NCBI RefSeq assembly: GCF_900090145.1
Contig: NZ_FMHI01000024.1
Coordinates: 1 to 64,000, forward strand
Length of the DNA stretch: 64,000 nucleotides
Direction: 5' to 3'
Source of the DNA: Streptomyces sp. WMMB 322
GTDB taxonomy: Bacteria > Actinomycetota > Actinomycetes > Streptomycetales > Streptomycetaceae
Both the position numbers and the translations under genes were made by a program. How positions within the stretch are numbered: the stretch's first letter is position 1; each line of letters begins with the position of its first letter. Positions 1-64,000 of the stretch are shown piece after piece. The notes under the pieces are model-generated. The model made no database searches and was not told the DNA's origin. It worked only from the letters and a program-made list of their open reading frames with translations.

Positions 1-309
1 GACGCCGGCCATCTGGCCTCTGCGGCCGGACTGGTGCCGGTCCCGCGTGACTCCGGGCGCCGCACCGGCAACCTGCACCGGCCCCAGCGCTACAGCCGCC
101 GCCTGCGCCGGGTGTTCTACATGTCCGCGCAGACCAGCATCATTCGCGAGGGACCGAACCGGGACTTCTACCTCAAGAAGCGCGGAGAGGGCTGCAAACA
201 CGTCCAGGCCATCATCGCCCTGGCCCGCCGACGAGCGAGCGTGATGTGGGCGCTGCTGCGTGACGGAAGGGTCTTCACCTCCGCCCCACCGGTCACGCAA
301 GCCGCTTGA
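1..309 (+). CDS. IS110-family transposase, C-terminal part (5' end outside window)
   Basis: The reading frame is open from base 1 to the TGA at 307-309, giving 102 residues of the C-terminal Transposase_20 region of an IS110/IS116/IS902-type transposase. Typical marks are the AGLVPVPRDSG segment near the start (the family's proposed catalytic serine lies in such a segment), then a basic stretch and the FYMSAQTS and FYLKKRGEGCKHVQA blocks. IS110 enzymes join a RuvC-like DEDD domain to this serine-containing domain and recombine DNA under guidance of an element-encoded RNA. The N-terminal DEDD half lies to the left, so it cannot be judged whether the copy is intact. The fold assignment is confident; activity is unknown. 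Confidence 0.85.
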   Translation, partial: DAGHLASAAGLVPVPRDSGRRTGNLHRPQRYSRRLRRVFYMSAQTSIIREGPNRDFYLKKRGEGCKHVQAIIALARRRASVMWALLRDGRVFTSAPPVTQAA

Positions 310-574
310 TTTCGTCATTGAGACTCCTGCGGGGCGGGCGACGGGTCGGGCGGTTCGGGACGACCGTAGAAGTTGAAGTTACCTTGAAGTCAATGGTTCG
401 GTGTGCGGGCACTCCGTTCGTCGGCGGACGTCACCCGGGGCACCGCGGTACGCCCTGCTCCCGTACCGCTCCGATGTCGGCCGGAAGCGGAACCCGTGGA
501 CTCCGGGTGATGGGTGATCAGCCCTCCGCGAGGGGCTTTGACCGGCTGTGATGGCACAGCGACAGGGTGTCGTG
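310..574. other. Intergenic: probable right flank of the IS110 element
   Basis: There is no convincing coding sequence between the transposase stop and the repeats in front of the DUF397 gene. The stretch should include the right end of the IS110 element. IS110-type elements often lack clear terminal inverted repeats, and I could not fix the boundary. Related elements encode a guide RNA in a non-coding end, so this interval is a place to look for one, but I see no diagnostic structure. Confidence 0.4.
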
Positions 575-610
575 CACGTGCATCGGCACATGCATAAGCA
601 CATGAACGGG
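575..610 (+). promoter_or_regulatory. Three 12-bp direct repeats (CACRTGMA core) upstream of the DUF397 gene
   Basis: Three head-to-tail 12-mers can be read: CACGTGCATCGG (575-586), CACATGCATAAG (587-598) and CACATGAACGGG (599-610). They end 85 bp before the DUF397 start. The same CA[CG][AG]TGCA core at the same 12-bp spacing recurs at 1814-1837 between the ATP-binding gene and the XRE regulator gene. I infer an operator for the XRE protein encoded in this set; no footprint data are available here. Confidence 0.6.
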
Positions 611-695
611 GCTATGATCCGGGGCAGTTGAAGGACAACGGTGTCCCCACCGCGCACTGTGCGACACCCCCCACCGCACCAGCCGGGAGATCCAA

Positions 696-935
696 GTGCC
701 TCACCCGTACAACGGCATGGCCGCCAGGGACCTGCACGGGGTCGAGTGGCAGAAGAGCCGGCACAGCAACTCGCAGGGAACCTGCGTGGAGTTCGCGAAG
801 CTCCCTGGCGGTGACATCGCCGTACGGAACTCGCGCTTCCCGGACGGCCCGGCGCTGCTCTACACACCCGCGGAAATCGAAGCGATGCTTCTCGGCGTCA
901 AGGACGGCGAGTTCGACCACCTCGTGCAGGACTGA
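696..935 (+). CDS. DUF397 domain protein
   Basis: A 79-residue protein that is essentially a single DUF397 domain: a WQKSRHSNSQGTCVEFA block, a VRNSRFPDGPAL block and a terminal helix. The GTG at 696 is used because a purine-rich GGGAGA lies at 684-689 and the first residues match the family. DUF397 proteins abound in Streptomyces beside XRE-DUF5753 regulators, as in the whiJ- and abaA-type loci, where they are thought to modulate the partner regulator. Here the matching XRE gene lies about 1 kb downstream, past a convergent ATPase gene. The molecular activity of the domain is not established; it resembles the antitoxin-like half of a pair. Confidence 0.85.
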   Translation: MPHPYNGMAARDLHGVEWQKSRHSNSQGTCVEFAKLPGGDIAVRNSRFPDGPALLYTPAEIEAMLLGVKDGEFDHLVQD

Positions 936-1135
936 CCCCGCTGCGGCAGCCGGGCCGTCAGTGAAGACGCCTTTTTTGCGGCGGAGGTTGAGCCGTCCGC
1001 CGGCGAATCACGGAACACGACGGCCGGCCCCGGCGCCGTTCCGGCCGCCTCGCACTCCGGCGCCCTCACGCCCCGGAGCCGTGACTCCCGTGCCGCGGGT
1101 GCGGCCCGCCAGGATGCGGCCTGCCCGGGTGCGGA

Positions 1136-1651
1136 CTAAAGGGGCCGCACGGACGTGAGGCGGAAGAGCGCCCAGACGACCTTGCCGCGCATCATGCCGG
1201 TCATCGGATGCCAGCCCCAGCCGTCGCTGAAGGACTCCACGAGGCACAGACCCCGGCCCGACTCGGCGGTGAAGTCCCCGTACTCGGTGCAGTTGTTGGT
1301 GGTCTCCGGCGGCGCGCCGCTCGGGTCGCGCACGGCGCACACCAGCCGTGACGCCCAGCGCATCAGGTCGAGTCTCACCGGGGAGGACGGGTCGGGCACC
1401 GGGGTCGGCGGAGCCGTCAGTCCGTGTCGCAGTGCGTTGGTCACCAGTTCCGAGACGACGAGGGCGACGGTGTCGAACTCGCCCTCCAGCCGCCAGCGTT
1501 GCAGCGTCTCACGGGTGAAGTCCCGTGCACTCTTGACCGCGTCGAAGCGAGCCGGAAGTGCACAGGTGGCGGACCCGGAGACGGTCGAGTGGTCGAGGTG
1601 CGGGAGGCCGCGCCACAAGGGCTCCAGCACAGTCGATCCTTCGGTCCCCAT
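1136..1651 (-). CDS. ATP-binding protein, GHKL/HATPase (anti-sigma-factor-like)
   Basis: A 171-residue single-domain GHKL ATPase of the RsbW/SpoIIAB-like group common in Streptomyces. The N-box can be read as VSELVTNALRHG, followed by a DPSG motif in the G1 position and a GRGL...V block for the G2 motif. The frame is open well upstream of 1651, but the conserved PARFDAVKSARDFTRETL region begins shortly after the ATG at 1651, so that start is preferred. It is divergent from the XRE gene and convergent with the DUF397 gene. Together the three make the XRE/DUF397/ATPase set of WhiJ-type regulatory loci. Whether it binds a sigma factor is unknown. Confidence 0.8.
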   Translation of the reverse strand: MGTEGSTVLEPLWRGLPHLDHSTVSGSATCALPARFDAVKSARDFTRETLQRWRLEGEFDTVALVVSELVTNALRHGLTAPPTPVPDPSSPVRLDLMRWASRLVCAVRDPSGAPPETTNNCTEYGDFTAESGRGLCLVESFSDGWGWHPMTGMMRGKVVWALFRLTSVRPL

Positions 1652-1813
1652 GACGAGCCACTCCTGGCGTTCGCGGCAGTGATGATCCTGTGTGGATCCG
1701 GTCGAATTGCTGTCCCGATTGGTCTCGCTGTTCCTCGGTCCCCGTACCCCGTCTTCCACAACTGCCCTGACATGCAGTGCACTTGTCCGGTGCCCATGGT
1801 TCCCAATGCCCAC

Positions 1814-1837
1814 GGCAGATGCAAGGGCAGATGCACG
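1814..1837 (+). promoter_or_regulatory. Two 12-bp direct repeats (CAGATGCA core) in the ATPase-XRE divergent promoter region
   Basis: GGCAGATGCAAG (1814-1825) and GGCAGATGCACG (1826-1837) are adjacent and followed by TGCAC; a related CATGCAGTGCAC lies at 1771-1782. The core and 12-bp period match the repeats at 575-610. The site sits about 100 bp before the XRE start, inside the 284-bp divergent intergenic region, and is a plausible shared operator. I saw no clear -35/-10 pair. Confidence 0.55.
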
Positions 1838-1935
1838 TGCACGCGAGACTTTCGATCGTGTGTAATCACCCGGGCACGCAACGAAGCGCATTGATGGCAC
1901 ACTTCCTTCAGAGCAGGGTGAAGGGTTCCTCGAAA

Positions 1936-2841
1936 ATGGAGACACAACCGGCAATGGGTGTGAGCGGCGGCGCAATCGGGGCGAGTGGCTCAAGCGGGTC
2001 GATGGTGCGGCGCATCCTGCTCGGCTCTCAGCTCCGCCGCCTCCGAGAGTCCTGCGGCGTCACCCGCGAGGCGGCCGGTTATTCGATCCGCGCATCCGAA
2101 TCCAAGATCAGCAGGATGGAGTTGGGCCGCGTGAGCTTCAAAGCCCGTGACGTGGCCGACCTGTTGACGCTCTACGGAGTGGTCGACGAAACCGAGCGGG
2201 AGCCGCTGCTCGGGCTCGCGAGGGAATCGAGCATAGCCGGGTGGTGGCACAGCTACAGCGACGTGCTGCCCGGCTGGTTCCAGACGTACGTCGGCCTGGA
2301 GGGGTCCGCCTCCCACATCAACACCTATGAAGTGCAGTTCGTGCACGGCCTGTTGCAGACGGAGGAGTACGCGCGCGCCGTCGTCACCGCCGGCCACCAG
2401 AGCCACATCCCGTACGAGGAGGTCGAGCGCCGCGTCGCCCTGCGCGCCGAGAGGCAGAAGCTGCTGTCCGGTGAGAACGCCCCGAAGCTGCTGTGCATCC
2501 TCGACGAGGCCGCGTTGCGCCGCCCGTTCGGCTCGCACGAGATCATGGACGCCCAGCTGCGCCATCTCGCCGAGGTCTCGGAGTCGCCCAACATCACCCT
2601 TCAGATCGTGCCGTTCGAGCTGGGCGGTCACCCGGCCGAGAGCGGTGCCTTCACGCTCCTGCGCTTCCCCGAGTCCGATCTGAACGACGTGGTGTATCTC
2701 GAGCAGTTGACCAGTGCTCTTTACCTGGACAAGAAAGATGAAGTCGCCCACTATGACCAGGTGTTGAGCCGACTGGTGAAGGACAGTCTGTCCCCCGTGC
2801 GCACGCGCGATCATCTTCAGGCAATACGCCGGCTCGGCTGA
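1936..2841 (+). CDS. XRE-family regulator with DUF5753 domain
   Basis: A 301-residue regulator. Residues from about 25 to 85 form an XRE helix-turn-helix (SQLRRLRESCGVTREAAGYSI, then SESKISRMELGR). The rest matches DUF5753, with the usual blocks FQTYVGLEGSA, FVHGLLQTEEYARAV, EERVALRAERQ-like and FELGGHPAESGAFTLLRF. Upstream in-frame starts exist, but the ATG at 1936 has GAAGGG ten bases ahead and gives the family's normal length. Proteins of this class (WhiJ-like) are DNA-binding repressors paired with DUF397 partners. The 12-bp repeats in front of this gene and the DUF397 gene suggest it controls both. No ligand is known. Confidence 0.85.
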   Translation: METQPAMGVSGGAIGASGSSGSMVRRILLGSQLRRLRESCGVTREAAGYSIRASESKISRMELGRVSFKARDVADLLTLYGVVDETEREPLLGLARESSIAGWWHSYSDVLPGWFQTYVGLEGSASHINTYEVQFVHGLLQTEEYARAVVTAGHQSHIPYEEVERRVALRAERQKLLSGENAPKLLCILDEAALRRPFGSHEIMDAQLRHLAEVSESPNITLQIVPFELGGHPAESGAFTLLRFPESDLNDVVYLEQLTSALYLDKKDEVAHYDQVLSRLVKDSLSPVRTRDHLQAIRRLG

Positions 2842-2941
2842 ATTGCAAGTACGATGACCAGCTACCAGTACGGGAGTTGTGCCAGGTCCGCCAACCCCAG
2901 GCGGCGTTGCACAACTTGTTCCTGCCCCACGAAGGAATGAC

Positions 2942-4399
2942 ATGTCCTACTTCACGGACCTGGCGCTTCAGTACATAGACGGCCAGTGGTGCGAAGGAAG
3001 CGGCTCCTGGGATGTCATCGACTTCGACCCGTTCAACGACGACAAGCTCGCCGCCATCACGGTCGCGACGTCCGAAGAGGTCGACCACGCCTACCGTGCG
3101 GCCGAACGGCACCAGCGCAACTGGGCGAAGACGAATCCGTACACGCGGCGGCAGGTCTTCGAGCGCGCGATCGGCATCATCGAGGACAACGAGCAGGAGA
3201 TCAGCGAGGCGCTCATCGCCGAGGTCGGCGGTACGCGGCTGAAAGCGAACATAGAGCTCCACCAGACCAAGGAATTCCTGCGTGAGGCCGTCCACTTGGC
3301 GCTGCGTGCCGAGGGCCGGATCTTGCCGTCACCGATCGACGGCAAGGAAAACCGTGTGCACCGCGTCCCCGTGGGGGTCGTGGGCGTCGTCACGCCGTAC
3401 CACTTCCCGCTGCTGCTGTCGCTGAAGACGGTCGCGCCGGCCCTCGCTCTCGGCAACGCCGTCGTCCTCAAGCCGCACCAGAACTCGCCGGTGTGCGGCG
3501 GTTCGCTGGTCGCCAAGATCCTTGAGGACGCGGGACTTCCGCCCGGCGTGCTGAACGTCGTGATCAGCGACACCGCCGAGATCGGTGACACGTTCATCTC
3601 GCACCCGGTGCCGAAGGTCATCTCCTTCACGGGCTCCGAACCGGTGGGCCGTCAGGTCGCCACCGTGGCCGCCTCGCACTTCAAGCGCGCGGTGCTGGAG
3701 ATGGGCGGCAACAGCGCGCTCCTCGTCCTGGACGACGCAGACCTCGACTACGCGGTGGACGCCGCGGTCTTCAGCCGTTTCGTGCACCAGGGCCAGGTGT
3801 GCATGTCGGCCAACCGCATCATCGTCGACCAGAGCATCTGCAAGGCGTTCAACGAGAAGTTCACCGCCAAGGTGAAGACCTTGAAGGCGGGCGACCCCCG
3901 CGATCCCGACACCCAGATCGGGCCGCTCATCAACCCCGTCCAGGCCGACAAGGTCCACTCGCTCGTGGAGCGCACCATCGCGGAGGGCGCGACCGCCCTC
4001 GTGCGCGGCACGAAGCGGGGCAACCTCATCTCGCCGACCATCCTCACCGACCTCCCCGACGGCTCGCCCGCTCTGCGGGAGGAGATCCTCGGCCCCGTGG
4101 CCCTGGTCATCCCGGTCGACGGCGAGGACGAGGCCGTGCGCGTCGCGAACGACACCCCGTACGGTCTGGGCGGCGCCGTGCACACCGGCAACATCGACCG
4201 TGGTCTGCGCGTGGCCGACCGGATCGAGACCGGCATGGTCCACATCAACGACACCACGGTGGTCGACGAGCCGATCGTCCCGTTCGGCGGCGAGAAGAAC
4301 TCCGGCCTGGGCAGGCTCAACGGCGAACAGATGGTGGACGCCTTCACCACCACCAAGTGGATCTCCATCCAGCACGACCGCAGCGGCTTCCCCTTCTGA
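2942..4399 (+). CDS. Aldehyde dehydrogenase family protein (NAD(P)+-dependent)
   Basis: A 485-residue aldehyde dehydrogenase that should oxidise an aldehyde to its acid with NAD(P)+. Hallmarks: TPYHFP at 151-156 (variant of TPWNFP), the nucleotide-binding Lys in VLKPHQNSP (about 177), SFTGSEPVGR at 228-237, general-base Glu253 in LEMGGN and catalytic Cys287 in HQGQVCMSANR. The C-terminal PFGGEKNSGLGR block is present. ATG 2942 with GAAGGA upstream fits the family's start better than the upstream in-frame codons. It stands alone after the XRE gene. The sequence resembles the aromatic/vanillin-type branch, but the substrate cannot be assigned. Confidence 0.9.
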   Translation: MSYFTDLALQYIDGQWCEGSGSWDVIDFDPFNDDKLAAITVATSEEVDHAYRAAERHQRNWAKTNPYTRRQVFERAIGIIEDNEQEISEALIAEVGGTRLKANIELHQTKEFLREAVHLALRAEGRILPSPIDGKENRVHRVPVGVVGVVTPYHFPLLLSLKTVAPALALGNAVVLKPHQNSPVCGGSLVAKILEDAGLPPGVLNVVISDTAEIGDTFISHPVPKVISFTGSEPVGRQVATVAASHFKRAVLEMGGNSALLVLDDADLDYAVDAAVFSRFVHQGQVCMSANRIIVDQSICKAFNEKFTAKVKTLKAGDPRDPDTQIGPLINPVQADKVHSLVERTIAEGATALVRGTKRGNLISPTILTDLPDGSPALREEILGPVALVIPVDGEDEAVRVANDTPYGLGGAVHTGNIDRGLRVADRIETGMVHINDTTVVDEPIVPFGGEKNSGLGRLNGEQMVDAFTTTKWISIQHDRSGFPF

Positions 4400-4521
4400 G
4401 GCACAGGGAGAGCGGCGGCGCCGTCGCCACCCTTGAGGACAGATCCTGGCCGCAAGGCCGCCTAGCGTTGCCGTCATCGAGAGACGCCGGAACGGGCGGC
4501 TCCTGGCGGAAGGTGACGACC

Positions 4522-5106
4522 ATGCCCGTAGTCGTGAAGCCGGAGGAAACCGGTGACGAGCGCGGTGCGCTCCTGGCCTATCTGGACGCCCAGCGCGGCG
4601 GCATCCGGCGCTCGCTGCACGGGCTGACCGAGGAGCAGGCCCGCAGCGTCCCCTCGGCCAGTGCGCTCTCGCTCGCGGGGGTGCTCAAGCACGTCGCGGT
4701 GGGGGAGCGCGGCTGGCTGCGCACTCTCCGGGCCGGCGGCGAGGAGTTCGACTACGCGGCCTCGGCCGGTGAGTGGGAGGACAGCTTCCACCCGGGCGAC
4801 GGTGAGACCGTCCAGGTGCTGCTCGACCTCTACGAACGTGTGGCGAACGAGACCGACGCGGCCGTGCGCGCCCTCGGTTCGCTGAACGAGACGTTCGAGG
4901 CGCCCAGGGTGCCGTGGGACGAGGGCGGCAAGCGCTCCTGGCGCTGGGCGCTCCTGCACCTCATCGAGGAGACCGCGCGGCACGCGGGGCACGCCGACGT
5001 CATCAGGGAGAGCATCGACGGCAAGGGCGCCTTCGACCTCGTCTTCGAGACCGGAGCCATGCCCGAGCCGGACTGGTCGGCCTTCGGGGGCGCCCCCCAG
5101 GAGTAG
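4522..5106 (+). CDS. DinB-like protein (DUF664 family)
   Basis: A 194-residue four-helix-bundle protein of the DinB/DUF664 superfamily. The first histidine lies in VLKHVAVGERGW and the last pair in LLHLIEETARHAGHADVIRE; in the family these histidines bind a divalent metal. Several actinobacterial members are mycothiol-dependent transferases or isomerases, so a thiol-transferase role is possible but unproven. ATG 4522 follows GGAAGGTG. It lies 122 bp after the aldehyde dehydrogenase and 122 bp before a PadR regulator on the same strand. Confidence 0.82.
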   Translation: MPVVVKPEETGDERGALLAYLDAQRGGIRRSLHGLTEEQARSVPSASALSLAGVLKHVAVGERGWLRTLRAGGEEFDYAASAGEWEDSFHPGDGETVQVLLDLYERVANETDAAVRALGSLNETFEAPRVPWDEGGKRSWRWALLHLIEETARHAGHADVIRESIDGKGAFDLVFETGAMPEPDWSAFGGAPQE

Positions 5107-5228
5107 CCGCCGGTTGCCGGCGCGCGGCCCCGCAGCCCGCTTCGTCGCCCGCGCACCGCCGGTCCGGGACACCACCCCCTAGGCTTGCGGCGACGCGGCG
5201 CGACGCGCCGGAGTGCGAGAGGGAGACG

Positions 5229-5849
5229 ATGTCGGCGATCCGGCTGCTGGTGCTGGGCGCGGTGCGCCAACACGGGCGGGCACACGGCTACATGGTCCGC
5301 AACGACCTGGAGTTCTGGGGCGCCCACGAGTGGTCCAACGCCAAACCGGGCTCGATCTACCACGCTCTCAAGCAGCTGGCCAAGCAGGGCCTGCTGCGCC
5401 AGTACGAGACCGCCCCGAGCACGGCCGGCGGCCCGCCCCGCACGCAGTACGAGGTGACCGAGGCCGGCGACGCCGAGTTCATGAGGCTCCTGCGCCACGC
5501 GCTCACCTCCATCGACGAGAAGCAGGACGTGCTCACCTCGGGCGTCGGCTTCATCGTCGACCTGCCCCGCGACGAGGCCGTGTCGCTGCTCAAGAAGCGC
5601 ATCGCGGCCCTTGAGGAGTGGCGGCAGGAGGTGACGCGCCACTGGGCGCCGGACGAGAGCACCCCCGAGGAGTGGGGCCACATCGGCGAGATCATGAAGC
5701 TCTGGGTCCACAACGCCGACAGCGGCGCCGAGTGGGCGCGAGCTCTCGTGGAGCGCCTCGAGAACGGTGCGTACGTGATGGCGGGCGAGGGCGAGCGGCA
5801 GGTCGACGTGCTCCCGCCCGGCACCGGGAACCCGTTCGCGGGCCGGTGA
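5229..5849 (+). CDS. PadR-family transcriptional regulator
   Basis: A 206-residue PadR-type repressor. The N-terminal winged helix contains LLVLGAVRQHGRAHGYMVRNDL, SIYHALKQLAKQGLL and the wing RTQYEVTEAG. A C-terminal helical (Vir_act_alpha_C-like) part from about residue 95 supports dimerisation. ATG 5229 follows GAGGGAGA. PadR proteins usually repress a neighbouring transporter or detoxification gene; here the next forward gene is a ThrE-type exporter 440 bp away and the previous one is the DinB-like gene. The regulated target and ligand are unknown. Confidence 0.88.
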   Translation: MSAIRLLVLGAVRQHGRAHGYMVRNDLEFWGAHEWSNAKPGSIYHALKQLAKQGLLRQYETAPSTAGGPPRTQYEVTEAGDAEFMRLLRHALTSIDEKQDVLTSGVGFIVDLPRDEAVSLLKKRIAALEEWRQEVTRHWAPDESTPEEWGHIGEIMKLWVHNADSGAEWARALVERLENGAYVMAGEGERQVDVLPPGTGNPFAGR

Positions 5850-6291
5850 AGCAGCTCATCGGCATGGACCTCTGACGCGTTCACCTCGCCCGGCACCATG
5901 CCTTGTGGACGGGCGCGGTCGCCGGGTGGACCCCGATGTCGGCCACCCCACCGCGCAGGCCGTACGCGAACTGTTCGCCAACCCCGTGCGGGGCGAGGGC
6001 GGTTCGTGAGCGACGGAGCACACCCTGCTGCCTGCCGTGGCCTGGCCGTCGCCCCCGGTGTGGTGTTCTTCACGCTCCCCGTGCGCCGTTGCCGGGCGCT
6101 GGGCCGCTGAAGAGGCCCGGCGGCGCACCACACGGCCTTCCGCCCGTCCCCGACGCCGTCCCGGGCGTGTCGGGAAGCACCCTCACGGGCACCCTGACCG
6201 GGACTTCCACCCGGGGGCGCTCATATGCTTCGGAGGAGCGGACGGGGGCGGACGAAGGCCGCGGATGCGACAGTCAGGGAGGGGGCAGAAA
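5850..6291. other. Intergenic with a possible gene remnant (5905-6009)
   Basis: No full gene is seen. A short in-frame stretch at 5905-6009 (+) reads like the C-terminal tail of a protein (…HPTAQAVRELFANPV…) and could be a decayed gene end, but I do not recognise the family. A strong Shine-Dalgarno (AGGGAGGGGG, about 6276-6285) marks the start of the downstream exporter. Confidence 0.35.
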
Positions 6292-7947
6292 GTGGGCGGG
6301 GAGCGGAAGCGCAACGGCCGGACGGTGGAGAACGGGGACTCCCCGGAGGAGACCCGGCAGCAACTCGCCGACGAGGTGCACAGCGCGTTCACACCGCCCC
6401 TGGGCATGCCGCTGCCACCAATACCCGAGGACGAGCACCCGAGCTCGGAATTCGCAATTCCCGAGGGGCTGTTGACATCGCCGCCGCAGGACTTCGGCAG
6501 CGCCTTCACCCCGCCGGACGGCATCCCCAAGGTCTCCCTGATCAAGCCGGGCGGCCCCTGGCAGGACCGGATGCGCACCATGATCCGGATGCCGCTCGCG
6601 GAGCGGCCCGCGCCGGAGAGGCTCACCCGCTCCGAGGACACGGAGACCGGCCCCGCCGTGCCCCGCGTGCTCGACCTCACGCTGCGCATCGGCGAGTTGC
6701 TGCTCGCCGGCGGCGAGGGCGCCGAGGACGTCGAGGCCGCGATGTTCGGAGTGGCCCACGCGTTCGGGCTCGACCGCTGCGAGCCCACCGTCACCTTCAC
6801 GCTGATCTCGATCACGCACCAGCCCTCGCTGGTCGACGACCCGGTCACGGTCGGCCGGACCGTACGCCGCCGCGGCACGGACTACACGCGTCTCGCAGCA
6901 GTCTTCAGACTCGTCGACGACATCACCAAGGGCGACGTCACGCTGGAGGAGGCCTACCGGCGACTGGCCGCCATACGCCGTAACCGCCACCCGTACTCCA
7001 AGAACGCGCTGACCCTGGCCAGCGGTCTGCTCTCCGGCGCGGCGTCCCTGCTCGTCGGTGGCGACGCGCTGGTCTTCGTACTGGCGGCGATCGGCGCGAT
7101 GCTCGGCGACAGGCTGGCCTGGCTGTGCGCCGGGCGCGGGCTGCCGGAGTTCTACCAGTTCACGGTCGCGGCGGTGCCGCCCGCGGCGATGGGCGTCGCG
7201 GTGGCGCTCGTCGACTCGCAGGAGGCGACGAAGCTCAAGGCCGCGGCCGTCATCACCGGTGGTCTCTTCGCGCTGATACCCGGCCGGGCACTGGTGGCGG
7301 CCGTGCACGACGGCCTGACCGGCTTCTACATCACCGCGGCGGCCCGCCTTCTGGAGGTCATCTACCTCATCGTCGGCATCGTCGGCGGCGTACTGGTGAT
7401 GCTCTACATCGGCTCGAAGCTGGGCGCGGAACTCACGCCCGAGAACACGCACGGCGCGGTCAGTCCCGTGCTCCAGCTCTTCGCGGCGATGGTGCTGGCG
7501 CTGGCGTTCTGCGTGCTGCTCCAGCAGGAACGTCACACCGTGGTCCTGGCCACGCTCAACGGCGGTGTGGCCTGGCTGGTCTACGGGGCGCTGACGAATC
7601 CTCCGGTGAACGTCGACGCGGTGCCCGCGACGGTCACCGCGGCCGGACTGGTCGGCCTCTTCGGGCAGTTGATGTCCCGTTACCAGTTCTCCTCGTCGCT
7701 GCCGTACATCACGGCCGCGATCGGACCGCTCCTGCCCGGCAGCGCGATCTACTTCGGGCTGCTCAACATCGCCCAGGGCCACATGGACGAGGGCATCCTG
7801 AGCATGTCCAGGGCCGTCGCCCTCGCGCTGGCCATCGCCATCGGCGTCAATCTGGGCGGTGAGCTGGCCCGTCTGTTCATCAAGAGCCCCGGAGTCGAGA
7901 CGCCGCTGCCCGGCCGCCGCGCGGCCAAGCGCACCCGCGGCTTCTAG
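6292..7947 (+). CDS. ThrE-family threonine/serine exporter
   Basis: A 551-residue membrane protein of the ThrE family. About 110 polar N-terminal residues are followed by the cytoplasmic ThrE domain (LDLTLRIGELLLAGGEGAEDVEAAM, then FTLISITHQ) and about ten hydrophobic segments from LASGLLSGAASLLVGG onward, covering both ThrE halves (PF06738 and PF12821 type). The GTG at 6292 is chosen for its excellent ribosome-binding site; ATG 6265 is an alternative. The family exports threonine and serine in Corynebacterium; in Streptomyces the substrate is inferred only. The TAG stop at 7945-7947 is part of the terminal inverted repeat of the adjacent MITE, so the original C-terminus may have been longer. 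Confidence 0.85.
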   Translation: MGGERKRNGRTVENGDSPEETRQQLADEVHSAFTPPLGMPLPPIPEDEHPSSEFAIPEGLLTSPPQDFGSAFTPPDGIPKVSLIKPGGPWQDRMRTMIRMPLAERPAPERLTRSEDTETGPAVPRVLDLTLRIGELLLAGGEGAEDVEAAMFGVAHAFGLDRCEPTVTFTLISITHQPSLVDDPVTVGRTVRRRGTDYTRLAAVFRLVDDITKGDVTLEEAYRRLAAIRRNRHPYSKNALTLASGLLSGAASLLVGGDALVFVLAAIGAMLGDRLAWLCAGRGLPEFYQFTVAAVPPAAMGVAVALVDSQEATKLKAAAVITGGLFALIPGRALVAAVHDGLTGFYITAAARLLEVIYLIVGIVGGVLVMLYIGSKLGAELTPENTHGAVSPVLQLFAAMVLALAFCVLLQQERHTVVLATLNGGVAWLVYGALTNPPVNVDAVPATVTAAGLVGLFGQLMSRYQFSSSLPYITAAIGPLLPGSAIYFGLLNIAQGHMDEGILSMSRAVALALAIAIGVNLGGELARLFIKSPGVETPLPGRRAAKRTRGF

Positions 7948-8148
7948 GCCCTGTCTGACAAATCCCGTCTGGGCTGCGATGCCTGGCACGCACTCCCCCA
8001 GCCTTCGGCCGGGGGCGCCCCCACGCTGCGTTGTCGATCGTCGGCGCAGCCCGCTGCGCTCTCCTCCTCCGCCTTGCGACCGCACGCACCAGACACCGCA
8101 ACCCACGTCCTGACGGACGTACGACGCTATTTGTCAGACAGGGCCTAG
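7944..8148. mobile_element. MITE-like element with 20-bp perfect terminal inverted repeats
   Basis: CTAGGCCCTGTCTGACAAAT at 7944-7963 is matched exactly as reverse complement at 8129-8148. The 205-bp element carries no coding sequence. Inside is a C/G-rich palindrome (CCCCAGCCTTCGGCCGGGGG-type). The outer CTAG on both sides is self-palindromic and could be a 4-bp target duplication, as made by some IS5-group transposases, leaving a 16-bp repeat. No transposase for it is seen in the window, so it would need to be mobilised in trans. It overlaps the last four bases of the ThrE-type gene. Confidence 0.8.
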
Positions 8149-8320
8149 AACCGCCACTGCCCGCGTCGGGCATCCGGCCACCGCCATCCGGAGACGTCAG
8201 CGCCCGCAACCGCCGGGCAGCTCCGGCACGGACGAGGGTGCGCCCCCGCCGGCAGGGGACGCACCCTTCGGATTACGCCTTTCGTACGCTCCCGTCTCGC
8301 CGGGGGCCCGGATCGGTGCT

Positions 8321-8812
8321 TCAGTGGTCGCCGTGGGCCTCAAGCCGCTTGATCGACGCTTCGACCTCGGCCTCGGCCTCGGCACGGCCGACCCAGTTGG
8401 CACCCTCGACGGACTTGCCGGGCTCCAGGTCCTTGTAGACCTCGAAGAAGTGCTGGATCTCCAGGCGGTCGAACTCGCTCACGTGGTGGATGTCCCGCAG
8501 GTGCTCCATCCGCGGATCGGACGCGGGAACGCACAGCAGCTTGTCGTCGCCCCCGGCCTCGTCCGTCATGCGGAACATGCCGATGGCGCGGGACTTGATG
8601 ATGCAACCGGGAAAGGTGGGTTCATCGAGCAGCACGAGCGCGTCCAGCGGGTCGCCGTCCTCGCCGAGGGTGTGGTCGACGAAGCCGTAGTCGGCCGGGT
8701 AGACGGTCGAGGTGAACAGGTGCCGGTCCAGACGGATGCGGCCGGTCACGTGGTCCACCTCGTACTTGTTCCGCGAACCCTTCGGGATCTCGATGACGAC
8801 GTCGAACTCCAA
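8321..8812 (-). CDS. ppa: Inorganic pyrophosphatase (family I)
   Basis: A 163-residue family I soluble pyrophosphatase that hydrolyses pyrophosphate and pulls biosynthetic reactions forward in the cytoplasm. Visible blocks: [37 protein letters not shown] (metal-binding aspartates DGDPLD) and [13 protein letters not shown]. The start is taken as TTG at 8812 (reading LEFDVV…), six bases after GAGGAG; this gives exactly the length usual for Streptomyces, while the frame's longer upstream extension does not look coding. It is divergent from the PBP4-type gene with 85 bp between starts. A rare TTG start may lower translation. Confidence 0.93.
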
Positions 8813-8897
8813 GGAAGGCTCCTCAATGATCAGCACATGTATCTGGTGATTAAGTGTCCCCCACGCACGTACACGGGCGCGAAAGGGGCTGATCGAG

Positions 8898-10520
8898 GTG
8901 CGTGACACCGCCTCACAGGTGCGTGACACCGCGATCCGGGCATACCGGAAGGTCCGGGCCCGTGCCCGTCGTGACGGGCGGCGGATCCGGCAGCACTGGC
9001 GGACCGCGACTCCGCAGCAGCGGCAGACCGTACGAGTGACGTCCGGTGCTGCCGCACTCGGACTGGTGCTCGCCGTCACGGTGGTGGCCACGAGCGGACC
9101 GTGGGACTCGGGCCAGCGTACGGCGGAGCGCACACGGGCAGCCGCCGGGGAAGGGCGAAGTGGCGGGAACCACACCGGTGACAGTTCCCCGGGAGCGCCG
9201 CAGGTGCTCGCCGCACTCGACATGGAAGCGGCCCGGAACGACGCCGCGGGGGGCGGACGCGACGCCAAGCCGTCGCACGGCCCGGGTGCGGAAGGAGTGC
9301 CGCCGCCGAGCGAGGACGCACTGGCCGACACACTCGAACCGCTCCTGAAGGGCGGGGACTTGGGCAAGCTCCGTGCCGTCTCCGTCGTCGACGCGGCCAC
9401 GGGCCGGAAGCTGTACGCCACCAAGGCCGGCACCGCCGTCACCCCCGCCTCGACCGTCAAACTGGCGACCGCGACGGCCGCGCTCTCCGCCCGCGGCGCC
9501 GACCACCGCATCGCCACGCGGGCGTTGCGCGGCAAGGCCTCCGGTGAGGTCGTCCTCCAGGGCGGCGGCGATCCGACGCTCACCTCGACCGCGCTGGGCG
9601 GCCTCGCGCGCGACACCGCCCGCCGGCTGCGTGACCAGGGCTCCGGCAAGGTCTCGCTCCGGTACGACACTTCGCGCTACAGCGGGCCCCTGCGCCACTC
9701 CATCGGCACCAACGACAACCTCGCGCCCGTGAGCCCGCTCATGGCCGACGAGGCCCGTCTCGAAGGCGCCTCCGGGGACGGCGACGGCGGGGACGGCGAC
9801 GCCCCGCCGCACGGCCCCGCCCCGCGGTCCTCCGAGCCCGCGAAGGACGCCGCCGAGGTCTTCGCCGAGGCCCTCGAGAAGCACGGGGTCGAGGTCGAGG
9901 GCAAGCCCAAGGAGGGCAGGGCGCCGGGCAAGGCGAAGGAGCTGGCCACGCACCGCTCGGCCCCGCTCTCCGCACTCGTCGAGCGGATGCTGACCTACAG
10001 CGACAACGACATCGCCGAGGCCCTCGCCCGCCAGACCGCCCTCGCCGAGGGCGAGCCCGCGAGCTTCAAGGGCGCCGGCAAGGCCGTACGCCACCGCCTC
10101 GGCAAGCTCGGACTCTCCCTGAAGGGCGCCCGCTTCGCCGACGGCAGCGGCCTCGACCGCCGCGACAAGGTTTCGCCCAAGCTGCTCACCGGCCTCCTCG
10201 TGCGCGCCGCCGACCCCGACCGCCCCGAACTGCGTCCCGTCCTGACCGGCATGCCCGTCGCCCACTTCACCGGCACCCTCGGCAGCAGGTACGGCAGCGA
10301 CAAGGGCAAGCAGGGCGCGGGGCTCGTACGCGCCAAGACGGGAACCCTCACCGGCGTGAACACCCTCGCCGGCACCGTCGTGAACGCCGACGGCCGGCTG
10401 CTGGCCTTCGCCTTCATGACGTCCGGTACCAGCGACGGAAAGGGCGCGCAGCGCTCCCTGGACAGCCTCGCGTCCGCGCTGGCCAACTGCGGCTGCCGCG
10501 ATTCGCCCTCGGATGGCTGA
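8898..10520 (+). CDS. dacB: D-alanyl-D-alanine carboxypeptidase/endopeptidase, PBP4 type (peptidase S13)
   Basis: A 540-residue membrane-anchored penicillin-binding protein that trims peptidoglycan stem peptides. A basic N-terminus precedes one membrane segment (about 48-66), a Gly/Ala-rich linker to about 140, then the S13 domain. Active-site motifs: SxxK as STVK at 185-188, SxN as SDN in [12 protein letters not shown], and KTG in [15 protein letters not shown]. The GTG at 8898 with AAAGGGG upstream is used. The first codons lie in a 16-bp duplicated sequence (8896-8911 and 8917-8932, 21-bp period), giving a repeated VRDTA heptad. Downstream genes are 92 bp away on the same strand. Confidence 0.9.
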
Positions 10521-10612
10521 CCTCGGCGGCAGGCACGGAACGCTCCTGCCCAGGCACCCTGCGCCCTCGGTGCAGCCTCCCGTCCGGCGGCGCTGACACG
10601 TACCGTGAAGTC

Positions 10613-11743
10613 ATGACGAGCCTCGGTGGTGTGGAGATGGTCGACTGGAATCTCGCGGTCGCGACCGCGACCCGGCTCGTACGGCCGGGCCCCGAAGTGA
10701 CACGTGAGGAGGCGCGAGCGGCCGTCTCGGAGCTTCGCCGTCACGCGAAGGCGTCCGAGGAGCATGTGCGCGGCTTCACGCGGATGCAGCCGGACCGCCC
10801 GTCGGAGTCGGACACCCCGGTCCTCGTCGTCGACCGGCCGGGCTGGGTGCGCGCCAATGTCGCCGGTTTCCGGGAACTGCTCTCACCGCTGCTCGAGAAG
10901 GTGCAGGAGCGCCGCGCCGGAACCCCCGGCGGAGCCGTGCTGGGCGCGGTCGGCGGCAAGGTGACGGGCGTCGAGGTCGGCATGCTGCTGTCGTTCCTCG
11001 CCTCCCGGGTGCTCGGCCAGTACGAGACGTTCGCCCCGGTGACCCGCGACCTTCCCGGCGGCGCCGACGGAGGGGGCCGTCTGCTGCTCGTCGCACCGAA
11101 CATCGTGCATGTCGAGCGTGAACTCGAGGTCGACCCGCACGACTTCCGCCTCTGGGTCTGCCTGCACGAGGAGACGCACCGCACCCAGTTCGCCTCGGTC
11201 CCCTGGCTCCGCGACCACATCCAGGGCGAGATCCAGGCCTTCCTCAGCGAGACCGACATGGACCCCGGCACGCTGCTGGAGCGCCTGCGCGAGGTGGCCC
11301 AGTCCCTCTCCGGCACCCGCTCGCAGGGAACGGAGGGGGAGGAGCAGGAGACCGGCCGGGCCGGACTCGTCGAGCTGGTGCAGACGCCCACGCAGCGCGA
11401 GATCCTCAGCCGTCTCACCGCCGTGATGTCGCTGCTGGAGGGCCACGCCGACTACGTGATGGACGGCGTCGGCCCGCAGGTGGTGCCGAGCGTCTCGGAG
11501 ATCCGCGAGAAGTTCCAGAAGCGCCGGGCCAAGGGCGCCGGACGGCTGGACCAGGCACTGCGCAAGCTGCTCGGGCTGGACGCGAAGCTGCGTCAGTACC
11601 GCGAGGGCGAGCGGTACGTACGTGCCGTCGTCGAGGAGCTGGGCATGGAGGGCTTCAACCGCGTCTGGACCTCGCCCAACACGCTCCCCACGAAGTCGGA
11701 GATCGCCAGCCCGGCCGACTGGATCGCGCGCATGCGCTCCTGA
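10613..11743 (+). CDS. Zinc-dependent metalloprotease-like protein (zincin, F420-biosynthesis-associated family)
   Basis: A 376-residue cytoplasmic protein of the actinobacterial zincin family often labelled 'coenzyme F420 biosynthesis associated'. It has an HExxH-type motif, HEETH at 185-189, and a later [12 protein letters not shown] block that supplies further family-conserved residues. [19 protein letters not shown] near the N-terminus is also typical. ATG 10613 is used; ATG 10637 (before VDWN) is possible. Proteolytic activity has not been shown for the family as far as I know, and a link to F420 is by name only. It precedes tilS and hpt in the order common in Streptomyces. Confidence 0.85.
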
Positions 11744-12038
11744 GCCCGGACAGGGCTGCGATCCGGCCGCTGCGTTCTGGCCGCTGCGACCCCGCGCCGG
11801 CGGGACCGCAGCGACCGGAACGACGTGTGCGCAGGTGCTGACAGCGCCGGAGCTCTGTGTCCGCCGGGCCCCGGCGGCTACTCTCCGGAGCGGGGGCGGA
11901 CCACGGGAAGCCCCGGTAATCACTCGTCCGAGGGACCGAGAATGGCTGTTCCGCGTGCGATGCTCTGGGAACACTCCCATCTCTGTCACCATCAACACAC
12001 TCAGCGTGACAAGACTCCTTCGAGGAAGTGAATCGGAC
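11744..12038. other. Intergenic before tilS
   Basis: No gene is seen in these 295 bases. GAGGAAG at 12022-12028 serves as ribosome-binding site for tilS. The promoter could not be pinned down. Confidence 0.4.
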
Positions 12039-13124
12039 ATGGGTCCCCACCCCGCGGTCGCTGCAATACGTCTCGCGGTTCGCCGCGCACTTCACGACGT
12101 CCTCAGCGAGCAAGCAGTCGTCAGTGAGAACGCCGGCGACACCCGCAGCCCGGACGAGCCGCCGCTCGTCCTCGTGGCCTGTTCCGGCGGCGCCGACTCC
12201 ATGGCGCTCGCCTCGGCCCTCGCCTTCGAAGCCCCCCGGCTCGGCCTCCGCGCGGGAGGCGTGACGATCGACCACGGTCTTCAGCCCGGATCGGCCGATC
12301 GCGCCCAGGAGGTCGTCGAGCGGCTCACCGCCCTCCGGCTCGACCCCGTCGAATCGATCGCCATCACCATCGGACGCACGAACACCGGCCCCGAAGCCGC
12401 CGCGCGCACAGCGCGGTACGCAGCCCTCGACGACATGGCCGAGCGCTGCGGCGCCAAGGCCGTGCTGCTCGGACACACCCGTGACGACCAGGCCGAGACG
12501 GTGCTCCTCGGACTGGCCCGCGGTTCCGGTACGCGCTCTCTGTCCGGCATGGCGGAAGTCACCGGGCCCGGGGACCGCTACCGCCGCCCGTTCCTCGCCA
12601 TCGACCGGCAGACCACCCGCAAGGCCTGTCTCGCACAGTCGCTGCCCGTGTGGGACGACCCCCACAACGACGACCCCGCCTACACCCGCTCCCGCGTCCG
12701 CCACGAGGCCCTGCCGGTGCTGGAGAAAGCATTGGGCAAGGGCGTCGTCGAGGCGCTCGCCCGTACCGCACGTCTCTCCCGCGACGACGCCGACGCCCTC
12801 GACTCATGGGCTCTCCAGGCCGAGAGGGCCGTACGCACCGACCAGCCGGGCACCGACGGCTGGGACGGGGTGGAGCTGGACACCGCCCGGCTCTACGCAC
12901 TCCCGTCGGCGGTACGCCGCCGCGTGCTGCGCCGCGCCGCCGTCGCCGCGGGCGCCCCCGCGGGCTCGCTCTTCGCCCGCCACATCGAGGAAGTCGACCG
13001 ACTGATCACGGCCTGGCGAGGTCAGCGCGCCATCAACCTGCCGGGCCGTGTCGAGGCCGCGAGGCAGGGTGGCAGACTTGTCCTCCGGCATGGCTCACAG
13101 ACCCCGCCGACACCGACCGGCTGA
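12039..13124 (+). CDS. tilS: tRNA(Ile)-lysidine synthetase
   Basis: A 361-residue N-type ATP pyrophosphatase. It modifies C34 of the CAU-anticodon isoleucine tRNA to lysidine, using lysine and ATP, which switches decoding from AUG to AUA. The PP-loop is SGGADS at 49-54, followed by [11 protein letters not shown] and [22 protein letters not shown], all diagnostic for TilS. The C-terminal third carries the expected [17 protein letters not shown] segment. ATG 12039 is preferred: GAGGAAG is upstream and the N-terminus fits. The gene directly precedes hpt, the usual neighbour in actinobacteria and Bacillus, where TilS and HprT can associate. Confidence 0.92.
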
Positions 13125-13192
13125 CCGTCCTCCCGGGGCGGTCTCCGGCCGGCGGCAGCGTGGGCCGGGGACCTCGACCGAGAGCGGCACGC

Positions 13193-13747
13193 GTGGACGA
13201 GAAGGACATGGGCACCGACCTCAAGTCGGTGCTCATCACAAAGGAAGAGATCGACGCGAAGCTGGCCGAGCTGGCCGGGAGGATCGACGACGAATACGCG
13301 GGCAAGGACCTGCTCATCGTCGGTGTCCTCAAGGGCGCGGTGATGGTGATGGCGGACCTGGCCCGTGCCGTCTCGACACCGGTGACCATGGACTGGATGG
13401 CGGTCTCCTCCTACGGCGCGGGCACCCAGTCCTCCGGAGTCGTCCGCATCCTCAAGGACCTCGACACCGACATCAAGGGCAGGCACGTCCTGATCGTCGA
13501 GGACATCATCGACTCGGGGCTGACGCTTTCGTGGCTGCTCTCCAACCTGGGCTCGCGCGAACCCGCGTCGCTGAACGTCTGCACGCTGCTGCGCAAGCCG
13601 GACGCGGCCAAGGTGGCGATCGACGTGAAGTGGGCGGGCTTCGACATCCCCAACGAGTTCGTCGTCGGCTACGGGCTCGACTACGCGGAGAAGTACCGGA
13701 ACCTCCCGTTCGTCGCAACGCTCGCTCCGCACGTCTACGGCGGCTGA
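13193..13747 (+). CDS. hpt: Hypoxanthine phosphoribosyltransferase
   Basis: A 184-residue purine salvage enzyme converting hypoxanthine (and guanine) with PRPP to IMP/GMP. The PRPP-binding motif is [12 protein letters not shown] from residue 101; the [16 protein letters not shown] loop and [11 protein letters not shown] tail are family signatures. GTG 13193 is chosen because close homologues carry a short xVDxKDMG leader; ATG 13208 is the alternative. It lies 68 bp after tilS and before ftsH, so tilS-hpt-ftsH preserves an ancient gene order. Confidence 0.93.
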
Positions 13748-13814
13748 GCACCCCGGCACCCAGCGGGAACCATGGGGGACCGCGCTCCGTTGGAGGGTGC
13801 AGGACCGGTTCTGT

Positions 13815-13845
13815 TTGACCGTCCTCGGCGGCGCCTTGCGACAAT
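13815..13845 (+). promoter_or_regulatory. Candidate vegetative promoter of ftsH
   Basis: TTGACC at 13815-13820 and GACAAT at 13840-13845 lie 19 bp apart, slightly long for a HrdB-type promoter, about 42 bp before the first possible ftsH start. The -35 match is good, the -10 moderate. Confidence 0.4.
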
Positions 13846-13886
13846 GCTGAGGTACCGTCCGAAGGTCAGCCTTTTTTCAACTCACT

Positions 13887-15953
13887 GTGGCAGGAGGGAC
13901 GGGGCGCACGCGCTCCGTATGGATGGACGTGAAGCGATACTTCCGCGGGCCGGTCATGTGGATCGTGCTGGCCGTCCTCGCCGTGGTCGTGTTGATGCAG
14001 GTCGTCGGCTCGTCCGGCGGCTTCAAGACGGTGGACACGGGACAGATTGTCCGGGCGATCGACCAGGACAAGGTGAAGTCCGCCGAGCTCACGACAGGCG
14101 ACGAGCAGATCGTGAAGCTCGAACTCAAGGACGGCGCCAAGGTCGAGGACAGCGACAAGGTCAAGGCGAGCTACATCGACTCCCAGGGGGTCGACCTCGC
14201 CAAGAAGCTGCAGAGCAAGTACGAGCAGAACGAGCTCCCCAAGGGCTATACGGTCGCGCCGCAGCAGCAGAACCCGTTCGTCGGGATGCTGCTGTCGTTC
14301 CTGCCGTTCGTGCTGATCATCGTGGTGTTCCTGTTCCTGATGAACCAGATGCAGGGCGGCGGCTCCCGGGTGATGAACTTCGGCAAGTCGAAGGCCAAGC
14401 TGATCACCAAGGACACCCCGAAGACGACGTTCGCCGACGTGGCCGGGTCGGACGAGGCGTGCGAGGAGCTCCAGGAGATCAAGGAGTTCCTGCAGGAGCC
14501 CGCCAAGTTCCAGGCGGTCGGCGCCAAGATCCCCAAGGGTGTGCTCCTGTACGGGCCGCCCGGTACGGGCAAGACGCTGCTGGCGCGCGCGGTCGCGGGC
14601 GAGGCCGGTGTGCCCTTCTACTCGATCTCCGGTTCCGACTTCGTCGAGATGTTCGTCGGTGTCGGTGCCTCCCGTGTGCGTGACCTGTTCGAACAGGCCA
14701 AGGCGAACGCCCCGGCGATCGTCTTCGTCGACGAGATCGACGCGGTCGGCCGCCACCGCGGCGCCGGCATGGGCGGCGGTCACGACGAGCGCGAGCAGAC
14801 GCTGAACCAGCTGCTGGTCGAGATGGACGGCTTCGACGTCAAGGGCGGGGTCATTCTGATCGCCGCCACGAACCGTCCCGACATCCTCGACCCCGCCCTG
14901 CTGCGTCCCGGCCGGTTCGACCGCCAGGTCGCCGTCGACCGCCCGGACATGCAGGGAAGGCACGAGATCCTCAAGGTCCACCAGAAGGGCAAGCCGATGG
15001 CGCCCGACGTGGACCTGGGTGCCGTGGCCCGCCGTACGCCGGGCTTCACCGGAGCCGACCTCAGCAACGTGCTGAACGAGGCGGCGCTGCTGACCGCCCG
15101 CGGCGACAAGAAGCTGATCGACAACCGGTACCTGGACGAGGCGATCGACCGTGTCGTGGCCGGTCCGCAGAAGCGGACCAGGATCATGAGCGACAAGGAG
15201 AAGAAGATCACCGCGTACCACGAGGGCGGACACGCCCTGGTCGCGGCGGCTTCGCCGAACTCCGACCCCGTACACAAGATCACGATTCTCTCCAGAGGCC
15301 GTGCCCTCGGCTACACGATGGTCCTGCCGGACGAGGACAAGTACTCGACCACGCGCAACGAGATGCTCGACCAGCTCGCTTACATGCTGGGCGGGCGCGC
15401 AGCCGAGGAACTGGTCTTCCACGACCCGACCACGGGTGCGGCGAACGACATCGAGAAGGCGACGGCGACGGCCCGCGCCATGGTCACGCAGTACGGCATG
15501 ACCGAGCGGCTGGGTGCGATCAAGTTCGGCTCCGACCAGTCCGAGCCCTTCCTGGGCAAGGAGATGGGCCACCAGCGCGACTACTCCGAGGAGGTCGCGG
15601 GCCTGGTCGACGAGGAGGTCAAGAGCCTGATCGAGACGGCGCACAACGAAGCCTGGGAGATCCTGGTGGAGAACCGCGACGTCCTCGACAACCTGGTTCT
15701 CGCGCTGCTGGAGAAGGAGACGCTCGGCAAGGAGGAGATCGCCGAGATCTTCGCCCCGATCGTCAAGCGTCCGAGCCGCCCGGCGTGGACCGGCTCCTCG
15801 CGGCGTACGCCTTCCACGCGTCCCCCGGTCTCGTCGCCCGCTCTGAGCAACGGGAACGGCTCCGTTCCCAGCCTCGAGAAGAGCGGCGGCAAGGAGATCG
15901 GCCCGCACGAGGCTGAAGCCGTCATCGAACCGGCCGATCCGACGGAGAGCTAG
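13887..15953 (+). CDS. ftsH: ATP-dependent zinc metalloprotease FtsH
   Basis: A 688-residue membrane AAA protease that degrades misfolded membrane and selected cytosolic proteins. Two membrane segments (about 22-41 and 132-152) flank the extracytoplasmic domain. The AAA module has Walker A GPPGTGKT (223-230), Walker B VFVDEID (279-285) and second-region-of-homology [20 protein letters not shown]. The protease zinc site is HEGGH at 445-449 with the downstream Asp in [10 protein letters not shown]. The C-terminal ~50 residues are a polar tail. The longest frame starts at GTG 13887, but the conserved [10 protein letters not shown] begins at ATG 13923; neither has a well-spaced Shine-Dalgarno, so the start is uncertain. 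folE follows after 118 bp. Confidence 0.95.
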
Positions 15954-16071
15954 AAGGGTCCTGTGCAGCGGCCCACAGCGGGCCGTGGAATTCCAGCCGC
16001 GTCCCATCGGGTTGTGAGACCTGAAGGGGCGCGGCTGACTGCTTGCGCAGGTACCAGGAACGAGGCGACAG

Positions 16072-16677
16072 ATGACCGATCCGGTGACGCTCGAAGAGGG
16101 CGGGTTCGCGACGGCCGAATTCGACGAGAAGCGCGCGGAGAACGCCGTACGCGAGCTGCTGATCGCCGTCGGCGAGGACCCGGACCGCGAGGGACTGCTG
16201 GAGACTCCCGCCCGTGTGACACGGGCGTACAAGGAGTTGTTCGCCGGCCTGCACCAGCGTCCCGAGGACGTGCTGACGACCACTTTCGACCTCGGACACG
16301 ACGAGATGGTCCTGGTGAAGGACATCGAGGTGTTCAGCACGTGCGAGCACCATCTGGTGCCGTTCCACGGCGTCGCCCACGTCGGCTACATTCCGTCTGC
16401 GGACGGCAAGATCACGGGCCTTTCGAAGCTGGCGCGGCTCGTGGACGTCTACGCCCGCCGGCCCCAGGTCCAGGAGCGGCTGACGACGCAGATCGCCGAG
16501 TCCCTGATGCGGATACTGGATCCCCGCGGAGTGATCGTCGTCCTGGAGTGCGAGCACATGTGCATGTCGATGCGCGGCATACGCAAACCGGGCGCGAAGA
16601 CCGTCACCTCCGCGGTGCGCGGTCAGCTGCGGGACGCCGCGACCCGTTCCGAGGCGATGAGCCTGATTCTGCGCTGA
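16072..16677 (+). CDS. folE: GTP cyclohydrolase I
   Basis: A 201-residue enzyme that opens and rearranges GTP to dihydroneopterin triphosphate, the first step of folate synthesis. Zinc ligands are visible as Cys91 and His94 in [10 protein letters not shown] and Cys164 in [12 protein letters not shown]. The catalytic-region block [23 protein letters not shown] is intact. ATG 16072 gives the usual length. It follows ftsH on the forward strand and converges with the folate operon (folP, folB, folK), so all the early folate genes recognised here are grouped within 5 kb. Confidence 0.95.
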
Positions 16678-16685
16678 GGACGCGT

Positions 16686-17177
16686 TCAGGCCGCCGAAGC
16701 GGCCGACGGGCCGTCGTTGTCGTCGTCATCGGGGAGACGGCAGACGCGCTCCAGGAAGATCGCCGTCGCCACCACGGCGATGCCCGCCAGGACGGACAGC
16801 CCGGCGTAGATCGTCTGGTCGTTGCGGGCGGGAGCCTCTGACGGGTCCATCAGCAGGAAGACCCCGACGCCTCCGTAGATCCCGGCGACCAGCGACGCCA
16901 CCAGGGCGCTGGCGTGCCCGAAGAGAACGGCGCGCGCCGCCATCATCGGGTCCACGCCCTTGGCGCCCGGTTCGCGCTCGCGCTGCGCCTTGAGCCGGGA
17001 GCGCAGCGAGAGGGCGGTGGCGAGCAGCACCGTCGCGATGATCGCGAGTACGACGGGCGCGGCGACCGGTACGGCGGGCAGGGTGTCGAGCGAGTTCCAC
17101 AGCCGTGCCACCGCCCAGGCCAGCACTCCGGCCACGACGAAGAGACCCGCCAGAACGGGGATACGCAGTTCCTTCAC
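16686..17177 (-). CDS. DUF3180 membrane protein
   Basis: A 163-residue protein with four predicted membrane segments: IPVLAGLFVVAGVLAWAV near the start, VPVAAPVVLAIIATVLLATAL, HASALVASLVAGIYGGVGVFLL and IYAGLSVLAGIAVVATAIFL. The C-terminus is acidic (DDDDNDG). This is the DUF3180 family, found downstream of folK across actinobacteria. The GTG at 17177 lies 14 bp after the folK stop and starts at MKELRIPVLAG; a longer upstream frame would run into folK. Its function is unknown, though the constant linkage suggests a link to folate or pterin metabolism or transport. Confidence 0.85.
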   Translation of the reverse strand: MKELRIPVLAGLFVVAGVLAWAVARLWNSLDTLPAVPVAAPVVLAIIATVLLATALSLRSRLKAQREREPGAKGVDPMMAARAVLFGHASALVASLVAGIYGGVGVFLLMDPSEAPARNDQTIYAGLSVLAGIAVVATAIFLERVCRLPDDDDNDGPSAASAA

Positions 17178-17191
17178 GGGGTTCCCAACGA

Positions 17192-17788
17192 CTACTCGGG
17201 CAGGCTGAGTTCCAGATCCGTGCGGGCGGCGACGCCTTCGTGCCCCAGTGTCGCCAGGAGCTCGGTCACCGCGCCGTGGCCCGGCACCACCGCCCCCGGG
17301 TCCACGTCGTGCCACGGTGCGAGGACGAAGGCCCGTTCGTGGACACGCGGGTGGGGGAGTGTCAGGAGCGGGTCGTCCGAGACGACGTCCTGGTAGGCGA
17401 CGATGTCGACGTCGATGGTGCGAGGCCCCCAGTGCTCGTCCCGCACTCGTTCGAGGGCTTCCTCGATCGCGTGTCCCCGCTCCAGGAGGGAGCTGGGCGG
17501 CAGTGTCGTCCGTACGAGCACGACGGCGTTGAAGTACGAGGGCTGGCTGGCCGGATCCACGCCCCACGGCTCCGTCTCGTAGACGGGTGAGACGGCCACG
17601 ACCTTCAGGCCCGGGGTGTCGGCGAGCGCGTCGACGGCGCTCTGGAGCCGCTCCAGGCGGTTCCCCACATTGCTGCCGAGAGCGATCACCGCCCGCTGCG
17701 GGTTGTGAAGCGTGGTGTCTGCCGCGTCCACCTGGCGCACGACGGAGGCGGGCACCGGCTGTACGGTCGGGTCACTGTTCGGCGTCAT
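17192..17788 (-). CDS. folK: 2-amino-4-hydroxy-6-hydroxymethyldihydropteridine pyrophosphokinase
   Basis: A 198-residue HPPK that moves pyrophosphate from ATP to 6-hydroxymethyldihydropterin. Diagnostic segments are VIALGSNVGNRLERLQSAVDAL, VYETEPWGV, QPSYFNAVV and WGPRTIDVDIVAY, followed by LPHPRVHERAFVLAPW. About 30 extra N-terminal residues precede the core. The ATG at 17788 overlaps the folB stop as ATGA, indicating translational coupling. Confidence 0.94.
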   Translation of the reverse strand: MTPNSDPTVQPVPASVVRQVDAADTTLHNPQRAVIALGSNVGNRLERLQSAVDALADTPGLKVVAVSPVYETEPWGVDPASQPSYFNAVVLVRTTLPPSSLLERGHAIEEALERVRDEHWGPRTIDVDIVAYQDVVSDDPLLTLPHPRVHERAFVLAPWHDVDPGAVVPGHGAVTELLATLGHEGVAARTDLELSLPE

Positions 17789-18144
17789 GCGCGACTCCGC
17801 TTGATTGAGATGGTCACGTCGTCGAAGGGGACGGTGATCGGAGCGTCCGGCTTGTGCACGATCACCTCGGCCTCCTGCACCCGCGTATGGGCGAGGCAGG
17901 CATCGGCGATCCGCTGGGCGAGGGTCTCGATCAGATCGACGGGCTCCCCCTCGACGATCTTCACGATCTCCTCGGCGAGAACGCCGTAGTGAACGGTCTT
18001 GGCGAGGTCGTCGCCTCCCGCGGCGGGGCGGGTGTCCAGTCCCAGCTCCACGTCCACGACGAAGGTCTGACCCTCCTCCCGTTCCCGCTCGAGGACTCCG
18101 TGATGCCCGCGGGCACGCAGGCCCCGCAGTGCGAGGTGGTCCAC
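17785..18144 (-). CDS. folB: Dihydroneopterin aldolase
   Basis: A 119-residue aldolase that splits dihydroneopterin to hydroxymethyldihydropterin and glycolaldehyde. The family blocks LRGLRARGHHGVLEREREEGQTFVVDVEL and VHYGVLAEEIVKIVEGEPVDLIETLAQRIAD are clear, with the late conserved Lys in VIVHKPDAPI. GTG 18144 has AGGAG ten bases upstream and matches the usual N-terminus; GTG 18153 sits too close to that site. The stop overlaps folK's start. Confidence 0.93.
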   Translation of the reverse strand: MDHLALRGLRARGHHGVLEREREEGQTFVVDVELGLDTRPAAGGDDLAKTVHYGVLAEEIVKIVEGEPVDLIETLAQRIADACLAHTRVQEAEVIVHKPDAPITVPFDDVTISIKRSRA

Positions 18145-18703
18145 GCGTATCACTCCTGTCCTCGGTCCTGGTCACAGCGGTGCGGCGCGTGTCGTCAACT
18201 GCCGTCGGCTGTCGCGGGCATTGCCGCACCGAATGTACCCGCGGGCGGTACCGGTACCTGCCCGGGGCGGGTGCCTACCCGACAGCGCCGCTCTCCACGC
18301 TCGCATTCCGGGTGAGCTGCTGCGAAGGAGTGTTACGGGCCACACACGGAGTGGCGCGAATGCGTGCCTGCCCGGGCGTCCGAGGCGGGCGTCGGTGCGG
18401 CACGGGCGCTCCGGGTTGCGCCCGCGGCGCGGGGGCGCACGCGGCGGGCGGGCCCGGGAGGCCGTGGCTCAGCCGCCTCGCCGTCCCCGCCGCCGTCGTG
18501 CCGCCGCATCGTCCTTCTTGTCCGCGCTCGAGCGCAGTGTGGGACCGTGCCCGCGTGGCAAAGGACCGGTGTTGCGCACCGCCGTGCAGGTGGCCACCGA
18601 CGGGGGCCGGCCGAGCCGCACCCTCGCCGAGCACGGCCTCGGCACGTTCGACGGCGACGCCGGGCCGGTGGCCGCACAGCCGCCCGCACCGCGGCCACCG
18701 CTG
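18145..18703. other. Intergenic gap inside the folate cluster
   Basis: This 559-bp stretch separates folB from the NTF2-like gene. Open frames exist on both strands but none shows recognisable protein sequence or a convincing ribosome-binding site. It probably holds the folB-folK-DUF3180 promoter; no clear -35/-10 pair was found. Confidence 0.4.
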
Positions 18704-19183
18704 TCAGAGCTGGACGTCGCCGTCGTCGAGGCCGCCCTCGTCGTCGCCCTCGTCCTCGCGTTCGACGAGGACGGGCGAACCGTGGTGGGACCACACCTTC
18801 CAGTCGCCGTCCTCGGCCCGCCGGAAGACGTTCGTGGCGACGACCAGTCCGCCCACGAGAGGACCCGCGGAGCCGTCCTCCTCGGCGGGACCGCCGCTGA
18901 GAATGTTCTCGGTGCAGTTGACCAGGGCGGTGTCGCCGTGGACGGCGACCTCGACGTCCGTGAGGAAGAACTGCACGTAGTCGGTGTTCGCCATGATCAG
19001 GGCGTAGGAGCGCAGCACCTCCTCCCGGCCGGTCAGCACGGGCCAGCCCGGGTGCACGACGCTCACCCCGTCATCCATCCACAGGTTCTGCAGCGCATCG
19101 AGATCGGCGTGCTCCACCGCGTCGTACAGGGCCGTGTTCGCGGCCTCGACCGCTTCGATGTCCGTGCGGGCGCCCCGGCTCAC
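18704..19183 (-). CDS. Nuclear transport factor 2-like (SnoaL-like) protein
   Basis: A 159-residue NTF2-fold protein with the typical opening DIEAVEAANTALYDAVEHADLDALQNLWMDD, then VSVVHPGWPVLTGREEVLRSYALIM and a final beta-strand WKVWSHHGSPVLVERE. The C-terminus is very acidic. The GTG at 19183 overlaps the folP stop as GTGA, so it is co-translated with folP. Such proteins are enzymes (isomerases, hydrolases) or ligand-binding folds; no catalytic residues can be assigned here. Its place between folP and folB suggests a role near pterin metabolism, but that is inference. Confidence 0.82.
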   Translation of the reverse strand: MSRGARTDIEAVEAANTALYDAVEHADLDALQNLWMDDGVSVVHPGWPVLTGREEVLRSYALIMANTDYVQFFLTDVEVAVHGDTALVNCTENILSGGPAEEDGSAGPLVGGLVVATNVFRRAEDGDWKVWSHHGSPVLVEREDEGDDEGGLDDGDVQL

Positions 19184-20157
19184 ACCTGCCGCCCCACCTG
19201 GTCGGTGCCCGAACCCACCTGGTCGGCGCCCGAAGTGCCCGAAGTGCCCGCGGTCGCGGCACCTGCGGGGCCTGGCGGCGGTCCGGCGACGGCGTCGGGC
19301 CCGGCGCCCTCCACGGCTTGTGCGACGCGGACCGCGTCCGCGCTCGCCCGTACCTCGTGGACCCGCACCGCCCACGCTCCCTCGCGGGCGGCCAGGGCCG
19401 ACACCGCGGCCGTCGCGGCGTCACGTTCACGAGCGGGCGGCACCGGGGCGCCGTCGGCGCCGGCGAGCACTCGGCCGAGGAACCGCTTGCGGGAGGCTGC
19501 CACCAGCAGCGGCCTGCCCAACTCCTCGCGCAGACGGCCGAGTTCCGCCACCAGGCGCAGATCGTGCGGGGCCTGCTTGGCGAAGCCCAGGCCCGGGTCG
19601 GCCACGATCCGGTCCGGGGCCACACCGGCGTCCACCGCGCGGCCGAGGCTCGCGCGCAGCTCGGCGATGACCTCCGCGGTGACGTCGCCGTAGACCGCGC
19701 GGTTGTTCATGTCGATGGACTGGCCGCGCCAGTGCATGACGACGAAGGGCACCTGGGCCGCGGCCACGGCGGGAAGCATCCCCGGGTCGGCGAGGCCGCC
19801 GCTGACGTCGTTGACGAGCACCGCGCCCGCCTCCATGGCCCGTTCCGCGACCGAGGCCCGCATCGTGTCGACGCTGACCAGCACGTTCTCCGAGCTCAGG
19901 CCACGGACGACGGGGAGCACCCGCCGCAGCTCCTCCGCCTCGTCGACACGGAGTGCGCCCGGACGCGTCGATTCGCCGCCGACGTCGACCAGGTCGGCGC
20001 CCTCGGCGACCAGATCGAGACCCCGTTTGATCGCCGCTTCGCTGTCGAACCACTTGCCGCCGTCGGAGAAGGAGTCCGGCGTGACGTTGACCACCCCCAT
20101 CACGGCACAGCGGTTCCAGTCCGGGAGTCCGGTGACGCGGCCACGCGATGGATTCAT
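19180..20157 (-). CDS. folP: Dihydropteroate synthase
   Basis: A 325-residue TIM-barrel enzyme condensing hydroxymethyldihydropterin pyrophosphate with p-aminobenzoate; the sulfonamide target. Motifs: MGVVNVTPDSFSDGGKW, LVDVGGESTRPGA, DTMRASVAERAMEAGAVLVNDVSGG, MHWRGQSIDM, DPGLGFAKQAPHDL and VAASRKRFLGRVL. About 45 extra C-terminal residues (Gly/Ala/Thr-rich) extend past the normal end. The ATG at 20157 overlaps the rhodanese stop as ATGA and the stop overlaps the NTF2-like start, so three genes are coupled. Confidence 0.95.
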   Translation of the reverse strand: MNPSRGRVTGLPDWNRCAVMGVVNVTPDSFSDGGKWFDSEAAIKRGLDLVAEGADLVDVGGESTRPGALRVDEAEELRRVLPVVRGLSSENVLVSVDTMRASVAERAMEAGAVLVNDVSGGLADPGMLPAVAAAQVPFVVMHWRGQSIDMNNRAVYGDVTAEVIAELRASLGRAVDAGVAPDRIVADPGLGFAKQAPHDLRLVAELGRLREELGRPLLVAASRKRFLGRVLAGADGAPVPPARERDAATAAVSALAAREGAWAVRVHEVRASADAVRVAQAVEGAGPDAVAGPPPGPAGAATAGTSGTSGADQVGSGTDQVGRQV

Positions 20158-20663
20158 GTCTCCAGCGTAGGCCGCGCGTCCTCTCGAGGGGGGTCGGGTG
20201 GCGTGACGGGGAGTCCGGCGGCACGCCAGGACTGGAAGCCTCCCTCGAGGTCCGTTGCCCGGCGAAGCCCCAGGTCGTGAAGGGAACGGGCGGCGAGGCT
20301 GGAGGCGTAGCCCTCGTTGCACACCACGACGATGCGCAGGCCGAGGGCCTTGGGGTCTCCCCAGGCCCCACGGGCCGAGGGGAAGGCCTCGGGTGAGCGG
20401 TGCGGACACGTCGGGTCCAGACGCCACTCCAGCTCGTTGCGCTCGACGATCAGCGCACCGGGGATGGTGCCGTCCCGCTCCCGCAGTGCCGCGTAGCGGA
20501 TGTCCACCAGCAGCGCGCCCTGCTCGCGCTGGGCCCGGGCGGCCGACTCGGCGCTGAGCCGTTCCAGTCCGGAGCGCGCCGAGGCCAGCAGGGAGTCGAC
20601 GCGGCTCGGGGGCCGGGAGCCCGGGGCCGTACCGTCGCCGGCGGCCTGTCGAACGCCGGTCAT
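20154..20663 (-). CDS. Rhodanese-like domain protein
   Basis: A 169-residue protein with a single rhodanese domain after about 40 polar residues. Visible parts are LLVDIRYAALRERDGTIPGALIVERNELEWRL, the active-site loop VVVCNEGYASS with Cys115, and DLEGGFQSWRAAGLPV. Rhodaneses carry persulfide sulfur between donors and acceptors. Its stop overlaps the folP start. It is followed upstream, 97 bp away on the same strand, by a cysteine dioxygenase, so sulfur handling may link the two. Confidence 0.88.
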   Translation of the reverse strand: MTGVRQAAGDGTAPGSRPPSRVDSLLASARSGLERLSAESAARAQREQGALLVDIRYAALRERDGTIPGALIVERNELEWRLDPTCPHRSPEAFPSARGAWGDPKALGLRIVVVCNEGYASSLAARSLHDLGLRRATDLEGGFQSWRAAGLPVTPPDPPREDARPTLET

Positions 20664-20760
20664 GCCCGCTCCTCCGGTCGGGCGCCGGGGCGGGGGGAGG
20701 CCCCGGGGCGCCCGGCGTGCGGCGGGCGGCGCTGCGGGCCGGTGCTTCCGTGGCCGGGCG

Positions 20761-21339
20761 TCATTCCCACTCTCCCGGGCGCTCGACCTGCTCCAGGCGC
20801 AGCAGTGCGCCCGTGCGGCTGTACCGCCGCATGAGCGGCAGCGGCGGGTAGTAGGCGTGCACGGAGACCGCGTGCTCGGACCCGGTGTCGTTGAGCACCT
20901 GGTGCACGTGGTGCGGCCCGAACGCGCGTCCGCGGCCGGTGGTCAGCTCACGCTCCCGGTCCACACCGTCCGCCAGCTCCAGCGTCTTCCACCCCTCGGT
21001 GGGGAGCCGGGTGGCGAGGGAATGCTCGGTGAGACGGCCGCGGGCGGTGGCGAAGGCTCCGTGGGAGCCGCCGTGGTCGTGCCAGCCGGTGCCGGTCCCG
21101 GGCGGCCAGCTGATGATCCAGGCCTCGCTGCCGCCGGGCCCGTTCAGCCGCAGCCAGGTGCGGCCCCCGGGGTCGAGGGGGAGCGAGGTGACGAGTCCGG
21201 CGTCGGCGGCCGTCTCCCGGACGAAGTCGAGCAGCTCGGCCTCGGTGGGAGCGGGCGCGCCGCCGGCCGGCCCGGCGGGGCCCTTTGCGGGCGCGGATCC
21301 GGAACCGGACACAGGCGTGGCGGAGGATGCGGATGACAC
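20761..21339 (-). CDS. Cysteine dioxygenase
   Basis: A 192-residue cupin of the type I cysteine dioxygenase family, which oxidises cysteine to cysteine sulfinate with a ferrous ion. The iron ligands lie in GTGWHDHGGSHGAF (His87, His89) and FGPHHVHQVLN (His144 or His146). About 30 Pro/Ala/Gly-rich residues precede the domain. The GTG at 21339 follows AGGACGG by six bases. A short cysteine-rich leader peptide lies about 70 bp upstream on the same transcript, implying control by cysteine or Cys-tRNA supply. Rhodanese and folP follow downstream. Confidence 0.88.
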   Translation of the reverse strand: MSSASSATPVSGSGSAPAKGPAGPAGGAPAPTEAELLDFVRETAADAGLVTSLPLDPGGRTWLRLNGPGGSEAWIISWPPGTGTGWHDHGGSHGAFATARGRLTEHSLATRLPTEGWKTLELADGVDRERELTTGRGRAFGPHHVHQVLNDTGSEHAVSVHAYYPPLPLMRRYSRTGALLRLEQVERPGEWE

Positions 21340-21371
21340 GGAGAACCGTCCTGAAGTGTGATCGAGGGCAT

Positions 21372-21388
21372 GCGCTCACCAAGAGCGC
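21372..21388 (-). promoter_or_regulatory. Stem-loop between leader peptide and cysteine dioxygenase
   Basis: GCGCTC (21372-21377) pairs with GAGCGC (21383-21388) around a 5-base loop, between the leader stop and the dioxygenase start. It is not followed by a T-run, so if it acts it more likely affects translation than termination. Confidence 0.4.
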
Positions 21389-21407
21389 GCGGAACGGCCT
21401 GACTTGA

Positions 21408-21494
21408 TCAGCAGGACGGACGACACAGGCAGCCCACGTAGCGGAGCAGGTCCAGGTGGACCCTCCGCCAGGGATGCAGCTCGGTGCCGTTCAT
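21408..21494 (-). CDS. Cysteine-rich leader peptide (attenuator)
   Basis: A 28-residue open frame from ATG 21494 to TGA 21408-21410. It begins MNGTELHPWRRVHLDLLR and ends YVGCLCRPSC, with three cysteines among the last seven residues. It matches the short 'putative leader peptide' type that precedes sulfur and cysteine genes in Streptomyces. There is no Shine-Dalgarno; the ATG lies seven bases after a -10-like TTCACT, so the mRNA is probably leaderless. Ribosome stalling at the Cys codons when Cys-tRNA is scarce would alter folding downstream and so expression of the dioxygenase. The mechanism is inferred. Confidence 0.75.
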   Translation of the reverse strand: MNGTELHPWRRVHLDLLRYVGCLCRPSC

Positions 21495-21501
21495 GCGGTG
21501 G

Positions 21502-21530
21502 AGTGAAGCACGAGACCCCTGGGTGGTCAA
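21502..21530 (-). promoter_or_regulatory. Promoter of the leader peptide-cysteine dioxygenase unit
   Basis: On the reverse strand TTGACC (21530-21525) and TTCACT (21507-21502) are separated by 17 bp. The -10 end is seven bases from the leader ATG, which puts the transcript start at or next to the A of the ATG. The -35 is consensus; the -10 is imperfect. Confidence 0.6.
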
Positions 21531-21594
21531 CTTGCCTCCGCACGTTCCGGGATGGACGGACGGGCCCCTGCCACGCCGGGCGTGAGGCGGTTCC

Positions 21595-22845
21595 TCACGT
21601 GTCCGCCACCGTCCTCAGCCTCACCTCGTCGCGGCGTACGTCGCGTTCGTCCGCGTCGATGGAGCGGCGCAGCGCCTCGTGCAGCCGGCCCGGCGTCAGC
21701 ACGCCGACGAAGCGGTCGGCGTCGTCCAGCACGGCGATCCAGCCCGCGTCGTGCTGGAGCATGCTGCTGAACGCCTGCTTCAGCGGCGAACCGAGCGGCA
21801 GCCACGCCTCCATGCGGCGGGCGTGGTCCGCGACCGTGGGCGGCGCGTCCTTGCCCGCCGCCTTCGCGGCGGCCGTCGTGTCGGCCTTCGCGCCGAGGCC
21901 GGAGTCCGCCGCGGTGCCGGCGCCGCGCTCGGACTCCTCGCCCAGCGCGTCGGCGGCGAGCCAGCCGTGCAGCTCGTCCGCGTCGTCGAGCACGACGGCC
22001 CAGCGTGCACCCTCGCCGCGCATGCGGGCGCGGGCCTTGTCGAGCGGATCGTCGAGGTGCACGACCGGGGGCTGCTCCAGGTCGCCGAGCTCGATCGGGG
22101 TGACCGAGAGCCGCTTCAGCCCGCGGTCGGCGCCGACGAAGTCCGCGACGTACGGGGTGGCGGGTGCGCCCAGCACCTTCGCCGGAGGGTCGAACTGCTC
22201 GATGCGCCCGTCCCCGTAGACGGCTATGCGGTCGCCGAGCCGCACGGCCTCCTCGATGTCGTGCGTGACGAAGAGGACCGTCTTGTGCAGCGTCGACTGG
22301 AGCTTGAGGAACTCGTTCTGGAGATGCTCGCGCACCACCGGGTCCACGGCGCCGAACGGCTCGTCCATGAGCAGCACCGGCGGGTCGGCGGCGAGTGCCC
22401 GTGCGACGCCGACGCGCTGCCGCTGACCGCCGCTGAGCTGGTCGGGGTAGCGGTCGCCGTACCGCGCCGGGTCGAGGCCGACCATCTCCAGCAGCTCGGC
22501 GGCGCGCTTGCGGCGCTCTGCCTTGGACCAGCCGAGCAGGAACGGGACGGTGGCCGTGTTGTCGAGCACCGTCTTGTGGGGGAAGAGGCCCACCTGCTGG
22601 ATGACGTACCCGATGCGCCGGCGCAGTTCGACCGGGTCGACGGCGGAGATGTCCTCGCCGTCGAGCAGGATGCGCCCGGACGTGGGCTCGATGAGCCTGT
22701 TGACCATCTTCATCGTGGTCGTCTTGCCGCAGCCGGACGGCCCGACGAGGGTGACGAGTTCGCCCCGCGCCACCTCCAGGGACAGCTCGTGCACGGCGGT
22801 GGTGCCGTCCGGGTAGCGCTTTGTGACGTTCTCGAAGCGGATCAT
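21595..22845 (-). CDS. Glycine betaine/osmoprotectant ABC transporter ATP-binding protein
   Basis: A 416-residue ATPase of the OpuCA/ProV type. Walker A is GPSGCGKT (35-42), Q-loop IQQVGLFPH, signature LSGGQRQR (137-144) and Walker B VLLMDEP (157-163), with switch His in VTHDIEEAVRLGD. The C-terminal part carries two CBS-like segments (SVTPIELGDLEQPPVVHLDDPLDKA and DRFVGVLTPGRLHEALR) split by an Ala/Gly-rich insert of about 50 residues. CBS domains in OpuA sense ionic strength or bind nucleotides. The ATG at 22845 starts MIRFENVTKRYPDG. It is divergent from the permease and binding-protein genes. Confidence 0.92.
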   Translation of the reverse strand: MIRFENVTKRYPDGTTAVHELSLEVARGELVTLVGPSGCGKTTTMKMVNRLIEPTSGRILLDGEDISAVDPVELRRRIGYVIQQVGLFPHKTVLDNTATVPFLLGWSKAERRKRAAELLEMVGLDPARYGDRYPDQLSGGQRQRVGVARALAADPPVLLMDEPFGAVDPVVREHLQNEFLKLQSTLHKTVLFVTHDIEEAVRLGDRIAVYGDGRIEQFDPPAKVLGAPATPYVADFVGADRGLKRLSVTPIELGDLEQPPVVHLDDPLDKARARMRGEGARWAVVLDDADELHGWLAADALGEESERGAGTAADSGLGAKADTTAAAKAAGKDAPPTVADHARRMEAWLPLGSPLKQAFSSMLQHDAGWIAVLDDADRFVGVLTPGRLHEALRRSIDADERDVRRDEVRLRTVADT

Positions 22846-23310
22846 CGTCTCATTCTCGTCGCTCGGCTCGGGTTCGGGACGGGGCCGGTCTGCTCTGCTC
22901 CTGCTCTGCTTCTTTCTCGGCCTTCTCGGCCTTCTCGGCTTTCTCCGCTGTGCTCCCGGCCCGGGATCTGCCTGTCCCGGGCCGGGCTCTCGTGCCGGCT
23001 CCCGTCCGGGCGCGTACCGGGGTCTCGTACCGGGGCTTCGTCTCGGACGCCCGTCGGCCGCCGTGTCCTCGGTCCGGGCCGCGTTCTTCCCGGGGCCGGA
23101 CGAAGTCCGTGGCAGGAGTGTGGCAGTTCGGACCAGTTGTCGGTAGCGGACTGTAAGGTCTCCCGGCATGCTTACGGACGCACGTGGCGCGCCCCGGCGG
23201 TGACGCAGGCGGCGGACGTGAGCAGTACGACGTGAGTACGACGTGAGCAGTACAGCGCGCGCCGTACGGGGCAGGCAGCCGGAGCCGAGCGGGTCGAGGG
23301 GGTGAGCGGG
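22846..23310. other. Divergent intergenic region of the osmoprotectant transporter
   Basis: No gene is seen in these 465 bp. At 22914-22949 lie four copies of a 9-bp unit, TTCTCGGCC and variants. The region must hold promoters for the ATPase gene (reverse) and the permease operon (forward), but I found no confident -35/-10 pair. Confidence 0.4.
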
Positions 23311-24183
23311 GTGAACGGGCCGAGTGTGCCGAGCGGCGGCGAGCAGGCGGCGATCCTGGCCGGGGCCGTCGAACAGCCGGGTGGCGGCTGCCTCAAGACG
23401 AACGACTGGATCTGCGCCGAGTACGTGCGCACGCGCAGCCAGGAGCTGACGGACGCCACCGTGGAGCACATCTGGATCACGGTCGCCTCGGTGCTGCTGG
23501 CGCTGCTCGTCGCCTTCCCCCTCGCGCTCGCCGCCCGGCGCTGGCAGCGCGCGTACGGGCCCGTGCTCGGACTGACCACGGTGCTCTACACGGTGCCGTC
23601 GCTGGCCATGTACGCGCTGCTGCTACCGCTCTTCGGCGTCGGAGCGGCAGTCGTCGTGACGGGGCTGGTGCTCTATTCGCTCACCGTGCTCGTACGGAAC
23701 ATCCTCGCCGGCCTCGAATCCGTGCCCGAGGAGGCCCGGGAGGCCGCGCGCGGCATGGGCTACGGCCCGTACCGGCTGCTGTTCGGCGTGGAGTTGCCGC
23801 TCGCGCTGCCCGCCCTGATGGCCGGCGTGCGGATCGCGACGGTCTCCGCCGTGGCGCTGACGACGGTCGGCGCGATCGTCGGCTTCGGCGGCCTCGGCAA
23901 CCTCATCTACGACGGCATGGACAGCTTCTTCAGGGCGCAGGTGCTGACCGCTTCGGTGATCTGCGTGCTCCTGGCGTCGCTCGCCGACGTGCTGCTGCTC
24001 GGGGTGCAGCGGCTGCTGACGCCCTGGGCCCGTACCGGCGGCCGCGGGCGGCGCCGCGCGGGTGCGGGCACACGTGACGAGGCGGGCGGCGAGCAGGCAC
24101 CGGACGCCGGTGGCGACGGCGGTGCGGACGCCGTGGACGACGGCGCCCGCGGCGCGCCGGAGCCGGCCGGCAAGGGGGCGTGA
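23311..24183 (+). CDS. Glycine betaine/osmoprotectant ABC transporter permease
   Basis: A 290-residue OpuCB/ProW-like inner-membrane permease with about six membrane segments (e.g. IWITVASVLLALLVAFPLALAA, VLGLTTVLYTVPSLAMYALLLPLFG). The EAA loop that docks the ATPase reads EEAREAARGMGYGPYRLLFGVELPLALPAL. GTG 23311 is chosen because GAGGGG lies nine bases upstream; GTG 23302 abuts that site. A 60-residue hydrophilic Gly/Ala-rich tail follows the last segment. Its stop overlaps the next permease's possible first start codon. Confidence 0.9.
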   Translation: MNGPSVPSGGEQAAILAGAVEQPGGGCLKTNDWICAEYVRTRSQELTDATVEHIWITVASVLLALLVAFPLALAARRWQRAYGPVLGLTTVLYTVPSLAMYALLLPLFGVGAAVVVTGLVLYSLTVLVRNILAGLESVPEEAREAARGMGYGPYRLLFGVELPLALPALMAGVRIATVSAVALTTVGAIVGFGGLGNLIYDGMDSFFRAQVLTASVICVLLASLADVLLLGVQRLLTPWARTGGRGRRRAGAGTRDEAGGEQAPDAGGDGGADAVDDGARGAPEPAGKGA

Positions 24184-24185
24184 CG

Positions 24186-25001
24186 GTGAGCTTCTTCCTG
24201 GACGCGTGGACGTGGCTGATCACGGGCGCCAACTGGACCGGCGGCGACGGCGCGACGCACCGGCTCGCCGAGCATCTCTTCCTCACCGTCGTCTGCCTCG
24301 GCATCGCCTGCGCCGTCGCCCTGCCCGTCGCCCTGTGGCTCGGGCACGTGGGGCGGGGCGGCGCGCTCGCCGTCAACATCTCCAACGTCGGCCGTGCGGT
24401 GCCCACATTCGCGGTGCTCGTCCTGCTGACGCTGAGCCCTCTCGGCAGGCTCGGCGACGTGCCCACGATCATCGCGCTGGTGCTCTTCGCGATTCCGCCG
24501 CTGCTCACGAACGCCTACGTCGGGATGCGCGAGGCCGACCGTGACGTGGTGGAGGCGGCCCGCGGAATGGGCATGTCCGGATGGCAGCTGCTGGGACGGG
24601 TCGAAGTGCCGCTTGCCTTCCCGCTGATCATGACGGGCGTGAGGTCGGCCGCCGTACAGGTCGTGGCGACGGCGACGCTGGCCGCGCTGCCCGGCGGCGG
24701 CGGGCTCGGCCGGATCATCACGGCCGGCTTCGGGACGTACGACACCCCGCAGGTCGTCGCCGGCGCGGCACTCGTCGCGGCGCTCGCCCTGCTGGTGGAG
24801 GGCGTGCTGGTGGTGGCCGAGCGGCTGCTGGACCCGATGCGCGGCCGTCGCACGAGCGGGAAGGCACGGGGCCGCGGAAGGCCGGGGAGAACCGGCTCCG
24901 AATCCCCTCCGCCCTCGCCTTCGTCGCCTTCTTCGTCGCACTCCCCTTCGTCGCCCTCGGGCTTCGATGAAAAGGTGATTTCCGCCCGGCCGACGTCCTG
25001 A
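24186..25001 (+). CDS. Glycine betaine/osmoprotectant ABC transporter permease (second)
   Basis: A 271-residue partner permease of the same family (OpuCD-like), with the EAA loop DVVEAARGMGMSGWQLLGRVEVPLAFPLIMTGVR and five to six membrane segments. GTG 24186 has AAGGGGG seven bases upstream; GTG 24180 overlaps the previous stop but is too near that site. The C-terminal ~45 residues are Ser/Pro-rich and low complexity. It should form a heterodimeric channel with the upstream permease. Confidence 0.9.
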   Translation: MSFFLDAWTWLITGANWTGGDGATHRLAEHLFLTVVCLGIACAVALPVALWLGHVGRGGALAVNISNVGRAVPTFAVLVLLTLSPLGRLGDVPTIIALVLFAIPPLLTNAYVGMREADRDVVEAARGMGMSGWQLLGRVEVPLAFPLIMTGVRSAAVQVVATATLAALPGGGGLGRIITAGFGTYDTPQVVAGAALVAALALLVEGVLVVAERLLDPMRGRRTSGKARGRGRPGRTGSESPPPSPSSPSSSHSPSSPSGFDEKVISARPTS

Positions 25002-25081
25002 CCGATGACGAGCGACAACTCCCTGGCCCTGGGGTTCCGATGCCTGGGGTGACACCCGTACCCCTGACACGAACGGTGGAC

Positions 25082-26074
25082 ATGATGAACGAGGCAGCAA
25101 CAGCGAAGCCGGACCGGAAGCCCCGCAGGGCGCGCACCCTGCTCGCCGCGGGCGGCGCGGTGGCCGTTCTGGCCACGGCCCTGACCGCGTGCGGCGGAAA
25201 CAGCCTGGAGAAGGAGGGCGGCGGCTCCGCCGACGGCGGCTCCAAGGGCGAACTGGTCGTCGGCTCGGCCGGATTCACCGAGTCGCAGATCATGGCGGAG
25301 ATGTACTCGCAGCTGCTCACCAAGGCCGGCTACAGCACGTCGATCAGCAAGCTGAAGAACCGCGAGCTGTACGAACCGGCCCTGGAGAAGGGCGAGATCG
25401 ACGTCGTGCCGGAGTACGCGGCGACCCTCGCCGAATTCCTCAACGCCAAGGAGAACGGGCCCAAGGCGAAGCCCGTCGCATCCAGTGACGTCGGGAAGAC
25501 GACCGCCGCGCTGGAGAAGCTCGCGAAGCCGCGCGGGCTGAAGGTGCTGCCCGCCGGTGACGCCGTGGACCAGAACGCCTTCGCGGTCACCGAGGAGTTC
25601 GCGAAGAAGCACAAGCTCAAGACCCTCTCGGACCTCGGCAGGTCGGGCGAGAAGATCAAGCTCGCGGCGAGCGACGAGTGCGAGGAGCGGCCCTTCTGCC
25701 GCCCCGGCCTGGAGAAGACCTACGACATCGACATCACCGGCATCGACCCCAAGGGCGTCGGGACGACGCAGGCGAAGGAGGCCGTCAAGGACGGCACCGA
25801 CCAGATGGTGCTGACGACCACGACCGATGCCACTCTCGAGGACTTCGGGCTCGTGCTCCTCAAGGACGACAAGGGCCTGCAGAACGCGGACAACGTCCTG
25901 CCGGTCGTCAACGCGAAGAAGGCGGGCGGCGAGAAGGTCTCCGCGGCGCTCGAGAAGCTGACGCAGGTCCTGACCACCAAGGACCTCACCGACCTCAACA
26001 GGAAGGTGGACGCGGAGCGGCAGAAGCCGAAGGACGTCGCCGAGGAGTACCTCAAGGCGAAGAATCTCCTCTGA
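25082..26074 (+). CDS. Osmoprotectant-binding lipoprotein (OpuCC/OsmF type)
   Basis: A 330-residue extracytoplasmic binding protein. A twin-Arg-free lipoprotein signal with lipobox LTAC places the lipidated cysteine at residue 37. The mature domain begins ELVVGSAGFTESQIMAEMYSQLL, typical of quaternary-amine binders, and contains KNRELYEPALEKGEIDVVPEYAATLAEFL. It captures compatible solutes such as glycine betaine or choline for the two permeases upstream and the divergent ATPase. ATG 25082 or 25085 can serve as start after GGTGG. Confidence 0.92.
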   Translation: MMNEAATAKPDRKPRRARTLLAAGGAVAVLATALTACGGNSLEKEGGGSADGGSKGELVVGSAGFTESQIMAEMYSQLLTKAGYSTSISKLKNRELYEPALEKGEIDVVPEYAATLAEFLNAKENGPKAKPVASSDVGKTTAALEKLAKPRGLKVLPAGDAVDQNAFAVTEEFAKKHKLKTLSDLGRSGEKIKLAASDECEERPFCRPGLEKTYDIDITGIDPKGVGTTQAKEAVKDGTDQMVLTTTTDATLEDFGLVLLKDDKGLQNADNVLPVVNAKKAGGEKVSAALEKLTQVLTTKDLTDLNRKVDAERQKPKDVAEEYLKAKNLL

Positions 26075-26100
26075 GGGCCGGGCCCGGAGAGCGGCCGGCC

Positions 26101-26199
26101 ATCGCGTACTCGAAGTCCTGGGCGTGCAGGGCAATCGCGTCCGGGATGTCCCGGGCGTGCACGGCGATCGAGTACGGGAAGTCCCGGGCGAGCCCGGTC
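26101..26199. repeat. Three 33-bp imperfect tandem repeats
   Basis: Units start at 26101, 26134 and 26167, each beginning ATCGNGT and containing GTCCYGGGCGNGC. The 33-bp period is exact. Further degenerate pieces (GGGATGTCC, GGAAGTCCCGGG) continue to about 26310. The repeats lie in a 416-bp gap (26075-26490) between the osmoprotectant-binding gene and the long membrane protein gene; nothing else is recognised there. Confidence 0.7.
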
Positions 26200-26490
26200 C
26201 GGGGAGCGCCGCGGGGCGTACGGCGGGCCCGGGGCACGGAAGTCCCGGGCGCGTACGGCGAGTCCGTGGGCGTGCGGGATGTCCGGCGCGTGCGGGATGT
26301 CCGACCGGCTTTTCGCGGAGTTCCGTGAGGCGTTCTCGGACGTATTTCCGGCCACGGGCGCGGGGTTGCCGGAGCGAGGAATTCCAGAAGGGGACAGCGG
26401 AGGCGAAAGAGGACAGCGACGGGTTGTGGCGGGGTAACAATGCCCCATGTCCGGTGCCTGATCGGAGTCTTGCAAGGTACATTCCAGGCC

Positions 26491-28959
26491 ATGCCTCGTG
26501 GACGTCATCGCCATTCGCAGCCACTGCACCGGGTCCTCGCCCCGGCAACTGTCACGGTGGCGGCTCTGCTCTGCGCGGGAGCCGCCTGGCTGTTCGGCGA
26601 AGCCGGCGTCGGCGACGTGGAAACGGTGCTGCTCAGGGCGTGTGCGGCCGGTGCCGCCGTCGCGGCCGTGACCGGTGCCGTACTGCTGCGGGCCTGGGAC
26701 CGGGCGGCGGGCAAGCGGGTCGGCGAGCTCAAGGCCAAGCAGGCGAGCACGGAGTGGCGCGCCGAGGAGCGGCAGGCGGAACTGGAGGGCCAACTCGAGG
26801 AGGCCCGCCAGGGACGTGAGAAGACACGCGGCAGGCTTCGCGACAAGCGTGCCGAACTGGCCCAGCTGCGCAACGAACACGCGGACCTCCTGCGCCGCTA
26901 CGCGACCGCCGAGACGGAGCGTGCGAGCGCGCTGGAGGGGCGGCGGCAGCTGCAACTGGAGTCCGGCGAGCCGACCAAGGCGCTGGCCGCATCGGCCACG
27001 GACCACCGCCATCCGTCGGGCGCCCCGACTCCGCTGACCTATCTCCAGGCGAACGAGGCGCTGCGCAACCTCAGCCGGAACCTCGCGCGGCGGAATGAAC
27101 GCGAGGAACAGGAACGCGAGGAGCGGCAACAGGAGGAACTGGAACGGCAGGAGAGGCTCCGCAGGGAGCGCGAACTGCGCGAGCAGGAGCGCGAGGCCGT
27201 GCGACAGGCTGCGCTGCACAAGCCGGGGGCCGCGGTCGAGGAGCGCAGGCCGGCCGAACCGGAGGTCGCGAAATTCGACTTCTTCGGCACCGCGGGCACG
27301 GCCAGGCCGAAGCGGCGCGCAAAGAGGCTCTCCGCCACACAGGGAGCACAGGGCGCCTCGTCCGCCCCGTCCAGGGCTGCACGTGAACCCCGCGAGGCCT
27401 CCGAGCTGTTCGAACTCCGTGAGCCGCGTGAGCCCGGTGAGAGGCGTGAGCCCGGTGAGGGGCGTGAGCCGGGTGATGCGCCCGAGCAGCCTCGCGGCGT
27501 CGAGAAGTCCGGGGTGCCGGAGAAGTCCGGGGCGCCGGATACGTCCGACGCGGCCGGTACGCAGGAGGTTCCCCCGCCCGCGGTCAACGGCCGTGCGGCG
27601 CAGCCGGAAGCGGGACGTACGAGCAGGGGCGCCGGCGCGAACGGCACGAACGGCGCGAACGGCACGAACACGGGAAGAGTGAAGGGGCGGGGCACCCGGT
27701 ACGTCCCGGGGAAGCCGCCCGCGTCGTCCGGGAAGCCGGACGGTACCGGCACGGAGGGCACGGAGGGCACGGACGCGCCGGAGGCGAAGCGGCCCGGGAA
27801 GCCCGGTGAGCCCGCGAAGGCCGAGGCGTCCACGGAGCCCGGCACGGACGCCGACGGGAGCGCCGGAAAGGCCGGTTCGGGCGCCTCTGCTCCGGGCGCA
27901 CGCTCCGCGCGGAAGCAACCGGAAGCCGGTTCGGGCTCGTCGTCGGCCGTGCCGGACAGTTCGCCGGGTAAGCCGGACCGTTCGCCCGGTAAGCACGCCA
28001 AGCGGGACGAGGTCACGCGTGACGAGTCCTCGGGGTCCGCGGAGTCCTCGGGGTCCGCGGAGCAGGTGGAGCCGTCGGGGGTGTCGGAGTCCTCGGAACC
28101 GTCCGGGACGTCGAAGCGGGCGGAACCCTCGAAGTCGTCGGCCTCCTCGGTCTCGTCGGCCTCGTCGGACCTGTCGGGACCTGGTGCGGCGGGCTCCGGA
28201 GGTACGGAGCGGCGGTCGGCACCCAAGTCCCCCCGACGGGGGGCGGCTTCCCGTTCCGCGTCCGGCTCGGGCTCCGGGTCCGGCAGCTCATCCGCGAAGG
28301 CGGCGGACGCGCCGAGCGGTACGAACGACGCCCCTGGAACCGCCCCAAAGGCCGGGAAGGGGCCGGACGAGAGCAAGTCCGGGGCGGAAGACACCGGATT
28401 AGCCGAGCCCGAAGCCGACTCTCAGCCGGAGAGGGGGACTGGGAAAGACTCCTCCGGGACTGTGAAGGGCCCCTCCTCGAAGGAGAAGGACTCCTCCGCA
28501 AGCGAGAACGACTCCTCCGCGAGGGGGAAGGACTCCTCCGCCGCGGACAAAGAGAGTTCTGCGGGGTCGGCCGCCGGGTCCGGCGCGACCGCGAAGTCGG
28601 ATCCCTCCGCGAAGTCCGGTTCCCCCTCGGCGGATTCCGGCTCCGGAAAGCCGAAGCCGAAGCCGGAGTCCAAGCCGAAGCCGAAGTCCGAGAAGGGACC
28701 GGAGACCGACAAGCCATCGGGGCTCGACAAGGAATCGGGTCGCGACGAGGAATCGGAAGCCAGGGCGAAGCCGGAGTCCGGCAAGGAGCCGGAAACCGAG
28801 TCCGAGTCCCAGTCCGAGCCTGAGTCCGGGTCCGGGTCGAGCGCGGACAAGGCAGCCGACTCTGAATCCGGAACGAAGTCGGGGCGTTCCGCGCCGAATC
28901 CCCGTAAGCCGGCGGGCTCCAAGCCCAAGTCGGACACGGGTGTGCGCAACGTCGGCTGA
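26491..28959 (+). CDS. Large disordered membrane-anchored protein, coiled coil plus Ser/Lys/Glu-rich repeats
   Basis: An 822-residue protein of unknown function. Two membrane segments lie near the N-terminus (LAPATVTVAALLCAGAAWLFG and VLLRACAAGAAVAAVTGAVLL). A charged coiled-coil region rich in E, R and Q follows (about 75-260), containing the conserved-looking PTPLTYLQANEALRNLSRNLARR. After KFDFFGTAGTA (about 270) the remaining 550 residues are low complexity: EPR-, GTNGAN-, SGSAES-, KDSSA- and KPKPES-type repeats, almost certainly unfolded. ATG 26491 is used; it lacks a good Shine-Dalgarno. It converges with nuoD. The first 280 residues look like a real, lineage-specific protein; a scaffold role at the membrane is only a guess. 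Confidence 0.75.
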   Translation: MPRGRHRHSQPLHRVLAPATVTVAALLCAGAAWLFGEAGVGDVETVLLRACAAGAAVAAVTGAVLLRAWDRAAGKRVGELKAKQASTEWRAEERQAELEGQLEEARQGREKTRGRLRDKRAELAQLRNEHADLLRRYATAETERASALEGRRQLQLESGEPTKALAASATDHRHPSGAPTPLTYLQANEALRNLSRNLARRNEREEQEREERQQEELERQERLRRERELREQEREAVRQAALHKPGAAVEERRPAEPEVAKFDFFGTAGTARPKRRAKRLSATQGAQGASSAPSRAAREPREASELFELREPREPGERREPGEGREPGDAPEQPRGVEKSGVPEKSGAPDTSDAAGTQEVPPPAVNGRAAQPEAGRTSRGAGANGTNGANGTNTGRVKGRGTRYVPGKPPASSGKPDGTGTEGTEGTDAPEAKRPGKPGEPAKAEASTEPGTDADGSAGKAGSGASAPGARSARKQPEAGSGSSSAVPDSSPGKPDRSPGKHAKRDEVTRDESSGSAESSGSAEQVEPSGVSESSEPSGTSKRAEPSKSSASSVSSASSDLSGPGAAGSGGTERRSAPKSPRRGAASRSASGSGSGSGSSSAKAADAPSGTNDAPGTAPKAGKGPDESKSGAEDTGLAEPEADSQPERGTGKDSSGTVKGPSSKEKDSSASENDSSARGKDSSAADKESSAGSAAGSGATAKSDPSAKSGSPSADSGSGKPKPKPESKPKPKSEKGPETDKPSGLDKESGRDEESEARAKPESGKEPETESESQSEPESGSGSSADKAADSESGTKSGRSAPNPRKPAGSKPKSDTGVRNVG

Positions 28960-29002
28960 CGGAGCCGCCGAACCGCTGCGCCGGCGCGGCGGTCGGCGTG
29001 GG

Positions 29003-30196
29003 CTACTTGTCGATGTCGCCCACCACGAAGAAGAACGACCCCAGGATCGCGACCATGTCGGCGACCAGCGTCCCCGGAAGCAGCTCCGTCAGTGCCTGGA
29101 TGTTGTTGAACGAGGCCGAACGCAGCTTGAGCCGGTACGGCGTCTTCTCTCCCTTGGAGACCAGGTAGTAGCCGTTGAGGCCGAGCGGGTTCTCCGTCCA
29201 GGCGTACGTGGCTCCCTCCGGCGCCTTCAGCACCTTCGGGAGCCGCTGGTTGACGGGACCGGGCGGCAGCTGCGAGAGACGGTCGAGGCACGCGTCCGCG
29301 AGGTCGAGCGAGTTGTGCGCCTGTTCCAGCAGCACTTCGAAGCGGGCGAGGCAGTCGCCCTCGGTCCGCGTGACGACCTGGAGCGTGTCCCGCAGCTCTC
29401 CGTACGCCAGATACGGCTCGTCGCGGCGGAGGTCGAAGTCGACGCCGGAAGCGCGTGCGATGGGGCCGCTAACCCCGTAGGCGTGCGCGGTCGCCCGGTC
29501 GAGGACCCCCACGCCGCGAGTGCGCCCGCGGAAGATCTCGTTGCCCGTCACCAACCGGTCGAAGACCCCCATCCGCGACCGCACGTCGGCGACGGCCTGC
29601 CTGGCCCGGCCCTGCCAGCCGGCCGGAAGGTCCTCCTTCAGGCCGCCGACCCGGTTGAACATGTAGTGCATCCGGCCGCCGGAGATCTCCTCCATGACGT
29701 GCTGAAGCTCCTCGCGCTCGCGGAACGCGTGGAAGACGGGCGTGATACCGCCCAGTTCCAGCGGATACGAGCCGAGGAACATCAAGTGGTTCAGGACGCG
29801 GTTGAGTTCGGCCAGCAGCGTGCGCGTCCACACGGCACGCTCGGGAACCTCCATGCCGAGCATGCGCTCGACGGCGAGTACCACGCCGAGTTCGTTCGAG
29901 AAGGCGGACAGCCAGTCGTGGCGATTGGCGAGGACGATGATCTGCCGGTAGTCGCGGGCCTCGAACAGCTTCTCCGCGCCGCGGTGCATATAGCCGACGA
30001 CGGGTTCGACCTCACTGATCAACTCGCCGTCGAGGACGAGCCGCAACCGCAGGACGCCGTGCGTCGAGGGGTGCTGGGGGCCGATGTTGAGCACCATGTC
30101 GGAGCTCTCCGCGGCACCGCCGATGCCGACCGTGGTCTGCTTGCCCGGGCCGTCCGGTGCCGCCGCGGTGCCGTCCGTCATCGTCCGCTGACTCAT
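29003..30196 (-). CDS. nuoD: Orphan NADH-quinone oxidoreductase subunit D-like protein
   Basis: A 397-residue 49-kDa-type subunit of complex I. Family blocks are [54 protein letters not shown] and the C-terminal [31 protein letters not shown]…[14 protein letters not shown]. It stands outside any nuo operon, as does the second nuoD copy known in Streptomyces. Arg72 in YMHRGAEK aligns with the arginine of human NDUFS2 that NDUFAF7 dimethylates; a MidA/NDUFAF7-type methyltransferase is encoded 2.6 kb away. ATG 30196 is taken as start, ATG 30181 is possible. Whether it replaces NuoD in complex I or serves another complex is unknown. Confidence 0.92.
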
Positions 30197-30292
30197 GGAC
30201 TCAGTGTCCCACCCGCTTGTTCGAGGTCTCCCGGCGGCGGTGTATCTCCCGGAGCCTGCCCTTGGCCGCTGACCCGGCCGTAAGGTGGCTGC

Positions 30293-30964
30293 ATGACGAC
30301 GGGGACGGGGATGTCCGACGCGGGGAAGGACCCGAAGAGCGTCTCGCGGGACGACTCGGGTCACCTCGCGCGCGACTCGGGTCACGGACCGGGGAACGGC
30401 TCGCACGGCGCCGGGACCGGGCCGGGCAGCACCGGGCCGGGCCTCGCCGGGCCGTCCGAGCCGGTGGGCGGGCACGAACCGGAGAACGAACCGGAGCACG
30501 AACCGGAGCGCTGGAGCGGCGTCGAACGAGCGCTGCTGCGGATGCGCCGGGTGGTGCTGCTGAGCACGCTGCTTCCGCTCGCAGCCGTAACGGCCGGCGT
30601 CCTCTGGCCGGTGGCCGGCCCGGCGTGGGCCGCCCTCGCGCTGCTGCCGTCCGCCGCCGCAGCGTGGGGCTGGGGCGCGCTGGAGCGCAACTGGCGCTCC
30701 TGGCGGTACGCGGAGCGCGCCGACGACCTGCTCATCAGCCGAGGCGTGCTCTGGCGGGAGCTGACGGTGGTGCCGTACGGGCGCATGCAGCTCGTGGAGG
30801 TGACGTCCGGACCGCTCGAGCGGCGCTACGGCCTCGCACGCGTCCAGCTGCACACCGCCGCAGCCACGACCGACGCCGCGATCCCGGGTCTCGTGCCGGA
30901 CGAGGCGGAACGCCTGCGCGACAGGCTCACGGAGCTCGGCGGCGCCAGGTCGGCAGGACTGTGA
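30293..30964 (+). CDS. PH domain (bPH2/YdbS-like) membrane protein
   Basis: A 223-residue protein. A disordered acidic and Gly-rich N-terminus (1-75) is followed by two membrane segments ([21 protein letters not shown] and [20 protein letters not shown]) and one bacterial PH-like (bPH2, YdbS) domain: [55 protein letters not shown] precedes ATG 30293. The YdbT-like gene follows 31 bp downstream; such pairs occur in many bacteria and in Bacillus have been tied to resistance to antimicrobial peptides. Function here is not established. Confidence 0.85.
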
Positions 30965-30995
30965 GCGCCGTGGTGCTGGCGGCGGGCGCGCAGCC

Positions 30996-32765
30996 ATGAC
31001 CGGAAAGGCGGAGGGTGGGGTGGACGGGACGGACAGGGCGGACGCGGTGAACGGAGCGGAACCGGTGGCCGGGGAACCCACCGGCACCGCCTCGGGCGCC
31101 GAATCCGGCACCGGCACCGCCCCGCGCACCGCATCCGGCACCGCCTCGGGCGCCGAATCCGGCACCGGCACCGCCCCCGGACGGGACACCGCCCGCGGCG
31201 AGGACACCGTCCCTGGAAAGGACACCCCCGGCAAGGACACCGGCAGCGCGCCCCCGCCGTCGGGCCGCCCCTCGCGCCGTCCGGAGGGGAAGCGGCTGCA
31301 TCCCGTCACGCCCTGGCGTCGCGCCTGGGCTCCCGTCGCGGGACTGGTCGCCTTCTCGGTCCATGACTTCGAACGCACCCGCGAATGGTTCACGCATCTG
31401 ACGCCGGGCTGGCTCGCGGCGGCGTTCGCCGTGCTGCTCCCGGCGGCTGCGGCCTACGGCTTCTTCTCGTGGTGGTTCACCAGCTACCTCGTCACCGACA
31501 CCGAACTGCGCATCCGTACGGGCCTGGTCTTCCGGCGCACCGCGCACATCCGGCTCGACCGCGTGCAGGCCGTCGACGTGGGGAGGCCACTGCTGGCCCG
31601 CGTCGCCGGAGTCGCCAAGCTCAAGCTGGACGTCGTGGGCACGGAGGCGAAGGACGAACTCGCCTTCCTCGGCGAGCGCGAGGCCGTCGACCTCCGAGCC
31701 GAACTGCTCGCCCGCGCCGCCGGGATCGCCCCGGAGGCCGCACCGGAGGCCGGTGAGGCCCCTGCCCGTCAGCTGCTGCGCGTCGGCACCCGCACGCTGG
31801 TCACGGGGCTGCTGCTCATGGGCACAGGCTGGGGCGCGCTGCTGATGATGCTCGCCGTACCGGTTCTCGTGTACTTCGCCAGCGGCAGCGTCCTGGGTGC
31901 CGTGGCAGCTCTGCTCCCCGCCCTCGGCGGTGTCTGGGCGAGTACGGGCGGCCGCTTCCTCAAGGAGTACGACTGGACGGTGGCCGAGTCGCCCGACGGC
32001 CTGCGCCTCGACCACGGCCTGCTGGACCGCGAGCACGCCACCGTGCCGCCGGGACGCGTGCAGTCCGTGCGCATCACCGAACCGCTGCTGTGGCGGCGCC
32101 GAGGCTGGGTGCGCGTCGAGCTGGAGATCGCGGGTGCGGGCAAGGACAAGGGCGGAGTGCTCATCCCCGTCGCCCCAAGGAGCGATGCGGCCGCCGTTCT
32201 CGCGCGCGTACTGCCCGGCGTCGACCTCGTGGCCGCCGCCGGGACCGCCGCTCCCGTCCCCCGCCGGGCACGCTGGTGCGTGCCGCTGGCGTGGCGCGGA
32301 TACGGGCACGGGGCGACCGACGCCGTGTTCGTCACCCGCAGCGGGCTGATCAGGCGCCGGGTCACGCTCGTCCCGCACGCCAAGGTGCAGAGCGTGCGCT
32401 TCGTGCAGGGGCCGTGGGAGCGACGGATGCGGCTGGCGGACGTGGCCGTCGACCACGGCGCCAACGGATGGACGGCGGCCCGGCTGCGCGACGCGGAGGA
32501 GGCACGGGCACTGGTGCACGCCCAGGCGGAACGCTCCCGTACGGGGCGGCGCGAGGCCCGTCCGGACCGCTGGATGACCGGCGCCCCGAGGCAGGGGCAG
32601 GAACGGGAACAGGGGCAGGATCAGGGGCAGGAACAGGGGCAGGAACAGGGACCGCGGGCCGCTGCCCCTGCGGGCGAGGCACCCGGCGGGCCCGCCACCG
32701 CACCGGACGAGGGCAGCCCAGCCGGATCGGCCGGATCATCCGGGTCGGCGGAACCAGCCGGATGA
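30996..32765 (+). CDS. PH domain (bPH2/YdbT-like) membrane protein
   Basis: A 589-residue partner of the upstream YdbS-like protein. The first ~95 residues are low complexity, including a duplicated [14 protein letters not shown] block. Membrane segments and three bPH2 modules follow; the first reads [45 protein letters not shown], the second [37 protein letters not shown], the third [42 protein letters not shown]. The C-terminus has GQEQGQEQ repeats from a 12-bp DNA repeat around 32595-32650. ATG 30996 is the only sensible start. It converges with the MidA-type gene. Confidence 0.85.
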
Positions 32766-32827
32766 GCCCGATGAGCCCGGCCGGCCCAACGAGCCCGGCC
32801 CGCCCGAGGAGCCGGGCCGGCGCCGGG

Positions 32828-34372
32828 TCAGCCGAAGGGGGACGGGACACCGCCGACGGGCTGGATCAGCCAGCTGAACGAACCGAGGCCGCCCGTCCCG
32901 ATCAGCTCCGCGGCCTCGCCGGCCGAGGCCAGCTGCCGTACGTACGCCGCGGGATCGCTGGACGCCAGCGCAAGCGGCGGACGGGCGCCGTCGATCCCCA
33001 GGCTGTGGAGGGCGTCGCGCTGGGAGCGGACGGCCGGAGGCGCCACCCCGGTGGTCGCAGCCGCACGGGAGGCCGAACCCGTGCCGCGGTCGGCGGCGGC
33101 CCGTGCGCCTGCCGCCGCGCAGGCGTCCATCGCGACGTGGGCCGTGAGATCCCGGCTGCCGTCCGGTACGGGCCGCACCTCGCGGCCGTCGAGGTAGGCG
33201 GTGAGCGTGCCGAAGGGCGGTCGGTCCTCGCGGAAGTGCGCGAAGTCGACGGCCACGGCGAGGCCCTGCGCGAGTGTGCCCACGGCCGCCGCCCACGCCT
33301 CGTCGCGCGGAAGCCCGATCTCGGCTCGCAGCCCGGGTTCCGCGCCGCCGGTGCGGCCGGCGCCGCTCCCGACGCGGCCGGGCCTGCTCTCGACTCCGCC
33401 GGCCGGGCCGCCGTGGGGCTCGTGGTCAGGTTCGCGTCCAACTCCGCGACCGGCCCCGTCGCGCTCGGCTCCGTCGCGCTCGGTCCCGTCGTGCTCAGCC
33501 CGACCGCGACCGTGACCGCTCCCGTCCCGGCCGGCCGCGCCGGATTCGGCTCCGCGGGCCCCGGCTCCGCGCGGTTCGCCGGAGCCGCCCGGCCCCAGGG
33601 GCCACCACCGCTCCAGCCACTCGGCCTCGGGCCCGTGCAGGGAGTCGCCGAGCCGTTCGGCTCCGTCCGACGTCCGCACGAGCACGGTGCGGGGAACCCC
33701 GTCCGCGTCGGTCTCGGCCACCTCGACGGGCACGTTGTCGAGCCATTCGTTCGCGAAGAGCAGGCCGACGGACTCGCGGGGAGCCGGCAACTGCCGGGAC
33801 CACACGATGCGCTCGTCCAGCCCGCCGGGACGGGGAGCGCGCTCCACGGCGTAGGGACGCACGCGGGCGGCGACGTCCGCGGGCAGCGCCCCGAGCACGC
33901 CGGTGAGCAGTTCGCCGCGCCCGGCCCCGACGTCCACCATGGTCAGCTCCCGGGGGTGCCCGAGAGCGTCGTCGACGTGCCGCAGCAGGCGGGCGACCGC
34001 GACCGCGAAGAGCGGCGAGGCGTGAACCGACGTACGGAAGTGGGCCGACGGGGCTTCGCGCACGAAGAAACCGTCCGGCTCCGCGCCGTCCGTACCCGTG
34101 CTGCCGGGCCCCTCGTCGTCCGCCCCAGCCCCGTCCGCCCCCGCCCCGCCCGAACCCGGGCTGTCCGGCCCCGCGTTCGCGTCCCCGGTTCCGTAGAGCG
34201 CGCGCTCCGCGGCGGCCCTCCACGGCAGCCAGACACCGTCCACGCTGTTCACGCCGTCCGGTCCCTCGGGCCGGTCCGGTCCACCGAGGCCGCCCGCGCC
34301 GCCCGCGCCGCCGGGACCCTCCGGTCCGTCCGTGCCGCCGGGTCGCGTCGAGCCCGTCTGGGGTGTGTTCAC
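32828..34372 (-). CDS. SAM-dependent methyltransferase, MidA/NDUFAF7 (DUF185) family
   Basis: A 514-residue protein. About 100 disordered Gly/Asp-rich residues lead to the methyltransferase: [22 protein letters not shown]-binding motif [18 protein letters not shown], and the family block [18 protein letters not shown] 90-residue Gly/Arg/Glu-rich insert follows, then the second half ([46 protein letters not shown]). In mitochondria NDUFAF7 symmetrically dimethylates an arginine of the 49-kDa (NuoD-type) subunit of complex I. The orphan nuoD nearby keeps that arginine, so the two are a likely enzyme-substrate pair; not proven. ATG 34372 is the start. Confidence 0.85.
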
Positions 34373-34492
34373 ACGGCCACGTTAGGCGAGCGGTGCGGAC
34401 GATTTTCCTCCACCTTGCGGAGTAGGCAGGCGCTCCGGGATCGGCCCCCGGGCTGACCCCTGCACGTACTCGGCCTGAATACGCTGGGTTAT

Positions 34493-35761
34493 GTGAATCG
34501 CATCTACGATTTCATCCGCAGGCACCCCACCTGGGTGGACAGCTGGTGGGCGGTCCTGCTGCTGGTGATTTCGGCGGTGTGGATCGTCGCGAGCGTGGGG
34601 GGACCCGACGGGGCGGGTCTGCCGCGCGGGCCCCAGGAGCAGATAGCCGCGATCCCGATAACCCTCGCGATGTGCACGGTGGTCGCACTGCGCCGCCGCG
34701 TGCCCGAGAAGATGCTCGTCCTCGCGACGGGCACCGGGGTGGCCCAGGTCGTCACGCACGTCGACGTCGGGCCCAGCAACTTCGCAATGCTGGTGATCGT
34801 CTTCACGGTGGCGTCCCGGAACACCCGCTGGGCGTCGCGCTTCGCCCTGGTCGGGGCACTCCTGGCCCCCACCATCGCCGCGCTCCGCTGGCCCGACGAG
34901 AGGCAGACGCTCACCAGCGCGATCCTCGGCGACATCTTCATGACGGTGACGTTCCTCCTCGCGTGGGTGCTCGGCGACTCGCTGCGCACCCGCCGGGCCT
35001 ACTACGCGCAGCTCGAAGAGCGCGCCACCCGCCTGGAGAAGGAGCGCGAGGCACAGACGAAGATCGCAGCCGCCGCCGAACGGGCCCGCATCGCCCGTGA
35101 GTTGCACGATGTCGTCGCACACAACGTCTCGGTGATGGTCGTTCAGGCCGACGGCGCCGCATACGTGCTGGACTCCGCGCCCGACCAGGCCAAGCAGGCC
35201 CTCGAGACGATCTCCGGCACGGGCAGGCAGGCGCTCGCGGAGATGCGCCGCCTGCTCGGCGTCCTCCGCACCGGCGAGGTGGGCAGCGCCGCGGGCGGCT
35301 TCGCCGGCCGGGCCCGTGAGAGCGGCAACGGAATCGGCGACTATCTGCCGCAGCCCGGCGTGGAGCAGCTCTCGGAGCTGATCGAGCAGGTCAGAGGCGC
35401 GGGACTCACCGTCAGCTTCTCGATAGAGGGGACTCCGCGCCCGCTGCCCAGCAGCGTCGAACTGACCGCGTACCGCGTGGTGCAGGAGGCGCTGACCAAC
35501 ACGCGCAAGCACGGCGGCCCGGAGGTCGGAGCGACCGTCCGGCTCCGCTACGGCCGTGACGAGCTCTCGCTGCTCGCCGAGGACGACGGACGCGGCGCGG
35601 AACGCGAGCTGTACGAGGACGGCGGCACCGACGGGCTCGGGCACGGCCTCATCGGGATGCGCGAACGCGTCGGCATGGTCGGGGGGAGTCTGGAGACCGG
35701 CCCGAGGCCCGGCGGCGGGTTCCGCATCAGCGCGGTGCTGCCGTTGAAGGCGGCCCACTGA
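34493..35761 (+). CDS. Sensor histidine kinase (HisKA_3, NarL/DesK type)
   Basis: A 422-residue sensor kinase. About five membrane segments occupy residues 18-160 (e.g. WWAVLLLVISAVWIVASVGG, GDIFMTVTFLLAWVLGDSL). A coiled coil leads to the HisKA_3 dimerisation motif ERARIARELHDVVAHNVSVMVVQ with phospho-accepting His205. The HATPase domain has the N-box VVQEALTNTRKHG and DDGRG / GLGHGLIGMRERV. GTG 34493 lies seven bases after TACGCT, a possible -10, so it may be leaderless. Its response regulator follows after an unusual Pro-rich ORF. The sensed signal is unknown; the N-terminus has little outside the membrane. Confidence 0.92.
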   Translation: MNRIYDFIRRHPTWVDSWWAVLLLVISAVWIVASVGGPDGAGLPRGPQEQIAAIPITLAMCTVVALRRRVPEKMLVLATGTGVAQVVTHVDVGPSNFAMLVIVFTVASRNTRWASRFALVGALLAPTIAALRWPDERQTLTSAILGDIFMTVTFLLAWVLGDSLRTRRAYYAQLEERATRLEKEREAQTKIAAAAERARIARELHDVVAHNVSVMVVQADGAAYVLDSAPDQAKQALETISGTGRQALAEMRRLLGVLRTGEVGSAAGGFAGRARESGNGIGDYLPQPGVEQLSELIEQVRGAGLTVSFSIEGTPRPLPSSVELTAYRVVQEALTNTRKHGGPEVGATVRLRYGRDELSLLAEDDGRGAERELYEDGGTDGLGHGLIGMRERVGMVGGSLETGPRPGGGFRISAVLPLKAAH

Positions 35762-36145
35762 GTGAGCAGCAGAGGAGCGAAGCCGTTGCCCGTGCACGAG
35801 GTGTCCCCGCAGAGCCCGCCCGCGAACGAGTCCTCCGCGAACGAGTCCTCCGCGAGCGGGCTGTCCCCGTGCGTCCTCACCGTGCACCTGCGCGTCCTGC
35901 CCGCGTGCGGCCCGCCTCGGCACGACCGGCTCGCGGACGAGCCGCCCGCGTGCACACCTCGCCCGGCGGGTGACTCCGCGTCCGTACCTCGCCCGGCGGA
36001 CAAGCCGCCCGCGTCCGCACGTCCTCCGGCCTGTGACCCGGCGTCCGCGCGTCCGCCGTCCGCGCGTCCGCCGTCCGTACACACGCCCCCCGCACATCCC
36101 ACGTCCGTACCTCCCGCCACGACCACCTCCAAGGGGCCCCGATGA
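35762..36145 (+). CDS. Hypothetical Pro/Ala/Ser-rich ORF between kinase and regulator
   Basis: An open frame of 127 codons starts with GTG directly after the kinase stop and ends in an ATGA overlap with the response-regulator start, so it fills the gap exactly. The product would be low complexity, with repeats such as ANESSANESSASG and ARPPSARPPSVH from short DNA repeats. No family is recognised. It may be a translated spacer keeping kinase and regulator coupled, or simply repeat-expanded DNA that stayed open. Confidence that it makes a functional protein is low. Confidence 0.35.
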   Translation: MSSRGAKPLPVHEVSPQSPPANESSANESSASGLSPCVLTVHLRVLPACGPPRHDRLADEPPACTPRPAGDSASVPRPADKPPASARPPACDPASARPPSARPPSVHTPPAHPTSVPPATTTSKGPR

Positions 36146-36819
36146 CGATTCGCGTGATGCTCGTCGACGATCAGATGCTGCTGCGCACCGGCTTCCGGAT
36201 GGTGCTGGCCGCACAGCAGGACATGGAGGTCGTCGCCGAGGCCGGGGACGGCGCCGAGGCACTGGAGAGGCTGCGTTCGACGCCGGTCGACGTCGTGCTG
36301 ATGGACGTGCGGATGCCGAACGTCGACGGGGTCGAGGCCACGCGCCGGATCTGCTCCGGGAGTTCCGGTTCCCCGAAGGTGCTGATCCTGACGACCTTCG
36401 ACCTCGACGAGTACGCCTTCTCCGCGCTCAAGGCCGGTGCGAGCGGCTTCATGCTCAAGGACGTCCCGCCCGCCGATCTGCTCGCCGCGATCCGCGCCGT
36501 GCACAGCGGGGACGCGGTCGTCGCGCCGAGCACCACGCGCAGGCTCATCGACCGCTTCTCGACCGTGCTGCCCGCCACCGCACCCGAGCCCCTCTCGAAC
36601 GGTCTGGAGCGGCTGACCGACCGGGAGCGGGAGGTGCTGATGCTCATCGCCCAGGGGCTCTCGAACGGGGAGATCGCCGCCCGGCTCGTGCTCTCCGAGG
36701 CGACCGTGAAGACCCATGTGGGCCGCATCCTGGCGAAGCTCGAACTGCGCGACCGTGTCCAGGCGGTCGTCCTCGCATACGAGACGAAGCTCGTCAGGGC
36801 GGGCGGCGGCACCCCGTAA
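36142..36819 (+). CDS. Response regulator, NarL/LuxR type
   Basis: A 225-residue two-component regulator. The receiver domain (1-120) has the acidic pair DD at 9-10, phospho-accepting Asp55 in VVLMDVRMPN, the Thr in ILTTFDLDEY and Lys in FMLKDVPP. The C-terminal GerE/LuxR helix-turn-helix reads LTDREREVLMLIAQGLSNGEIAARLVLSEATVKTHVGRIL. ATG 36142 follows AAGGGG. It is the cognate partner of the kinase upstream; the target genes are not evident, though neighbours on the reverse strand include the MidA-type gene. Confidence 0.93.
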   Translation: MTIRVMLVDDQMLLRTGFRMVLAAQQDMEVVAEAGDGAEALERLRSTPVDVVLMDVRMPNVDGVEATRRICSGSSGSPKVLILTTFDLDEYAFSALKAGASGFMLKDVPPADLLAAIRAVHSGDAVVAPSTTRRLIDRFSTVLPATAPEPLSNGLERLTDREREVLMLIAQGLSNGEIAARLVLSEATVKTHVGRILAKLELRDRVQAVVLAYETKLVRAGGGTP

Positions 36820-36851
36820 CGCCCTGCACGCGACGCCGTGCTCGTACGGCC

Positions 36852-36978
36852 GCTTCGCCGCTCCCGCCCGCCGGTGCTCCTGCGCCCCTTCGGCGCTCCC
36901 GCCCGCCGGTGCTCGTATGCCCCTTCGGCGCTCCCGCCCGCCGGTGCTCCTGCGCCCCTTCGGCGCTCCCGCCCGCCG
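36852..36978. repeat. 35-bp tandem repeat, about 3.6 copies
   Basis: Copies begin at 36852, 36887, 36922 and 36957. The common core is CTTCGGCGCTCCCGCCCGCC followed by GGTGCTC; the period is exactly 35 bp, anchored by CTCCCGCCCG at 36861, 36896, 36931 and 36966. It lies between the response regulator and the DUF2520-panC operon and could fold into structures or act as a spacer or terminator region. The gap spans 36820-37053 and holds nothing else. Confidence 0.8.
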
Positions 36979-37053
36979 CGGGGGAATAGCATGGCCCGCA
37001 GGACGTCCGGTACCCGGCGAGGACCGGAACGGAACACGGAAGGCCGCCAAGCC

Positions 37054-38010
37054 GTGAACGATCAGCACCCAGCCCAACCTCCGGACGGGCCCGGCCCTGG
37101 CCGGGACGCCCACATCAGGGCGGAGGACCGGCCCGCACGCCTCACCGTCGGCGTCGTCGGCACGGGCCGCGTCGGCGCCGCCCTAGGAGCCGCTCTCCGG
37201 CAGGCCGGGCACCGTCCGGTCGCAGCCTCCGGCGTCTCGGAGCGCTCGCGCCGCCGCGCGGCGGAACTCCTCCCCGGAGTGCCGCTCGTCGACCCGCCCC
37301 AGGTTCTGGCCCAGGCCGATCTGGTGCTGCTCACCGTGCCGGACGACGCGCTGCCCGAGCTGATCACCGGGCTCGCCGGGACGGGCGCAGTGCGGCAGGG
37401 CCAGCTCATCGCCCACACCTCCGGCCGGTACGGCGCGAGTGTGCTCGAACCGGCCCTGCGTGCGGGCGCGTTGCCGATAGCGCTGCATCCGGTCATGACG
37501 TTCACGGGGACGCCCGTCGACGTACAGCGCCTGGCGGGCTGCTCGTTCGGCGTCACCGCGCCCGAGGAGCTGCGCCTCGCCGCCCAGGCCCTCGTCATCG
37601 AGATGGGCGGCGAACCGGAGTGGATCGCGGAGGAGGCCCGCCCCCTTTACCACGCGGCGCTCGCGATGGGCGCGAACCATCTCGTCACCCTCGTCGGGCA
37701 GTCCGTCGACCTGCTGCGCGCATCCGGGGTCGAGGCACCCGAGAAGATGCTCGGACCGCTGCTCGGTGCCGCGCTCGACAACAGCCTGCGCTCCGGCGAC
37801 GCGGCACTGACGGGACCGGTCGCACGCGGCGACGCGGGCACCGTCTCCGCGCATCTCGCCGAACTCGGCGAGCACGCACCGCGCATGGTCGCCGGCTACC
37901 TCGCGATGGCACGGGCCACCGCGGACCGCGCCATCGACAACGGCCTCCTCAAGCCCGAACTCGCCGAGGAACTGCTCGACGTCCTGTCCGAAGGGGGCCG
38001 CGGCCGATGA
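37054..38010 (+). CDS. DUF2520 Rossmann-fold protein, putative ketopantoate reductase-like (PanG-type)
   Basis: A 318-residue NAD(P)-binding protein. The Rossmann motif is [22 protein letters not shown] near the N-terminus. Next come [49 protein letters not shown] and the DUF2520 helical domain starting [32 protein letters not shown] 36991 is a possible longer start with a good ribosome site; GTG 37054 is preferred by family length. Its stop overlaps panC's start (ATGA). Because it is fixed next to panC, and no panE is seen, I infer it reduces ketopantoate; this is not demonstrated by the sequence. Confidence 0.82.
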
Positions 38011-39101
38011 ACGGGAACGGCAACAGCACGGCACAGAACACGCCGCCGCGCGCCGCGCCGGGGACCGCTGAGGCGGAGACGGAGGGCGGCGCGGTCGGCG
38101 GAACCGACGTGCGGCACATACGACTTGTCCACACCGCCGCAGAACTGCGCGCCTCCACAGCCGGACTGCGCGCCTCCGCCGCCGGTTCCGGTGCCGGAGC
38201 CCCCGGTGAGCGAGCCGTCGTCATGACGATGGGCGCACTGCACGCGGGGCACGCCTCGCTCATCCGCACCGCCCGCGAGCGCGTGGGACGGCAGGGGCAG
38301 GTCGTCGTCACGGTGTTCGTCAATCCGCTTCAGTTCGGGCCCTCCGAAGACCTCGACCGTTACCCGCGCACGCTCGACGCCGACCTGGCGGTGGCCGAAG
38401 AGGCAGGCGCGGACGTGGTGTTCGCGCCGTCGGTCGAGGAGGTGTATCCCGAATACGCCGCCTCCAACGGGTCGCGGACGGCCGGGAGAAACCAGGGGGA
38501 GGACGGGCCGCAGGTCCGCGTCTCCGCCGGCCCGATGGGCGACCGCTTCGAAGGTGCGTACAGGCCCGGGCACTTCGACGGCGTGCTCACCGTCGTCGCG
38601 AAGCTGCTGCATCTGACGGCGCCCGACGTGTCGCTGTACGGGCAGAAGGACGCACAGCAACTCGCCCTGATCCGGCGGATGGTGACGGACCTCAACTTCC
38701 CCGTGGAGATCATCGGCGTGCCGACCGTGCGCGAGTCCGACGGCATGGCCCTCTCCAGCCGCAACCGTTACCTCTCGCCCGAGGAGCGGACCAGCGCACT
38801 CGCCCTCTCCCGGGCCCTGTTCGCGGCACGGGACGCGCTGACGGACGGGGCGGACGCGGCCCTGGCCGCCGCGCGGGCGGTACTCGACGAGGCGGCACGT
38901 CGCGAACCACCGCTGCACGTCGACTACCTGGCCCTCATCGATCCCGCCGACTTCACCGAACTCACCGAGCGCGCGGGGCAGTCCGGCAGCCCGCCGCGCA
39001 CCGGCGCGGAAACGCACGGACCGGAAGGGGTGCTCGCGGTCGCCGCCCGCGTCGGCGGCACCCGGCTGATCGACAACATCCCCCTCGGACCGCTGCGATG
39101 A
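38007..39101 (+). CDS. panC: Pantoate-beta-alanine ligase (pantothenate synthetase)
   Basis: A 364-residue ligase joining pantoate and beta-alanine with ATP to make pantothenate. The nucleotide-binding HIGH-type motif is HAGH at 79-82 within [20 protein letters not shown]. The blocks [56 protein letters not shown] and the KMSKS-like [15 protein letters not shown] are intact. N- and C-terminal low-complexity extensions and a small insert ([14 protein letters not shown]) make it longer than the usual ~280-330. Overlaps by four bases with both neighbours indicate translational coupling. Confidence 0.95.
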
Positions 39102-41206
39102 CGGGGCGCACGCTGCACACAGCATCCGCAGGCGGTACGCGGCACCCCGGACCGGACGAGGCCGCCCGGGAGGAGCCCGTCGAGGCAGGTGGCGCGGGCG
39201 GGCCCGCGGAAGCGGCCGGGACCACGTCCCGTACGATCCACGGCCACCACCTCGGCCACGGCCACGGCCACGGCCGCAGCCATGGCCACCACCTCGGCGC
39301 CGCCCTGCCCGCCGGCTGCACGGGCCCGCTGCGTGCCCCGGCCCCCGGCTGGCGCATCGACGCGGACGTCGTGGTCGTCGGCTCCGGCGTCGCCGGGCTG
39401 ACGGCGGCGCTGCGCTGCGACGCGGCAGGGCTCCGTACCGTCGTGGTCACCAAGGCGCGCCTCGACGACGGCTCCACACGCTGGGCACAGGGCGGCATCG
39501 CGGCCGCACTCGGCGACGGCGACAGCCCGGCGCAGCACCTCGACGACACCCTCGTCGCCGGAGCGGGGCTCTGCGACGAGCAGGCCGTACGCATGCTGGT
39601 GACCGAGGGGCCCGCGGCCGTACGCCGCCTCATCCGCACCGGAGCCCGCTTCGACGCCGACCCCCTCACCGGCCGGATCCAGCTGACCCGCGAGGGCGGC
39701 CACCACCGGCGCCGCATCGCGCACGCGGGCGGCGACGCGACGGGCGCCGAGATCTCCCGGGCGCTGGTCGACGCCGTACGGGAGGGGCACGGCGGCCGCG
39801 GCGGCCTGCGCACCGTCGAGAACGCCCTCGTACTCGACCTGCTCAGGACGGCGGACGGTGCGACCGCGGGCGTCACTCTTCATGTGATGGGTGAGGGCCA
39901 GCACGACGGTGTCGGAGCGGTGCACGCCCCCGCAGTGGTGCTCGCGACGGGCGGCATGGGCCAGGTGTTCTCCGCGACCACCAACCCGTCCGTCTCCACC
40001 GGGGACGGCGTCGCCCTGGCCCTGCGCGCGGGCGCCGAGGTCAGCGACCTGGAGTTCGTGCAGTTCCATCCGACGGTGCTCTACCTGGGCGCCGGTGCCG
40101 AGGGCCAGCAGCCGCTGATCTCGGAGGCGGTGCGCGGCGAGGGCGCCCATCTCGTGGACGCCGACGGCGTGCGCTTCATGGCAGGGCAGCACGAACTGGC
40201 AGAGCTGGCGCCGCGCGACATCGTCGCCAAGGCGATCATGCGGCGCGCCGCCGAGGCGGGCGCGGCACCGGGCAGCGAGCACATGTATCTCGACGCCCGC
40301 CACTTCGGCGCCGGGATGTGGGAGTCCCGCTTCCCCACGATCCTCGAGGCCTGCCGCAGCCACGGCATCGATCCGGTGACCGAGGTGATTCCCGTGGCAC
40401 CGGCCGCGCACTACGCCAGCGGCGGCGTGCGCACGGATCTGCACGGCCGTACGACCGTCCCCGGCCTCTACGCGTGCGGCGAGGTCGCCTGCACCGGCGT
40501 GCACGGCGCGAACCGGCTCGCGTCCAACAGCCTTCTGGAGGGCCTGGTCTTCGCCGAACGCATCGCCGAGGCCGTCGCAATGGCCGCCCGGGAGGGCGCC
40601 CGGACCGGCGGGAGCGCCGATGACGCCCCGGCCCCCGCACCGTCGGCTGCCCCCGCCCCCGCCCCCGCCCCCGCCGCCGCCCCCGCGCCCGAGGCCGCGC
40701 ACGCACCGGAGGTGACTTCCCTGCTCCCCGCGGAGGCGCGGCCCGTCATCCAGCGCATCATGACCGGCGGCGCCGGGGTCCTCCGCTCCGCGACGAGCCT
40801 GGCCGAGGCCGCCGCCCGCCTCGACGCGCTGCCCGGGGACACGGCGCACAAGCCCGCCGACCCCGGCGTCGAGACCTGGGAGACGGCGAACCTCCACCTC
40901 GTGGCCCGCGTCCTCGTCGCGGCCGCGCTGCGCCGCGAGGAGACCCGCGGCTGCCACTGGCGCGAGGACCACCCCGGCAGGGACGATGCCGCCTGGCGCC
41001 GTCACCTCGTCATCGGAGTGCACGGGGCGGGCCGTAGTCTCGACGTCCGTACGACCCCGACGACCGCATTCCCGCCGACCGCGGGCGAGCCGGCCGCGCC
41101 GGCGCCGCCGACCACGGAAGCAGCCCGCCCGGAGCTTCCCGGCGACCAGGACCGTTCCGGGGTTGCAGAGGCCCCGCCACCACACACCCCTACGGAGAAG
41201 CCGTGA
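39098..41206 (+). CDS. nadB: L-aspartate oxidase with His-rich N-terminal extension
   Basis: A 702-residue FAD enzyme oxidising aspartate to iminoaspartate, the first step of de novo NAD synthesis. The dinucleotide motif [17 protein letters not shown] starts at about 91. Family blocks include [48 protein letters not shown] and [30 protein letters not shown]. Two oddities: a 90-residue N-terminal extension with a His/Gly tract (residues 48-65, ten histidines), and an Ala/Pro repeat insert near 505-535. NadA, which uses the product, is not encoded in this window. ATG 39098 overlaps panC's stop; nadC overlaps its own stop. Confidence 0.94.
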
Positions 41207-42336
41207 CCAGCCCCCTTCCGGACTCCCCGGAGGAGCGACGCCCTCAGCCCGTCGACGTTCCCCTGCTCCAGATCGGCGGTCCCGCCTCGGCCCTGACTCC
41301 GCAGCCGGGCGGCTGCGGCGATGCGTGCGGCTGCGGTGCCGGTACGGACGGCGCCGGCGACGCATGGGACCTGAATCCGCTGGACTGCGGTCTCGACCCC
41401 GACCTCGCACGGCTTCTGGCGGACGCGGGACTGGACCCCGTACAGGTCGAGGACATCGCGCATCTCGCGATCGAGGAGGACCTGGACCACGGCGTCGATG
41501 TCACCACGGTCGCCACCATCCCCGAACTCGCAGTCTCCACAGGTGACTTCACGGCCCGTGAGGAGGGGACCGTCGCCGGGCTGCACGTCGCCGAGGCCGT
41601 CCTCTCCGTCGTGTGCACGGACGAGTTCGAGGTCGAGCGCCACGTCGAGGACGGCGACCGGGTCACGGCCGGGCAGCGCCTGCTGACCGTGCACACGCGC
41701 ACCCGCGACCTGCTCACCGCCGAGCGCAGCGCCCTCAACCTGCTCTGCCGCCTCTCCGGCATCGCCACCGTCACCCGCAGCTGGGCGGACGAGCTCTCCC
41801 GCGCCGCGACCGCCGCCGACGCGGGCACCCACGCGGAGACGCGCGTGCGCGACACCCGCAAGACGACGCCGGGCCTGCGCGCCCTGGAGAAGTACGCGGT
41901 CCGCTGCGGCGGCGGCACCAACCACCGCTTCTCCCTCTCCGACGCGGCGCTCATCAAGGACAACCACGTGGTGGCGGCGGGCGGCGTCGCCGAGGCGTTC
42001 AGACTCGTGCGCGCCGAGTTCCCCGACGTCCCCATCGAGGTGGAGGTCGACCGCCTGGACCAGATCGAGCCCGTCCTCGCCGAGGGCGCCGACCTGATCC
42101 TTCTCGACAACTTCACGCCGGACGAGACCGCCGCGGCCGTCGCCCTCGTCGCGGGGCGGGCCCAGCTGGAGTCCTCGGGCCGTCTCACGCTGGAGAACGC
42201 CGGGGCCTACGCCGCCACCGGCGTGGACTTCCTCGCCGTCGGCGCCCTCACCCACTCCGCCCCGATCCTCGACATCGGCCTGGACCTCCGCGACGCGGGA
42301 GGCGCCGGCGAGACCCGCGAAGAGGTTGATGACTGA
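41203..42336 (+). CDS. nadC: Nicotinate-nucleotide pyrophosphorylase (quinolinate phosphoribosyltransferase)
   Basis: A 377-residue enzyme making nicotinate mononucleotide from quinolinate and PRPP. After a 75-residue extension with a cysteine-rich patch (GGCGDACGCGA) comes the N-terminal domain (HLAIEEDLDHGVDVTT, GTVAGLHVAEAVL). The barrel follows with ERSALNLLCRLSGIAT, RVRDTRKTTPGLRALEKYAVRCGGGTNHRFSLSDAALIKDNH and LILLDNFTPDE. GTG 41203 overlaps the nadB stop as GTGA. The stop TGA shares its last base with the ATG of coaX. Confidence 0.95.
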   Translation: MTSPLPDSPEERRPQPVDVPLLQIGGPASALTPQPGGCGDACGCGAGTDGAGDAWDLNPLDCGLDPDLARLLADAGLDPVQVEDIAHLAIEEDLDHGVDVTTVATIPELAVSTGDFTAREEGTVAGLHVAEAVLSVVCTDEFEVERHVEDGDRVTAGQRLLTVHTRTRDLLTAERSALNLLCRLSGIATVTRSWADELSRAATAADAGTHAETRVRDTRKTTPGLRALEKYAVRCGGGTNHRFSLSDAALIKDNHVVAAGGVAEAFRLVRAEFPDVPIEVEVDRLDQIEPVLAEGADLILLDNFTPDETAAAVALVAGRAQLESSGRLTLENAGAYAATGVDFLAVGALTHSAPILDIGLDLRDAGGAGETREEVDD

Positions 42337-43133
42337 TGCTCCTGACCATCGACGTCGGCAACACCCACACCGTCCTCGGCCTCTTCGACGGCGAAGAGAT
42401 CATCGAGCACTGGCGGATCTCCACCGACGCCCGCCGCACTGCCGACGAACTCGCCGTGCTCCTCCAGGGCCTGATGGGCATGCACCCCCTCCTCGGCGAG
42501 GAGCTCGGCGACAACGTCGAGGGCATCGCCATCTGCTCGACGGTCCCCTCCGTGCTGCACGAGCTGCGCGAGGTGACCCGCCGCTACTACGGCGACATCC
42601 CCGCGGTCCTCGTCGAGCCGGGCGTGAAGACGGGCGTGCCGATCCTCATGGACAACCCCAAGGAGGTCGGCGCCGACCGCATCATCAACGCGCTCGCCGC
42701 GGTCGAGCTGTACGGCGGGCCCTGCGTCGTCGTCGACTTCGGCACGGCCACCACCTTCGACGCCGTCTCCGCGCGTGGCGAGTACGTCGGCGGCGTCATC
42801 GCCCCCGGCATCGAGATCTCCGTGGACGCCCTCGGCGTGCGCGGCGCGCAGCTGCGCAAGATCGAGCTGGCCCGTCCGCGCAGCGTCATCGGCAAGAACA
42901 CCGTCGAGGCCATGCAGTCGGGCATCCTCTACGGCTTCGCCGGCCAGGTCGACGGCGTCGTCGACCGCATCGCCCGTGAGCTCACCGACGACCCGGACGA
43001 CGTCACGGTCATCGCCACCGGCGGACTCGCGCCGATGGTGCTCGGCGAGGCGTCGGCCATCGACGAGCACGAGCCCTGGCTGACGCTCATCGGTCTCCGC
43101 CTCGTCTACGAGCGCAACGTCAGCCGTACCTGA
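42336..43133 (+). CDS. coaX: Type III pantothenate kinase
   Basis: A 265-residue kinase phosphorylating pantothenate, the committed step to coenzyme A, insensitive to feedback by CoA. It belongs to the ASKHA fold: phosphate-1 motif LLTIDVGNTHTVLGLF, GADRIINALAA, VVVDFGTATTFDAVS and VIATGGLAPMV are present. It is the last gene of the cofactor operon, joined by a one-base TGATG overlap to nadC, so pantothenate made by PanC is used by the product of the same transcript. Confidence 0.95.
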   Translation: MLLTIDVGNTHTVLGLFDGEEIIEHWRISTDARRTADELAVLLQGLMGMHPLLGEELGDNVEGIAICSTVPSVLHELREVTRRYYGDIPAVLVEPGVKTGVPILMDNPKEVGADRIINALAAVELYGGPCVVVDFGTATTFDAVSARGEYVGGVIAPGIEISVDALGVRGAQLRKIELARPRSVIGKNTVEAMQSGILYGFAGQVDGVVDRIARELTDDPDDVTVIATGGLAPMVLGEASAIDEHEPWLTLIGLRLVYERNVSRT

Positions 43134-43258
43134 CGCCGGTCGCAGTCTCCGCGCGCCCTCACGCGCCCTCACGCCCCTTCAGGCGCCCGTGGCCGGTCCC
43201 GGGCGCTCCCGGGGCCTGCCGTAGTCTGAAGGCCTGTTCTGAAGGAGGCACGACAGCC

Positions 43259-43429
43259 ATGGACTACATCGCGGCACTGACCCCGCCCGTCGTGATGGCG
43301 GTGGCATTCACCGCTCTCATCGTGACGATCGTGAAGAGCCAGGGTGGCGCGAACAAGGCCAAGGAGGACGCCGCCGTGGATGCCGCCATCGCGCGTGCGG
43401 AGAGCGCCGGGCGCAAGAAAGCGGACTGA
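43259..43429 (+). CDS. Small single-pass membrane protein (56 aa)
   Basis: A short gene with a strong ribosome-binding site (AAGGAGG at 43242-43248). The product has one hydrophobic segment (PPVVMAVAFTALIVTIVKS, residues 9-27) and a charged Ala-rich tail ending AGRKKAD. TAGTCT at 43222-43227 is a possible -10. No known family is recognised; it lies between coaX and the blaI-like gene, and similar small proteins at this site in other Streptomyces would support it. Topology is probably N-out, C-in by the positive-inside rule. Confidence 0.7.
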   Translation: MDYIAALTPPVVMAVAFTALIVTIVKSQGGANKAKEDAAVDAAIARAESAGRKKAD

Positions 43430-43480
43430 TCCGCGATCTTCCCCGCGGTATTCGGGACATCTCCGACTATTATTCACGGC

Positions 43481-43888
43481 GTGCCTCGGCCATTGGGAGA
43501 GCTGGAAGACGCCGTCATGACGCGGGTATGGCGGTGGAACCGTCCCGTCACCGTGCGGGAAGTCCTCGAGGATCTGCGGGACGACCGGTCCATCGCGTAC
43601 ACGACGGTCATGACCGTGATGGACAACCTCCACCAGAAGGGCTGGCTCCGCAGACGCCAGGACGGCCGGGCCTATCTGTATGAACCGGTCTCGACGCGTG
43701 CCGCTTACTCCGCCGCACTCATGAACGAGGCCTGGGCGTCGAGTGACAACGCCGCCGCCGCTCTCGTGGAGTTCTTCGGCCGTATGACCCCGGAACAGCT
43801 CGATGCCGTACGGGATGCGTTGCGCGTCGTTCAGCTGAACGACGTGCATGTCGAGACTCCGGAGAGAACGACGCGCGATCCCCGCTGA
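43481..43888 (+). CDS. BlaI/MecI/CopY-family transcriptional regulator
   Basis: A 135-residue winged-helix repressor: LGELEDAVMTRVWRWNRPVTVREVLEDL forms helices 1-2, then SIAYTTVMTVMDNLHQKGWLRR the recognition helix, and DGRAYLYEPVSTRAAYSAALM the wing and start of the dimerisation helix. BlaI-type proteins are cut or released by a membrane M56 sensor peptidase (BlaR); none is encoded nearby, so this is an orphan copy. GTG 43481 begins at the conserved PRPLGELE. Confidence 0.9.
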   Translation: MPRPLGELEDAVMTRVWRWNRPVTVREVLEDLRDDRSIAYTTVMTVMDNLHQKGWLRRRQDGRAYLYEPVSTRAAYSAALMNEAWASSDNAAAALVEFFGRMTPEQLDAVRDALRVVQLNDVHVETPERTTRDPR

Positions 43889-44235
43889 CCGGACCGGCCG
43901 CAAGGAGAGCGACGGGGCGCGGCTCGGAGCAAACTGCCGCGAACGGCCGGGAACGCCCGCCGGAGGAACGAGCCGAAGCGGGGGGTTCCCGGTGCGCGCG
44001 GTACTCCGCGGAACGCCGCAGAACGGTACTGAACCCGCGGGACTTCTGAGCCGGGGAGCAGTGCCGCGTATGCGGAACCCCACGGGAAGCCGTTCGGGAA
44101 CCAGCGGCGGAACGCACACGGAACGCCGCCGGGAACGGTAGCGGGAACGATGGCGGGAACGTCCCGGGAAGGCGGGCCGGGAACGCCTCGGACCCGGAGA
44201 GCACCCCCTTCGGCAAGGGCGATAGCGTCCGGTTC
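43889..44235. repeat. Intergenic region with phased CGGGAAC repeats (44130-44184)
   Basis: This 347-bp gap has no recognised gene. CGGGAA(C) occurs at 44130, 44142, 44154, 44165 and 44178, spaced 12, 12, 11 and 13 bp, ending 52 bp before the acetyltransferase start; looser (G)GGAAC copies continue upstream to about 43947. The spacing near one helical turn suggests protein binding on one face of the DNA, or a repeat expansion. Confidence 0.6.
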
Positions 44236-44763
44236 ATGGCGTCCGCATCCCCTTCCGTGTCAGAAGTCACCGTCCGCCGCGCACGCACGGCAGATGTGCG
44301 CGCAGTGCGCCGCCTCATCGATGTCTACTCACGCGACCGCATCCTGCTCGACAAAGCCACGGTCACCCTTTACGAGGACATTCAGGAGTTCTGGGTCGCG
44401 GAACGCGATCACGACGCCGAGGTGGTCGCATGCGGTGCGCTCCATGTGATGTGGGAGGACTTGGCCGAGGTCAGGACCCTCGCCGTGGATCCCGCACTCA
44501 AGGGTTCCGGTGTGGGTCATCTCCTGCTGGAGAAGCTCGTGAACACCGCGCGATGGCTGGGTGTGCGGCGCATTTTCTGTCTCACCTTCGAAGTGGACTT
44601 CTTCATCCGGCACGGCTTCACGGAGATCGGGGACACCCCGGTCGACGGTGATGTCTACAGCGAACTGCTGCGTTCCTTTGACGAGGGAGTGGCAGAGTTC
44701 CTCGGTCTCGAACGAGTGAAGCCGAACACCTTGGGCAACAGCCGCATGCTTCTGCATCTCTGA
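44236..44763 (+). CDS. Amino-acid N-acetyltransferase (short N-acetylglutamate synthase type)
   Basis: A 175-residue GNAT enzyme of the single-domain ArgA-like group (as in Mycobacterium), which acetylates glutamate with acetyl-CoA at the start of arginine synthesis. The N-terminus reads VTVRRARTADVRAVRRLIDVYSRDRILLDK. The acetyl-CoA loop is VRTLAVDPALKGSGVGHLLLEKLV, followed by RIFCLTFEVDFFIRHGFTEIG. There is no N-terminal amino-acid kinase domain, so it differs from E. coli ArgA. ATG 44236 starts the protein. An unusual array of CGGGAAC repeats precedes it. Confidence 0.88.
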   Translation: MASASPSVSEVTVRRARTADVRAVRRLIDVYSRDRILLDKATVTLYEDIQEFWVAERDHDAEVVACGALHVMWEDLAEVRTLAVDPALKGSGVGHLLLEKLVNTARWLGVRRIFCLTFEVDFFIRHGFTEIGDTPVDGDVYSELLRSFDEGVAEFLGLERVKPNTLGNSRMLLHL

Positions 44764-44869
44764 GTGACGGAGCCGTGACCGCTCCTGCCACTCGACCGAG
44801 CGATGAGCGCGGCGCTTTGTCCGAAAGATCCCGCCAATCCCGCCGGTGGACCGGACAAACTCAACAGAG

Positions 44870-44945
44870 GGTTTGTGTTTCTCCCCGAAAAGGGGTTTCC
44901 TTTCTTCGTCAGTATCAGTAATCGAGTTATCGATGACGAATGGGA
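44870..44945 (+). promoter_or_regulatory. AT-rich, palindrome-containing leader of lsr2
   Basis: This stretch is far richer in A/T than its surroundings. It contains CCCC-GAAAA-GGGG (44883-44895), TTCGTCA/TGACGAA as a 7-bp inverted repeat 22 bp apart (44905-44911, 44934-44940), and nested ATCGA/TCGAT (44921-44934), ending just before the ribosome-binding site. Lsr2 prefers AT-rich DNA, so autoregulation is a fair inference. Confidence 0.5.
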
Positions 44946-44952
44946 GTATGCG

Positions 44953-45285
44953 GTGGCGCAGAAGGTTCAGGTTCTTCTGGTCGACGACCTCGAGGGCGGC
45001 GAGGCCGACGAGACGGTGACGTTCGCTCTGGACGGGAAGACCTACGAGATCGACCTGTCCACCTCTAATGCGGACAAGCTCCGTACGGTGCTCGAGCCGT
45101 ATGTGAAGGGCGGCCGGCGCACCGGTGGCCGTTCGGCCCGCGGAAAGGGCCGGGCGTCGGGCGGTGGCAGCAGCCAGGACACTGCGAAGATCCGCGCCTG
45201 GGCGAAGGAACAGGGTTACGAGGTCAACGACCGAGGCCGCGTTCCGGCCAATATCCGAGAGGCTTACGAGAAGGCCAACGGCTGA
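44953..45285 (+). CDS. lsr2: Nucleoid-associated protein Lsr2
   Basis: A 110-residue xenogeneic silencer that coats AT-rich and foreign DNA. The N-terminal dimerisation domain reads AQKVQVLLVDDLEGGEADETVTFALDGKTYEIDLSTSNADKLR. A Gly/Ser/Arg linker follows, then the C-terminal DNA-binding domain with IRAWAKEQGYEVNDRGRVPANIREAYEKANG, whose RGR tripeptide inserts into the minor groove. GTG 44953 is preceded by GGGAG at 6 bases. The frame is open further upstream but without family similarity. The 3' end overlaps the convergent SCO3374-type gene by 22 bp. Confidence 0.95.
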   Translation: MAQKVQVLLVDDLEGGEADETVTFALDGKTYEIDLSTSNADKLRTVLEPYVKGGRRTGGRSARGKGRASGGGSSQDTAKIRAWAKEQGYEVNDRGRVPANIREAYEKANG

Positions 45286-45725
45286 TCCCGCGACTTACGT
45301 GCGGTGCTTCGAAGCCTCGCCCGGTGGCATTCCGTCGCCGCAGCGCTGACCAGCCGTACGAGATCGACGCGGTTCGCCTCACGCCCCGGTCCGGGAGGCC
45401 GCAGCCAAACGGCGGCCTCCCGAGGGTCGTAAGCGGCACGGCCCGCCAGCTCCAGTTCGATGCCGCCCCATTCGAGCCACTCCAGCAGTCCCGGCAATTC
45501 CTCCGCGCTGCCCTCCGGGACGAGCAGTTGAACGCATCCGCTTTTCCCGTCGAACGCGACGGGCCCCGTGCGCACGCCCGTGCGCCGCAGCAGCGCCAGT
45601 CCGGCGTCCGCGGAGAGCACCAGAGCGTCGTATCCGCCCGTGCCTTCCGTGACGCCCCCGATGCGCCGTCGCTCCCGGGACGGGACGCCGGGAGCCGTGT
45701 GCGGGCCGGGAATCGCGAAGCTCAC
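45264..45725 (-). CDS. SCO3374-family protein
   Basis: A 153-residue protein of the small conserved family typified by the gene between lsr2 and clpC in Streptomyces. The central part reads YDALVLSADAGLALLRRTGVRTGPVAFDG and LLEWLEWGGIELELAG; the LxLLRRTGxRxGPV type segment recalls the N-terminus of bifunctional primase/polymerase proteins, but no catalytic motif is seen. GTG 45725 is the start. Its 3' end overlaps that of lsr2 by 22 bp, so the two transcripts are antisense there. Function unknown. Confidence 0.8.
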   Translation of the reverse strand: MSFAIPGPHTAPGVPSRERRRIGGVTEGTGGYDALVLSADAGLALLRRTGVRTGPVAFDGKSGCVQLLVPEGSAEELPGLLEWLEWGGIELELAGRAAYDPREAAVWLRPPGPGREANRVDLVRLVSAAATECHRARLRSTARKSRDQPLAFS

Positions 45726-45848
45726 GACCGGAGCAACTGACGAACACCCTCCGGGTTACGCAGCGTTGCGGCGCGGCTACAATCGATGCCCTTCGTGTTC
45801 ACGCATGCGCGGAGGGCTACGCGTGCGGGAACCGGCAGGTGCAAGGCT

Positions 45849-45862
45849 GTTCGCCCTCAGCG
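45849..45862 (+). promoter_or_regulatory. Candidate ClgR box upstream of clpC
   Basis: GTTCGC-CCTCA-GCG matches the ClgR operator consensus GTTCGC-N5-GCG reported for clp and lon genes in Streptomyces. It lies 432 bp before the clpC start, so a promoter about 400 bp upstream, or action at a distance, is implied. Confidence 0.55.
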
Positions 45863-46078
45863 GATGCCCCCGTCCGACTCGGACAACCCCGGCATGGACT
45901 GTCAGTACGAGCGGGTAAGAAGGCTCTGAGGTCGGTCCCGCCTGCTGCAGGCCGGACAGCGGCACAAAGACCTGGTGACACGGGGGTGCGGAGAGCTATG
46001 ACGGTGAGCCGGGAGCCATTCGGCCAAGAGCCGTTCGCCATGGGCGTAGTGAATCAGGGTGGATACGCCTGGCCTGCG

Positions 46079-46104
46079 GGAACATCGTCTCGCACCATCG
46101 GGTT
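46079..46104 (+). promoter_or_regulatory. Candidate SigR-type promoter of clpC
   Basis: GGAAC (46079-46083) and GTT (46102-46104) are 18 bp apart, matching the GGAAT-N18-GTT form of disulfide-stress (SigR) promoters apart from one base. Transcription would start near 46111, leaving a leader of about 180 nt. clp genes belong to the SigR regulon in S. coelicolor, which supports the call. Confidence 0.5.
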
Positions 46105-46293
46105 GGTACTGGTGTCGACTGTTCGGGGAAGGAGGCCCGACTGTGCTTCCCTCGGGAGCGTGGCCGGCCGTCGGCGCAGCCGGGCCGGAGTCGGCAGATG
46201 GAATGAGCGGTCCCCGCTTGCGGGACTAAGCTGCGGAAGGACAGAGAGGGGAGCGTCCCCTTACTGCCTGACCGCTCTGAGGAGCGATTAACG

Positions 46294-48822
46294 ATGTTCG
46301 AGAGGTTCACCGACCGCGCGCGGCGGGTTGTCGTCCTGGCTCAGGAAGAAGCCCGGATGCTCAACCACAACTACATCGGCACCGAGCACATCCTCCTGGG
46401 CCTGATCCACGAGGGTGAGGGTGTCGCCGCTAAGGCACTGGAGAGCCTCGGGATTTCGCTCGAGGCGGTCCGTCAGCAGGTGGAGGAGATCATCGGCCAG
46501 GGCCAGCAGGCGCCCTCGGGCCACATCCCCTTCACGCCCCGTGCCAAGAAGGTCCTGGAGCTGTCGCTCCGCGAGGCCCTTCAGCTCGGCCACAACTACA
46601 TCGGCACGGAGCACATCCTGCTCGGCCTGATCCGCGAGGGCGAGGGCGTCGCCGCCCAGGTCCTCGTGAAGCTGGGCGCCGATCTGAACCGGGTGCGGCA
46701 GCAGGTCATCCAGCTGCTCTCCGGCTACTCCGGCGGCAAGGAGGCGGCCACCGCAGGCGGCCCCGCCGAGGGCACGCCCTCGACCTCCCTCGTCCTGGAC
46801 CAGTTCGGCCGCAACCTCACGCAGGCCGCCCGCGAATCCAAGCTCGACCCGGTCATCGGGCGCGAGAAGGAGATCGAGCGGGTCATGCAGGTGCTCTCGC
46901 GCCGTACGAAGAACAACCCGGTGCTCATCGGCGAGCCCGGCGTCGGCAAGACCGCCGTCGTCGAGGGCCTGGCGCAGGCCATCGTCAAGGGCGAGGTGCC
47001 CGAGACCCTCAAGGACAAGCACCTCTACACCCTCGACCTGGGCGCGCTGGTCGCCGGTTCCCGCTACCGCGGTGACTTCGAGGAGCGCCTGAAGAAGGTG
47101 CTGAAGGAGATCCGCACCCGCGGCGACATCATCCTGTTCATCGACGAGCTGCACACGCTGGTCGGGGCGGGTGCCGCCGAGGGCGCGATCGACGCCGCCA
47201 GCATCCTCAAGCCGATGCTGGCCCGCGGCGAGCTGCAGACGATCGGTGCCACGACCCTCGACGAGTACCGCAAGCACCTGGAGAAGGACGCGGCCCTGGA
47301 GCGCCGCTTCCAGCCGATCCAGGTCGCCGAGCCGTCGCTGCCGCACACCATCGAGATCCTCAAGGGTCTGCGCGACCGGTACGAGGCGCACCACCGCGTC
47401 TCCATCACGGACGCCGCCCTGGTCGGTGCCGCCACGCTCGCCGACCGCTACATCTCCGACCGGTTCCTGCCGGACAAGGCGATCGACCTGATCGACGAGG
47501 CCGGCTCCCGCATGCGGATCCGCCGGATGACGGCGCCGCCGGACCTGCGCGAGTTCGACGAGAAGATCGCGAACGTGCGCCGTGACAAGGAGTCCGCGAT
47601 CGACTCGCAGGACTTCGAGAAGGCGGCCTCTCTCCGCGACACGGAGAAGCAGCTGCTGGCGCAGAAGGCCAAGCGGGAGAAGGAGTGGAAGGCCGGCGAC
47701 ATGGACGTCGTCGCCGAGGTGGACGAGGAGCTGATCGCGGAGGTCCTGGCCACGGCCACGGGCATCCCGGTCTTCAAGCTCACCGAGGAGGAGTCCTCGC
47801 GTCTGCTGCGCATGGAGGACGAGCTGCACAAGCGCGTCATCGGGCAGGAGGACGCCATCAAGGCGCTCTCCCAGGCGATCCGGCGTACCCGCGCCGGCCT
47901 GAAGGACCCGAAGCGCCCCGGTGGTTCGTTCATCTTCGCGGGCCCGTCCGGCGTCGGTAAGACGGAGCTGTCCAAGACGCTCGCGGAGTTCCTCTTCGGC
48001 GACGAGGAGGCGCTGATCTCCCTCGACATGTCGGAGTTCAGCGAGAAGCACACCGTCTCCCGGCTGTTCGGCTCGCCTCCCGGATACGTGGGGTACGAAG
48101 AGGGCGGTCAGCTGACCGAGAAGGTCCGCCGCAAGCCGTTCTCCGTGGTCCTCTTCGACGAGGTCGAGAAGGCGCACGCGGACATCTTCAACTCCCTGCT
48201 GCAGATCCTGGAGGACGGCCGCCTGACCGACTCCCAGGGCCGGGTCGTCGACTTCAAGAACACGGTCATCATCATGACGACCAACCTCGGCACCCGGGAC
48301 ATCTCCAAGGGGTTCAACCTGGGCTTCGCCGGCCAGGGTGACGTCAGTGCCGGCTACGACCGGATGAAGGCCAAGGTCAACGACGAGCTGAAGCAGCACT
48401 TCCGCCCGGAGTTCCTCAACCGTGTCGACGACACGGTGGTCTTCCACCAGCTCACCCAGGACGACATCATCCGCATCGTGGACCTGATGCTGGCCATGGT
48501 GGACGAGCGGCTCAAGGACCGTGACATGGGTCTGGAGCTGAGCACGGACGCCAAGGAGCTGCTCGCGAAGCGGGGCTACGACCCGGTGATGGGCGCCCGG
48601 CCGCTGCGCCGGACGATCCAGCGCGAGATCGAGGACCAGCTGTCCGAGAAGATCCTCTTCGGTGAGCTGCGTCCGGGTCACATCGTGGTCGTGGACACCG
48701 AGGGTGAGACCGACGAGGACAAGAAGTTCACCTTCCGCGGCGAGGAGAAGGCCGCCCTGCCCGACGCACCTCCGGTGGAGTCGGCGGCGGGCGGTGGCCC
48801 CAACCTCTCCAAGGAGGCCTGA
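46294..48822 (+). CDS. clpC: ATP-dependent Clp protease ATP-binding subunit ClpC
   Basis: An 842-residue HSP100 unfoldase feeding ClpP. Two Clp_N repeats lie at 1-150 (both with [14 protein letters not shown]). The first AAA module has Walker A GEPGVGKT (213-220) and [19 protein letters not shown]-domain (about 420-460) reads [25 protein letters not shown]. The second AAA module has Walker A GPSGVGKT (550-557) and [28 protein letters not shown] in the late region corresponds to the ClpP-binding loop. ATG 46294 follows GAGGAG. In Bacillus and mycobacteria ClpC removes damaged or regulatory proteins under stress. Upstream sites suggest ClgR and SigR control; a strong terminator follows. Confidence 0.97.
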
Positions 48823-48840
48823 GGCCGGGCCGTAGCGACC

Positions 48841-48877
48841 GAGAAGTCCCCCGTCACCGAGTGGCGGGGGACTTCTC
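48841..48877 (+). terminator. Strong hairpin terminator after clpC
   Basis: GAGAAGTCCCCCG (48841-48853) pairs perfectly over 13 bp with CGGGGGACTTCTC (48865-48877) around an 11-base loop, 18 bp past the clpC stop and 5 bp before the convergent NACHT gene's stop. There is only a short T-poor tail, normal for Streptomyces, and the palindrome can serve both strands. Confidence 0.85.
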
Positions 48878-48882
48878 GTCGT

Positions 48883-51567
48883 TCAAGCGGGGTGTTCGAT
48901 GACGCGTATGCCCTCGGGCACGCCGGTCACCGGCGGAAGGCGCGGGTCCACGCGCAGCGTCGTCAGCGACGGGAACGAGCTCAGCCACTCCGTCTTCATG
49001 CCTGCGCCGAGGTCGTAGGCGATCCACAGATGTGTGAGCCGGTCGGCCACGAGGCCGTCCAGCAGTTCACCGGGGCTGAACCGGCCGACGATCTTCACCC
49101 GCTCCCTGCCGCCGAGGTTCCGTAACTCCCGCAGCTCGGCACGGTCCGCGACCGGGAAGAAGAGCCCTTCCGGGTCGAGGTGCCGGATGACTTCCGCCGC
49201 GTACCGCTCGGTCTCGAAGTTCCGCCAGCCGCGGGCGAGTTCCGTGCGCACCTTCAGTGACTTGCGGTCCCGCATCCGGGCCAGGTAGTCGACGGCGGCG
49301 TCGTCCTCGATGCGTGTCACGGTGAGTGCGAGCCGGTACGCCCTCTCGTCCGTGACCTGCGCGGGATCGGGGATCATCTCCAGCACGATCGGGCCCACCC
49401 AGCCGAGGCCGCGGGCCGCGCGGTCGTCGGCGGGCGAGACCATGTTCTGCGTCTCGCGGCGCACGCGGGCGTGGGTCTCCGGGTCCAGCTCGGTGACGTA
49501 CTCCAGGCAGGCGGCCGCCATCAGCCGCCGCCGCTTCCGCTTCATCCCGAGCGCTCCGGGGGCGAGCAGCCCCTGCAGCAGCGTCGCGCACTCGCCGGGG
49601 CGGGCGTGGGCGACCGCCATGCGGAACACTTCCTCCCACTCCGGTTCGTGTGCGTGCTCCAGCAGCAGGTCGAGCTTGCCCTGTTCCACCGCCTCCTTCG
49701 CCGCGAGGTGGTCCTGGACCGTGCGGTGCACGAACTCCACGGACCTGTCGGCCTGTTCACGCAGCAGCCCGGTGCGCTCCAGCAGGTGGTCGAAGATCTC
49801 CTCCGGGCTTCCCTCGCCCGCGACCTTGGGCATGGCCGGGAGGTGGAGTGCGATTTCCTGCAGCGCGTCCGCGTGGTCGAGCACGGTGCGTTTGCCGGTC
49901 AGCATGCGGAAGGCGAGCTTGCGCAGCAGGGCCTCGCGGGGCGCTCGTGGCAGGTCGACCGTGTCCGCCTTCACGCGCCTTTCGGGGTCGCGGCGCTCCA
50001 GCAGCATTTTCATCGCCGCGTCGTACAGCTCGCGGCGGCCCTTCGGCAGGGAACCCGACCTGTCGCGGTTCAGGGCGCAGATCAGGCCGCACATCAGCGG
50101 GTTGGTGGCGAGCACGCGCAGCTCGCGGAAGAGCGGGATGGACCGCAGCAGCATGTCCTTGTAGTCGTTCAGACGGGCGTGGTCCCGGCCCTCGTCCCTG
50201 CCGGCCGCGGTGTGCCAGGCGGTGACGAAGGCCGCGACCTGGTCGCGGTTCATGGGGGCGAGAGTGATTTCCGTGAAGCCGTCCTCGGCCGGCCAGTCCG
50301 CGTCCACGGCCGGCGGACGCGAGGTGACGAGGCAGAGGTTGCCGGAGTACCTCTGCAGCAGAGGGCGCAACTGAGCGCGGACCGCCTCGCGTTGGGGCTC
50401 CGGTGCCTCGTCGATGCCGTCGACGAGAAGCAGGCCCCGCTCCGCGGCCAGTACGCGTTCGACCCAGCCCTCCGGTGCCTTCGCGGCGAGCGGGTGGCGC
50501 ACCGACGACAGGAACTGGGCCGGTGCGGGGAAACCTTCGTCGGCGAAGCGGCGCACGGGCAGCACGAAAGGAATGCGGCCGTGCAGCGTCTGCAGCTCCT
50601 CGGGGAGGGCCGCGCGTGCCGTGGAGACGGCCAGCCACTGAATGAGAGTCGTCTTGCCCGAGCCCGCGACTCCGCGCAGCAGCACGCGCTTGTGCCTGGC
50701 CAGCGCGCGGTCCGCGGTCATGACGGGGGCGGCACCTCCGCCGGCGGCACCTGGCCCCGTGGCGTCGTCCTCGTCGTCGTCCGGCCGGGCGCTCCGCGGA
50801 GAGGGGTCTTCTCCGTCGCCCGTGGCCTCGTCGGTGTCGTCCTCGCTGCCGAACTCCGCGGAGAGGTTGAGGTAGGTGGCGTCGAGGGACCAGTGGTCGG
50901 GTGCGTCGGGGTTGGGAAGGTCGATCCCGTAGATCGTGACGCGGTTGTACTGCTCCGCGATGTGCCGCAGATACCGCTCCTCGAACTCGGCGTCCTCCGC
51001 GGCGGGCCGGGCCGCCTGCACGGCCAGTGCCTCCCTGTCCTCGCGTTCGACGAGTTCGCGCACGTGGTCGCACTGGTCGGGGAGCGACGTGCCGAGCGAG
51101 GGGGAACGCTCGACGATGTGATGGAGGAGGTGGAGGCAGACGGCCGCCAGCAGATCCTCGAAGAACCAGGCCGCCTCGTCGGACAGTTCGGAACCGTGCT
51201 GCCGTACGGCGGAGTGCAGCCGCCTGGCGTATGCGTGCGGCCCCAGCCGCACGGCGTCCGCGTCGGTGGTGTCCAGGTCGCCGGCCGCCCACAGCGAGCC
51301 GGCGAGAAGCGCGGCGACGCCCGTCTCCTCGTCCGCGGGCAGTTCCTGCCCGGTGGCCTGCAACCCCAGCCGTACCAACTCGGCTGCCACTTCGGACAGT
51401 TCGGCCCAGCCAAGTGTCGGTTCCTCGCCGCGGTAGGCCACCAGGTCGGCCATGAGCCGTCCCGAGGGGGACGCCTCAGCGGCCGCCGCGACCGAGCCGG
51501 GTACGAGAAGAGGGCTGATGAGCGGGTCGACGACGGAGGACGCGAGACGTACGACGGGCTGGTCCAT
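48883..51567 (-). CDS. NACHT-domain NTPase, NLR-like (paralogue 1)
   Basis: An 894-residue STAND NTPase, last gene of the three-gene array. Residues 1-200 are a helical N-terminal domain shared with the two paralogues (RLASSVVDPLI…, VAYRGEEPTLGWAELSEVAAELV). A conserved TIYGIDL…W-LD-Y motif sits at 211-233, then an acidic linker (240-285). The NACHT core has Walker A GVAGSGKT (299-306), Walker B GLLLVDGIDE (378-387), sensor CLVTSRPP and the NPLMCGLICALNRDR block. A winged-helix-like part has FVHRTVQDHLAAKEAVE. The C-terminus ends in a single LRR-like unit (RLTHLWIAYDL…WLSSFPSLTTLRVDP). No effector enzyme, TIR or nuclease domain is recognised. Family members in other bacteria defend against phage; role here inferred. 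Confidence 0.88.
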   Translation of the reverse strand: MDQPVVRLASSVVDPLISPLLVPGSVAAAAEASPSGRLMADLVAYRGEEPTLGWAELSEVAAELVRLGLQATGQELPADEETGVAALLAGSLWAAGDLDTTDADAVRLGPHAYARRLHSAVRQHGSELSDEAAWFFEDLLAAVCLHLLHHIVERSPSLGTSLPDQCDHVRELVEREDREALAVQAARPAAEDAEFEERYLRHIAEQYNRVTIYGIDLPNPDAPDHWSLDATYLNLSAEFGSEDDTDEATGDGEDPSPRSARPDDDEDDATGPGAAGGGAAPVMTADRALARHKRVLLRGVAGSGKTTLIQWLAVSTARAALPEELQTLHGRIPFVLPVRRFADEGFPAPAQFLSSVRHPLAAKAPEGWVERVLAAERGLLLVDGIDEAPEPQREAVRAQLRPLLQRYSGNLCLVTSRPPAVDADWPAEDGFTEITLAPMNRDQVAAFVTAWHTAAGRDEGRDHARLNDYKDMLLRSIPLFRELRVLATNPLMCGLICALNRDRSGSLPKGRRELYDAAMKMLLERRDPERRVKADTVDLPRAPREALLRKLAFRMLTGKRTVLDHADALQEIALHLPAMPKVAGEGSPEEIFDHLLERTGLLREQADRSVEFVHRTVQDHLAAKEAVEQGKLDLLLEHAHEPEWEEVFRMAVAHARPGECATLLQGLLAPGALGMKRKRRRLMAAACLEYVTELDPETHARVRRETQNMVSPADDRAARGLGWVGPIVLEMIPDPAQVTDERAYRLALTVTRIEDDAAVDYLARMRDRKSLKVRTELARGWRNFETERYAAEVIRHLDPEGLFFPVADRAELRELRNLGGRERVKIVGRFSPGELLDGLVADRLTHLWIAYDLGAGMKTEWLSSFPSLTTLRVDPRLPPVTGVPEGIRVIEHPA

Positions 51568-51708
51568 GGACTCGGGAACTCCCGGCAGAGCTGCTTGTCG
51601 GCGGTCGAATGCGTTCGGAAGGGATGCGGATGGATGTGCGTCAGATCACGTTGTGTGTCCACCCTATTCGGACGAGTCGCGCCCCGGCCACGGTCGGTTG
51701 GCGGCGGA

Positions 51709-54700
51709 TCAGGGGCGCGGGCGGGGGCGCACAATGACCTCGACGGACGGGTCGAGTCGCTCCGCGTCGATGTCCGGTGGCGGCCGGAACAGGGACAGCC
51801 GGGCCAGGCCAGGCAGGGCGGTGAGCGGCGACAGGTCGGTGCCTTCTCCGGGTTGTGCCAGCGAGACCTGGTTGACGGCCGGGAAGACGCCGGCGAGCGA
51901 GCGGAGCCGCGCTGCTGATCCGTCGCAGAGCAGTTGGACCTCGCTCACCTGCGGCATCGTCTTCCCCGAACGTGCCAGGCGGTCGAGTCCGTCGACGTCG
52001 AGCGTCAAGGCCCGCAATCGGGGCAGCTGTGCCACCTCGGCCCAGTCGCGCTCCGCGAGGTGCGTCTCGTTCAGGCGGAGATCGGTCAGGTTCGTGAGCC
52101 CGCCCGTGCCCGTGAGGTCGCAGACCATGCTGAAGAGCACCAGCGTGTCGAGGGACGTCGGAAGTTCCGCGATGCTGATCGTCGAGGGACGTCCGGACAT
52201 GACCAGCCGCTTCAGTCCTGCGAGGCGGTGCAGTCCCGCCGGGCTGTGCAACCGGAGTGTGAGGGTGTGCAGTTGCAGATCCGCGAGGGGAGACACGTCC
52301 GTCACGTTCGTCTCGTAGAGTTCCAGATCCTCCAACAGCCGGAAGCGGCGCAGAAATTGAAGATCGCTGACGGCGTTGTTCCGCGAGAGCCTGAGTTCCG
52401 TGAGTTCACCGGTGGGGAGCGCTTCGGTGATCTCTTCGGCCGTGAAATCTCCGTGCAGGTACACCTTCCGGGGCCGGTCGAGCCGGGAGAGGACATCCAG
52501 TTCCTTCCGCGAGCGGACCGTCACCGCGACGTCGACGTCCGTCCGGCCCACGAGCGGAGCGATGATCTCCCGGCCGTACACCTCGGTGTCGAACCTGTCC
52601 CAGTGGCCTGCCAGTTGCCGGAGCACATCGGGCCGCGCATCGTTCAGGAACTCGGTCAGCCGCGCCAGCGCGGCGTCCGAACCGATCTGTGCGACCGCGT
52701 GTGCCACGGCCTCCGCCTCGTCGTCCTCCAGCAACTCCGGGCCGGGCAGCAGCTCCAGAGCGACAGGGCCGACGGCGGCCAGTTCTTTGGCCTCCTCGAA
52801 GCTGCGGGGCGGAAACATCGCCGCCGCGCGAAGCTCGACCTCGTTCCGCACGGCCGGATCCATCTTCGTGGCGTGCTCGAGGCAGGCCGTGGCCAGCAGA
52901 TACAGCCTGATGCGGGCATCCGCTTCCTCGTCGCCGCGCTTCACGAGCATGCGCAGGATCCGCGCCCGCTCGTCGGGACGGGCGTGTGCCACGGCCATCC
53001 GGACCACGTCGTCCCACTGGTCCTCGTGGGCGTGCCGTACCAGCAGATCGAAGTCGCGTTCCTCGACCAGTTCCCGTGCGGCCAGATAGTCCTGGAAGGT
53101 GCGGTGTACGAAGTCGACAGCGCCTTCGACCGGTTCCCGGAGCAGCCCGGAGCGTACGAGAAGGAAGCGGAGGATCTCCTGGGGGGAACCCTGCTCCCGC
53201 GCGTACGGCATCGACGGCAGCACGCGCGCAAGCAGCTCGACGGCATCTGAACTGTCCATCTCCGCCCGCCCGTTGCGGATCAGCCAGTACGCGAGCTTCT
53301 GCAGCAGCTCCGTCTGCGACTCCGCGTCCAGCTCGATGCCGCCGAGCGGACCCAGGTGGCGTTCGCGGTCGCGCCTCTCCAGCATCATGCTGAGGGCGGC
53401 GTCATACAGGGCCTTCCGCCCGCGTGGCAGGAATCCCCGCCGCTCCCGGTGCAGTGCACAGATCAGCCCGCACATCAAAGGGTTCGTGGCCAGCCTGGCC
53501 AAGTCGTGCTTGACGCGCAGCTCGCCGAGCAGCGACTCCTCCAACTCCCCTCCGGCATCTGCCGCGTCGTGCCAGCGGCGCACGAAGACGGCCACATCCG
53601 CCGGACGCATTCCCGACAGCGACAGCTCCGCGAAGTCCTCGCTGCCGAGCCACTCCTCGCGCACGGCCGAGGGGCGGGAGGTGACCAGCAGCCTGCTGCC
53701 GGGGAAGGCGACGAGCAGGTCGCAGAGCCAGCGGCGAGTGCGTTCGCGGTCGTCCTCGGTCACCTCGTCGATGCCGTCGACGAGGATGAGCCCTCGCCCG
53801 GCGCTCAGCACGCGGGTCGCCCATCCGTGCGGCTGCGCCCCCGCCAGTGGACAGCCGACGGCACCGAGGAACCGTTCCGGATCGGGTAACGGTTCCCCGC
53901 CGCGTGCGAGGGTCCGCAGCGGCAGAACGAAGGGAACCATGCCGGAGAGATGGACCAGGTCGCCGGTCAGGCGCCGCTGGTCGGCCGTGGAGACCGCCAG
54001 CCACTGCATGAGCGTCGTCTTGCCGGAGCCGGCCACGCCGCGCAGCAGGACGCGCTTGTGGCGTGCCAGGGCCTCGTCCACGCGATGGTGAACGGCAGGC
54101 GTCCAGCTGCTTCCGGAGTGGGTGTCGGCCCAGTCGGCCTCGTCGGAGCGCTGCGTGACCTCCAGGTTCAAGTAGGCGGTGTCGAGCGGCCATTCGCGCG
54201 AGTGGTTCAGGTCGATGCCGTAGATGGTGATGCGGCTGTGCTTCCTCGCCACGTACTCCGCATAGCGCTTCTCGAAGGCGGCGTCGCCGGCGGTGCGGGA
54301 GGCGAGGCGCTCCAGGAGCAGGTCGGTCCGGATGGCCAGTTCCCTCAGGTTCTTGCTCTGCTCGACCAGGGTGCGGGCGACGAACGTGGAGCGCTGCGTG
54401 AAGAAGTGAAGGATGTGGAGGCACGCGGAGTCGAGCAGGTACTCGTAAAGTGCCACCGAGGGCCCGCTGAGGGTGGACGTGAGCCTCTTGCCGCCGGCCG
54501 CTTCGTACAGTTCGCGCCTCAGCGCCTGCTCCCCGAGCGACAGGGCCTGGACGTCGTCCATGTCCAGGTCGCCCAGTGCGTGCAGCGTCCGCACGAGGGC
54601 ATCAATCACGGCTTCCGACTCGTCGTCGATGCCTGCCTCTTGGGCCGCTCGCTGCACCAACTCCCGTACGAGCTTGCGCAGATCCTTCTCCGACAGAACG

Positions 54701-54849
54701 CGCTTCTCACCCCTGAAGGAGACCAGCGACGAGATCCGTACCGGCTTCCCGGCAAGTCCGGCTCCCGGGCCTTCCTTCACGAACAGCTTCTTCACCAGCG
54801 GCATCACGGCACTCGATGCGAGCCGTGCCCCCACCACTCCGGAGTCCAT
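51709..54849 (-). CDS. NACHT-domain NTPase with C-terminal leucine-rich repeats (paralogue 2)
   Basis: A 1046-residue protein with full NLR-like layout. The N-terminal helical domain (1-200) starts ARLASSAVMPLVKKLFVKEG and has VSFRGEKRVLSEKDLRKL. The TIYGIDL motif is at 208-214. NACHT shows Walker A GVAGSGKT (271-278), Walker B GLILVDGIDE (353-362), LLVTSRPSA and NPLMCGLICALHRER. FVHRTFQDYLAARELVE marks the helical/winged region. From about 796 to 1040 the sequence is leucine-rich repeats (e.g. LTELRLSRNNAVSDLQFL, LEDLELYETNVTDVSPLADL, LTDLRLNETHL). TACTCT lies seven bases before ATG 54849 and no Shine-Dalgarno is seen, so it may have its own leaderless transcript. It is 141 bp upstream of paralogue 1. 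Confidence 0.9.
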   Translation of the reverse strand: MDSGVVGARLASSAVMPLVKKLFVKEGPGAGLAGKPVRISSLVSFRGEKRVLSEKDLRKLVRELVQRAAQEAGIDDESEAVIDALVRTLHALGDLDMDDVQALSLGEQALRRELYEAAGGKRLTSTLSGPSVALYEYLLDSACLHILHFFTQRSTFVARTLVEQSKNLRELAIRTDLLLERLASRTAGDAAFEKRYAEYVARKHSRITIYGIDLNHSREWPLDTAYLNLEVTQRSDEADWADTHSGSSWTPAVHHRVDEALARHKRVLLRGVAGSGKTTLMQWLAVSTADQRRLTGDLVHLSGMVPFVLPLRTLARGGEPLPDPERFLGAVGCPLAGAQPHGWATRVLSAGRGLILVDGIDEVTEDDRERTRRWLCDLLVAFPGSRLLVTSRPSAVREEWLGSEDFAELSLSGMRPADVAVFVRRWHDAADAGGELEESLLGELRVKHDLARLATNPLMCGLICALHRERRGFLPRGRKALYDAALSMMLERRDRERHLGPLGGIELDAESQTELLQKLAYWLIRNGRAEMDSSDAVELLARVLPSMPYAREQGSPQEILRFLLVRSGLLREPVEGAVDFVHRTFQDYLAARELVEERDFDLLVRHAHEDQWDDVVRMAVAHARPDERARILRMLVKRGDEEADARIRLYLLATACLEHATKMDPAVRNEVELRAAAMFPPRSFEEAKELAAVGPVALELLPGPELLEDDEAEAVAHAVAQIGSDAALARLTEFLNDARPDVLRQLAGHWDRFDTEVYGREIIAPLVGRTDVDVAVTVRSRKELDVLSRLDRPRKVYLHGDFTAEEITEALPTGELTELRLSRNNAVSDLQFLRRFRLLEDLELYETNVTDVSPLADLQLHTLTLRLHSPAGLHRLAGLKRLVMSGRPSTISIAELPTSLDTLVLFSMVCDLTGTGGLTNLTDLRLNETHLAERDWAEVAQLPRLRALTLDVDGLDRLARSGKTMPQVSEVQLLCDGSAARLRSLAGVFPAVNQVSLAQPGEGTDLSPLTALPGLARLSLFRPPPDIDAERLDPSVEVIVRPRPRP

Positions 54850-54870
54850 GCCGGTCAGAGTACGGGGCCG

Positions 54871-57684
54871 TCAGACCGAGAACAGCTCGCTCTCCCGCAC
54901 AACTCTCAGATGTGCGGGAAGAGTTGCGATCTCCCGCGGTGTCGTCGCGGGGACGACGAGCGTGTGCAGATGCGGAAAGGCCGACAGCCACTCCCGGCCG
55001 CCGTGACGTGCGTAGCCGTCGCGCAGCCAGAGGTGCGTCAGCCTGCCCGGGTCGAGGTGTTCGAGCAGCTGGTCCGGGTGGTACGTGCCGGCGATCTGGA
55101 CGCGTGCACGGCCGCCCATGGCACGCAGAGCACGCAGATGGCCGGTGTGGTGCGCGGTGAAGTAGAGGTCCGACTCGTCGAGGTGGGCGATGATCTCGCG
55201 TGCGTACTCGTCCGTGTCGAACCGGTGCCACGCCCACACCAGTTGCCGCCGCAGGCCGAGCGACGGATGGTCGCGGAACCGGGCGAGCACGGGAAGCGCC
55301 GCGTCCGTACCCGTGCGGGAGGCGGCCACGACCGCACAGGCCGCCTCGGCGTCGGTGAGTCCCTCCGGCCCGGGGAGCAGCCCCAGCAGCATCGGCCCGC
55401 CGACGTCGGCGACATGACGGGCCGCGGCCATGCTCCTAGGCGGGAAGAGCCGTGAGGTCTTCGCGGTGACCTCCTCGCGCACCGCCGGATGCAGGTCGGT
55501 CGCGTGCTCGAGGCAGGCCGCGGCCAGCAGCAGATTCCGTACGCTGCCCGGCTGCGGGTCCCCGCCCGCACCCGCGGCCCCCCGCGCACCTGCGTCCCCG
55601 CCCGCACCCGCGGCCTCGCGCGGGGCACCCGCACCCGTGCCTGCACCGGCACCGCAGGCCCCGTCCTCGCCCTCGTCCGGTACCCGCGCGACGAGCCCGC
55701 GCAGCAGCCGGTCCCGCTCCCGGGGCTGCGCGTAGGCGACCGCCATGCGGATCACGTCCTCCCAGTCGTCCTTGTGGGCGTTGTCCAGCAGCAGCGGGAA
55801 GTCGCCTTCTTCGACGGCGGCCTTGGCGCCCAGAGCGTCCTGGAAGGTGCGGTGGACGAAGTCGACGCGTCCCTCGGCCGGTTCGCGAAGCACGCCCGAC
55901 CGGTCGAGCAGGTGCCGGAGGATCTCCCGGGGTGTGGCCTCGACCGGCCCCACCAGCCGTGTGGAGCGGCCGAGTTGCGCGACGGCGTCCTCCTCGTCCA
56001 TCTCCGTGCGCCCGTTGCGGATCATCCAGTGCGCCAGCCGCTGCAGCAGCAGCAACTGTGTGTCCTTCGTCAGGTGCAGCCTGTCCGGCACCGGAACGGA
56101 GCGCTCGCGGTCGCGGTGCTCCAGCAGCATCGAGAGCGCCGCGTCGTACAGCAGATCCCTGCGTCCGTACGGGAGGTCGCCGCAGCGTTCGCGGCTGAGG
56201 GCGCACAACAGACCGCACATCAACGGGTTGACGGCGAGACGTCCCAGGTCGGGGTTGGAGCGCACGGCGGCGACGAGGGCTTCGGCATGGCCCGGCTCGG
56301 CCTCGGCGGCGCTGTGCCAGCGGCTGATGAACGCGGCGACGTCGTGACGCGACATCGGCGAGAGCGACAGCTCCGTGAAGCCCTGCCCGGTCAGCCAGTT
56401 CTCGGGCGCCGCGGACGGACGCGAGGTGACCAGCCAGAGGTTGCCCGGAAAGTCGCCGGTCAGCTCCCGCAGCCAGCGCCGCGTCTCCTCCCTCCGGTCC
56501 GCCGGCACCTCGTCGACGCCGTCGATCAGGAGGAGCGCCCGTCCCGCGGTCAGCACCCGCAGGGCCCATCCGTCGGGCTGCGCGCCGGCGAGGTTGCTGC
56601 GCACCGCGTGCAGGAAGCGGTCCGGTGTGGGCAGGCCCTCGTGCGCGATGCGGCGCAGCGGCAGTACGAAGGGGACGCGGCCCAGCAGGTGCGTCGTCTG
56701 CTCGTCGTACGTCTGACGGGCGGCAGTCACTGCCAGCCACTGCATCAGCGTCGTCTTGCCCGAGCCGGCGCCGCCGCGCAGCAGCACCCGCTCGTGCCCG
56801 GCCAGGACGCGGTCGGCCGCCAGCGGAGCCCCCGAAGGCAGGGCCTGCTCCTGCTCCGGTGCGCGCCGCCGCCGTCCCGGAGGCGGCTGCGCCGCGTGCT
56901 GCCGTGCCGCATTCTGCTGCGTCGGCCGTGTGCCGGGCGCCTGCGGTGTTTCCGGTGCCTGCTGGGTGCCGTCCGGTTCGTCCGGCGTGTCCTTCGTGAC
57001 TTCGAGCGGTATGTAGGCAGCGTCGAGACGCCACTCGCGGTGGTGGCCGAAGTCGAGCCCGTAGATGGTCAGTTCGCCGTGCCTGCGGGCGATGTGCTCC
57101 GCGTACCGCTGCTCGAAGCGGGCGTCCTCGGCCGAGCGTGCCGGGACGCGTTCGAGGAGGAGGTCGGCCGTGTTGATGAGGCGGTCGAGTTGATGGGTCT
57201 GCTCGGCGAGCGTGCGCGGGATGAACGTCGAGCGCCGGGTGAAGAAGTCCAGGATGTGCAGGCAGGCCGTGTGCAGCAGCGGTCCGAAGTGCGCGTCGGC
57301 GTCGGCCGAGAGCGACGCCGGAGGGGTGAGCCGCCGTGCCAGGCCGTGCGGTCCGAGACGAACTGCCTGCACATCGTCCATGTCCAGGTCGCCGAGGCTG
57401 TGCAGAGCGGTCGCCAGCGCATCGGCCAGTTCGCGCCGGGTCTCTTCGCCGGGGCCGTCGTGCGGTCCGGAGGCGTGGGAGGCCCGCTCCGTCAACTCGG
57501 CTGCCAGCTTGCGCAGGTCACCGTCCTGCAGGGTGCGTTTCTCGCCCCTGAAGGAGACGAGCGAGGAGACACGGACCGGCCGGTCGGTCAGTCCCGCTCC
57601 CGGGCCCTCCTGCACGAACAGCTTCTTGACGATCGGCGCCACCGCGGAGGACGCGATGCGCGTGGCGATCGTGACGGGCTCCAT
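54871..57684 (-). CDS. NACHT-domain NTPase, NLR-like (paralogue 3)
   Basis: A 937-residue paralogue, first gene of the array. The N-terminal domain (RIASSAVAPIVKKLFVQEGPGAG, VSFRGEKRTLQDGDLRKLA) is close to that of paralogue 2. The motif TIYGLDF is at 206-212; a Gln/Pro/Arg-rich linker spans about 232-285. NACHT has Walker A GGAGSGKT (304-311), Walker B ALLLIDGVDE (383-392) and NPLMCGLLCALSRER. FVHRTFQDALGAKAAVE follows. A Gly/Ala repeat insert interrupts the helical region near 685-715. The C-terminus carries the same single LRR-like unit as paralogue 1 (LTHLWLRDGYARHGGREWLSAFPHLHTLVV). ATG 57684 is chosen over a longer frame because it starts the conserved block; TACGAT lies six bases upstream, suggesting a leaderless mRNA. 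Only 21 bp separate it from paralogue 2. Confidence 0.88.
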   Translation of the reverse strand: MEPVTIATRIASSAVAPIVKKLFVQEGPGAGLTDRPVRVSSLVSFRGEKRTLQDGDLRKLAAELTERASHASGPHDGPGEETRRELADALATALHSLGDLDMDDVQAVRLGPHGLARRLTPPASLSADADAHFGPLLHTACLHILDFFTRRSTFIPRTLAEQTHQLDRLINTADLLLERVPARSAEDARFEQRYAEHIARRHGELTIYGLDFGHHREWRLDAAYIPLEVTKDTPDEPDGTQQAPETPQAPGTRPTQQNAARQHAAQPPPGRRRRAPEQEQALPSGAPLAADRVLAGHERVLLRGGAGSGKTTLMQWLAVTAARQTYDEQTTHLLGRVPFVLPLRRIAHEGLPTPDRFLHAVRSNLAGAQPDGWALRVLTAGRALLLIDGVDEVPADRREETRRWLRELTGDFPGNLWLVTSRPSAAPENWLTGQGFTELSLSPMSRHDVAAFISRWHSAAEAEPGHAEALVAAVRSNPDLGRLAVNPLMCGLLCALSRERCGDLPYGRRDLLYDAALSMLLEHRDRERSVPVPDRLHLTKDTQLLLLQRLAHWMIRNGRTEMDEEDAVAQLGRSTRLVGPVEATPREILRHLLDRSGVLREPAEGRVDFVHRTFQDALGAKAAVEEGDFPLLLDNAHKDDWEDVIRMAVAYAQPRERDRLLRGLVARVPDEGEDGACGAGAGTGAGAPREAAGAGGDAGARGAAGAGGDPQPGSVRNLLLAAACLEHATDLHPAVREEVTAKTSRLFPPRSMAAARHVADVGGPMLLGLLPGPEGLTDAEAACAVVAASRTGTDAALPVLARFRDHPSLGLRRQLVWAWHRFDTDEYAREIIAHLDESDLYFTAHHTGHLRALRAMGGRARVQIAGTYHPDQLLEHLDPGRLTHLWLRDGYARHGGREWLSAFPHLHTLVVPATTPREIATLPAHLRVVRESELFSV

Positions 57685-58138
57685 GTGCGGATCGTATGGG
57701 ACGGAAAGGGCCCGCGGCGCGGGAGTTGAGGAGCCGCCGGGAGGCGGCGGAATGCACGTTTCCCGTCCCCCTGTGCACACACGGTTGTGCGACGTGGGTC
57801 ACTCGCGGGCCCCGTGGTGCGGCCGTGCAGAGGGCCCTCGGCGTGAGGTGACGCACAGCTGCACCGGCGTGTACGAGCGGCGTTAGGAGCGCTGCGGAGA
57901 AGGGTTCCGACCTTCCGCGTGGCCCGCTTCGGTGCCGCACGGGGCGGTTCGACGGGGGACGGCCGCATGGCCGTTGTCCGAATAATCCTAAAGAGTGCCT
58001 TGCTGTCCTCTCTGTCCTTACCGGCCTTATTAGTAATAACGCTCTTTGGTATGCCGGATCGAGCGGGTTACCAATGATTTGTCCCCCCGAGAACCCACGC
58101 CTCGGGGCTCCCCAAGCCATTCCGGAGGTAGTACCCGT
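57685..58138. promoter_or_regulatory. Divergent intergenic region with AT-rich palindrome (58027-58039)
   Basis: This 454-bp region lies between the NACHT array and the M23 peptidase gene. From about 57980 to 58080 it is unusually AT-rich and includes the perfect 13-bp palindrome TTATTAGTAATAA (58027-58039), an expected target for Lsr2 or a specific operator. A 7-bp stem CCCCGAG/CTCGGGG (58085-58107) lies in the presumed leader of the peptidase mRNA. No gene is seen. Confidence 0.5.
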
Positions 58139-58888
58139 ATGTCGAAGACGCCCAAGAACGCGCACAACCCCCGTGGCCGCAAGCGTGTCGCCGTGATAGC
58201 GGCGGGACTCGGCGCATCGGTGGTCCTGGGTGCGGGCTCGGCTGTCGCCGCCCACCCGGACGGGCTGAGCGACGTCTTCGCGTCGAAAACCGCGTCGCAG
58301 CTGGCCGACTCCGCGCGTGCACAGGCCGATCAGCAGCGCAAGGAGGCCGTGGCCAAGGAGAAGGCCAAGGAGAGGGCCAAGGAGCAGGCCAAGGAGCGCG
58401 AGAAGGACCGGAAGGACGACCGCAGTTCACGGTCCGCCGACCGCAAGAGCCCCGCGAAGAAGGCGAACTCCTGGACCAAGCCCGTTTCCGGCGACTACGA
58501 GCTGAGCGCCGGCTACGGCAACAGCGGCGGCCGCTGGGCCAGCAAGCACTCCGGCCAGGACTTCGCGGTGCCGACCGGCACCCCGGTCAAGGCCGTGGCC
58601 AGCGGCACCGTCGTCAAGGCCGGACCGGGCGGCGCCGGTGACGGCTCCTCGTACGGCAACGCGATCGTCATCAAGCACAAGAACGGCACGTACTCCCAGT
58701 ACGCCCACCTCTCGAAGGTGAATGTGAAGCCCGGTCAGCAGGTGAAGACCGGCCAGAAGATCGGCCTTTCGGGCTCGACCGGCAACTCGTCCGGTCCGCA
58801 TCTCCACTTCGAGATCCGCAGCACGCCCGACTACGGATCCGGCAAGGAGCCGGTCAAGGTCCTGAGCTCGCACGGCGTCAAGCTCTGA
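58139..58888 (+). CDS. Secreted M23-family metallopeptidase (LytM-like)
   Basis: A 249-residue exported peptidoglycan endopeptidase. The signal peptide has a basic start (GRKRV) and a hydrophobic core ending GAGSAVAA at about 38. A highly charged Lys/Glu/Arg coiled region with AKEKAKERAKEQAKERE repeats (60-105) follows, then the M23 domain. Zinc ligands are His137 and Asp141 in KHSGQDFAVPTG and His223 in GPHLHFEI, with His221 and His190 (QYAHLSKV) also conserved. GGAGGTAG precedes ATG 58139. It should cut cell-wall peptide bridges outside the membrane. The AT-rich upstream region suggests control by Lsr2 or another AT-specific protein. Confidence 0.92.
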   Translation: MSKTPKNAHNPRGRKRVAVIAAGLGASVVLGAGSAVAAHPDGLSDVFASKTASQLADSARAQADQQRKEAVAKEKAKERAKEQAKEREKDRKDDRSSRSADRKSPAKKANSWTKPVSGDYELSAGYGNSGGRWASKHSGQDFAVPTGTPVKAVASGTVVKAGPGGAGDGSSYGNAIVIKHKNGTYSQYAHLSKVNVKPGQQVKTGQKIGLSGSTGNSSGPHLHFEIRSTPDYGSGKEPVKVLSSHGVKL

Positions 58889-59012
58889 TGACCTGCCGGT
58901 AACGGGTCATGGTCCGGCAGCCGATGCGCTCCGGACCGGCCCGGCCGGCGCCGCTCCGCCCGGCGCGGTTCACCCATGGGACGGGGGCCGCGCCGGGCGG
59001 TCCATGTGACGG

Positions 59013-59044
59013 CAGGCGGGCCCGTTCGCAGGCGGGCCCGTTCG
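59013..59044. repeat. 16-bp tandem duplication
   Basis: CAGGCGGGCCCGTTCG occurs twice in a row (59013-59028 and 59029-59044). It lies in the 282-bp non-coding gap (58889-59170) after the M23 peptidase gene; GGGCCC is also self-complementary, so it may help form a transcript end. Nothing else was recognised in the gap. Confidence 0.7.
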
Positions 59045-59170
59045 TGCGGCCGCCCAGTGGCCAGGCGCCGGAGGACGCGCCGGACGGTCAGCCACGCCCC
59101 TGGTGCACGGTGGCCGGCACCTCCCGGGCGACTTCGAGGACGCCCTGACGCCTGATGGGCACCCCTCTTT

Positions 59171-59498
59171 GCCGACCGCGTCCGGGAGAGCACGACCGGC
59201 CGGGCGGGTGCCGCCGGAGGCGGGCCCGGCGGCGGAAGCGGTTCACCGGCGCACCCGGACGCGGCGTCGCCGGAGAGACTGGCGGCGCCGGTGCGGGAGG
59301 CGTACAAGCATGCGGTGGCCGGCGGCTCACACAGCGTTATTCCTGGTTGCCGCCGTGACCGCGCCGGTCGTCTTCGTCGCCACCTGGTTCGTCAAGGAGG
59401 TCCCCCTCGAGGGCGGCGAGCCGGCGGAGAAGGACGCGGTGGAAGCGTTCCCAAGCCGGAGGGCACTGTCAGTCCCGTGTGACAGCCTGAACGCATGA
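59171..59498 (+). pseudogene. MFS exporter (EmrB/QacA type), 3' remnant with frameshift
   Basis: The frame starting at 59171 reads like the cytoplasmic linker and last loop of a DHA2 drug exporter (ADRVRESTTGRAG … LAAPVREAYKHAVAGGSHSV). Near 59340 the similarity moves to another frame, which continues ALFLVAAVTAPVVFVATWFVKEVPLEGG, the typical last membrane helix and tail, to the stop at 59496-59498. The preceding ~450 residues of such a transporter are missing. So this is a truncated, frameshifted relic. Its final stop overlaps the start of the AraC gene, suggesting the two once formed an operon. Confidence 0.7.
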
Positions 59499-59995
59499 AC
59501 ACGCCGGGCATGGCGCGGCTGCGCGCCATGCGCATCGCCAAGGACGCCATGGACCGAGAGTGGTCCGATCCGGGCCTCGACCTGGACGCCGTCGCGGCCC
59601 GCGCCGGTTACTCGCGCTATCACTTCGTCCGGGCGTTCAAGGCCACCTACGGAGAGTCGCCGGGCCAGTACCTCAGCCGCCGCCGCATCGAGCGGGCGGA
59701 GGAGCTGCTGCGCTCGGCGAACCTGTCCGTGACGGAGATCTGCATGGCGGTGGGCTTCACCAGCCTCGGCACCTTCTCCGCGCGCTTCAAGCAGCAGACC
59801 GGCACCAGCCCGAGCGACTACCGCAGGCAGCACGGACGCCGGGCGGCGGCGATGATCCCGGGCTGCTACGCGATGCTCTTCACGGGCGGCTTCAAGGAGC
59901 GCCCGCGCCCGGGGCAGGAGCCCGGCCAGGGCGGGCCCGCGGAGCACCGGCCCGAGGAGCGCAACAACGAAGAAGCGCTGGACAGACCCCTCTGA
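59495..59995 (+). CDS. AraC-family transcriptional regulator (helix-turn-helix only)
   Basis: A 166-residue regulator composed of the AraC DNA-binding domain with no N-terminal sensor. First helix-turn-helix: LDLDAVAARAGYSRYHFVRAFKATYGESPGQYLSRRRIERAEELLR; second: LSVTEICMAVGFTSLGTFSARFKQQTGTSPSDYRR. A 50-residue polar tail follows. ATG 59495 overlaps the stop of the MFS remnant. It is followed 74 bp later by a VOC-family gene; AraC/VOC pairs of this type are frequent in Streptomyces and the regulator probably controls its partner. Confidence 0.9.
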   Translation: MNTPGMARLRAMRIAKDAMDREWSDPGLDLDAVAARAGYSRYHFVRAFKATYGESPGQYLSRRRIERAEELLRSANLSVTEICMAVGFTSLGTFSARFKQQTGTSPSDYRRQHGRRAAAMIPGCYAMLFTGGFKERPRPGQEPGQGGPAEHRPEERNNEEALDRPL

Positions 59996-60069
59996 GACGG
60001 TGAACGGGCAGCCGGGAGCAGCGCTCCCGCGGCTGGTTTCCCGTCCACCGCAACCATCCGGAGCACGCC

Positions 60070-60558
60070 GTGATCAAGAGCCTGGCCATCGTCACCGTCT
60101 GGACCACCGACCAGGAACGGGACAAGAAGTTCTTCGTCGAGACCCTCGGCTTCACCGAACGTACGGACCTGCACATGGGCGACATGCGCTGGGTCACCGT
60201 CAGCCCGCCCGGCCAGCCCGACGTCCAGCTCACGCTGATGCGCCCGGACGGGCCCGGCCTGGACCCCGAGTCGCAGAAGGCGGTGGAGACGCTGGTGCAC
60301 AAGGGAGCGCTGGGAGCGGGCGTCTTCGCCACTGACGACTGCCGCGCGACGTACGCGGAGCTGAAGGCGAAGGGCGTCGAGTTCGTCCAGGAGCCGCAGG
60401 AGCGCCCGTACGGCATCGAAGCGCTCTTCCGTGACCCCTCCGGAAACTGGTACTCGCTCACTCAGCAGTGGGAGCAGGACGAGCTCGACATGAGCAAGCC
60501 CTGGAGCGGCTGCGTCGAGGACGTCGAGGACGCCGAGGGCGACGGCCAGGAGCGATAG
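60070..60558 (+). CDS. VOC-family protein (glyoxalase/bleomycin-resistance fold)
   Basis: A 162-residue vicinal-oxygen-chelate protein with two beta-alpha-beta-beta-beta halves: KSLAIVTVWTTDQERDKKFFVETLGFTERTDLHMGDMRWVTVSPPG and GVFATDDCRATYAELKAKGVEFVQEPQERPYGIEALFRDPSGNWYSLTQ. The tail is acidic. Such proteins are metal-dependent lyases, dioxygenases or drug-binding resistance proteins; no substrate can be assigned. GTG 60070 is the start. It follows the AraC gene and converges with mutY. Confidence 0.88.
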   Translation: MIKSLAIVTVWTTDQERDKKFFVETLGFTERTDLHMGDMRWVTVSPPGQPDVQLTLMRPDGPGLDPESQKAVETLVHKGALGAGVFATDDCRATYAELKAKGVEFVQEPQERPYGIEALFRDPSGNWYSLTQQWEQDELDMSKPWSGCVEDVEDAEGDGQER

Positions 60559-60633
60559 CAGGGAACCGGGGACCGGACAGCCGACGGCGCCGCCGAGCCC
60601 GGGACATCGGCGGCGCCGTCGAGGTCGTCGTGG

Positions 60634-61590
60634 TCAGGTGAGCGGCAGCCGGTAGACGCCGCCCGGCAGCGGCTCGACGAGACCGTCGGCCACCAGCCCG
60701 TCCAGGGCCCGTGCCCGCTGGACGGAGTCGTTCCACACGCGGTCCAGGGTGGCCTGCGGAACGGGCGTCACCGCTTCGCGCAGCACGGCCAGCAGTTTCC
60801 CGCGCACCTGCCGGTCCGTCCCGGCGTAGGTCTGCGTGCGACGCGGCGGGTCCACGTGTTCGGGCGCGCCCGCCAGCTGCCACGCGCAGAGATGTCTGAT
60901 CGGGCACTGCGAGCAGGAGGGGGCGCGTGCGGTGCACACCAGCGCCCCGAGTTCCATCGTCGCCGCTGCCCAGCGTGCCGCCGTCGCCTCGTCCTCGGGG
61001 AGCAGCGCGCGGGCGAGCTTGCGTTCGGCGGCGGTGGTCGCGTTCGGCGGGTACTGCCGGCCGCTGACCGAACGGGCGAAGACGCGGCGGACGTTGGTGT
61101 CCAGGACCGCGTGCCGCTGCCCGTACGCGAAGGAGGCCACGGCAGCGGCGGTGTACTCGCCGACGCCGGGCAGCGCGAGGAGCTGTGCGTGTTCGCGCGG
61201 TACGTCGCCACCGTGCCGTTCAGCTATGGCGGCCGCGGCGCCGTGCAGGCGCAGTGCGCGCCGTGGATAGCCGAGCCGGCCCCAGGCACGTACGGCTTCG
61301 CCCGGGGGTTCGGCGGCGAGGTCGGCGGGTCGCGGCCAGCGGCTGAGCCACTGCTCGTACACCGGCAGCACCCGGTTCACGGGCGTCTGCTGCAGCATGA
61401 ACTCGCTGACCATGACCCCCCACGCACCCGCTTCGGGGCGGCGCCAGGGCAGGTCTCGGGCGTTCGCGTCGAACCAGTCGACGACGGGGGAGTGGAGGGC
61501 GCGGGCGGTCTGTTCGAAGGAGCCGGTGGTCTCGGCCGACTCGGCTCCGGGCTCGGGCTCGGGCGGAGCGGTCTCGGTGGTCGCAGTCAT
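60634..61590 (-). CDS. mutY: A/G-specific adenine glycosylase
   Basis: A 318-residue base-excision repair enzyme removing adenine opposite 8-oxoguanine. The catalytic Glu lies in MVSEFMLQQTPVNRVLPVYEQWL. The helix-hairpin-helix/GPD part is LPGVGEYTAAAVASFAYGQRHAVLDTNVRRVFAR with the conserved Asp. The iron-sulfur cluster loop is C-X6-C-X2-C-X5-C in CTARAPSCSQCPIRHLC. There is no full Nudix-like C-terminal domain, as in other short actinobacterial MutY. ATG 61590 is the start; the frame upstream is not similar to the family. disA lies 1.7 kb to the right, also on the reverse strand. Confidence 0.95.
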   Translation of the reverse strand: MTATTETAPPEPEPGAESAETTGSFEQTARALHSPVVDWFDANARDLPWRRPEAGAWGVMVSEFMLQQTPVNRVLPVYEQWLSRWPRPADLAAEPPGEAVRAWGRLGYPRRALRLHGAAAAIAERHGGDVPREHAQLLALPGVGEYTAAAVASFAYGQRHAVLDTNVRRVFARSVSGRQYPPNATTAAERKLARALLPEDEATAARWAAATMELGALVCTARAPSCSQCPIRHLCAWQLAGAPEHVDPPRRTQTYAGTDRQVRGKLLAVLREAVTPVPQATLDRVWNDSVQRARALDGLVADGLVEPLPGGVYRLPLT

Positions 61591-62268
61591 GGCAGGACCG
61601 ATCCTGACACGGGGGGCAGCCGCCCGGGAAACGCGACGCACAGGCGACGGGAGTGGTCATCCGAGTCGTGAGACCCAGGATCCGGACATGCGGATCTGCG
61701 CGGGCCCTCGCGACGACTGCATGGGGCGTCCCGGGGCCGCATGCCAAGGGGGGAAGCCCTGCTGCGTTGTCGGCATCCGTCAGTCCCCTGGCCTTCGGCA
61801 TGGGGAGCCCCAGGGCCTTTGGGTAACCGCAGGGCCTTCGGCATGGGCCCGTACGTGGACGATCTCGTGCCTCGGGCCTCCAGCGCATCCGGCGCCGCGC
61901 GCTGATCTGCGACGGTGCTGCGACGGTCCGGACGACGGGCCCCGGTGCGCGCCATCGTCCCTCCGGAGCCGGGAGTTGGGGCCGGAGCGCGCGAAGTGGG
62001 CCGCGCAGCGGGTGAGATCGCGAGGCAGCTCGCGAACAACGCCCCGCCGGCGGGCCCACGTGCCCACGTGCCCACGTGCATTCCGTTCCGGAACCGGCAC
62101 GACATGTGCTGACTGCTGCTGACCGCCCGTCAGTTCGCTGCGCGAGCGGTGTGTGCGCAGCGCCTTCGCAATTCAGAGACGCAGGGTCCGCGCGTTCGTC
62201 ATAAAAGTTGCCGCATCGTGCGCCGGGTACCGGGCTTCGGGGCACGCGTCGTCTCGTAAGGTTTCCGC
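61591..62268. other. Intergenic, mutY upstream region with short repeats
   Basis: This 678-bp stretch shows no convincing gene on either strand. It has repeated GGGCCTTCGGCATGGG pieces (about 61790-61850) and three tandem copies of CCCACGTG at 62055-62078. A CTGCGTTGTCGRNN piece near 61760 resembles one inside the MITE at 7944-8148, so a decayed related element is possible. Confidence 0.45.
62055..62078. repeat. CCCACGTG x3 tandem repeat
   Basis: Exact 8-bp tandem repeat with three copies, each containing the CACGTG palindrome. It sits about 190 bp before the membrane-anchored protein gene. Function unknown. Confidence 0.65.
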
Positions 62269-63132
62269 GTGGGATCACTGCGTAATCCGATCGGCCCCCT
62301 CCCTTCCTCCATTTACTGGCGCAGAAGGGCAGTTGCCCTTGCCATTCTCGCGCTGCTGGTTCTGCTGACGGTCTGGGCGCTCGGCCTCGGCGGCGGTGAC
62401 AGCGGCAACGAGGGCAAGGGCGACGACGGCAAGCCGCCCGCCAGCACCATCACACCCGGGCCGACGGATTCCGGTCCCGCGATCACCGAACGCCCCGGCG
62501 GGCGCGACGAGTCGGACGAGGGTGCCGGCTCCCAGGGCGGCTCCTCGGGCGGGGACGGCGGATCCGGCGGCGCGGACGACGGGGGACCGGACGACGGCTC
62601 GGGCTGGCGGCCCGGCGGCAGCGGCTCCTCCGCGTCCGGCGGCGGTGACAGCGCGGGCGGCGGTTCCGGCTCCGGTTCAGCAAGCGGCGGTGGCTCGGGC
62701 GACTCCGGCGGCGGCACTGCCGTACCGGCCGGGTCCGAGCTCCCGGCCTGCGGTTCCGGCGTCACGGTGACCCTGCGCAGCGTGCACAAGGAGTACGAGC
62801 CGGGGGAGAAGCCGGAGTTCGAGCTGACGGTGAAGAACAAGCGGGGCACCGCCTGCAAGATCGACCTGGGACGCAAGGAGTCGGTCGTCACCGTGAAGAG
62901 CGCGGGCGGCAAGAAGATCTGGGCCTCCGACGACTGTGTGCGCGACGAGAAGCCGGCGCTCTACCAGGTCCCGGGAAGCGGGACCGCCATCCACACCTTC
63001 GTGTGGTACCGGGAGCCCAGCGCCGTCAACTGCGGTACGCCGTCGAGTGATTCGGTGAAGCCCGGCGACTACGAGATCGAGGTCGACGTCAAGGGCCTGA
63101 AGAAGCTAGACGCCTCCTTCGAACTGAAATAG
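62269..63132 (+). CDS. Membrane-anchored protein with Gly/Ser-rich linker and Ig-like domain
   Basis: A 287-residue protein. One N-terminal membrane segment (AVALAILALLVLLTVWALGLGG, about 21-42) is followed by ~120 residues rich in Gly, Ser and Asp, presumably an extended cell-wall spacer. A compact C-terminal domain begins LPACGSGVTVTLRSVHKEYEPGEKPEFELTVKNKRGTACKIDLGRKESVVTVKSAGGKKIWASDDC. Its cysteine pairs could form disulfides. The pattern is that of a beta-sandwich seen in several Streptomyces exported proteins; no enzymatic motif is visible. GTG 62269 is the start. It converges with disA. Confidence 0.8.
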   Translation: MGSLRNPIGPLPSSIYWRRRAVALAILALLVLLTVWALGLGGGDSGNEGKGDDGKPPASTITPGPTDSGPAITERPGGRDESDEGAGSQGGSSGGDGGSGGADDGGPDDGSGWRPGGSGSSASGGGDSAGGGSGSGSASGGGSGDSGGGTAVPAGSELPACGSGVTVTLRSVHKEYEPGEKPEFELTVKNKRGTACKIDLGRKESVVTVKSAGGKKIWASDDCVRDEKPALYQVPGSGTAIHTFVWYREPSAVNCGTPSSDSVKPGDYEIEVDVKGLKKLDASFELK

Positions 63133-63313
63133 GGAACCGCCCGTGAACGGCGGCCCGGTGACAGGCGCAGATCGCCCGGCGGCTGCGCGCGGGCGTCCAC
63201 GCTCCCAGGGACGGACGAACCCACGCGCCGGGCGGACGCATCAGTCGTCGGCAGCCGCACAGTGCCGTGCGTGCCGGGCCTCGCGGGCCGGTGAATCTCT
63301 GGCCGCGCAGCGC

Positions 63314-64000
63314 TCAGACGTACCGCTCCAGAATGCTGGACTCCGCGAGCCTGGAGAGGCCTTCGCGCACCGAACGGGCCCGCGCCTCCCCGACCCCGTC
63401 GACGGTCTGGAGGTCGTCCACGCTCGCCGCGAGCAGCTTCTGCAGACCGCCGAAGTGTTCGACGAGGCGCTCGATGACCGTCCCCGGCAGCCTCGGCACC
63501 TTCGCCAGCAGCCGGAATCCGCGGGGTGAGACGGCGGAGTCCAGCGTCTCGGGGGCACCGCTGTAGCCCAGTGCCCGTGCCACCGTGGGCAGTTCGAGCA
63601 GTTCGGAGTGCGTGAGCCTGTCCAGTTCGCCGAGGGCCTCGCCGACCGTGCGGGAGCGGCGCCCGCTGGGTTCCGGCACGTAGTCGCGGGCCACCAGCTC
63701 GCGCTCCGGCTCGACTCCCGCGATCAACTCGTCGAGCTGGAGGGAGAGAAGCCGCCCGTCCGTGCCCAACTCCACCACGTACTCCGCGATTTCCGTGGCG
63801 ATGCGGCGCACCATCTCCAGCCGCTGGGCGACGGCGGAGACGTCGCGCACCGTCACCAGGTCCTCGATCTCGAGGGCGGACAGCGTGCCCGCGACCTCGT
63901 CGAGCCGCAGCTTGTAGCGCTCCAGGGTGGCGAGGGCCTGGTTGGCGCGGGAGAGAATCGCCGCCGAGTCCTCCAGCACGCGCCGCTGCCCGTCCACGTA
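63314..64000 (-). CDS. disA: DNA integrity scanning protein DisA (diadenylate cyclase), C-terminal part
   Basis: The last 228 codons of disA; the N-terminal cyclase domain lies beyond the window. The part seen starts within the helical linker (YVDGQRRVLEDSAAILSRANQALATLERYKLRLDEVAGTLSALE). It continues with IEDLVTVRDVSAVAQRLEMVRRIATEIAEYVVELG, then the C-terminal helix-hairpin-helix domain (RGFRLLAKVPRLPGTVIERLVEHFGGLQKLLAASVDDLQTVDGVGEARARSVREGL). DisA makes c-di-AMP and scans DNA for branched structures. In Bacillus clpC, radA and disA are neighbours; here clpC is 14 kb away, with mutY nearer. Confidence 0.95.
   Translation of the reverse strand, partial: YVDGQRRVLEDSAAILSRANQALATLERYKLRLDEVAGTLSALEIEDLVTVRDVSAVAQRLEMVRRIATEIAEYVVELGTDGRLLSLQLDELIAGVEPERELVARDYVPEPSGRRSRTVGEALGELDRLTHSELLELPTVARALGYSGAPETLDSAVSPRGFRLLAKVPRLPGTVIERLVEHFGGLQKLLAASVDDLQTVDGVGEARARSVREGLSRLAESSILERYV

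Follow-up and report, generated by a model that had tools for sequence, protein, structure and literature searches.

A conserved TGCA array with a 12-bp step in two inverted copies as the probable operator of a WhiJ-like XRE regulator in Streptomyces

Pairs of XRE regulators and DUF397 proteins were earlier proposed to be type II toxin-antitoxin systems and are treated as regulators in PMC6262351 and PMC10364602. In the literature covered here, the operator of WhiJ9 from Streptomyces venezuelae is the only one described for such gene sets. SPR demonstrated that this XRE protein binds to three direct repeats in the iosA-whiJ9 intergenic region, which follow the consensus CGNNCTCAAC (CGXXCTCAAC) and of which DR3 dominates the affinity (PMC10294661). 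WhiJ9 activates the divergent iosA and is consistent with autorepression; when whiJ9 was lost, its own transcript rose just 2-fold (PMC10294661). PMC4255298 describes no operator for the SCO3421 cluster of S. coelicolor, the Scr1/Scr2 paper mentions no motif, binding site, palindrome, repeat or EMSA (PMC6262351), and PMC10364602 mentions neither a motif nor a binding site. A first-pass annotation of the locus studied here had called the operators of XRE regulators with a DUF5753 domain poorly characterised, which needs qualifying in view of the SPR data on WhiJ9 (PMC10294661).

The DNA analysed here (the window) comprises the first 64,000 nucleotides of contig C4 in the 6.6-Mb genome (G000) of Streptomyces sp. 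WMMB 322. The genes at its start had been guessed in the first pass to encode a DUF397 protein, an ATPase and an XRE regulator, and Pfam confirmed all three identities (Table 1). For the ATPase, the match to PF13581 (E 4.8e-12) was obtained with 1136-1681, and the gene is translated from 1651. The XRE protein matches PF13560 (E 1e-15) and PF19054 (E 5.8e-60), both above the cut-offs, and thereby combines the N-terminal XRE helix-turn-helix and the C-terminal DUF5753 domain of WhiJ-like regulators. As is also typical of these, DUF397 and HATPase genes adjoin the XRE gene in all of the 80 relative loci that were fetched, with the order and orientation of DUF397, divergent ATPase and XRE kept throughout. 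Among the proteins of the gene set, a Pfam DNA-binding domain was found in the XRE protein only. A plasmid search with the locus gave no match. In 70 of 81 loci a TTA codon stands in frame in the ATPase gene, 64 of them at one and the same codon, at which the window has TTG (1616-1618, minus strand); judging from this codon, bldA dependence of the ATPase gene may have been lost in the WMMB 322 strain.

Table 1. Features of the DUF397/ATPase/XRE locus, in order along the window
Feature	Position	Strand	Remarks
IS116/IS110-type transposase, C-terminal fragment	1-309		contig edge, beside DUF397 gene
Operator A, before DUF397	573..607	+	TGCACGTGCA TC GGCACATGCA TA AGCACATGAAC; palindrome, then units at a 12-bp step, the third degenerate
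Probable -10 element of the DUF397 promoter, TATGAT	613..618	+	40 bp from palindrome start
DUF397 protein gene	696..935	+	79 aa, GTG start; Pfam PF04149, E 1.2e-18
HATPase_c_2 (RsbW-like / AbaA-like) gene	1136..1651	-	171 aa, ATG at 1651
Operator B, between ATPase and XRE genes	1815..1841	-	TGCACGTGCATCTGCCCTTGCATCTGC; positions 0-22 near-invariant in 81 loci
XRE regulator gene, WhiJ-like	1936..2841	+	301 aa; HTH_31 + DUF5753

Repeats at an exact 12-bp step had been described in the first pass at two places of this locus, and they are real at both blocks. Before the DUF397 gene, CACGTGCA starts at 575, CACATGCA at 587 and CACATGAA at 599, while CAGATGCA stands at 1816 and 1828 in the divergent ATPase-XRE region, always with steps of exactly 12 bp. 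Of the three copies counted before DUF397 the first two hold, and the one at 599 is a degenerate copy with one mismatch. The exact pair CASRTGCA-N4-CASRTGCA occurs twice in the 64-kb window, solely at these two blocks, and in none of 100 dinucleotide shuffles. The blocks fit better as reverse complements than in the earlier same-strand alignment on the degenerate motif: they form one operator in opposite orientations, TGCACGTGCATCkGCmCwTGCATmwG at 573-598(+) and 1841-1816(-), with identity at 21 of 26 bases. Inverse repeat arms of 36 nt are found at 560-595 and 1819-1854 (78% complementary), and operators A and B, read toward DUF397 and the ATPase gene respectively, both start with TGCACGTGCATC. 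As both blocks contain the perfect 10-bp palindrome TGCACGTGCA, at 573-582 and 1832-1841, and as this palindrome is the invariant core of each operator, the layout was wrongly called non-palindromic. The gene set has three tandem direct repeats, the third being degenerate at A and partial at B. No mention of TGCACGTGCA together with Streptomyces was found in the open-licence PMC literature.

The array is also periodic at 6 bp. In the upstream regions of DUF397 from 81 loci, the match frequency peaks at lags 6 (0.338), 12 (0.376, the maximum), 18 (0.333) and 24 (0.319), with 0.21-0.29 at the remaining lags from 4 to 25. The bare palindrome TGCACGTGCA is at background in the genome of the strain, with 13 sites where the reversed control has 14; since the palindrome alone is not enriched, specificity resides in the extended array. 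Random occurrence throughout the genome, which the first-pass annotation had held to count against an operator, is therefore true of the bare palindrome and false of the array, which is found at most once per strand in 199 genomes. A 15-bp pattern with 2 mismatches allowed gave 145 matches against 270 for its reversed control and is informative in exact matches only.

Conservation within the genus was followed in the 80 fetched loci, all from Streptomyces records except L039 (a Streptomycetaceae bacterium), which together with the window make 81. The palindrome is present before DUF397 in 79 of them, being absent in L027 and L039, and in the ATPase-XRE region of every one. Between its second TGCA and the one that follows, the distance is 12 bp in 73 of the 79 DUF397 promoters and in 81/81 ATPase-XRE regions. 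Within one species, operators A and B are identical at a mean of 23.4 of 27 bases. Positions 0-22 of operator B are all but invariant over the 81 loci (three exceptions at position 12 and one at position 13), and the flanks of the operators are less conserved than the operators themselves. An exact 22-bp pattern, TGCACGTGCATNNGCNCNTGCA, was found in 198 of 199 Streptomyces genomes with a maximum of one forward and one reverse copy, 151 genomes having both copies and 47 having one, and the reversed-pattern control gave 0 in all 199; the sole genome without an exact match (G192) has a copy with one mismatch. Among the matches listed with both copies on one contig, the two are about 1-4 kb apart and in opposite orientation.

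The pattern extends beyond the genus. With one mismatch allowed, it occurs in 16 of 17 genera of the family and, counting the own genus, in 103 of its 150 genomes. Two genera, g14 and g3, are mostly without it; as their orthologue loci carry variants like TGCACGTGAATCGACTCTTGCATCTG in place of the strict pattern, much of this gap reflects divergence rather than loss. In the genus g7, the array is often a series of TGCACGTGCA palindromes that follow each other at steps of exactly 12 bp. At the level of the class, relatives of the XRE protein (E<=1e-60) are present in 39 of 148 genomes, 28 of them outside the genus, so that the window set shares with the SCO3421 cluster, which is described as present in almost all complex actinomycetes, the feature of having relatives in other actinobacterial families. 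Loci were obtained from 19 of these 28 genomes (L269-L287). The palindrome lies up to ~1.45 kb upstream of the XRE gene in 16 of the 19, with a longer stretch adding one (L269/L299), and TGCA follows at exactly 12 bp in just 4/19 and at 13 bp in L280, L281, L284 and L287. A class-wide scan for TGCACGTGCA-N8-TGCA gave 28 places in 16 of the 28 XRE-positive genomes outside the genus, of which 22 are within 1.5 kb of an XRE relative (E<=1e-60) and 15 of those 22 upstream of it. Counted as strand matches, this corresponds to 29 against 14 for the control in the 28 XRE-positive genomes, and to 25 against 29, which is control level, in 109 XRE-negative genomes of the class.

The first-pass proposal of a shared operator in tandem form, with units exactly 12 bp apart, thus stands as a deeply conserved feature, which is moreover tied to one XRE lineage. 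In a FastTree phylogeny of 100 XRE proteins (102 loci were submitted, and the two that did not give a protein of at least 200 aa were left out), the loci with TGCA operators from the window set, the sister set described below and the class-level orthologues fall into one clade with a support of 0.943. TGCA operators are present at 60 of 68 loci in this clade and at 0 of 32 outside it, with a Fisher p of 5e-19 that takes the loci as unrelated and a clade boundary drawn after the labels were known. The eight clade members without the operator are L202, L205, L222, L227, L228, L269, L278 and L279, and three of these are partly artefacts of the stretch that was fetched: in the L205 genome, two arrays with one mismatch are located 0.4-1.4 kb away on the opposite side of the XRE gene, the L202 genome has a one-mismatch array on each strand, and the palindrome is present in the longer stretch (L299) around the L269 gene. 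L222, L227 and L228 are orphan XREs of one genus which have the recognition-helix motif of the window clade and for which no array was found in 3.5 kb and no DUF397 or ATPase match nearby.

The recognition-helix region of the XRE protein reads ASESKISRME (residues 53-62), and a structural model predicts the helix itself at residues 55-62, with a mean pLDDT of 86.9. R52, S54, K57 and R60, in or beside this helix, are identical in 68/68 clade members and are found in 2, 11, 2 and 6 of the 32 proteins outside the clade, respectively. The helix-turn-helix of the model aligns with C.Esp1396I (PDB 3clc) with a VIA-align Z of 9.3 over 75 residues and an rmsd of 3.2. Foldseek gave no match for the XRE model at E<=0.001, and a sequence search among solved structures returned nothing significant for XRE-DUF5753 or DUF397 proteins. 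The DUF5753 domain (residues ~108-301 of the model) resembles the C-terminal fold of phospholipase D / TrmBL2, with VIA-align Z values of 9.5-11 over 119-145 residues and an rmsd of 3.0-3.9. Inspection by eye showed no obvious HKD motif in it. The domain may serve to bind an effector.

Among the paralogues, a search near other DUF397/XRE pairs of the same genome, as suggested in the first pass, led in two passes to one further array with support from other genomes. The positive locus is a sister DUF397-XRE set (L113, G000:C6 ~237,700-237,800) with three 12-bp units, TGCAAGTACATC, TGCAATTACAGA and TGCAAGAACGTG, before the genes, which read TGCAAnnACAnn as one stretch. Sister loci from other genera have even longer runs of 4-7 units, with a match frequency of 0.408 at lag 12; 11 of the 15 loci L216-L230 were counted here, the remaining four (L222, L223, L227 and L228) being outside the sister clade. 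As the other paralogues, apart from the repeats of other kinds listed below, gave nothing at the thresholds used, the TGCA architecture is treated as that of one clade.

The idea that 12-bp arrays are universal in paralogues was rejected, because in the own genome the window set and L113 alone have an array that is supported in other genomes. Repeats of other kinds do occur there: three near-identical 14-bp repeats of the GCCCGGTGCGCGGG type upstream of an XRE paralogue at L117 (uncorrected), a two-copy 12-bp repeat (11/12, p 0.013, uncorrected) with a GC-rich triple at L119, a G-rich 12-bp triple at L120 (p 0.007 uncorrected, the floor of 150 shuffles) and repeats at 13-15 bp at L111, L118 and L121 (uncorrected). 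The first pass over the paralogues, which used single-base shuffles, also gave a perfect two-copy 12-bp repeat at L115, which was below threshold in the second pass, and a weak one at L123/L130. In the second pass, operator A of L132 was outside the stretch covered. Rows for L128, L130 and L134, which neighbour counted loci, and for L136, L139 and L140, which have no XRE match, were dropped.

Other targets in the genome were considered as well. A regulon defined by the bare palindrome was rejected on the counts given above, 11 of the 13 sites being outside the locus. None of these eleven loci has an XRE, DUF397 or ATPase match within ~1.5 kb, and 10/11 have no TGCA at any of the 12-bp offsets tested. 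At G000:C15:93966 (L292), a partial match to the array, the palindrome with a TGCA at -24, precedes a gene for a SpoIIE-type phosphatase, which is divergent from a GNAT acetyltransferase gene. This site was rejected as a conserved third target, since the array is missing in 14/14 relative loci (L322-L335).

The position of operator A in the DUF397 promoter is nearly constant. The distance from the palindrome to a TATSAT -10 element is 40 bp in 71 of 79 loci; the others have 52 (2), 42 (2), 53 (1) or 41 (1), and two have no such element. In L063, L066 and L094, one additional 12-bp unit is present and the distance is 52 or 53 instead of 40. No -35 consensus is found at a spacing of 16-18 bp, the best match to TTGACA being 2/6 in 59 and 3/6 in 18 of 77 promoters, which does not exceed the match at random positions. 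With the -10 element placed at -12, operator A extends from about -52 to -18 and ends just short of the -10 element. Many of the loci L021-L100 and the window also have a TTGAC-like block 3' of the DUF397 -10 element, and a TGTAAC/TGTAAT-like element recurs before XRE and DUF397 in many of the same loci.

We consider it probable that this is an ancient operator, present in two inverse copies, which the WhiJ-like XRE protein of the same gene set reads in a 12-bp tandem, with repression as the outcome and DUF397 providing feedback. Subunits of the XRE protein would bind TGCA half-sites, namely the TGCACGTGCA palindrome and the further sites at the exact 12-bp step. Twelve bp equal about 1.1 helical turns, and units at this distance are rotated by about 50 degrees (at 10.5 bp per turn), so that neighbouring subunits would be near enough to touch each other; cooperative binding is thus plausible. 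Once occupied, operator A would cover the -35 region and the spacer, so that repression of the DUF397 promoter would be the simplest result, while the second copy, operator B, would control the ATPase gene and the XRE gene divergent from it. The small DUF397 protein may then act on the XRE protein to loosen or change its binding, which would close a local feedback loop. Repression with feedback by DUF397 is favoured because of the whiJ and SCO4542 genetics (Ainsa et al. 2010, as summarised in PMC4255298), the model for the feedback reading, and because BldB is reported not to bind DNA (PMC10294661). Points against this reading are the class-level loci with a 13-bp distance, the orphan XREs without an array and the absence of a -35 element, which would suit an activator as well. 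So are the activation of iosA by WhiJ9 and the modest, 2-fold rise of the whiJ9 transcript without it (PMC10294661).

The same XRE protein might indeed use the same operator to activate the DUF397 promoter, and perhaps that of the ATPase gene, with the array replacing the -35 element and the XRE protein contacting sigma. This is possible but doubtful. The 77 promoters without a -35 consensus and the constant 40 bp between array and -10 element would agree with it; poor -35 elements are, on the other hand, common in Streptomyces. Activation is harder to reconcile with an array that extends into the -35/-10 spacer, and with a -10-proximal unit that stays in place when a whole unit is added (L063, L066, L094). 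WhiJ9 offers a precedent as the activator of iosA, but it does so from 113 bp upstream rather than from the -35 position, and near its own promoter its binding fits autorepression (PMC10294661).

The reader of the array could also be a different regulator encoded elsewhere, of a CRP-like or global kind, with the XRE gene as a mere neighbour. The 13 sites of the bare palindrome in the own genome would suit such a protein, as would the form GTGCACGTGCAY, which we take to be loosely similar to the GTG-N6-CAC site of Streptomyces Crp. This explanation is nevertheless unlikely, as a global protein would be expected to have many sites and there are at most two array copies per genome in 199 Streptomyces genomes; furthermore, the array lies close to XRE relatives in the other genera of the class, among them several paralogues of a single genome, and genomes without the XRE do not rise above the control. 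An RNA or promoter element, such as an unusual -35 or a leader, is a very unlikely alternative to a protein operator. Operator A does abut the -10 element and a conserved block follows 3' of it, but the same sequence recurs inverted in the divergent region, where its distance to the XRE start varies, three species have an array with one full 12-bp unit more, and operator A is upstream of the likely transcription start. That the repeats arose by chance or are left over from a mobile element, with no function, is hardly credible: operator A does begin 264 bp after the end of the IS110-type transposase fragment, yet the array is conserved in 198/199 genomes with less conserved flanks, and the exact pair never arose in the 100 shuffles. 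Repression by the XRE protein of the gene set remains the preferred reading.

A separate comparison concerns the spacing of WhiJ9-type repeats. The window set does not follow the consensus CGNNCTCAAC, and the pattern GTTGAGNNCGN{0,6}GTTGAGNNCG has no match in G000. A scan of the genus for two CGNNCTCAAC copies at steps of 10-16 led to 20 loci that were examined without selection by spacing. An XRE gene stands beside the pair in 3 of 4 cases with a 10-bp step, in none of the 9 with a 12-bp step and, among the 7 with other steps, in L249 only (14 bp). Seven further stretches (L251-L257) all contain an XRE-DUF5753 gene; having been chosen for their 10-bp step, they are no independent test of the step. 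From their sequences, the tandem copies of CGNNCTCAAC (two or three) with a 10-bp step beside XRE genes at L235, L237, L241 and L251-L257 are probable WhiJ9-type operators. L249, a locus with XRE and DUF397 matches, has a GTTGAGAACG pair at its 14-bp step, perhaps another spacing class. As a tentative generalisation, which we hold to be more speculative than secure, the clades of WhiJ-like regulators in actinobacteria might each use a spacing code of their own, with 12-bp TGCA arrays (2 to 7 units) in the present clade and 10-bp CGNNCTCAAC arrays in the WhiJ9-like one. Within a clade, the number of units might determine how strong a switch results from co-oligomerisation, with DUF397 proteins taking it apart. 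If so, many paralogues in one cell would be insulated from each other by each clade keeping to its own step, and the 10-bp and 12-bp arrays suggest how paralogues might avoid crosstalk.

Among the known systems, C.Esp1396I is an XRE-fold protein whose crystal structure shows a tetramer on the natural 35-bp operator and which controls its own restriction-modification system (PDB 3clc; PMC3758141). With 76 residues it has no room for a DUF5753 domain and is an analogy of mechanism only. C.Esp1396I is not known to have a DUF397 partner. The whiJ and abaA sets and the SCO3421 cluster of S. coelicolor contain the same kinds of genes as the window set, a likeness based on their description (PMC4255298), and Scr1/Scr2 (SCO4441/SCO4442) is likewise an XRE and DUF397 pair which acts as a regulator (PMC6262351). 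For this poorly understood family of developmental regulators, a concrete candidate binding site is now at hand: a 27-bp site, all but invariant within the genus and also present in other families, makes one of the more widespread sets of this kind directly testable, and the natural 12-bp expansions together with the long arrays of the sister clusters offer a handle on how spacing and copy number may tune the XRE switch. A published parallel is WhiJ9, with which the window set shares a WhiJ-type XRE gene beside a BldB/DUF397 paralogue and tandem direct repeats in a divergent intergenic region (PMC10294661). The two differ in their units (TGCA here, CGXXCTCAAC there), in the recognition-helix motif and in the number of sites, with one site there and two inverted copies here. 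Tandem direct-repeat operators for this kind of regulator are thus already known from WhiJ9, and the TGCA sequence, palindromic core, 12-bp step and inverted two-site layout of the present locus constitute a different variant.

Follow-up and report, generated by a model that had tools for sequence, protein, structure and literature searches.

A conserved Cys-codon leader and a predicted helix over the ribosome-binding site of a Streptomyces cysteine dioxygenase gene

Upstream of a cysteine dioxygenase (CDO) gene in the window, by which we mean the whole stretch of 64,000 nucleotides that was analysed, lies a short leader ORF whose last codons are complementary to the Shine-Dalgarno (SD) site of the dioxygenase. 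We consider it reasonably probable that this arrangement is a translational attenuator, in which ribosomes dwelling on Cys codons free the SD site, and that CDO is induced in this way by cysteine limitation. It has to be said from the outset that, physiologically, it would be odd for an enzyme that destroys cysteine to be induced when cysteine is limiting. The features on which the argument draws are as follows.

20154-20663, minus strand: rhodanese-domain sulfurtransferase (PF00581, E 4.4e-11), the next gene downstream of CDO.
20761-21339, minus strand: CDO, with a GTG start (Pfam CDO_I, PF05995, E 7.8e-43).
21346-21353, minus strand: SD site of CDO, CAGGACGG, the same letters in 102 of 111 orthologues.
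21359-21363, minus strand: 3' arm of helix 2, GATCA, from the fold and clade comparison.
21372-21388, minus strand: apical stem-loop GCGCTC-TTGGT-GAGCGC, from the fold.
21406-21410, minus strand: 5' arm of helix 2, TGATC, overlapping the leader stop codon and pairing with GATCA.
21408-21494, minus strand: leader ORF, MNGTELHPWRRVHLDLLRYVGCLCRPSC, 28 codons, stop at 21410-21408.
21411-21413, minus strand: Cys codon 3 (Cys3), TGC, codon -1, present in 98 of 109 Streptomyces loci.
21412-21419, minus strand: anti-SD arm CCGTCCTG in the last leader codons, exact reverse complement of CAGGACGG.
21423-21425, minus strand: Cys codon 2 (Cys2), TGT, codon -5, the sensor Cys of the leader family, 11 residues after His.
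21429-21431, minus strand: Cys codon 1 (Cys1), TGC, codon -7, Cys in 109 of 109 Streptomyces loci.
21441-21468, minus strand: hairpin within the leader ORF, GCGGA.GGTCC-loop-GGACC..TCCGC, over the WRRVHLDLLR codons, from folds.
21502-21530, minus strand: promoter TTGACC-N17-TTCACT (TTGACC 21530-21525, 17-nt spacer, TTCACT 21507-21502), ending 7 nt 5' of the leader ATG.

The first-pass annotation had described a 28-codon ORF with three Cys codons behind the TTGACC-N17-TTCACT promoter, followed by a stem-loop and then by the dioxygenase, and both the coordinates and the elements hold on the minus strand, with the stem-loop at 21388-21372 and CDO running from the GTG at 21339. That stem-loop forms just the tip of a more extensive structure, which in the folds traps the SD site of CDO. 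The leader ATG lies at 21494, 7 nt downstream of the TTCACT box, and the transcription start deduced from the promoter spacing, which is kept in the orthologues, would make the transcript leaderless. In 109 Streptomyces orthologues the TTGA box stands 33-39 nt 5' of the start codon, so that all leaders have 28 or 29 codons. The window promoter, which has a weak -10, was absent from the output of a strict sigma-70 scan. Further along the window, at 21595-26074, the neighbouring genes would, judged by eye, encode an ABC ATPase, two permeases and a substrate-binding protein of osmolyte-uptake type, and are unrelated to the leader.

The gene product belongs to the CDO_I family, on the basis of its profile match and an HxH block (WHDH in the alignment), and its nearest solved chains are thiol/cysteine dioxygenases. 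An Arg found 14 residues N-terminal of a conserved Trp in 107 of 111 orthologues occupies the presumed carboxylate-binding position, its match to rat Arg60 being judged by eye, and Ser stands at this position in the closest PDB chain, 8qfl, which we take to be ergothioneine dioxygenase. Directly 3' of the dioxygenase, the rhodanese gene is present in 116 of 116 CDO1 loci.

For the comparison, 61 related genomes and 80 named Streptomyces loci yielded 116 loci of the window's CDO clade, with some genomes represented twice and 71 distinct leader 3' ends; one locus is truncated, and 115 have enough upstream DNA to be informative. An orthologous leader precedes the orthologous CDO in 114 of these 115. 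The sole informative locus that lacks it, also from Streptomyces (L034), has its CDO frame fused on the upstream side to sequence for a LacI-type DNA-binding domain, which probably reflects a rearrangement or an assembly join. In the leaders of the 109 Streptomyces loci no substitution occurs at W, RR, V, H, D, R, Y, G, Cys1 or Cys2, and one locus outside this set (L052) has Arg at -7 in place of Cys1. Over the last 20 codons pN/pS is 0.21, which implies strong codon-level constraint. We give virtually no credence to the idea that the leader ORF arose by chance or is an artefact of annotation. Only its small size and the score of the window copy, under the cut-off of the NCBIfam profile NF042934, can be adduced for this; the 114 orthologues, the pN/pS value and the invariant Cys codons and spacing rule it out. 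A search of Rfam matched no family, and a plasmid search gave one partial match.

The pairing between leader tail and SD site is complete (8 of 8) in 90 of 111 orthologues, and reaches at least 7 of 8 in 107. Among leaders ending in RPSC, 94% have the full helix, against 22% expected from synonymous codon choice; within the pairing codons, Pro is CCG in 102 of 106 and Ser is TCC in 105 of 106, with backgrounds of 47% and 38%, respectively. In an outgroup locus (L035), CCCGTCCG is fully complementary to CGGACGGG. Helix 2 differs by clade: the window's clade has TGATC:GATCA, most of the other clades have TTCGC:GCGAA, and the median duplex energy is -6.9 kcal/mol for own arms versus -5.6 kcal/mol for cross-type arms. 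True covariation is nevertheless thin, because the helix between SD and tail is mostly invariant among orthologues, and the overall fold z-score is only -1.23. The pairing codons of the hairpin within the ORF are nearly fixed, including the rare Arg codon AGG in 100 of 109 Streptomyces loci. On these comparisons of sequence, sequestration of the ribosome-binding site (RBS) appears well supported as the mechanism; the predicted SD-closing structure is conserved, and we infer that it would block translation of CDO. In three loci (L099, L100 and L105) insertions place the SD about 200-250 nt from the leader stop, and tail and SD are still complementary there.

A strong stem between leader and CDO might also act on transcription, ending it before CDO, intrinsically or through Rho, with translation not blocked, and terminators are frequent in leader-controlled operons elsewhere. 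We hold this to be very unlikely here, since there is no U-tract terminator, a scan of 21000-21900 returned 0 terminator-like sites, and what is conserved is the ability to pair with the SD itself, up to a point immediately 5' of the start codon.

Cys-rich leaders stand upstream of CDO-family genes in many actinobacteria, and in two other lineages the CDO leader likewise pairs with the start site or the SD. At a locus whose CDO belongs to another family (L037), the tail GTCCTTCGC and the SD region GCGAAGGAC are exact 9-nt complements; at Streptomyces CDO2, poly-Cys codons pair with start-proximal codons (GCUGUUGCUGUUC:GAACAGCGACAGC, p down to 0.003). The CDO leaders of the f6, f23, f36, f19 and f29 loci, and that of Streptomyces CDO3, gave no sign of SD sequestration (p 0.15-1.0), and for this reason we do not claim it as universal. 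The second Streptomyces CDO paralogue (G000:C22:811200-813700, L040, and L204-L223) has an unrelated poly-Cys leader, MPVTPGLITAATARPLRAARVATGHCRCRCRCC in the window's genome, whose Cys codons pair with the MNSD codons. The short f6 leader, ME[HY]V(G/A)(F/S)QGCC(C/R)RS, with its GCC[CR]RS tail, has no detectable RBS complementarity (L226, L227 and L232). At L163 and L166, two tandem leader-like ORFs precede CDO, the first poly-Cys and the second, RRIHLDLLL...VC, running toward the CDO start.

By its sequence, the window leader probably falls within an already described class, NF042934 (cis_reg_atten, 'putative leader peptide'), related to the mycobacterial leaders Ms5788A and Ms4527A: the genus consensus of its orthologues scores 37.1 bits against a cut-off of 27, and the window copy itself, with E 4.4e-5 and 23 bits, falls below it. 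The core of this profile, HxD[LF]xR with a Cys 11 residues after the His, is present in RRVHLDLLRYVGCLC, where His to Cys2 is 11, and in the other leaders read. With NF042933, the profile of the Ms5788A leader, the window copy scores 16.9 bits, under the cut-off of 45, and the rhodanese leader of the same genome passes at 45.2 bits. A survey of this genome, based on profile hits, placed leaders of the same profile family before CysO-CysM, an SseA-type rhodanese and sulfite reductase; in other Streptomyces they are also found before sulfatase-like, flavin monooxygenase-like and transporter genes, all of these products being judged by eye. The CysO-CysM leader of this genome (L127, G000:C15:362236) is without Cys at +11 (HVDLCRLASALR), where its relatives have SAIC.

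Constrained folding with modelled ribosomes on the leader predicts that ribosome position changes access to the SD, and that the open states are those with ribosomes dwelling from Cys2 to the stop. Median SD accessibility across 109 loci is 0.005 in free RNA and about 0.28 with a ribosome at Cys2, Cys3 or the stop. A modelled ribosome at Cys1 leaves the SD helix intact, with about 7.9 pairs (leading edges P+12 and P+14), and the helix is lost from Cys2 to the stop. When RBS accessibility was averaged over -16..+12 there was no clear shift for CDO1, the change being confined to the SD itself. Prediction and comparison together describe an RNA fold in which the downstream RBS is masked until a ribosome occupies the Cys codons, Cys1 excepted. 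In a toy model of ribosome traffic with illustrative parameters, in which all Cys codons slow together, the open fraction is 0.05-0.33 at the normal Cys rate and about 0.65 with slow Cys decoding, and under extreme starvation it falls again, to 0.19, once decoding is slower than the life of the mRNA. Since the SD is closed in ribosome-free RNA and opened by ribosomes dwelling from Cys2 to the stop, slower Cys decoding should raise CDO, and since the helix is closed during a stall at Cys1, extreme starvation would switch it off.

This bears directly on the sign of control. A leaderless Cys attenuator had been proposed in the first-pass annotation with reversed logic, that is, with CDO expressed when Cys-tRNA is charged, and the two parts of this proposal have fared differently: the attenuator is strengthened by its conservation, its family of Cys leaders and the conserved SD-sequestering helix, whereas the reversed sign finds no support in an anatomy that is closed in free RNA and opened by ribosomes between Cys2 and the stop. 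For the reversed logic to apply, starved ribosomes would wait at Cys1 with the SD closed, and ample Cys-tRNA would let them reach the tail and stop, so that CDO is made when cysteine is plentiful. This we regard as unlikely, even though the pairs left with the A-site at Cys1 are in its favour, ribosomes at termination free the SD no less than those at Cys3, and the logic suits a catabolic gene. In the toy model, open time grows with limitation up to the point of extreme starvation; Cys1, which is Arg in L052, is not the sensor position of the family; the CDO2 pairing uses the Cys codons themselves; and sulfur-acquisition genes stand behind leaders from this family in which both the spacing and the codon are kept. 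Both the anatomy and the shared leader family point to induction by limitation as the probable sign. Published transcript data can be read either way and leave the sign undecided. On feather, which is rich in cysteine, cdo1 mRNA was up 50.2-fold and cdo2 mRNA 8.3-fold relative to LB (PMC7181669), which favours the reversed logic; in strain KK-T, CDO transcripts were basal at 24-48 h, with cysD/cysNC/cysC/cysH repressed, and both were up at 96 h (PMC12763843), a pattern more in line with induction by limitation.

A further question is what the ribosome responds to. Cys2 is TGT in 109 of 109 Streptomyces CDO loci, against a background of 20%, and in the leaders read before sulfur-related operons (L244-L272 and L273-L292) the Cys at +11 is TGT in all but one (L277); in rhodanese leaders the sensor Cys lies 11 residues after an aligned Ala, in place of His. 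Other Cys positions in the same HxD[LF]xR leaders are mostly TGC (Fisher p 1e-4, two genomes). In the leader of CDO, synonymous changes occur at Arg(-4), Tyr, Leu(-13) and His, and at Tyr (TAT/TAC) and His (CAT/CAC) there is no variation of any other kind; the conservation of the peptide (His, Tyr and Trp) exceeds what RNA pairing needs. The TGT bias at the sensor Cys, together with peptide conservation beyond RNA pairing, suggests that more than the counting of Cys codons is involved. We put forward, tentatively and with more doubt than confidence, that the actinobacterial HxD[LF]xR family is a peptide-assisted cysteine sensor, in which the motif would lie in the exit tunnel, its distance to one particular UGU Cys codon being fixed, and this UGU, wobble-read by the Cys tRNA, would set the stall. 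On this view CDOs have repeatedly been recruited to such leaders because they serve sulfur salvage under limitation rather than disposal of excess.

A related account, which overlaps with dwelling on Cys codons in that the switch is the same and the sensor different, is that the conserved WRRVHMDLVRYAGC in the exit tunnel, and not Cys-tRNA supply alone, halts the ribosome at Cys2 or the stop, perhaps sensing cysteine itself in the manner of TnaC, and so opens the SD. In its favour are the constraint on the peptide beyond RNA pairing and the fact that HxD[LF]xR recurs before unrelated operons, always 11 residues from His to Cys. Part of the conserved stretch is also an RNA hairpin, however, and other CDOs are preceded by poly-Cys leaders without the motif; we judge it rather unlikely.

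Under the reading that we prefer, control by Cys-codon dwelling, a leaderless transcript would open with a short sensor ORF of Cys codons. With no ribosome near the leader end, the tail CCGUCCUG would pair with CAGGACGG, helped by helix 2 and the apical hairpin, and CDO translation would be off; a ribosome with its A-site at Cys2 or beyond would cover the tail and, judging from constrained folding only, free the SD. Limiting Cys-tRNA would then prolong the dwell at Cys2 and Cys3, and CDO and the downstream rhodanese would be translated. Because the leader family is shared, CDO would fall in a cysteine-starvation set of leader-controlled genes, together with the sulfite reductase, CysO-CysM and SseA-type rhodanese of the same genome. 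As for the physiological sense, our guess is that thiol sulfur may be released as sulfite and re-assimilated, or that the substrate is other than free cysteine. If true, a textbook enzyme of cysteine disposal would be switched on by cysteine shortage across actinobacteria, which would suggest that CDO, along with its partner rhodanese, acts in sulfur salvage, and the leader family would allow one to ask whether peptide sequence, codon choice (UGU versus UGC) or both set the sensor. Control of CDO is also of applied interest, because the enzyme has been discussed as a source of sulfite in feather breakdown by Streptomyces (PMC7181669).

Compared with known systems, the window leader shares with NF042934 leaders the HxDLxRxxxxxC core and the occurrence of members before other sulfur genes of this genome, and departs from their norm in having three Cys, in an RPSC tail that can pair with the SD and in the catabolic nature of the controlled gene. 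With transcription attenuators of the trp/his type it has in common a short peptide rich in the regulated amino acid; unlike them, it has no intrinsic terminator, and the conserved pairing is with the SD. In translational attenuators of the ermC type, the SD of the next gene is buried in a helix until a ribosome stalls on the leader ORF. The signal is an antibiotic there and presumably Cys-tRNA here, and the mutually exclusive alternative hairpin of such attenuators was not found at the window leader. Leader peptides of the TnaC type have a conserved peptide sequence before a catabolic gene, as does the window leader, for which ligand-dependent arrest is only hypothetical. In mycobacterial Cys-rich leaders, the position of the ribosome has reportedly been proposed to free the downstream RBS. 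Leaderless Cys-rich uORFs were described before cysA2 and nirA in mycobacteria (Shell 2015; PMC4633059), and, according to the summary given in PMC9031893, cysteine-dependent attenuation was reported by Canestrari 2020. The mycobacterial leaders Ms5788A (NF042933) and Ms4527A (NF042936) resemble the window leader in their C-terminal Cys codons, in being the first ORF of a cysteine-metabolism transcript and in being leaderless, which for the window leader is deduced; its match to the Ms5788A profile is weak, at 16.9-18.3 bits against the cut-off of 45. Theirs is a contiguous run of Cys codons before assimilation genes, whereas in the window the Cys codons are interspersed and the gene is CDO.
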